Virus record (IMG/VR): IMGVR_UViG_3300009128_000157
Span: 1-21,286 of that record
Length of the DNA stretch: 21,286 bases
Strand: one strand, 5' to 3'
Origin: a virus
Position numbers and translations under genes: made by a program. Each line of letters starts with the position of its first letter. The stretch's first letter is position 1. This document shows positions 1-21,286 of this stretch, piece by piece. The notes beneath the pieces are model-generated. The model saw only the letters and a program-made list of their open reading frames with translations. It did no database searches and was not told the DNA's origin.

Positions 1-2071
1 GAGGCAGGCCGCTAGGCATCGTGAGCGGCACCTCGTTTGGCTTCTGCGGATCGGTAGTGGACCCCAGAACCGTAATCATCTCCATGAGGTCGAACGAGGC
101 GTTCTCGTACTCCCCATACTCAATATCCACCGCGTCTTCGCCCTCTTGCCAGCTATCAACGAAGGGCGCAACAAAGGGGGCGCCAAAGATCGACATGGAC
201 CCCCCCTCGGGGAACCCCCCGTCAAACTCGGCCTTCGTCAACGTGAACGTGTCCACGTTGCGCCCATTGACGCGAAAGGCAGATGTATTGGTCTCCCCAT
301 CTGCGGGCCCATCGGGAACATTGGCCCCCGCGATGTGAATGGCCACCAGGGCAACGCTCAGGTCATTGTCAAAGTCGCTGCTCTGTAGATTGCAGGCGAG
401 TATCCTGGTGGAGTTGGTTGGACTGCCCGTATCCGCAACGTGCGACCCCATCCCCGACACGTTAGGGTTCAGGCCTCCGATGTATAGCGTGAGCATCCCC
501 GGGTCATTGGCGGGGTTCGCGCTATACACAGCATCCTCGCTGGTATTCATTGCGAGGGCGATTTGCGTGCCGTCCACACAGTACTGCTGCCAGATAAGCG
601 AGGGCCCGGAATCCGTCACGGTGTAGCGGATCAGGAAGAACTGGGTGTGAACCGTTCTGCTGTGTGCCGGGAACGAACCGAGGTTCAGTTGGTTCCCCGA
701 GGCCATAATGCCGTCGTCGTTCGGGAACCCGTCAGGGGGGAAGTCGGTATCGGACTTTGGGTTGTGGGAATAGGGGAGCAGCCCCATATTCAGAAAATTC
801 AGGTCGTCCGACCGGAAGCGGAGGGTCGGCAAAGAGCCTGCACCGTTCGCCATATAAGTGGGCCCGTCCCATTTCTCTGGGGCCAAGTGATCCGGCCAGT
901 CACCTGTTTGCCACCCCCAGATTGTCTGTGAAGGGGTCAGGCCGGATGCGTACATGCAGCGACCGATGATGTCGGTAGGTGGGACATACTCAACGCCCAC
1001 CCCGCCCGAATAGGCGGAAAACCCCTCCCCATACAGCGGCTCCTCTTCAAAGTCCCGCGAAGTATGCAGCCATCGACGGTCAAAAAGGGTCTGAACCTCT
1101 GCCCCATCAAAGGTCTCGTTAGCGAGGGTCTGTACATCATTCCAGGCGTGAAGGCGCCGCGCTGCCCCATAGCCGGTAATGTCCTCGAGTTCGTGCGGGC
1201 TCCAACTCTCAGCCGGGACGCTCCAACCCTCAACGCCAACCAAGTTACCGCGCGCGTCGTTTGCGGGGGAGGCCACCAGGATCTCGCCGTAAGGGTTCAA
1301 GTCAATCGCACTCACCGGCCAGGGGACCGTAGTGTGGCTCACTTCGGTAGGAGACGATGCGTTGAGTTGGCCCAGGACAAGCAAGTCGGCGGGGTGGATG
1401 CTTATCGGTGCGGCCCCCTGCTGGTCGCTATAGAAGCGGGCCACCACCAGGGCCCCGGCGCCAACAGCGAAGTCGCTGATACCGTAGAAACCATGCTCGG
1501 TCCAGGACTCTTGGAAATGGATCTTCTCGTCCGCTAGAACGTCAACGCGGTGCAGCTTCACAATCCGAGAGGCAAGGCCATTCGGGTGAGTCATAGCCAC
1601 ATAGACGTTCAAGTCTTCGTCTACCTGGATGCGGGAGACAACAACCTCGCTCGCAGGAACGTGGAGGGGATAGCGAGCCTCCTCCTCGCCATCGGGCCCA
1701 TACATGACGAAGACGCCGGAGGAATCTACGGTGTAGACATTCCCCACATAGTCGGTGGCAACAGCCAGTGCCTCGCGCTGCGAGGGCGTAACCTTAGACC
1801 AGGCCTCCTCGAGTGTCGCATCTGAAGGGCCCTGGAACTCCACCCGAGGCAGGTCTATCGAGGTGCCCATTATCGCGTCCACGCGAGCAGGCAGCGACTT
1901 CGCCAGGTAGTCGGCCCAACCGGCCCGCTGGCAGCCCTGGGAGCGCATTGTGGCGGGATGGCGGGTCCGGCAATTCAGCGCGTAGGGCGTCGTCACAGGG
2001 AGCTGCTGGGCATGGGCTCGCTCGAGGCTGACCCCATGCCGAGGCCATGTAATTTCAATGCGCGGTGCCAT
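1..2071 (-). CDS. large tail/receptor-binding-type protein (C-terminus outside window)
   Basis: The frame is open from an ATG at 2071 to the left edge, about 690 codons with no stop, so the protein is truncated by the window. The ATG overlaps the stop of the adaptor gene (TGATG), which fixes the start. Residues of about 90-260 show repeating beta-rich blocks (DYVGNVYTVDSSGVFVMYGP, DEDLNVYVAMTHPNG, NPYGEILVASP) like NHL or beta-propeller blades. The part from about residue 430 onward (HTQFFLIRYTVTDSG, IWQQYCVDGTQIALAMN, MLTLYIGGL) looks like a LamG/concanavalin-type jelly roll. I infer a virion appendage that recognises the host surface, placed after the head-tail adaptor as expected for a tail gene. 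I do not recognise the exact family, and a tail lyase or hub is possible. Confidence 0.7.
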   Translation of the reverse strand, partial: MAPRIEITWPRHGVSLERAHAQQLPVTTPYALNCRTRHPATMRSQGCQRAGWADYLAKSLPARVDAIMGTSIDLPRVEFQGPSDATLEEAWSKVTPSQREALAVATDYVGNVYTVDSSGVFVMYGPDGEEEARYPLHVPASEVVVSRIQVDEDLNVYVAMTHPNGLASRIVKLHRVDVLADEKIHFQESWTEHGFYGISDFAVGAGALVVARFYSDQQGAAPISIHPADLLVLGQLNASSPTEVSHTTVPWPVSAIDLNPYGEILVASPANDARGNLVGVEGWSVPAESWSPHELEDITGYGAARRLHAWNDVQTLANETFDGAEVQTLFDRRWLHTSRDFEEEPLYGEGFSAYSGGVGVEYVPPTDIIGRCMYASGLTPSQTIWGWQTGDWPDHLAPEKWDGPTYMANGAGSLPTLRFRSDDLNFLNMGLLPYSHNPKSDTDFPPDGFPNDDGIMASGNQLNLGSFPAHSRTVHTQFFLIRYTVTDSGPSLIWQQYCVDGTQIALAMNTSEDAVYSANPANDPGMLTLYIGGLNPNVSGMGSHVADTGSPTNSTRILACNLQSSDFDNDLSVALVAIHIAGANVPDGPADGETNTSAFRVNGRNVDTFTLTKAEFDGGFPEGGSMSIFGAPFVAPFVDSWQEGEDAVDIEYGEYENASFDLMEMITVLGSTTDPQKPNEVPLTMPSGLP

Positions 2072-2814
2072 CAGCTCGGATCATTCACCGGCTCATCGCC
2101 AAAGTAGTCTCCGTACCACGGCACCATAGCGGCGCCCCCCTCATAACCCCCGATGTCCGGCTGTTGGAACCCATCCCACTCCTGGATTCGGGCAAGGAAC
2201 TGGGAATGCTCGAGCAGCTCCAGGCGTTGCTCGAGGGAGCCGAGGGTCTCCTCTTCGATTGCGCGGGCGTGGATACGAACCAGGCGGCGGATCAGTGGCT
2301 CGAGCCTGGCTGGAACATCGACGTACTGGGTGTCCGCGTTTGTGTCCTTGCCCACCGGCTCGAGCAAGGCGCGATACCGCAGCCGAAAGACATCGGCCTC
2401 GGTAGATGCGGGGGTGGGGTAAAGCTCTAGCGTCGGCGTTGTCCCGCCCCCACTCGTCGGAATGCGGTGGACAACCGAGATGTACCAGCCCCAGGCAAAG
2501 GCGTCTGAGGTGTCGTCGTAGGCCCGAATTGTGGTAAGGCGATCAGGTGAGACCTGGCGAACGTAGTTGTGAACGCCGTCCTTGTGGTCAATGCCAATCA
2601 GATCCCGAAAGTCTGTCGGCAGCGTGATGTAATCCTGCGACGCAGTAGTGCCCAACACGACCTCGGGCCGAATCATCGACTGCCAATCGTGCATCACATT
2701 GAAGTACTCGATGCCCTGGTTGATGATGTTCTGATGGCTCGTCCAGGCCGAGGTATCCTCGGCGCCAGTTGCCATCCTCACCTCGTCGTAGAGGCTCTGA
2801 ACCGTAAGAGTCAT
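2071..2814 (-). CDS. head-tail adaptor/connector protein
   Basis: A 247-residue protein whose N-terminal half has the pattern seen in P22 gp4-like and T7 gp11-like adaptors: a helical start, INQGIEYFNVMHDWQ (about residues 31-45), then LPTDFRDLIGI (about 75-85). A C-terminal helical stretch rich in Arg and Glu follows. Adaptors of this type form a ring under the portal and close the head after packaging. An upstream GGAAG lies 5-6 bases before the ATG, and the stop overlaps the next gene by one base. Its position after the capsid and decoration genes and before the large tail protein fits. The family call is by motif resemblance only; the role is more certain than the exact family. Confidence 0.65.
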   Translation of the reverse strand: MTLTVQSLYDEVRMATGAEDTSAWTSHQNIINQGIEYFNVMHDWQSMIRPEVVLGTTASQDYITLPTDFRDLIGIDHKDGVHNYVRQVSPDRLTTIRAYDDTSDAFAWGWYISVVHRIPTSGGGTTPTLELYPTPASTEADVFRLRYRALLEPVGKDTNADTQYVDVPARLEPLIRRLVRIHARAIEEETLGSLEQRLELLEHSQFLARIQEWDGFQQPDIGGYEGGAAMVPWYGDYFGDEPVNDPS

Positions 2815-2844
2815 GCGTACTTCCGGTAGGGGAAAAGGGCCCCA

Positions 2845-2863
2845 GGGCGCGGCTGGCGCACCC
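2845..2863 (-). terminator. possible weak terminator or attenuator hairpin
   Basis: On the minus strand GGGTGCG-CCAGC-CGCGCCC can form a 7-bp stem with one G-U pair and a 5-base loop. It is followed after seven bases by a short TTTT. It lies in the 78-bp gap between the second decoration-like gene and the adaptor gene, where a partial terminator would lower tail-gene transcription relative to capsid genes. The T-run is too short and distant for a strong intrinsic terminator. Confidence 0.25.
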
Positions 2864-2892
2864 CGAGGCCCGTCGAGTTGTCAGAGGCCCAA

Positions 2893-3474
2893 CTAGGCGA
2901 CGCCCTGGATGATGCCGAAGCCCTCGACCCCGTTGAAGAGGACCGGACGCAGCACCTCCCCGTCACCATCGACCACCGTGTTACCCGAGCCGAGGCGCGA
3001 GTATGCGAGGATTTTCGCGGCGGATTGCGTGGTCATGTCCGCAACGTAGCGAAGGTTGTCCGACGTGGTTCCTTCGCCCGCGTAGAGCGCGGCATCGTCG
3101 ATAATGGTGGTGCCCGAGTTGACCTCCAGGAGAGCCATGCCGTAGCCTCGGAGAAGCACTACGCCGCTCGCGCCATCGGCAATGTCCTCCAGGAGGAGGG
3201 CGTGGATGCGGGCGGTCAGGGAGGCTTGGGCCTCGTTCTGGTCTGCGCTGGGTACTGCCGGGGCCTCCATGTCGAAGTCATCCATCTGATTGATGTCGTT
3301 CTCCGTCAAGTCGGTCGCCGCATCGTAGCCCCCAGAGGGGATCAGGCGCACCGTGTTGCCCCGGGAGAAGTTCCCCCCCGAGTCGTTGCGTGCCCGGATC
3401 ACCGTAGCGGTGCCGGGGATCGCAATATCGGTCGGTTGTTGAATTCCAATGTTTTCGAAAACCTGGATTGCCAT
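2893..3474 (-). CDS. capsid decoration-like protein, copy 2
   Basis: A 193-residue protein without charged low-complexity tracts, predicted to be mainly beta. It is a diverged paralog of the gene immediately upstream: shared blocks include a start of the form VGxQxP, a GNTVRLIPSG-type turn, APAVPS, an LL.D..A..GxVxxRG block in the middle, AYSRLGSG, and a closing FNGVEGFG. A strong ribosome site (AGGAGGAGGT) sits seven bases before the ATG at 3474, directly after the stop of copy 1. Small beta proteins encoded right after the major capsid protein are commonly head decoration or cement proteins, so I infer that role. No named family was recognised. Confidence 0.55.
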   Translation of the reverse strand: MAIQVFENIGIQQPTDIAIPGTATVIRARNDSGGNFSRGNTVRLIPSGGYDAATDLTENDINQMDDFDMEAPAVPSADQNEAQASLTARIHALLLEDIADGASGVVLLRGYGMALLEVNSGTTIIDDAALYAGEGTTSDNLRYVADMTTQSAAKILAYSRLGSGNTVVDGDGEVLRPVLFNGVEGFGIIQGVA

Positions 3475-3488
3475 GGTGCTACCTCCTC

Positions 3489-4049
3489 CTAGACGCCGAC
3501 ATGCCAGCCGAAGCCCTCGACACCGTTGAAGGCGACGGGGTAAAGGCCGATAGCGGCACCGGAAGCCACAGAGCCGTCATAGCGGCTGCGGGCGATGACC
3601 TTCACGTTGACACCAGTAGCCGCGTCGCGGATGTTCTGGAGTGTGTTGGTGGTTGCCCCGGCACCGACGTACATGCCACTGTCCAGGGTAAGAGTTGTGG
3701 TGAGAACGTCCGTCATGGCGAGGCACAGGCCCCGGACCATCACCCAGCCTGTCTCATTTGCAGCGAGGTCCTGCATAAGGACCCCGAAGACGGCGCTCGC
3801 CTGGTCCGCCCCCACGTCAGTATCCGTCGGAACAGACGGGGCCGAAATGGTAGTGAACTCGTCGAATGCTGTCGGGTCGAAATCGTCGTAAGAGACCGCC
3901 GTGGTCTTGCCCGGCGTGAGGCGCATGACGTGCCCCTGAGAGTACGGTGTCGCGCCATTCGTAACAGACACCAGGCCACCATGGGTCTGGTTCTGACTGA
4001 GTTGGGCCGGGCCCTGGACGCCGACTTGCGGAAAGAGAATGTTGCTCAT
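3489..4049 (-). CDS. capsid decoration-like protein, copy 1
   Basis: A 186-residue protein directly downstream of the major capsid gene, 12 bases after its stop, with GGGGGT ahead of the ATG. It shares its architecture and several sequence blocks with the following gene (GHVMRLTPGK, APSVPTD, GWVMVRG, ARSRYDGS, FNGVEGFG), so the two arose by tandem duplication. The sequence is rich in Thr, Val and Gly with few charged residues, as expected for a beta-rich virion surface protein. I infer a head decoration or stabilisation protein from composition and position. It could instead be a small head-spike subunit. Confidence 0.55.
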   Translation of the reverse strand: MSNILFPQVGVQGPAQLSQNQTHGGLVSVTNGATPYSQGHVMRLTPGKTTAVSYDDFDPTAFDEFTTISAPSVPTDTDVGADQASAVFGVLMQDLAANETGWVMVRGLCLAMTDVLTTTLTLDSGMYVGAGATTNTLQNIRDAATGVNVKVIARSRYDGSVASGAAIGLYPVAFNGVEGFGWHVGV

Positions 4050-4061
4050 GTAGAGGACCCC

Positions 4062-5276
4062 CTAACTGATGGAAACGTCGGTGGTCGGGTAAACGATGCC
4101 CTGGCGGCGCAGATCGCGGCACATGTTGTTGTGCCAGTTGTCCACAGGGATAACGTGGTCGGTCACTTGGTTGCTGGGCGACTTCATGGGCAGCCGCTTG
4201 AAGATGCGGTTGCTGTACACGGATTTGTGCAAGGTCTGGAAGTCGAAGAAGTGGAAGCGCGGACCCCTGTTGGCCGGCCCACTGTCGTCGTCGTAGTTCG
4301 AGTAGGTCGAGTGCGTAGACGTGTCCGCTGCGGCCTCTGCGGTCGGATAGATCTCCGCAGTATCGAGGGCCTTGACATACACCAGCTCGACGCCGTCGAA
4401 GTTGGGACCGGGATAGGCCGGGTTCTGCGGGCCCATGCGGAACCAATCCTGGTTCTGCCGGAGCGAGCTTTGGAACATGCGGAAGCCATCCTTGTTCGTC
4501 GCGCAGACGTAGGGGCGGCTCATCGGATCGCTCATCTCGGCGCCTTGCGGTCCCGGCAACGGGCCGTAAGACAGGTCGAGCATGATCTCGTCGAACGCCT
4601 CAAAGAGGTGCCCGTTCGCATGGCCTCCGTACACGTCATAACCCGCTCGCGCATTGTCCCACAGGGGGTAAGTGACCTTGGAGAGGCCCTGCACCGAATC
4701 GTTGCCGGAGTTGCCGGACTGGTAGCTGGCGTAGAGGCCGACACCGTTGGCGCCCGTGACAACACCCAGCTCGTTGGAGAACAGAGCAAGAGACTGCGGC
4801 ACCTTGCCGGCGGACTGCTCCATGTCTGCGTATGACGGAAGGGCCCATAGCTGGTCCTCCATCTCATGCGCCAGACTCGTCACCGTTCGCATGGTGAGCT
4901 TCTTACGCATGGAGACGAACTCCTGGTGCTGGATCTCCTCGCGCAGGTTGGTGCTGGCGTTGAGCTCGACCTGTTGGTCGTTCCAGGCGATGTGATCGAC
5001 CGTGAAGCGCCAGTCAACCTCCCAGTTGTCGAGCACCTGGGGGTCGGGCCAGGTCTGCTTCTCGCCCGGCTTGTAGTTCCGGGCCGTCGAGATGTCTCGA
5101 ATCATCACGTCGCCGCGCATCTTCGAGCCGCCTTGCACCACCTTATGACCCTCAGACCCCGCGAGGAGGTACTTGAGGAAGTAGGTGCCCTGTCGGGTGA
5201 GGAGGTTGCAGATCTGCTGCGGCCCCCCGATGTCTGCCGGGCCTGTCGCCAGCAGGAAGTCAGTGAAAAGGTCCAT
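4062..5276 (-). CDS. major capsid protein
   Basis: A 404-residue protein in the classic place for the major capsid protein: directly after the scaffold gene, with a ribosome site (AAGGGG) before the ATG at 5276. The N-terminal third contains a run typical of HK97-fold coats that begin with a helix, then a beta E-loop-like section (GGSKMRGDVMIRDI) and an extended Trp-rich stretch (DNWEVDWRFTVDHIAWNDQQ). A long helix follows (about residues 115-150, FVSMRKKLTMRTVTSLAHE), resembling the spine helix. The rest is Gly/Tyr/Asp-rich, with YVCATNKDGFRMFQ in the middle. The HK97 fold is inferred, not shown, but operon order and size make this the only good capsid candidate here. Confidence 0.75.
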   Translation of the reverse strand: MDLFTDFLLATGPADIGGPQQICNLLTRQGTYFLKYLLAGSEGHKVVQGGSKMRGDVMIRDISTARNYKPGEKQTWPDPQVLDNWEVDWRFTVDHIAWNDQQVELNASTNLREEIQHQEFVSMRKKLTMRTVTSLAHEMEDQLWALPSYADMEQSAGKVPQSLALFSNELGVVTGANGVGLYASYQSGNSGNDSVQGLSKVTYPLWDNARAGYDVYGGHANGHLFEAFDEIMLDLSYGPLPGPQGAEMSDPMSRPYVCATNKDGFRMFQSSLRQNQDWFRMGPQNPAYPGPNFDGVELVYVKALDTAEIYPTAEAAADTSTHSTYSNYDDDSGPANRGPRFHFFDFQTLHKSVYSNRIFKRLPMKSPSNQVTDHVIPVDNWHNNMCRDLRRQGIVYPTTDVSIS

Positions 5277-5314
5277 GGTTGCCCCTTATAGGGCTGCGCG
5301 GAGCGTTCGCCCCG

Positions 5315-6358
5315 CTAGAAACCCGAAGCCCGATTCGCCGCTGCTACATTCCCGTCCGTGTCCTTATACGTTCGCAGCCATTCCATGCTGCGCTCGTCCG
5401 CAGATCGGTCCTGGTTCTGTGATGCGACTTGTCGAGTGGGCAAGGGAGGTTGTTTCCGCCCCTTCCCCTTCGAGCGAGATTTACCTTGGGAGGATGCCTT
5501 TGCCCCGAAGACCTTGATGCACGCAAGCTCCATGTCCTCCGCGAGCTGATCCCGCGAAACAACACGCGGGTCCTGCCCAGAGACGGCTTGGAGTTTGTCG
5601 AGCACCGTGTAGACCTCGGCGCGGTTGTTGGCCTCCCGCAGCATCGGGAACCGTTCCTCGAGCTGCCTCCCCACGTCAGCGCGTGCATACTCCTGGAGCC
5701 CCTTGAAGAGGGTTCCCATCTCCTTGGCTACCTGTGCTTGGGTTGCCTTGGTGATGTCCTGCACAATGCCCGTGAGGGCAGGGACGAGATCTTCGCCATA
5801 CAAATCCTCGAGGGGTTCGAGGCGTGCAGACAGGTCGAGAGAGTCTCCCTCGGCGGGTTCGCTGGCGGTCGCATCGTCGCCAGAGTCCGTAGAGCTGTCC
5901 TTAGCCTGGTCCCCCGAGTCTGGCTCGGTGTCCCCTTGTTCCTTGTCCTTGGGCCGGAGGCGGTCCACCTCGGCCTGCTGTTCGGCCAGGGCGAGCCCAT
6001 TCTCGAGCACGTCCTCCTGGCTCATGTTCTCGATCATGCCCTGCATCCCCTTGGGGAGCCCCCGCTTGAGGGCCTGTAGGGCCTTCCCATAAAGGGGAGA
6101 GTCGGGGGCAGACTCCACCGGGCCCCCACTCTCGCCCCCAGCGCCAGACTCATCATCGGCGCCTGCCAGGCCCATCCCCACGGCCAGATGGCCCTCGAGG
6201 GTGTCCTGGTGCTTATGGGCGTTGGCCTTCAGCCACTCCATCGCGCCCGACTCGTCCTCAAACGCCCCGCTAGGCTCGGGGGCAGTCGGTGCGGGAGCCT
6301 GCGGAGGGCTAGGCGGATCGCTGGCTACCTCGGACGTGGCTTCGGTTGTGTCACCCAT
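5315..6358 (-). CDS. capsid scaffolding protein
   Basis: A 347-residue, strongly acidic protein with low-complexity Pro/Ala/Ser/Glu at residues 11-40 and Asp/Ser/Gly at 140-172. A helical section with heptad-like spacing spans about 186-260, and a compact basic patch lies at 289-302 (GKSRSKGKGRK). Scaffolds of the P22/HK97-type pathway are acidic, helical and carry a basic C-terminal coat-binding element. This gene lies immediately upstream of the major capsid gene, the usual order. The ATG at 6358 follows CAGGGAC. No protease domain is visible. The residues after the basic patch (to ASGF) are an extra tail of about 45 residues. Confidence 0.72.
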   Translation of the reverse strand: MGDTTEATSEVASDPPSPPQAPAPTAPEPSGAFEDESGAMEWLKANAHKHQDTLEGHLAVGMGLAGADDESGAGGESGGPVESAPDSPLYGKALQALKRGLPKGMQGMIENMSQEDVLENGLALAEQQAEVDRLRPKDKEQGDTEPDSGDQAKDSSTDSGDDATASEPAEGDSLDLSARLEPLEDLYGEDLVPALTGIVQDITKATQAQVAKEMGTLFKGLQEYARADVGRQLEERFPMLREANNRAEVYTVLDKLQAVSGQDPRVVSRDQLAEDMELACIKVFGAKASSQGKSRSKGKGRKQPPLPTRQVASQNQDRSADERSMEWLRTYKDTDGNVAAANRASGF

Positions 6359-6367
6359 GTCCCTGGT

Positions 6368-6688
6368 CTACTCGTCATTGAAGCCGATGTCCACCCCGCG
6401 ATCCTGAAGTGATTTGGCCCAGTTCTCTGCGCGGGAACGATTCGAGAAACAGGGGGTCCCACGGGCGTCTCGGAAGTCACATTCCGCCGCTTCTGGGCTC
6501 CTCCGGCTCACCTGATAGCACCGGAAGATCTCGTCGTAGCGGGCGTCGAGCTGCTGATCCCGTTCAGGAATCCGGCGCAGGCGGCGGCCACCAATCTCGA
6601 CGATCTCTCCAATGGCAGGGGCATCAGCCATGGAGAGTTCAACCTCGGCCAGTTGGCCCGCTCCCTCGTCCCAAAACGAATAGATCAT
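6368..6688 (-). CDS. small protein resembling a cysteine-less FmdB-type zinc ribbon
   Basis: A 106-residue protein. Phage and bacterial FmdB-type proteins start with Y-x-F-x-C-x-x-C-G, continue with x-SM-x-DxP, then C-P-x-C-G-G and RR(I/V). Here the order IYSFWDEG, ELSMADAP, EIGGRRLRRIP is kept while all four cysteines are absent; Cys57, Cys70 and Cys80 lie further along. The start is the ATG at 6688, which overlaps the upstream stop (ATGA) and follows AAGGAGG by seven bases. A longer in-frame reading from 7159 is rejected because it lies over the lipoprotein gene. Such proteins often sit between portal and scaffold genes. The function is unknown, and the resemblance is by eye. Confidence 0.55.
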   Translation of the reverse strand: MIYSFWDEGAGQLAEVELSMADAPAIGEIVEIGGRRLRRIPERDQQLDARYDEIFRCYQVSRRSPEAAECDFRDARGTPCFSNRSRAENWAKSLQDRGVDIGFNDE

Positions 6689-7200
6689 GTGGTGGCCTCC
6701 TTGTGCCTTCCGTTGACCTTCTTGACCTTCTGGACCCCCCAAATCGTGCCCAGAGTGCCCAAAATCGCCGTCAGAGCCGCAAGACTCATCGAACCCCAGG
6801 GCGTGTGGATGGCCTGGTCCTCGGACACGGGTTTGGCTTCGGCTGGGGCCGGATGTGCCTCGGTCCGCTCGGGGGTGAGGGCGGACTCGAGCCGACCGAT
6901 GGCGGGGCCCCACCAGGCGGGGGGCTGGTCGGAGGGGGCAGGTTCGACCCGGGCGGGAGGGGGCTCCGGGGTACGAAACGGAGGAAGGCCGGCCACCTCC
7001 GGGGCCGACCGCCTGATCTCCTCCTCTCGAAAGCCCAGGGTAAAGCCCAGGGTTGCATACTGCTCGTCCCCGTCTAGGTCCGATGTCACGCTGACGTGGG
7101 GATAGAGGTCCATCGCTGTCTGCCTCCCAGGCCCAGCACAGGCCGGGAGGAAGGCACACAAGAAGGCCAGCAGGAAGGTGGGCCGGGAATGCGGCTTCAC
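6685..7200 (-). CDS. lipoprotein with u-spanin-like layout
   Basis: A 171-residue protein starting with GTG at 7200, one base overlapped with the portal stop (TAGTG) and preceded by GGGGGGAG. Residues 1-21 form a lipoprotein signal: basic start, hydrophobic core, and lipobox L-P-A-C with Cys21. A Pro-rich stretch lies at 72-95, and a hydrophobic span at about 137-155 (SLAALTAILGTLGTIWGV) is followed by a Lys/Arg-rich tail. An outer-membrane lipid anchor plus a C-terminal inner-membrane anchor is the defining layout of unimolecular spanins (phage T1 gp11), which fuse inner and outer membranes at lysis. The position among head genes is unusual for a lysis protein, so a virion or infection membrane role is a real alternative. 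Confidence 0.6.
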   Translation of the reverse strand: MKPHSRPTFLLAFLCAFLPACAGPGRQTAMDLYPHVSVTSDLDGDEQYATLGFTLGFREEEIRRSAPEVAGLPPFRTPEPPPARVEPAPSDQPPAWWGPAIGRLESALTPERTEAHPAPAEAKPVSEDQAIHTPWGSMSLAALTAILGTLGTIWGVQKVKKVNGRHKEATT

Positions 7201-9080
7201 TAAGGCGCTCCCCCCATCATCGAAAGCCCCGCATTTCCGCCGGGAAGAGCCTGGGCCTGGGCCTGCGGGCCCGCTGGAGCGGCCTTCCGCGCAGGGCCCG
7301 TGAAGGATCGGCCGTAGCTTGCGGCGCTACCCACATCCAGGGAGAGCCGGGGCTGTTCCTGCTGCCCTCCGTCCTGGAAGGGGACAGCCTCCAGAGCTGC
7401 CTGGTTGTCCACCAGGCCCGCGAGATCAGGTAGGTCGAAAGCCTGCGCGGCCATGTCATCCACTCGCTCCCAGTCGATGAAGGGCATCATCGGTCGGAGC
7501 TGGGCAGTCTGGAGCAACCAATTCAGGCCAGCTTGCGCCTGGGCCGCCATCGCCTGCTGGTCTGCGCGTTGCATCGAGTAGGCCTCGATCTCAAGCTCCA
7601 GGTCGTCGAACTGAGCGTCCGGGTCGTCCATGCCACCATGGAACCAGGGCTCCTCCATCTCAAAGTCGTCCGCCGCATCTTCGCCCAGAGGGAATACCAC
7701 TCGGCTATCGTGGTACATGAACCAGGCCGCCTTCTCGAGCACGCCCTTCGTCACGCCATCAGCGAATTGCTGCCGCAGGTAGGCCAACCGGGACATCGCG
7801 CTCTCGTTGGCGATGGAATGCTCCGTCGCTGTCCCCAGGCCCGTCACGTTCCCCTGCTGGGCCTCGTCCATGGCCGATACCCGGTTCAGGCGATCCATCA
7901 GGTAGGCGGTCTGCTTGTATTGGACATCCGTGACCCCACCAATCTCGGCCTCGGCATACTTCGCCCTATCGAATCCGGGGATGCCGATAAAATGGTCGTG
8001 CCTCGCCTTCTTGATTCGATTGGCCGTGGCCTGGTCTCGAGCCTCGTACAGCAGGACCCGCTTATGCTTCTCCGCGCTCCTTGAGATCGCGCGGGCGTGG
8101 CGGTTCACCTCGCGCACCTGGCCCTCGACGGCCACCAGCGGGCCCAGGGGCATCAGTGCGTTCGGGAGCGTGTAGGCCCCCCAAACGTGATACGGGCCGG
8201 TGGGCGGGCCGAAATAAGGCTCCGGGCGCTTCACCTCTCGCCACTTGCCCCGGGGACCACGCCCCTGAGCACGGGCCAACGTCAGCATCGTGCCGTGATA
8301 GCCCTCATCCGGGCCCTCGTCGGCCTTGCCGACAAACAGCTCGGGAACCCAGATCGTTATCAACTCAAGCTCCGGCTTGGGCGATTGGCGCGGGTCGTTC
8401 TGCCGGAACACGTCCGATTGTTGGGGGCTCCCGCCCTCGGTGCCGACCCCACGCGCCAACTCTTCGACCGCCTTGGCGTCCCAGGCCTCTCCACGCTTGG
8501 CCTCGGCCAGGAGCGTGTCCGGCGCCGCATACCAGACATGGCCCATGTAGTCCGCTCGGTCCAGAGTGAGGGCCGAACTATCCAGGATGAATTGAGGCTG
8601 GGGGATGCGATAGGCGGCAGGCCACAGGCTCTTGGGCTTGTCTACGCGAATAGATCCGTCCTTTGCCCACACCCATTTCTCAGCGGTCTTCCCCATCCAG
8701 CGGTTCGGAATCTGGCGGACCATCGAGACCCCCCAGGTGTAGCAGTAATCCACCGCGATCTGCTGCCCCGTGCGGCGTAGATTCACATCGCGCACCCAGC
8801 GGTTCAGGCCGTGACGAATTGCCTCGGCTGTCTCTATCTGGCTTCCCGGGCGCCTGGTCGTGCAGCGCACCTTCGGGTTGTCGAACATCAGGCGCGAGAC
8901 CATCAGCGACGTGTATGCGTGATAGTGATTCTCGGGCATGTAGGGCCCCAGCTTGCCGCGTGAGTAATGCGGCCCAGCAGCTCCCGAGACCATCGTTTCC
9001 ATGGCGTACAGGTGGTCGTCTCGGAACCGCTCGTCGGCCTCGAGGCGCTCCGGCCACGCCTTCATGTCCAGGTAGTCCAT
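7200..9080 (-). CDS. portal protein
   Basis: A 626-residue protein directly after TerL, the usual portal place. The N-terminal part shows a portal-like helical entry (MDYLDMKAWPERLEADERF), then YTSLMVSRLMFDNPKVRC and a Tyr-Trp-rich block (VDYCYTWGVSMVRQIPNRW). A long helical region follows at about 330-470 with REVNRHARAISRSAEKHKR and MDRLNRVSAMDEAQQGNVTG, typical of podovirus/siphovirus portals that form the dodecameric DNA channel. The C-terminal 50 residues are Gln/Pro/Ala/Gly-rich and disordered. I chose the ATG at 9080 because it overlaps the TerL stop as TGATG and follows GGGGGAA; an upstream GTG at 9098 is possible. Length is within the usual range. Confidence 0.8.
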   Translation of the reverse strand: MDYLDMKAWPERLEADERFRDDHLYAMETMVSGAAGPHYSRGKLGPYMPENHYHAYTSLMVSRLMFDNPKVRCTTRRPGSQIETAEAIRHGLNRWVRDVNLRRTGQQIAVDYCYTWGVSMVRQIPNRWMGKTAEKWVWAKDGSIRVDKPKSLWPAAYRIPQPQFILDSSALTLDRADYMGHVWYAAPDTLLAEAKRGEAWDAKAVEELARGVGTEGGSPQQSDVFRQNDPRQSPKPELELITIWVPELFVGKADEGPDEGYHGTMLTLARAQGRGPRGKWREVKRPEPYFGPPTGPYHVWGAYTLPNALMPLGPLVAVEGQVREVNRHARAISRSAEKHKRVLLYEARDQATANRIKKARHDHFIGIPGFDRAKYAEAEIGGVTDVQYKQTAYLMDRLNRVSAMDEAQQGNVTGLGTATEHSIANESAMSRLAYLRQQFADGVTKGVLEKAAWFMYHDSRVVFPLGEDAADDFEMEEPWFHGGMDDPDAQFDDLELEIEAYSMQRADQQAMAAQAQAGLNWLLQTAQLRPMMPFIDWERVDDMAAQAFDLPDLAGLVDNQAALEAVPFQDGGQQEQPRLSLDVGSAASYGRSFTGPARKAAPAGPQAQAQALPGGNAGLSMMGGAP

Positions 9081-10612
9081 CAGATCAGATTCCCCCACTC
9101 ATCAAAGTCCGAAACGGGGAGCAGGGCCTCGTCCTCGGTGTCCTCGTCGAATTCTTCCCAGGCTTGCTTGTGATCCAGCACATCACCCATGCTGCCGGGG
9201 ACGTAGCCAACCCCCCGCTTATCGGAGAGGTCGCGCCCCCAGCGCCAACGGGCAGCATAGATCATGGCAAAGCACCCATCATCCGGCCCCGGCTCGCTTT
9301 CCTCCTTCGTGGGCTGGCCGTCCTTGGCCAACTTCCAGGTGAAGTCGGGGATCTCCTGCTCCGTGCATGTGGGCTGGAGATCTCCGAGGGAGACCGGGCA
9401 GGGCCCATCTTCCATCGCATCGTGGCAAAGCAAGATGCGGTCCTCTCGGAGCAAGTCGCCCACTAGGTTGAAGCCAGCCAGGCGGCTTCCAGGACCTTTC
9501 TCTGTGGCGATCACCAGAGGGTCCTCCTCCCGGCCTCCGAGTGGGCCCAGGCGGTCGTTCAGGTAGTCGATGAGGGCGATGCCCTGGCCGCCCCCGTCCG
9601 CGACGATCCGCTCCATGTTCCAGCGGTCGAGCTGGCGCTCAATGGCTCCGGCCCACCATTCAATGCCCATCTCCCGGCGATGCACCTCCGCGACTCGCAC
9701 CATCCGGTTTTCAATGCAGCCCCACACCTGCAAAACCCCAGCGTGCCGAGTCCCGAAGTCCAAGCTCCCGAAATACCACTCGAACCGATAACCCTGGCTG
9801 GGGTCCTTCGGGTCCCAAAGGAAGTCCCGGCGCCAGGCCATGTGCTTGCGCTCGTCCCAGGCCTCCCAGATCTGCCCCTCGCTCGAGACCCAAAGCCCGT
9901 CCCGCAGGCGAGCACGGCGGGCGCCCGTCAGCGCATCGAGCGCGGCCTGGTCGTCCTCGTCGAAGATCGGGTTGTCCGAGTGCCGGGCCTTGATACGGCG
10001 CATCTTCCCGCCCAAGGCCCGCTGGTTGAGCCAATGGTTGCGGGCGCCAGGGTTGCAGTCCGCAATCAACTGGCGGAAGAAGCGGGGGCGCCCATCTGAG
10101 AACTGCCCAATCTGGAACCGCTTGTTCCTCGAACGGGTGAGGAGCTTCTCCCACTCGTCGAGCTGCCCCTCTGTGGCCTCGAAGTAGACGATGATGTCGT
10201 ATTCGGTGGACATCACCCGGTCGGGGTTGTCCATCCCCCCCAGCACGATCTCGCACTCGGTCGGCTCGTAGTAGTACCGATCCCGGTTCTCGCGCTGGGC
10301 AGTCCCCACCTTGCAGGGATGGTCATGCGGGATGACATGCTGCTCCCATGTCACAAGGACAGACTGCGTGAGGCTCTTCCTGGTCTTCCGCACCCAGAGC
10401 ATCCGCAGCCCACGGATCTCGGGGTCCTCCATCAACATCCGGCACTTCTCCAAGACCGTGCGAGACTTGCCTGTGTTGGCGGGGCCCTCATACAACACCT
10501 CCCTCTCGGTCGAAAGGATCAGGTCCGCAGAGGCTCCGTGTGCCTCGAAGCGCGGGCGTTCGAGGGCCGGAGGTGTCACGACCCGGGGCGACCTATCAAG
10601 GGCATCCGGCAC
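9080..10612 (-). CDS. terL: terminase large subunit (TerL), ATPase-nuclease
   Basis: A 510-residue packaging motor. The N-terminal ATPase shows a Walker A loop GPANTGKS (residues 43-50), a Walker B-like strand DIIVYFE ending at Glu145, and a coupling motif ADCNPGARNHW (184-194). The C-terminal RNase-H-like nuclease shows acidic residues at Asp285 (SLDFG), Asp339 (IVADGGG) and Asp444/445 (PDDG). It translocates DNA into the prohead through the portal and cuts concatemers. The start is GTG at 10612, 14 bases downstream of the preceding stop, without a clear ribosome site; an internal GTG at residue 12 is an alternative. The stop overlaps the portal ATG. Confidence 0.93.
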   Translation of the reverse strand: MPDALDRSPRVVTPPALERPRFEAHGASADLILSTEREVLYEGPANTGKSRTVLEKCRMLMEDPEIRGLRMLWVRKTRKSLTQSVLVTWEQHVIPHDHPCKVGTAQRENRDRYYYEPTECEIVLGGMDNPDRVMSTEYDIIVYFEATEGQLDEWEKLLTRSRNKRFQIGQFSDGRPRFFRQLIADCNPGARNHWLNQRALGGKMRRIKARHSDNPIFDEDDQAALDALTGARRARLRDGLWVSSEGQIWEAWDERKHMAWRRDFLWDPKDPSQGYRFEWYFGSLDFGTRHAGVLQVWGCIENRMVRVAEVHRREMGIEWWAGAIERQLDRWNMERIVADGGGQGIALIDYLNDRLGPLGGREEDPLVIATEKGPGSRLAGFNLVGDLLREDRILLCHDAMEDGPCPVSLGDLQPTCTEQEIPDFTWKLAKDGQPTKEESEPGPDDGCFAMIYAARWRWGRDLSDKRGVGYVPGSMGDVLDHKQAWEEFDEDTEDEALLPVSDFDEWGNLI

Positions 10613-10625
10613 AGAAAGGGCCGCA

Positions 10626-11045
10626 TCACAGCGTAGCCAGGACGACCTGGAGCGTGCCAGCGATGGTGTTGTCGTCGGAATTAGCTACCGAACTGAGCTT
10701 CACGCGCACCAGGGGCCAGAGTTGGCCAACCGTGGAGAAGGAGATGTCTCCCGATTCAACAATGAGCACCTTCGGCCCCGTAGCGTTCAGGAAGCCAAAG
10801 CTCGCAAACTGATACCAGTTCGTCCCGTCCGGGCTGGTCTCAACGGTCACAACCACGTTGCCTGCCCCTGCGCGGACGTAATTGGGCACCAGGCAGGCGA
10901 GTTCCAAGTTGTAGAACCGTCCATCTGAGGCATCCGCGACAACTGGAGACTCCATGCCCGTGAGATCCACGGGTGCATACGTTGTTTCCGCAGTAACGGC
11001 GCCCAGGTCCACACCAGACGCCAGAGTGATTTTACGCATGGTCAT
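10626..11045 (-). CDS. beta-rich virion protein, function unknown
   Basis: A 139-residue protein starting at the ATG at 11045 with GGGAG nine bases upstream; an earlier in-frame ATG at 11096 would lie inside the preceding gene and is rejected. The sequence is Val/Thr/Ser-rich with the block VVVTVETSPDGTNWYQFASF (about residues 67-86). The phrase ETSPDGTNWY is common in phage tail and fibre jelly-roll domains. The remainder, ending in a Val-Leu-rich strand, fits one small beta-sandwich. It is the last of six virion-type genes between TerS and TerL. I infer a surface or appendage protein. No specific family was recognised. Confidence 0.55.
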   Translation of the reverse strand: MTMRKITLASGVDLGAVTAETTYAPVDLTGMESPVVADASDGRFYNLELACLVPNYVRAGAGNVVVTVETSPDGTNWYQFASFGFLNATGPKVLIVESGDISFSTVGQLWPLVRVKLSSVANSDDNTIAGTLQVVLATL

Positions 11046-11049
11046 GACA

Positions 11050-11685
11050 TTATGCTCCCAAGGAGGATCTAGGGGTTTGCAGCCCCGAGGTGGCAACCTC
11101 CAGGGCGTGCTTGACCGAGCCCCCGGCCACTAGGCCGAAGACGTACTCGAGACGGTAGATCCGCCCACCTTCCATGAACTGTGCGCCGCTGGCCTGGTGC
11201 TGGAACGTGAACCCTACCGTGTCGCGCCTCCACGCCTGGGTCACCTGGAGAGCTGTGGACATCAACTGGTCCACGGGCAAGGCCTCCGAGTGGATCTCCG
11301 CAGACGGGGTGGCGCTGGAAAGGTCGTAGGCCCGGTAGTCGATGGTCTGGATGTCCGCCCGGAAGAGGGCTGTGCCATCCTCCGTGACAGGCCGCCCACG
11401 CACCCAGATGTCGTCGCCCTCGTAGGCGGTCGTTCGGTAGATCACGCCCATAGCGTGCTGCTCCTTGTAGTGCTGGTTGTCTACGGAGACCTGGCCAATG
11501 AAGCCCCCCACGGTTGCCTGCCACTCGGGCGAGTGTCGCTGGCCGAGGAATGCAATCGCGGGCCCCACCCGCCTTGTCGAGGCTGTAACCCGAGGGGTCG
11601 CCAGGGCCGTATGTCCCCCGAAGTCGATCTCCGGCGGAAACACCTCCGCGTCCACCGATACCGTCGTGTGGCTTACCGTCACCAT
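11050..11685 (-). CDS. hypothetical virion protein
   Basis: A 211-residue protein with start ATG at 11685, three bases after the preceding stop and probably translated by coupling, since no ribosome site is visible. Its body alternates Thr/Val-rich strands with aromatic residues (EGDDIWVRGRPVTEDGTALF, RIYRLEYVFGL), suggesting a beta-rich fold. The middle (GRPVTEDGTALFRADIQTIDY) looks like a BppU-type or fibre N-terminal domain that handles declared attribute-like modules, but this is a loose resemblance. It belongs to the cluster of appendage-type genes between the two terminase subunits. Function cannot be assigned beyond a likely structural role. Confidence 0.45.
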   Translation of the reverse strand: MVTVSHTTVSVDAEVFPPEIDFGGHTALATPRVTASTRRVGPAIAFLGQRHSPEWQATVGGFIGQVSVDNQHYKEQHAMGVIYRTTAYEGDDIWVRGRPVTEDGTALFRADIQTIDYRAYDLSSATPSAEIHSEALPVDQLMSTALQVTQAWRRDTVGFTFQHQASGAQFMEGGRIYRLEYVFGLVAGGSVKHALEVATSGLQTPRSSLGA

Positions 11686-11688
11686 CTG

Positions 11689-12141
11689 CTAGGCCGTGTC
11701 GATGTCGAAGATCCCCGTCCCGGGGATGACTATCGAGTAGTCAGTCCCATCGGGCTCCAGGGTGGCGTCGGCCAGGAGCAGGGGGACCCGGTCGGTATCA
11801 GTGGTGGCGCCGTCCTTGTCCACGAAGATGAGCACATGCTCGGGCGTGTTCGTACCGGCAGCCAGAGACGGGAATGTGATGGTTCCGCACTTGAGCTGGA
11901 CCTGGGTGCCAGACACGTCCACGGACACAGAGGGCACCGTCACCCGCCCGACCGTGGACAGTTCGCCCAGGGTGCCAATGGCACTCAGGTTGGCCGATGT
12001 GTCCCAGTCGGTGTCTGCCGTGGTCGTTGTGTCCAGGATGGTGGCCTTGAGGGTCCCGTCCTCGAAGTCTCCGCTGCCGGACACCAGGACGCTGACGAGA
12101 GCCTTGAGACCCTCGGGGCTGATTCGGTTGACGCTCGCCAT
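11689..12141 (-). CDS. phage virion-associated protein, conserved type
   Basis: A 150-residue protein. The start chosen is the ATG at 12141, two bases after the stop of the 50-residue gene; a longer in-frame reading to 12234 would overlay that gene. The order GTLKATILD, then a short Trp-Asp loop (DTDWDTSANL), then VQLKCGTITFPSLAAGTNTP and HVLIFVDKDG matches a widespread small phage protein pattern in which an early LK(V/A)xLLD strand precedes a late (V/L)(I/L)(I/F)Y-D strand. These proteins usually sit among head or tail genes, and their role is unknown. Composition is Thr/Asp/Leu-rich with one Cys. It has no membrane segment. Confidence 0.55.
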   Translation of the reverse strand: MASVNRISPEGLKALVSVLVSGSGDFEDGTLKATILDTTTTADTDWDTSANLSAIGTLGELSTVGRVTVPSVSVDVSGTQVQLKCGTITFPSLAAGTNTPEHVLIFVDKDGATTDTDRVPLLLADATLEPDGTDYSIVIPGTGIFDIDTA

Positions 12142-12143
12142 GG

Positions 12144-12296
12144 CTAGGGCGTGGGGTTGTAGATCGAAAGGTTGAAGCGGGCGGCACAAATGTAGCCTGT
12201 CACCGCGCCGTCCTCGAGGAACCCGGCCATCCACCGGAGCACAGGCAGCGCACCCGTGGCGAACGGCTGGATGTCAGAGGGGGGAGGGAACACCAT
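12144..12296 (-). CDS. 50-residue small protein, unknown function
   Basis: A short gene supported by tight packing: its ATG at 12296 overlaps the upstream stop (TGATG), and its TAG ends two bases before the next ATG. Translation gives a Pro-rich start (MVFPPPSDIQPF), a central hydrophobic helix-like stretch with Trp22, and an end ARFNLSIYNPTP. There is no signal peptide; the hydrophobic stretch (GALPVLRWMAGFL) is short for a membrane span. Without this gene there would be a 150-bp hole in an otherwise gapless operon. It is probably translated by reinitiation from the upstream gene. I infer a minor virion or chaperone role from position only. Confidence 0.5.
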   Translation of the reverse strand: MVFPPPSDIQPFATGALPVLRWMAGFLEDGAVTGYICAARFNLSIYNPTP

Positions 12297-13162
12297 CAGG
12301 TCTCAGTGGCGCTCTTGAACAAGGTCACGGGGCCGCCGCAGATCTTGGTGGGGTCGCCGCCGTCGTCCAGGCCGACAACGTCGTACCAGGCGGTGCGGGT
12401 GCGGCCATCGGTGACGAGGGAGTTAGGCAGTTGGGCGTGGTCGATCTCGAGCAGGAGCCCCCGGAAGTTGGTGCCCCCCGATAGGGTCCCCGAGTCCTGC
12501 GAGGCGGCTAGGTCATTCGAGAAGTCCCAGGTGATGAGATTGCCCCAGACGCCCCCGTCCCTGGCCTCAAGGCTCAGGCTGGCCCCTGCCGTCGAGACGG
12601 CGACCAGCTCGGCGCAACTCGAGGTGCCCCAGTAAACGTGCTGGTCTCCGTAGTCCGCATCGCCATTGATCGCAGAGATGAGCGCCTGCTTGTTCTCGGC
12701 CTGGGTGCCGAGGAGCAGCTCGTTTGCAGCCGCCGGGGAGGCCGTAGCCGAGTCCTTCCAGGTGTAGACCCTGGTGACGGTGGGCGGCGAGATCGTTGGG
12801 TCAGACAGGTCGGGGTAGACGATTGTCGTCGTCCAGTTGTGGTCGAGGCCTGCGGGCACCGTGATGCTGTCAACGGCCCGTATTCCCCGCTGTGCTGCCG
12901 TGCCGGTGGCCAGTAGCGTGCCGCTGTCCAGGTCGCGGATCTGCATCCCATACCCACCGCCGTCTGGGTCGGTCTGATTCTCCGGGTCCCAGGCGCGGAA
13001 GACCAGATTGCCGGCGTCCTCGGGCGTGCCCTGGGCGTCGAGGGCGAACGTGCGGAGCAGGACGGGCAGAGACCAGTCGCTCTGGAGCTCCACAGAGCGG
13101 GGCCCTGTGAGCGGGATGATCGGGATGCCCCGGTAGAGCGAGGTGGGCATGGTCGTCGTCAT
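12296..13162 (-). CDS. virion appendage protein, paralog B
   Basis: A 288-residue protein starting at the ATG at 13162, which overlaps the upstream stop as ATGA; longer in-frame readings to 13405 lie inside the neighbouring gene. Blocks shared with that neighbour include WDPENQ/FDPDNQ, YPDL, INGDADYGD, LEARDGGVWGNLI (residues 198-210), WYDVVGL and a closing GDPTK...SAT. The middle part (NELLLGTQAENKQALISAI, then a Cys, then LEARDGGVWGN) follows a pattern common in phage fibre and virion proteins: a helix, AIN-x-Y-G, a beta stretch and AR-x-x-G-x-x-GN. I infer a tail or head appendage. The similarity to the upstream gene marks a tandem duplication. Confidence 0.6.
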   Translation of the reverse strand: MTTTMPTSLYRGIPIIPLTGPRSVELQSDWSLPVLLRTFALDAQGTPEDAGNLVFRAWDPENQTDPDGGGYGMQIRDLDSGTLLATGTAAQRGIRAVDSITVPAGLDHNWTTTIVYPDLSDPTISPPTVTRVYTWKDSATASPAAANELLLGTQAENKQALISAINGDADYGDQHVYWGTSSCAELVAVSTAGASLSLEARDGGVWGNLITWDFSNDLAASQDSGTLSGGTNFRGLLLEIDHAQLPNSLVTDGRTRTAWYDVVGLDDGGDPTKICGGPVTLFKSATET

Positions 13163-14052
13163 GTCGTCACCGTCGCACTTCGGTAGAGGGCGGCGCGTCC
13201 GGCCCGGAGCTTGGTCGGGTCTCCAGCAGCGTTGAGCCCCATGATGTCGTAGTGGACCAGGCGGGCGTGTCCATCGGGCGCCAGGGCGTTGCGTAGGTCC
13301 GCGTGGTCGAAGGTGAGGGTCAGCCCTCGAGATCCCGCCCCGCCCGTCATGGGCTCGTCGGCGGTGGAGCCCTCCCAGTCGAACGTGTTGCCGGTGTCTT
13401 CGCACCGGACCAGATTCGCCCAGACCCCACCATCTCTGGCCTCGAGGACCATCTCGTTGGCGTCGAGGGGGTTGATGAAGGCTACCAGCTCGAGGCAGCC
13501 CTCCGTGTCCGGGTGCGCGTGCCCGTCCCCGTAGTCCAGGGTGCCGTTGATGGCCCTGACCAGGAGTTCAAGCTCCTGCTCGGCCTCGCCAGGAATTCGG
13601 AGCAGATGGCCCGGCAAAGTCATGTCGGACGCCAACGTCTTGAACTCGTACTTCCTTTCTAGTGTGACTGGCGCAACCGATTCATCTCGGAGGTCTGGGT
13701 AATTGATCGTGACGGAGTGCGTGACCTGTGCGCTGACGTTGTGGGTGAGTTTTTGTACCGCACGCACCCCGTTTTGGGTCACCGTGGCCGTGGCGAGGAG
13801 GGTGCCGCCAGGCTCGTCCCGCAGCTCGCAGGTGTAGCCCTGGCCATCGGGGTTGGGGCCGGTGCCCGCGCCGCCGCCCACGTCGTCGTTCTGGTTGTCG
13901 GGGTCGAAGAGGTGAAAGCTCGTCGCCCCGATGTCTGTGCCGTCTGCGTCAACCTCCCGCAAGGTGAAACTGGCCGTGTAGTCACTCTCCAGCTCGATAG
14001 CGGTGGCGCCGTCGAGGTCTTGCAGGGGGATGGACCGGATGATGTCAGCCAC
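13159..14052 (-). CDS. virion appendage protein, paralog A
   Basis: A 297-residue protein starting with GTG at 14052, two bases after the TerS stop, without a strong ribosome site. It matches the next gene over nearly its whole length: an opening IPLQ-type strand, FDPDNQ followed by a Gly-rich loop (about residues 48-70), LLATATVTQNGVRAV, INYPDL, INGTLDYGDGHAHPDTEGC, VLEARDGGVWANLV and a final HYDIMGLNAAGDPTKLRAG. Compared with paralog B it has an extra Gly/Pro/Asn loop near residue 65 and a different spacing around the Cys. These are Asp/Gly/Thr-rich beta proteins of the appendage type. The receptor or partner is unknown. Confidence 0.6.
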   Translation of the reverse strand: MADIIRSIPLQDLDGATAIELESDYTASFTLREVDADGTDIGATSFHLFDPDNQNDDVGGGAGTGPNPDGQGYTCELRDEPGGTLLATATVTQNGVRAVQKLTHNVSAQVTHSVTINYPDLRDESVAPVTLERKYEFKTLASDMTLPGHLLRIPGEAEQELELLVRAINGTLDYGDGHAHPDTEGCLELVAFINPLDANEMVLEARDGGVWANLVRCEDTGNTFDWEGSTADEPMTGGAGSRGLTLTFDHADLRNALAPDGHARLVHYDIMGLNAAGDPTKLRAGRAALYRSATVTT

Positions 14053-14054
14053 GG

Positions 14055-14681
14055 CTATTCGGTTTCAGCGTCCACAATACGGGGCCTGGTGGCCTCAAAC
14101 CTGGCACGCAGCGCATCCGATAGCGATATCCGCTTGCCGGAATCGTCCACCAGGACCACATCCTTCCCGCCGTCGGCACGCTCCCCGCCCTCGGCCTCGA
14201 GCACCTGGAGCTGCTCCGCGACCCGCAGCGTAGTGGCCTTGCAATAACGTCTGACGACGACGGGGATGGGCTCGCGGGTCACCTCGTCGATTTTGAGCCT
14301 TGGGACGAGCTTCACCGGCTGGCCCTCGGCGTCGAGCACCGGATCGCCCGAGGCATCGCGCATGGGGTCGAGGATCGGCTGACCGTCTGGGTGGCGGTCG
14401 AGTTCGTGGACCACACGGCCATTGTGCGTTTGGGTCTCCTGAAACCCATTGAGGGCCACGTCGGCCAGGCGCTCGATCAGCTTGCGCCGAAAGCGGGCCC
14501 GGTGCTGCTCCAGGACGAAGGCCACGTCGGCCCGGAGCTCAGGGTCCCGGGACATCCAATCGCGGAGCGTGCGGGCCGAGAGCCCAACCTGGTCCGCAGC
14601 GGCCTGCCGGTCGCCGGTTTCCTGGAGGGCGGCGAGGAAAGCCTCCTGAGCTGTGGCGTGATCCGTAAGCCTGTCAGTCAT
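14055..14681 (-). CDS. terS: terminase small subunit (TerS), HTH type
   Basis: A 208-residue protein that starts the virion operon. Residues of about 10-45 form a helix-turn-helix typical of small terminases: AQEAFLAALQETGDRQAAAD, then GLSARTLRDWMSRDPELRAD. Long helices rich in Arg and Glu follow (about 58-80, FRRKLIERLADVALNGFQET), usual for the oligomerisation domain. The C-terminal half contains a repetitive Asp/Pro/Gly segment (about 92-125), PRLKIDEVTREPIPVVVRRY and a final acidic tail. TerS rings recognise the packaging site and load TerL. It is separated from TerL by six appendage genes, which is unusual. No dedicated ribosome site is strong; the ATG at 14681 is the first. Confidence 0.75.
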   Translation of the reverse strand: MTDRLTDHATAQEAFLAALQETGDRQAAADQVGLSARTLRDWMSRDPELRADVAFVLEQHRARFRRKLIERLADVALNGFQETQTHNGRVVHELDRHPDGQPILDPMRDASGDPVLDAEGQPVKLVPRLKIDEVTREPIPVVVRRYCKATTLRVAEQLQVLEAEGGERADGGKDVVLVDDSGKRISLSDALRARFEATRPRIVDAETE

Positions 14682-14813
14682 AGCGGCAGCAGGGTATCAG
14701 GCAGGGGGGCGGGCACAAAAAGGTGGCAGGTGGGGCTTGCACTCTATGCGCCTAGCTATGACCCTAGTTGTGTGCCCAGGGGATGCGCCCCTGGCAAAAC
14801 CACAGGAGAAGAC
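14682..14813. promoter_or_regulatory. divergent control region between virion and plus-strand operons
   Basis: This 132-bp gap is the only one above 100 bp in the window and separates two divergent operons, so it must hold the promoters for at least one of them. On the plus strand TTGCAC at 14737-14742 resembles a -35 box, and TATGAC at 14757-14762 a -10 box, but the 14-base spacing is poor. Two direct repeats, CTATG (14745 and 14756) and CCTAG (about 14751 and 14763), are closely spaced and could be protein-binding sites. A hairpin lies at 14776-14794. No convincing sigma-70 promoter was found for the minus strand, so a phage-specific or activated promoter is possible. Confidence 0.4.
14776..14794 (+). 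promoter_or_regulatory. leader hairpin upstream of plus-strand operon
   Basis: A perfect 7-bp inverted repeat, CCAGGGG and CCCCTGG, flanks the 5-base loop ATGCG. It ends 9 bases before the AGGAG ribosome site of the first plus-strand gene and is followed by CAAAACC, not by a T-run, so it is not a terminator. In an mRNA it would be a stable 5'-leader stem-loop, which could protect the transcript or mark a protein-binding site. On the minus strand it lies 95 bases before the TerS start. Confidence 0.4.
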
Positions 14814-15206
14814 ATGAAAGAGACAAGGATTGCCCATCTGGGCCGATATGCCACAGAGAGGCTCTGGCAAGACATGGAGAGGCTGCTGAAGGCGGATAAC
14901 CTGAACACCGCGCAGTTCTACGCGAAGTGCCTGCGGAACGCTCTCCTGCCCGAAGAGGTCAGCCTGGAAGAGGTCTCGCAGGCTAAGATTCGCCATTTGG
15001 AGTCCGTCGCGCACGCCCGCTACGAGGAGATCGAGCGACTGGAGACAGAACTCGCGGCGGCGCAGGCGGCTGGCGGCAACGCGGCGAAGATGGCCGCTCT
15101 GCTGCTCGAGATTGGCCAAGACGAGAGGAGTAAGCTGTGGCAGGGCCTGCGGGAGGAGATCGAGGCCGTGCTGCACGCTGACACCACCGAGGAGGTGAAG
15201 CCGTGA
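14814..15206 (+). CDS. coiled-coil protein opening the plus-strand operon, unknown function
   Basis: A 130-residue, mostly helical protein. Its ATG has the best ribosome site of the block (AGGAG, seven bases upstream). Residues 1-50 contain YATERLWQDMERLLKADNLN, resembling an amphipathic helix; residues 55-88 form a coiled-coil-like stretch rich in Glu and Ala with heptad-like Leu/Ile spacing. The C-terminus runs HADTTEEVKP and its last codons form the ribosome site of the next gene. There is no signal peptide or membrane segment. I do not recognise the family. A small regulator or nucleic-acid-associated protein at the head of an early operon is plausible but unproven. Confidence 0.6.
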   Translation: MKETRIAHLGRYATERLWQDMERLLKADNLNTAQFYAKCLRNALLPEEVSLEEVSQAKIRHLESVAHARYEEIERLETELAAAQAAGGNAAKMAALLLEIGQDERSKLWQGLREEIEAVLHADTTEEVKP

Positions 15207-15207
15207 G
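15189..15207 (+). repeat. junction linker 1
   Basis: GAGGAGGTGAAGCCGTGAG. This 19-base unit carries the ribosome site (GGAGGTGA), the overlapped stop/start GTGA and the last codons (E-E-V-K-P) of the upstream gene. Three close copies follow at later junctions. Confidence 0.8.
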
Positions 15208-15442
15208 CCGCGAAGAACTGCACGAGTTCGCCGCTGAGATCCGCGACCACCTCCAGCGCATCATGGACGGTGCGCAAGAGATTGAGGGCAACCTCGAAGA
15301 GGCGGAAGAGTCACGCGAGGAGGGACACCTCGGCGCAGCCGATGTGCTGGCTTTCTTCGGGGACGACTCCCTGGCCGACGTTGAGGGCGGCCTTCTCGAC
15401 TTGCGGGAGAGTCTTCGGGCCCTCGTGGAGGTGAAGCCGTGA
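15203..15442 (+). CDS. 79-residue acidic helical protein, unknown function
   Basis: Starts with GTG at 15203, overlapping the upstream stop by four bases (GTGA). Residues 1-40 form a very acidic helix (EELHEFAAEIRDHL, EIEGNLEEAEESREE) followed by GHLGAADVLAFFGDDSLADV and a second helix. It ends in LVEVKP, the junction peptide. There are no Cys residues, no signal and no membrane span. About a quarter of residues are Glu or Asp, which could mark a DNA-mimic or protein-binding small phage protein, but that is speculation. Translation depends on the embedded ribosome site in linker 1. Confidence 0.6.
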   Translation: MSREELHEFAAEIRDHLQRIMDGAQEIEGNLEEAEESREEGHLGAADVLAFFGDDSLADVEGGLLDLRESLRALVEVKP

Positions 15443-15443
15443 G
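15425..15443 (+). repeat. junction linker 2
   Basis: GTGGAGGTGAAGCCGTGAG differs from linker 1 at one base (A to T at its second position). It encodes V-E-V-K-P at the end of the 79-residue gene and starts the zinc-binding-type gene with GTG. Confidence 0.8.
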
Positions 15444-15726
15444 CGGCCCCGTTGGTCTGCTGATCCCTCACTTGCCCCACCGGGTGCCCACGGACGGGCG
15501 GACCACGTGCCTATGGCACCGCTCCTGGGAGCACTACATGAGGTGGCACGCCCCCTACAGTCGCCGCTGCGACCTGTGCGGCGGCAGGACCGGCGACCAC
15601 CGGGCCGCCCGACATGAGCTGTGCAGGCTCCGGGCGCAGAGGGGCATCCACCCCCTGCCCGTGATCGACAACGTGAGCCAGTGCTACTGTGCTGACTGCC
15701 GTGCTGCCGAGGAGGTGACGCCGTGA
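15439..15726 (+). CDS. 95-residue protein with two CxxC pairs, zinc-binding type
   Basis: Starts with GTG at 15439 in linker 2. Residues 44-47 (C-D-L-C) and 84-87 (C-A-D-C) form two CxxC knuckles about 37 residues apart, with further Cys at 24, 62 and 82 and His at 54, 59 and 71. Such spacing fits a treble-clef or zinc-ribbon fold that binds one or two zinc ions. The N-terminus has a Trp-rich segment (CLWHRSWEHYMRWH). Small zinc proteins of this kind in phage early operons often bind nucleic acid or a host enzyme. No named family was recognised. The end AAEEVTP is the junction peptide. Confidence 0.6.
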   Translation: MSGPVGLLIPHLPHRVPTDGRTTCLWHRSWEHYMRWHAPYSRRCDLCGGRTGDHRAARHELCRLRAQRGIHPLPVIDNVSQCYCADCRAAEEVTP

Positions 15727-15727
15727 G
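15709..15727 (+). repeat. junction linker 3
   Basis: GAGGAGGTGACGCCGTGAG differs from linker 1 at one base (A to C), changing the encoded end to E-E-V-T-P. The stop/start overlap GTGA is kept. Confidence 0.8.
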
Positions 15728-16028
15728 TGCCCACACCCCCGGGCCGTGGAGGGTCGTCCCTCCCATGCGGGCGTATCACGCCTGCATCCAGGCCCAGACC
15801 GCCGAGGGCAAGCTGGCGGTGGCCGACATCCCTGAATGCTTCGGGGCCGAGGACAGCAACGCCAAGCTGATCGCCGCCGCGCCTCAACTGCTGGAGGCCC
15901 TGCGAAACCTGGACGACTTCTGCCGCCTTGCCGTGGACGCTGGGCAGCTCCACCCCGACGAGGTGGAGTGGCGGCTGATCGAGTCCCGCGAGGCCCTCGC
16001 CGCCGCCCGCGAGGAGGCGAAGCCGTGA
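15723..16028 (+). CDS. conserved small phage protein (TPGPW ... LIAAAPxLLEAL type)
   Basis: A 101-residue protein with two signatures that recur together in many tailed phages: an N-terminal HTPGPW (residues 4-9) and, about 40 residues later, NAKLIAAAPQLLEAL (46-60), after an acidic turn (GAEDSN). The C-terminal third is a helix ending REEAKP, which is the junction peptide. The family is well known as a phage hypothetical; its biochemical function is not established as far as I know. The start is GTG at 15723 in linker 3, with an embedded ribosome site. Three Cys residues are present but not in a zinc pattern. Confidence 0.8.
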   Translation: MSAHTPGPWRVVPPMRAYHACIQAQTAEGKLAVADIPECFGAEDSNAKLIAAAPQLLEALRNLDDFCRLAVDAGQLHPDEVEWRLIESREALAAAREEAKP

Positions 16029-16029
16029 C
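16011..16029 (+). repeat. junction linker 4
   Basis: GAGGAGGCGAAGCCGTGAC differs from linker 1 at two bases, one of which converts the core GGAGGTGA to GGAGGCGA. It encodes E-E-A-K-P and starts the 29-residue membrane peptide with GTG. Confidence 0.75.
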
Positions 16030-16114
16030 CACCCTGGGGTGGCTTTCGATGATGCTCCTGTGTTGGGCCGTGGCGAGGTGCCTCGCCTGGTGCCTCGGGG
16101 AGGGCGAGCGATGA
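16025..16114 (+). CDS. 29-residue single-span membrane peptide
   Basis: GTG at 16025 overlaps the upstream stop in linker 4, and the stop overlaps the next ATG (ATGA), so both ends are fixed by coupling. The peptide is almost entirely hydrophobic: a Trp/Leu/Met-rich core (residues 4-24, LGWLSMMLLCWAVARCLAW) with three Cys and a short charged end GEGER. It would insert in the inner membrane with the tail inside or outside unclear. Such micropeptides in phage operons can be antiholins, host-membrane modulators or superinfection factors; none of these can be shown here. Confidence 0.6.
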   Translation: MTTLGWLSMMLLCWAVARCLAWCLGEGER

Positions 16115-16350
16115 GCGGGCCAGCCCGTGAACTCCAGGCTCTCGTTGGCAAGCAGGTTGCCATCCCCCTGAACCGCCGGAGTGGCAACGCCCACGCCTGG
16201 GGCACCGTGGTGGCGTGCCGCGAGGCGTTTGGGCGGCAGGAGATCCTCGTCGAACTTCGCCCCCCGGCTGGCTGGGGGGAGCTGTGGGTCACGAAATGGG
16301 CCCTCGTCGAGGCTCTGGCTTGCGAGGAGCCGCCTGATCCGCCACCGTAG
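16111..16350 (+). CDS. 79-residue beta-barrel-like small protein, unknown function
   Basis: Starts with ATG at 16111 (ATGA overlap; GAGGGCGAG upstream). The middle resembles an SH3-like or small beta-barrel: LVGKQVAIPLN, AWGTVVACREAFG, EILVELRPP, GELWVTKWALVEAL. The C-terminus is acidic and Pro-rich (EEPPDPPP). Strand-turn-strand spacing with a conserved Gly after the first strand is compatible with a nucleic-acid or protein-binding barrel, but no family is recognised. The gene lies four bases before the lipoprotein gene and shares its transcript. The single-copy linker pattern stops here: this gene does not end in the EEVKP peptide. Confidence 0.55.
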   Translation: MSGPARELQALVGKQVAIPLNRRSGNAHAWGTVVACREAFGRQEILVELRPPAGWGELWVTKWALVEALACEEPPDPPP

Positions 16351-16354
16351 GGAC

Positions 16355-16753
16355 ATGAAACCCACCCAGAGATTGATTATGGGGCTCGCGGCGCTCGGCG
16401 TTGCGGGCCTTTCTTCATGCGTGACGAGTGGCGACCTGGAGAGGCTCGAAGCGGCCCACAGGGACTACCAGGAGGCGCAGAGCGCGGCCCTGGAGGAGCT
16501 GCGCGAGGAGGCCATTAGTGCCGACGAGTACGAGGAGCGCACCGAGACTGCCTTCGACAACCTCAAGGAGGAGTTAGGCGAGACCATCGACACGGTGGAG
16601 GCCCGCACCGAGGCGGCGCTCACCGCTGGCACGTCGACGGGCTCCCCGCTCCTCGACATGGGGCTCACGGCGCTGACGGGCGCGATGGCCGGGGCCCTGG
16701 GACTCAACGCCCATCGCAACCGACGCCGGAAGGACCGGGGGGAGACCGTCTGA
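16355..16753 (+). CDS. u-spanin candidate (lipoprotein with C-terminal membrane anchor)
   Basis: A 132-residue protein, close to the length of phage T1 u-spanin gp11. Residues 1-22 are a lipoprotein signal: basic start, hydrophobic core, lipobox L-S-S-C with Cys22. Residues 27-88 are an acidic coiled coil (LERLEAAHRDYQEAQSAAL and following). Residues 99-117 (LLDMGLTALTGAMAGALGL) form a membrane span, followed by RNRRRKDR. An outer-membrane lipid anchor linked through a periplasmic coil to an inner-membrane anchor is the u-spanin plan for fusing the two membranes in the last lysis step. The ATG follows TAGGGAC. A holin-like gene lies further along the operon, but no endolysin was found. Confidence 0.65.
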   Translation: MKPTQRLIMGLAALGVAGLSSCVTSGDLERLEAAHRDYQEAQSAALEELREEAISADEYEERTETAFDNLKEELGETIDTVEARTEAALTAGTSTGSPLLDMGLTALTGAMAGALGLNAHRNRRRKDRGETV

Positions 16754-16833
16754 TGCCCAAGAAGAAGTGCAAAGGCAAAGGCAAAGGCAAGGGCAAGGGC
16801 AGCAAGGGATACCGAGGCCAACGCGAGACATGA
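16753..16833 (+). CDS. 26-residue Lys-Gly micropeptide
   Basis: ATG at 16753 overlaps the upstream stop (TGATG), with GGGGGGAG eight bases upstream; its stop overlaps the next ATG (ATGA). The peptide starts MPKKKC, continues with five K-G pairs, then SKGYRGQRET. Eleven of 26 residues are Lys or Arg. Coupling at both ends and a strong ribosome site make translation likely. No fold is expected. A role in binding nucleic acid, lipid A or other polyanions is conceivable from charge alone. The hexamer repeat could also expand or contract by slippage. Confidence 0.6.
   Translation: MPKKKCKGKGKGKGKGSKGYRGQRET
16771..16800 (+). repeat. five tandem AARGGC hexamers
   Basis: Three AAAGGC units followed by two AAGGGC units encode (Lys-Gly)5 in the micropeptide gene. 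The synonymous change from AAA to AAG between units suggests the repeat is held at protein level. Confidence 0.85.
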
Positions 16834-17615
16834 AGGAGTTGACCGTCGTCGCCGCGAGTGTGCTGCTGATCTGCGTGGCCCTTGCGGCGCCCCGTCCGGG
16901 GGCCCGTGGGCGGCAGGCCGATGCGTCCCTGGAGTTCAGCGGGCGGGCCCCGGCTACTGGGGTGCTACCTGTTCAGGCCGCCGTGCCGCTGCCCATGCAG
17001 GAGCACTACCTGGGAACCCTCCGGGTGCCCGAACTGCCCGCTGGGGCTGGGGAGCCGCACTACCTGGAGATCGAGCAGACCTGGAGCTTCGACCTGACCA
17101 TCGCGGCGCAAAATCAGACTGGCGAGACCTACTACGGGTGGGAGAGAAATGGATGCGACGACCCGTGGGGGGCTGCGTTCCAGGTCTGGCTGTACGGCTT
17201 CAGGGGCGACCGCCCGGAGGACGCCTTCCTCTGGCAGGGCCATGGGATGCCTTGTGTGATCGGTGGGGCAATCGTGAATGACTTTCCCACCCTGCTTCCG
17301 GCCCCCCAGGCCGAGTGGCTCGAGGACGTGACCGTGGCCTCCGTGTTGGCCTCGGGGCTCGCCAACGGCAGCTCGGCGCACGTCGGGGGCACGCAGGCGC
17401 CCTGGGCCGAGTACAACCCCCACAGCGTCCTCTACGCTGATTGGTACGGCCTCGAGCCCGGCGACTTGGTACACGTCGCCGCCTTTACCCGATGGGATAG
17501 CGGAACCCAGGGCGGGTTTGAGGGCCCGGGATACCCCACCGCGAAAGGCCACAAGGCGGCCTACGAACTGGAAGCCACGTTGAGCTTGCAAGCAACGTGG
17601 AGGATCGCGGAATAA
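16830..17615 (+). CDS. secreted protein of unknown function
   Basis: A 261-residue protein starting at the ATG at 16830 (ATGA overlap). Residues 1-20 form a signal peptide: one Lys, a Val/Leu/Ile-rich core (VVAASVLLICVALAA), likely cut near residue 20. The mature part is acidic, Gly/Trp/Tyr-rich and beta-like, with THYLEIEQTWSF-type and LTIAAQNQTGETYYGW blocks and a Cys at 109 (NGCDDPWG) and one near 143 (GMPC) that could pair in the periplasm. The C-terminus repeats the strand pattern ELEATLSLQATWRI. It lies between u-spanin and holin-like genes; I infer export during infection. It could be a periplasmic effector or a virion protein. No enzyme motif was found. Confidence 0.55.
   Translation: MKELTVVAASVLLICVALAAPRPGARGRQADASLEFSGRAPATGVLPVQAAVPLPMQEHYLGTLRVPELPAGAGEPHYLEIEQTWSFDLTIAAQNQTGETYYGWERNGCDDPWGAAFQVWLYGFRGDRPEDAFLWQGHGMPCVIGGAIVNDFPTLLPAPQAEWLEDVTVASVLASGLANGSSAHVGGTQAPWAEYNPHSVLYADWYGLEPGDLVHVAAFTRWDSGTQGGFEGPGYPTAKGHKAAYELEATLSLQATWRIAE
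17575..17600 (+). promoter_or_regulatory. long inverted repeat near the end of the secreted-protein gene
   Basis: CCACGTTG and CAACGTGG form a perfect 8-bp stem around a 10-base loop (AGCTTGCAAG) whose CTTGCAAG core is itself a palindrome. It lies inside codons near the C-terminus of the secreted protein and ends 26 bases before the next ATG. It could be an RNA structure that controls the holin-like gene, or a dimer-forming DNA site. Confidence 0.45.
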
Positions 17616-17626
17616 CGGACAGGCCG

Positions 17627-17986
17627 ATGACCGAACGCGAGCACGCCGAACTGGTTGAGATTCGCGGATTGGTCGAGGCCATGCGGGCCGCCCAGCAGGC
17701 GGCTCAAGCCAGGGCGGATTCTCCATCGTCGAGGGCGTGGGATGTGGCCACAAAGGCCCTCGTCCCCATCACCCTAGCGGTCGTCGCCTGGGGCATCACC
17801 CTGGACCGGCAGGTAAACAGCAACACCTCGGGCATCGAGGCGGCACACCGAGACGTTGGGCGACTGGACAAGGCCCTCGAGGCCCTGCCTCCAAAGTGGC
17901 TCCGCGATGTGGTGATACGCCTGGAGAGCCAGAATGCAGCGATACTGCAACGCCTCGCCACGCTGGAGGCCAGGTTGGGGCAGTAA
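17627..17986 (+). CDS. holin-like single-span coiled-coil membrane protein
   Basis: A 119-residue protein starting at the ATG at 17627 with GGACAGG upstream; an in-frame earlier ATG at 17597 lies inside the preceding gene. Residues 1-30 are an amphipathic helix rich in Glu/Ala/Gln, residues 43-58 (KALVPITLAVVAWGITL) a membrane span, and residues 65-118 a coiled coil ending LQRLATLEARLGQ. N-terminal coil, one span and C-terminal coil occur in several marine phage holin-like proteins, but the same layout fits an inner-membrane spanin. Placement after a u-spanin candidate favours a lysis role, with moderate certainty. It is the last gene of the operon. Confidence 0.5.
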   Translation: MTEREHAELVEIRGLVEAMRAAQQAAQARADSPSSRAWDVATKALVPITLAVVAWGITLDRQVNSNTSGIEAAHRDVGRLDKALEALPPKWLRDVVIRLESQNAAILQRLATLEARLGQ

Positions 17987-18005
17987 GGCGTGGCCGACCC
18001 AGGTG

Positions 18006-18383
18006 TTATGTCTCGGGAAGGGCCCCTCTGTCTGCTCCGGCACCAGGGGGGCCCGCTTCTGTCTCTCGTAGCTCGAGAGCCCGGCGTATCCAGTCCAAGG
18101 CCTGATGGCTGCGGATGTGCGGCTCCGCGACCTCGAGGATGATCCAGCCGAGGAGCTGGGCCTCGGCGGCCTTCTCGCGGTCGTCACAAAAGCCCTTGCC
18201 CCTGTTGTGGTGGCCCTGGACGAAGACCCCACCATGCACCTCCACGGCGACCAGGAGAGCGGGCCAGGCGAAATCGAATCGCCAGCGCCGGGTCGGATGA
18301 AAACGGTGCTCCTTGGCGAACCTGGGGATGTCCCGAGACTCGGTGAGTTGGTATTCGAGGCGCTCGGCGGGAGGGAGCTTCAC
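18006..18383 (-). CDS. PD-(D/E)XK-type nuclease, phage family
   Basis: A 125-residue protein starting with GTG at 18383 in a four-base overlap with the upstream stop (GTGA). The core pattern RRWRFDFAWPALLVAVEVHG (residues 32-51), then GHHNRGKGFCDDREKAAEAQ and LLGWIILEV, matches a widespread phage nuclease family related to Vsr/DUF559-type PD-(D/E)XK folds. Asp37 and Glu48 are the likely metal ligands; His58/His59 and Lys71 are also conserved-looking. Family members often read EVEGG where this one has EVHGG. I infer DNA nicking or repair during replication or recombination. It ends the minus-strand operon, 19 bases from the convergent plus-strand gene. Confidence 0.75.
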   Translation of the reverse strand: MKLPPAERLEYQLTESRDIPRFAKEHRFHPTRRWRFDFAWPALLVAVEVHGGVFVQGHHNRGKGFCDDREKAAEAQLLGWIILEVAEPHIRSHQALDWIRRALELRETEAGPPGAGADRGALPET

Positions 18384-18811
18384 GGCGCCAGCTCGTCGCG
18401 CACTCGCCGCGTGCGGAAGAACCCCGCGTGTTGGGGGTTTTCGTGCATCCAGAGGCGAGCGTAGTAGGCCCGATGGTTGTTGTTCAGCTTGATCGGGTCG
18501 CCCACGGTCTCGACGAGGGTGTACCAGCGCATCCTCTCCCAGATCATCGCAACGCCGAAGTATGGGCGGCCAGAGTCCACGGCCTCCCGGGCAAAACGGT
18601 TGAAGAGTCGATAGACGGCAGGGTTCTGCCTGTGGAACACCCTGAACGCTTTGACGAGGTCCTGGTCGTCGTCCTCGTCGAAGATGCTAGAGGGCTGCTC
18701 GCGTGGGCCGCCGATCTCGGAGATAACGTCGTGCATCACTCGCTTGGCGAAGAGGCTTCCGTTGTCGTCGCTGCTGATGCGTTGCGGGGCATCCAAGGGG
18801 TCGTAGCTCAT
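18380..18811 (-). CDS. conserved phage protein (NP.VY.LF.RFA / NNN..YYARL type)
   Basis: A 143-residue protein. The C-terminal 85 residues match a common phage hypothetical: FRVFHRQNPAVYRLFNRFA, then GRPYFGVAMIWERMRW, then a VETVGDPIKLNNNHRAYYAR block and HAGFFRTRRV. The N-terminal third is Asp/Ser-rich and carries EDDDQDLVKAF. Homologs are found near phage replication or recombination genes and look like winged-helix-type proteins, but the function is not established to my knowledge. The ATG at 18811 is 20 bases after the HNH stop; no clear ribosome site. Longer in-frame starts would lie inside the HNH gene. Confidence 0.75.
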   Translation of the reverse strand: MSYDPLDAPQRISSDDNGSLFAKRVMHDVISEIGGPREQPSSIFDEDDDQDLVKAFRVFHRQNPAVYRLFNRFAREAVDSGRPYFGVAMIWERMRWYTLVETVGDPIKLNNNHRAYYARLWMHENPQHAGFFRTRRVRDELAP

Positions 18812-18830
18812 GGTCGTGTGTGGAGTTTGG

Positions 18831-19124
18831 CTAGAGAGAAATCCATTCTCGCCAATCATCGACGGAATGGTCATGAATTCGGCTGTGGCAAAGGAAACAC
18901 AGCCAGGCGCGGTTGTCCGTGGTGTGGCGGCCCCCCCTAGAGCGAGGCCGCCGGTGGTGGGCATGGACGCGACGGCGCCGGAGACATCTCTCGCACCTCT
19001 CGGGCGGGTCGGCCCGGAACGCCTGGAGCTCGTCGGCCTCCCGAAGTGCTCGAGCGCCGACCTTGCGGAGGTAGGTCGCTCGCTTTCGCATGGGGGAGCG
19101 GCGCAGGGGCTTGGTGGGCTTCAC
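18831..19124 (-). CDS. HNH endonuclease
   Basis: A 97-residue protein with GTG start at 19124, directly after the methyltransferase stop (TGAGTG) and after GGGGGGCGG. The N-terminus is very basic (residues 1-27). A zinc pair C44-E-R-C47 leads into HAHH (54-57), the Gly-rich RSRGG turn, Asn71, and C76-F-L-C79-H80, with a final His84. This is a complete ββα-metal HNH motif with a Cys4-type zinc knuckle. Small phage HNH proteins nick DNA in packaging, replication or homing. The downstream position after a methyltransferase gene hints at a linked modification and cutting function, but no restriction activity is shown. Confidence 0.85.
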   Translation of the reverse strand: MKPTKPLRRSPMRKRATYLRKVGARALREADELQAFRADPPERCERCLRRRRVHAHHRRPRSRGGRHTTDNRAWLCFLCHSRIHDHSVDDWREWISL

Positions 19125-19922
19125 TCACCGCCCCCCTGCCCGCTGGATGAGGAGGCGCAGCGCAGCCTCGGCCTGAGCGGGGACGACGGCGTTTCCGAGA
19201 CAGCGGAGCCGGTCGGTGCGGAACTCCATCGCGGCGGAAAGTTCATCAGCCACTCCACGAAGGCGGGGTTCAAGCGCCGGCCAGCACCACTCGGGGACGC
19301 CGCTCCAGTCGGCGGAAGGTCCCGGGGGCCAAGTGTCGAGTCCGACTCCGTCCGAGAAGGTCTTGGCCAAGTCGACGCCACCTCCCCGATGTTCCCCGTG
19401 GGCCAACACGAACACCCGCTCTCGGCGGTGGGGAGCTCCGACCTCGGACGCTCGTACACACGACCATTCCGCATCGAACCCGAGGTCGGCCAGTCCTCCC
19501 AGGAGTCGTCCAAGCCCATCCCCGGCAACGAAGCCTCGGACGTTTTCCACGAAGACGAGCCCGGGTCCCACTTCGCCAACCACCCGAAGGAACTCGTCGA
19601 TGAGGTCGCGTTCGTCTTCGCCGCGCTTCTGCTTTCCGGCGACCGAGTGCGGCTGGCACGGGATGCCTCCAGCGACGATGTCCACCAGGCCACGAAACGG
19701 CCCTCCATCGAAGGCGGACAGATCATCGAGAACAGGCGCGCAGCCCAGGGCCTCGTCTTCCATCCTCGCCAGGAGGACGGCTCGGCCCTCTTGGGCGTAG
19801 GCGTCCCGCTCGACGTAGCCCACAGGGCGGGCTCCGAGGACGCGCTCGAGGGCGAGGTCCAGGCCCCCGATTCCTGAGCACACCGAGAGGAGAGTTGGCC
19901 GGGGATCAGAATGCTCACTCAC
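19125..19922 (-). CDS. DNA C5-cytosine methyltransferase
   Basis: A 265-residue enzyme using S-adenosylmethionine to methylate cytosine at C5. Motif I is LLSVCSGIGGLDLA (11-24), motif IV GGIPCQPHS with catalytic Cys89, motif VI VFVENV (123-128), motif VIII PHRRERVFVL (164-173) and motif X CLGNAVVP (241-248). The target-recognition region between about 175 and 235 is short, as in compact phage enzymes. GTG at 19922 is chosen: an upstream purine run and an eight-base overlap with the previous gene fit, and it places motif I near residue 11; longer starts are less likely. The likely role is protecting phage DNA from host restriction. Confidence 0.9.
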   Translation of the reverse strand: MSEHSDPRPTLLSVCSGIGGLDLALERVLGARPVGYVERDAYAQEGRAVLLARMEDEALGCAPVLDDLSAFDGGPFRGLVDIVAGGIPCQPHSVAGKQKRGEDERDLIDEFLRVVGEVGPGLVFVENVRGFVAGDGLGRLLGGLADLGFDAEWSCVRASEVGAPHRRERVFVLAHGEHRGGGVDLAKTFSDGVGLDTWPPGPSADWSGVPEWCWPALEPRLRGVADELSAAMEFRTDRLRCLGNAVVPAQAEAALRLLIQRAGGR

Positions 19923-20325
19923 CGCCCTCCCCCTCCGGGGGCTCGGGGGCCTCGTCAGCCACGCGGTCAAGAGGCGGTTCGTCGAGCATCTCAACCATCC
20001 TCTCACGCAGCGACTGCGCCGCGATAGCCATCTCGTCTAGCTGTGAGGCTACCCCGGCGATGTCGATGTTATCTGTAGGGGTGCAGCGCATCAGGGCAAG
20101 TCCTTGAGCTGCGCCTTGAAGAGCGGCAAGATCACCCGAAGCACAGAGCAGGCGTTGGCGAAGGCGTTTCAGAGCGTTGCCCCCTTGCGATCCCGGCCCA
20201 GCTTCATCGAGCCCATCCATCACCTCCAGGGCACACTCAGCCATGCGGATCACCGATGGCCGCGAGGCGCACTCTCGAATCGAGGTCAAGCAGGCCAGCA
20301 CTTCATGCCGCTGCATGTCGGTCAT
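19915..20325 (-). CDS. 136-residue helical protein, unknown function
   Basis: Starts at the ATG at 20325, a few bases after the upstream stop, with GGAGATG further up; a longer in-frame reading to 20553 would overlap the neighbour and shows the low-complexity composition of a shadow. The sequence is mainly helical with Leu/Ala/Arg spacing (residues 3-35 and 55-85) and a final acidic, Pro-rich tail (PPLDRVADEAPEPPEGEGGE). Four Cys residues are scattered. No known motif is recognised. It lies between the PGVYLYR-type protein and the methyltransferase and is probably co-translated with both. A small accessory replication protein is possible from context only. Confidence 0.5.
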   Translation of the reverse strand: MTDMQRHEVLACLTSIRECASRPSVIRMAECALEVMDGLDEAGPGSQGGNALKRLRQRLLCASGDLAALQGAAQGLALMRCTPTDNIDIAGVASQLDEMAIAAQSLRERMVEMLDEPPLDRVADEAPEPPEGEGGE

Positions 20326-20330
20326 CTGTC

Positions 20331-20783
20331 TCAACGCATCTCCTCCCGGGGCTCGGGGGCCGCCTCTGGGAGCGCCTCTGGGAGCGCCTCTGAGGGCGCG
20401 GCGGCCCCGGACGCCTTCCGACGCACCTTTTTCTTGCGGCGGGCAGGGGCGGGCTCCTGGGCCGGTCTGGCGGCCTTCTGGGCCTTGAGCCGCTGCTGGG
20501 GGGTCAAAAAGGGCACCTCCTCGAGCGGCTCCGGGCCAGAGTTCGGGCGACACAGGTACAAGCCCCGCATTGCCTGGGCCTCCACGGCCTCGGGATCATG
20601 GGCCCGTTTGGCCAGGAGAAGGGGGTCGTGGCTAGGGCCCGCAGGCTGCCACCCGTAGCGAGGCCAGCCTCCCACCTCGCAAACGTAGACGTGGATGGGC
20701 TCGACCGGCGCGGCGGAATGCTCCCGGTAGAGGTACACACCAGGCTCGGTCGGCACGGCAATAGTCCAGGATCGCTCTGTCAT
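20331..20783 (-). CDS. small phage protein with PxxPGVYLYR motif and basic/repeat tail
   Basis: A 150-residue protein. Residues 11-20 (PTEPGVYLYR) and the Trp/Tyr block near 35-47 (EVGGWPRYGWQPAG) resemble the compact beta-domain PG(V/W)Y(L/W)YR found in many phage hypotheticals. From about residue 95 it changes character: Gln/Ala/Pro linker, a basic cluster (ARRKKKVRRK, 114-123), then an E-A-L-P repeat. The basic cluster could bind DNA or RNA. The ATG at 20783 is three bases after the previous stop and lacks a clear ribosome site. The N-terminal domain call is moderate, and no function is proposed. Confidence 0.55.
   Translation of the reverse strand: MTERSWTIAVPTEPGVYLYREHSAAPVEPIHVYVCEVGGWPRYGWQPAGPSHDPLLLAKRAHDPEAVEAQAMRGLYLCRPNSGPEPLEEVPFLTPQQRLKAQKAARPAQEPAPARRKKKVRRKASGAAAPSEALPEALPEAAPEPREEMR
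20361..20396 (-). repeat. three 12-bp tandem repeats
   Basis: On the plus strand CGCCTCTGGGAG occurs twice in a row, followed by a degenerate CGCCTCTGAGGG. On the coding minus strand it encodes repeats of Glu-Ala-Leu-Pro in the tail of the PGVYLYR-type protein. Slippage could vary the copy number. Confidence 0.8.
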
Positions 20784-20786
20784 GGG

Positions 20787-21284
20787 TCAGAATGGGGCGG
20801 CAGGGCTCGAGCCCCGCAACTCAGGGTCTTCTGGAAAGGGGTAGGTAAATTGGTTGGCCGGGGGCGCCCCCGCCGCGAGCCAGGAGTCGTAGACCTCCTT
20901 GGGCGGTCTTCCAGCCTGGCGGGCGCGAAGGCCCATCAGGAGGGGGGGGACATTGGGCGGCAGCAACTCGCGCTCTTGCCGGAGACGCCCGATATAGGCG
21001 TCGGTTTCTTGGGCCCGGCTCGCGTGGATTGCTGTGGAGCTGGGCGCGGCCAGGGAGGTGTCCGGCCCCTGCTTCAGGATGGTGATCCAGAGCCCTGCGG
21101 GGTTGGAGGTGGCCTTGTCGCGTGCGCGGCGGGCGGTCGCCTGCACCCAGTCCTTCCACCGTTGCGGGTCGGCTTCTTCTGCCCAGCTCCAGGCATGTCC
21201 CCATGCGGCTGCCAGGGCGGTGCTGTCTCCGTCGAGACCCTCGGCCACTGTTTGCAGCCAGGCGTAGGCTTTGGCCTTGTCCAT
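20787..21284 (-). CDS. possible C-terminal part of a phage replication protein
   Basis: The frame reaches the right edge; the ATG at 21284 is two bases inside the window, so the true start may lie outside. The visible 165 residues start with a helical, Trp-rich section (YAWLQTVAEGLDG, WGHAWSWAEEADPQRWKDWV). Residues 61-73 read NPAGLWITILKQG, which resembles the NPAG(x)(I/L)I..L(K/R)(E/Q)G end seen in replication initiators and DnaD/DnaT-like phage proteins. The C-terminus (about 110-165) is Pro-rich and includes RARQAGRPPKEVYDSWLAAG. Position upstream of methyltransferase and nuclease genes suits a replication operon. The family assignment is tentative. Confidence 0.4.
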   Translation of the reverse strand: MDKAKAYAWLQTVAEGLDGDSTALAAAWGHAWSWAEEADPQRWKDWVQATARRARDKATSNPAGLWITILKQGPDTSLAAPSSTAIHASRAQETDAYIGRLRQERELLPPNVPPLLMGLRARQAGRPPKEVYDSWLAAGAPPANQFTYPFPEDPELRGSSPAAPF

Positions 21285-21286
21285 GG

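Follow-up and report, generated by a model that had tools for sequence, protein, structure and literature searches.

The window, as the whole 21,286-base stretch analysed here is called, is an IMG/VR virus record from an uncultivated bacterial virus. A plus-strand array of small genes, whose direction of transcription leads away from the minus-strand structural block and its neighbouring terminase small subunit, contains four copies of a 19-nt repeat, termed the linker, at consecutive gene junctions. The terminase genes, array genes and linkers are as follows (SD, Shine-Dalgarno sequence).

9080–10612, minus strand: terminase large subunit (TerL; phrog_2, E 4e-29), which served to find the lineage of the window
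14055–14681, minus strand: terminase small subunit (TerS; phrog_4044, E 2e-5), divergent from the array and bounding the structural block
14814–15206, plus strand: gene 1, 130 aa, first in the array; ATG start with an ordinary non-overlapping SD; no family
15189–15207, plus strand: linker 1, GAGGAGGTGAAGCCGTGAG; end of gene 1 (EEVKP*), SD AGGAGGTGA, GTGA overlap and start of gene 2
15203–15442, plus strand: gene 2, 79 aa; no family
15425–15443, plus strand: linker 2, GTGGAGGTGAAGCCGTGAG; end of gene 2 (VEVKP*) and start of gene 3
15439–15726, plus strand: gene 3, 95 aa; several Cys/His pairs (CDLCGG, CYCADC); no family
15709–15727, plus strand: linker 3, GAGGAGGTGACGCCGTGAG; end of gene 3 (EEVTP*) and start of gene 4
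15723–16028, plus strand: gene 4, 101 aa; 'HTPGPW ... NAKLIAAAPQLLEAL' family, phrog_1273 (unknown function)
16011–16029, plus strand: linker 4, GAGGAGGCGAAGCCGTGAC; end of gene 4 (EEAKP*) and start of ORF 5
16025–16114, plus strand: ORF 5, 29 aa; hydrophobic; doubtful as a gene
16111–16350, plus strand: gene 6, 79 aa; ATGA overlap start, with a degenerate linker only

Against named phages, TerL gives distant matches only (Streptomyces, Thermobifida and haloviral terminases), and TerS and gene 4 give no match. Within IMG/VR, no relatives of gene 3 were found, and a search with gene 4 returned only six distant matches. The window, a record that is possibly a fragment, yielded neither an integrase nor any lambdoid gene, and no tRNA lies within it. 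Elsewhere on the minus strand are an SU10-type adaptor protein in the structural block (2071–2814; PF24175, E 1.5e-14) and an HNH endonuclease (18831–19124; PF01844, E 5e-9) directly adjoining a C-5 cytosine DNA methylase gene (19125–20006; PF00145, E 3e-26). Just after the array, the plus strand encodes a small predicted lipoprotein (16355–16753; signal with LSSC, no family), possibly near lysis genes, and right after it a short lysine-glycine repeat (MPKKKCKGKGKGKGK..., 16753–16830, plus strand).

The four copies of the 19-mer GAGGAGGTGAAGCCGTGAG begin at 15189, 15425, 15709 and 16011 and carry 0, 1, 1 and 2 mismatches, respectively, exactly where the original prediction had placed four near-identical linkers; 0.02 such repeats are expected by chance in dinucleotide shuffles, and no fifth copy with three or fewer mismatches occurs on either strand of the whole window. 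Read in frame, each linker supplies the last codons and TGA of one gene, overlapping the GTG of the next. All four comprise a near-perfect SD (AGGAGGTGA or a close variant, AGGAGGTGA being the complement of the 16S 3' end), a spacer and the GTGA stop/start overlap. The same prediction had assigned a ribosome site, the overlap and the last upstream codons to every copy, and a shared C-terminal peptide to the proteins; both descriptions are accurate, the gene ends reading EEVKP*, VEVKP*, EEVTP* and EEAKP*. At the fifth junction, an ATGA at 16111 (GGGGAGGGCGAGCGATGAG) belongs to what is at most a degenerate linker copy. The minus-strand structural genes lack copies of the linker, and the minus-strand starts inspected have other, variable upstream sequences; among the gene starts inspected in the window, the repeat at the ribosome-binding-site (RBS) position is confined to non-structural genes. 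RNA structure at the linkers is no more stable than in shuffled sequences (z -0.7 to 1.3). The anatomy of translational coupling, with an SD inside the upstream gene and a stop/start overlap, is present in 4/4 linkers, and a joint fused in this way would be expected to couple the translation of each gene to that of the next.

The SD and the GTGA overlap account for ~12–13 of the 19 linker bases. At about two thirds of the repeat, this share favours a purely functional account, in which the joint is simply the best translational-coupling signal for the phage and its host: genes would enter by illegitimate recombination at gene ends, selection would retain or re-evolve the joint, and the linkers would mark exchange points rather than cause them. 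This main rival to the reading developed below is considered possible but doubtful. It is opposed by the diversity of spacers at coupled junctions that have this SD in bacteria and other phages, even within one genome. In an IMG/VR scan for the same SD and overlap with the 4-nt spacer left free, spacers varied widely, and the most frequent ones, which include AGCC, occurred at 4/86 junctions, a count that leaves out seven listed contigs already obtained via the AGCC scan. The window spacers read AGCC, AGCC, CGCC and AGCC; four spacers drawn from the 86 natural phage junctions agree to within one mismatch with P ~1.5e-4, or 9e-4 if the draw is made from GC-rich phages only.

A scan for the exact 17-mer contrasts with this diversity: 65/120 IMG/VR loci hold 2–8 almost identical copies, all on one strand inside 4 kb, and 1/120 bacterial loci is multi-copy. 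At least three alike junctions with unrelated flanks occur at 0/117 bacterial loci and at 3/96, 0/112 and 3/74 loci in three phage samples. For non-homologous junctions, at least six of seven spacer positions are equal in 10.1% of within-locus pairs versus 0.85% of pairs between loci; the corresponding count for bacterial within-locus pairs is 0/40. Comparison of the viral and bacterial loci indicates that repeated linkers are a habit of some phages and not general to coupled genes. A general RBS habit as the sole cause was ruled out by the bacterial and random-phage controls.

The linker of the window also occurs in a separate phage group of 33 contigs (group A) with arrays of small genes; these contigs, like all sequences compared here, are uncultivated assemblies. 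The motif pattern of gene 4, 'HTPGPW ... NAKLIAAAPQLLEAL', recurs in group A cassettes, and one group A cassette family, searched against named phages, gave no match. The same small genes appear in different orders among the contigs. Members of an 88-aa family have different flanks in L047, L051, L093 and L101, one gene end precedes 8 different genes, and one gene start comes after 12. With a kept neighbour defined by at least 80% identity, 197 linker pairs between contigs kept one neighbour and changed the other and 35 kept both, counts that are not independent; the contigs of this group and of group B (below) were chosen by motif, which forces about one linker copy per contig. Identity across group A linkers drops from ~0.9–0.97 to ~0.3. 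Of the blastn block ends in the array regions, 35% have a linker no more than 5 nt away in both contigs, where 7% would be expected; left ends gather where the linker begins and right ends where it finishes or a little beyond, suggesting that the exchanged block is mostly linker-gene-linker. Mis-assembly at short repeats is an unlikely source of the permuted arrays, because identical gene neighbours are found together in separate contigs (35 orthologous junction pairs) and a 17-bp repeat falls below usual assembly k-mers.

A second group (group B; L007, L043, L005, L082, L149 and others) carries a related linker, AAGGAGGCCAAGCCGTGAG, in up to eight copies per locus, frequently joining genes whose coiled-coil-like segments are related. 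In a third, small set of contigs (L034, L138, L214), the joint mixes GGAGGYGAAGCCGTGA and ...AAGCGATGA forms. Neighbours change at 79% of linkers versus 51% of non-linker boundaries in group A (p 0.001); the group B figures, 79% and 72%, do not differ significantly (p 0.42). That non-linker boundaries of the same phages so often change neighbours (51% and 72%) is a point in favour of the purely functional joint. Within the linker, the 3' half goes with the downstream gene in group A (p 0.004) and with the upstream gene in group B (p 0.008); the spread of switch points was rejected as proof of crossing-over, being inconsistent between the two groups.

Codon usage indicates what is conserved in the joint. 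The linker Lys codon is AAG in 109/109 group A and 74/80 group B linkers, compared with 69% and 55%, respectively, in the array gene bodies, which implies conservation of the DNA and not only of the C-terminal peptide. Selection on a common C-terminal peptide (EVKP), which might serve protein stability, would make gene ends alike, and unrelated proteins do have alike ends here. This synonymous-codon fixation speaks against a C-terminal tag, however, and the SD and start codon belong to the same linker unit, so that peptide selection is extremely improbable as an explanation.

The array genes had been predicted to be unrelated, which holds for most pairs; genes 2 and 4 are weakly similar, with 42% over 36 residues and a blastp E of 0.002 when seven proteins were compared, apparently in their C-terminal parts. 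Some arrays of groups A and B likewise contain several members of one family. Both observations would suit tandem duplication of gene and linker, after which the proteins diverged past recognition while selection held the linker. Most genes within an array are nevertheless mutually unrelated, and identical genes occur in different neighbourhoods of different phages, an arrangement not yielded by in-place duplication; an origin of this kind is very unlikely. Group A proteins have common end segments such as AIAKAEEVKP, and these, with the similarity of genes 2 and 4, hint that gene ends may be exchanged besides whole genes.

TerL of the window, used alone as a query in IMG/VR, found no relatives; an alignment of two TerL sequences, the second from a contig originally found by its linker (L070, also recovered as L505), found 74. 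Three of these TerL relatives repeat a linker, each in its own variant: GGAGGTG[AC]AGCCGTGA and a close variant in G001, GGAGGTGCAAGCATGA (three exact copies, one with a change) and GGAGGTGAGCGCATGA (two copies) in G018, and [CG]GAGGTG[CG]AGGCATGA in G016. Across six genomes of the window lineage, linkers are uniform within genomes (label permutation p 0.006). Relatives that differ in spacer, yet are each uniform internally, are a further argument against a purely functional joint.

The closest relatives, G016 and G017, are 67% (TerL), 61% (portal) and 59% (capsid) identical to the window and have none of its array genes. Compared with each other, they share 98.8% identity along a 9.2-kb stretch that runs as far as the promoter region and opening codons (MKNKIKI) of the first array gene. 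Past these codons the two arrays are completely different, and both keep GAGGT..AGGCATGA-type joints. The region concerned is as follows.

L561 12621–13320, with the matching part of L562 (reverse complement): abrupt divergence of the two 98.8%-identical relatives

The array of the window lineage is replaced wholesale, whereas its type of joint persists. No single-gene swap at a linker was caught among the window-lineage relatives. None of the relatives found has its array genes in the order of the window, so the same order without linker similarity was not encountered. The original prediction of interchangeable cassettes recombining at linkers is borne out in part: gene content between kept linkers clearly varies in other phages with the same linker, where the group A pairs (197 versus 35) reflect gene-by-gene reshuffling, but the window lineage displays whole-array replacement only. 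Genome comparison thus leaves cassette exchange at linkers well supported across phages, and the support for the window itself is indirect.

The reading favoured here, with a probability of roughly 0.6, is that the linker is a standard gene-to-gene joint and that small accessory genes are gained and lost as gene + linker units with breakpoints at the linker. Such a joint combines the last codons, a near-perfect SD, a fixed spacer and the GTGA overlap. Because the joints of an array are near-identical, each gene with its linker would be self-contained, and could be inserted, removed or reordered without breaking the translation of its neighbours. The linker would then act like a standard connector for interchangeable parts, small genes being swapped one by one exactly there. 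Gain and loss of these units would most likely proceed via short-homology annealing at the joint by phage recombinases of the RecT/Erf type. This annealing would also hold the linkers of one genome uniform, and it may have exchanged genes in the window as well. More tentatively, the genome-specific joint could make genes plug-and-play, with annealases exchanging them at the ~17-bp coding joint, within and between lineages, at no dedicated recombinase site.

Candidate enzymes for this route were found in several of the phages: RecT in G027 and G028 (group B) and in G018 (window lineage), and Erf in G029 (group A). Neither was present in the other contigs tested, many of which are fragments, and no recombinase was identified in the window. 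The minimum homology reported for Red and RecA is ~30 bp (PMC2327257). The window repeat, at 16–19 bp, is shorter than this, which again favours the purely functional joint. Conserved stretches beside some linkers (AIAKAEEVKP-type ends in group A) may lengthen the effective homology, and under the favoured reading the linker itself would drive recombination.

These observations bear on the old question of how phages shuffle single small genes with polycistronic translation left intact. The linker is also of practical use as a marker by which small accessory phage genes can be found; it may be conjectured that many such genes are host-takeover or counter-defence factors. The literature search, mostly outside subscription journals, turned up no earlier account of this linker.

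Three known systems invite comparison. Ordinary coupled junctions, with an SD inside the upstream gene and an ATGA or GTGA overlap, equal the window linker in anatomy, but their spacer is not common within a genome. Closer in distribution are the Start Associated Sequences (SAS) of cluster K mycobacteriophages (PMC3203893) and cluster EF Microbacterium phages (PMC7302621), which are 13 bp long, have the consensus GGGATAGGAGCCC or GGGAAAGGACCCC and lie 3–7 bp before the start codon, mostly ATG. Like the window linker, SAS are repeats that occupy the RBS position of numerous unrelated non-structural genes; structural genes lack them, and SAS conservation exceeds 16S pairing (PMC3203893, PMC7302621). 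The window linker departs from the SAS consensus in both sequence and position, and SAS do not form an in-frame stop/start joint. Neither report (PMC3203893, PMC7302621) maps breakpoints to SAS, and their interpretation as translation signals (PMC3203893) is in keeping with a purely functional joint.

The conserved short boundary (linker) sequences of lambdoid phages (Susskind and Botstein 1978; Clark et al. 2001, HK620; cited in PMC3029335 and PMC2327257) are described there as short conserved sequences beside exchangeable segments and as proposed recombination points, a description that the window linker shares. As in those systems, a short sequence is conserved here between different genes of related phages, and gene content varies between kept linkers, gene by gene in group A and as whole arrays in the window lineage. 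Set against the lambdoid linkers as they are described in these citing papers, the window joint lies in coding sequence and includes an SD and a stop/start overlap, and joints of its type are repeated between single small genes of one genome, in unrelated uncultivated phages. The difference from both boundary sequences and SAS is a coding stop/start joint that is repeated between single genes and to which breakpoints are mapped. Since this joint is repeated, searchable and coincident with breakpoints, it allows linker-dependent and linker-independent exchange to be compared directly.
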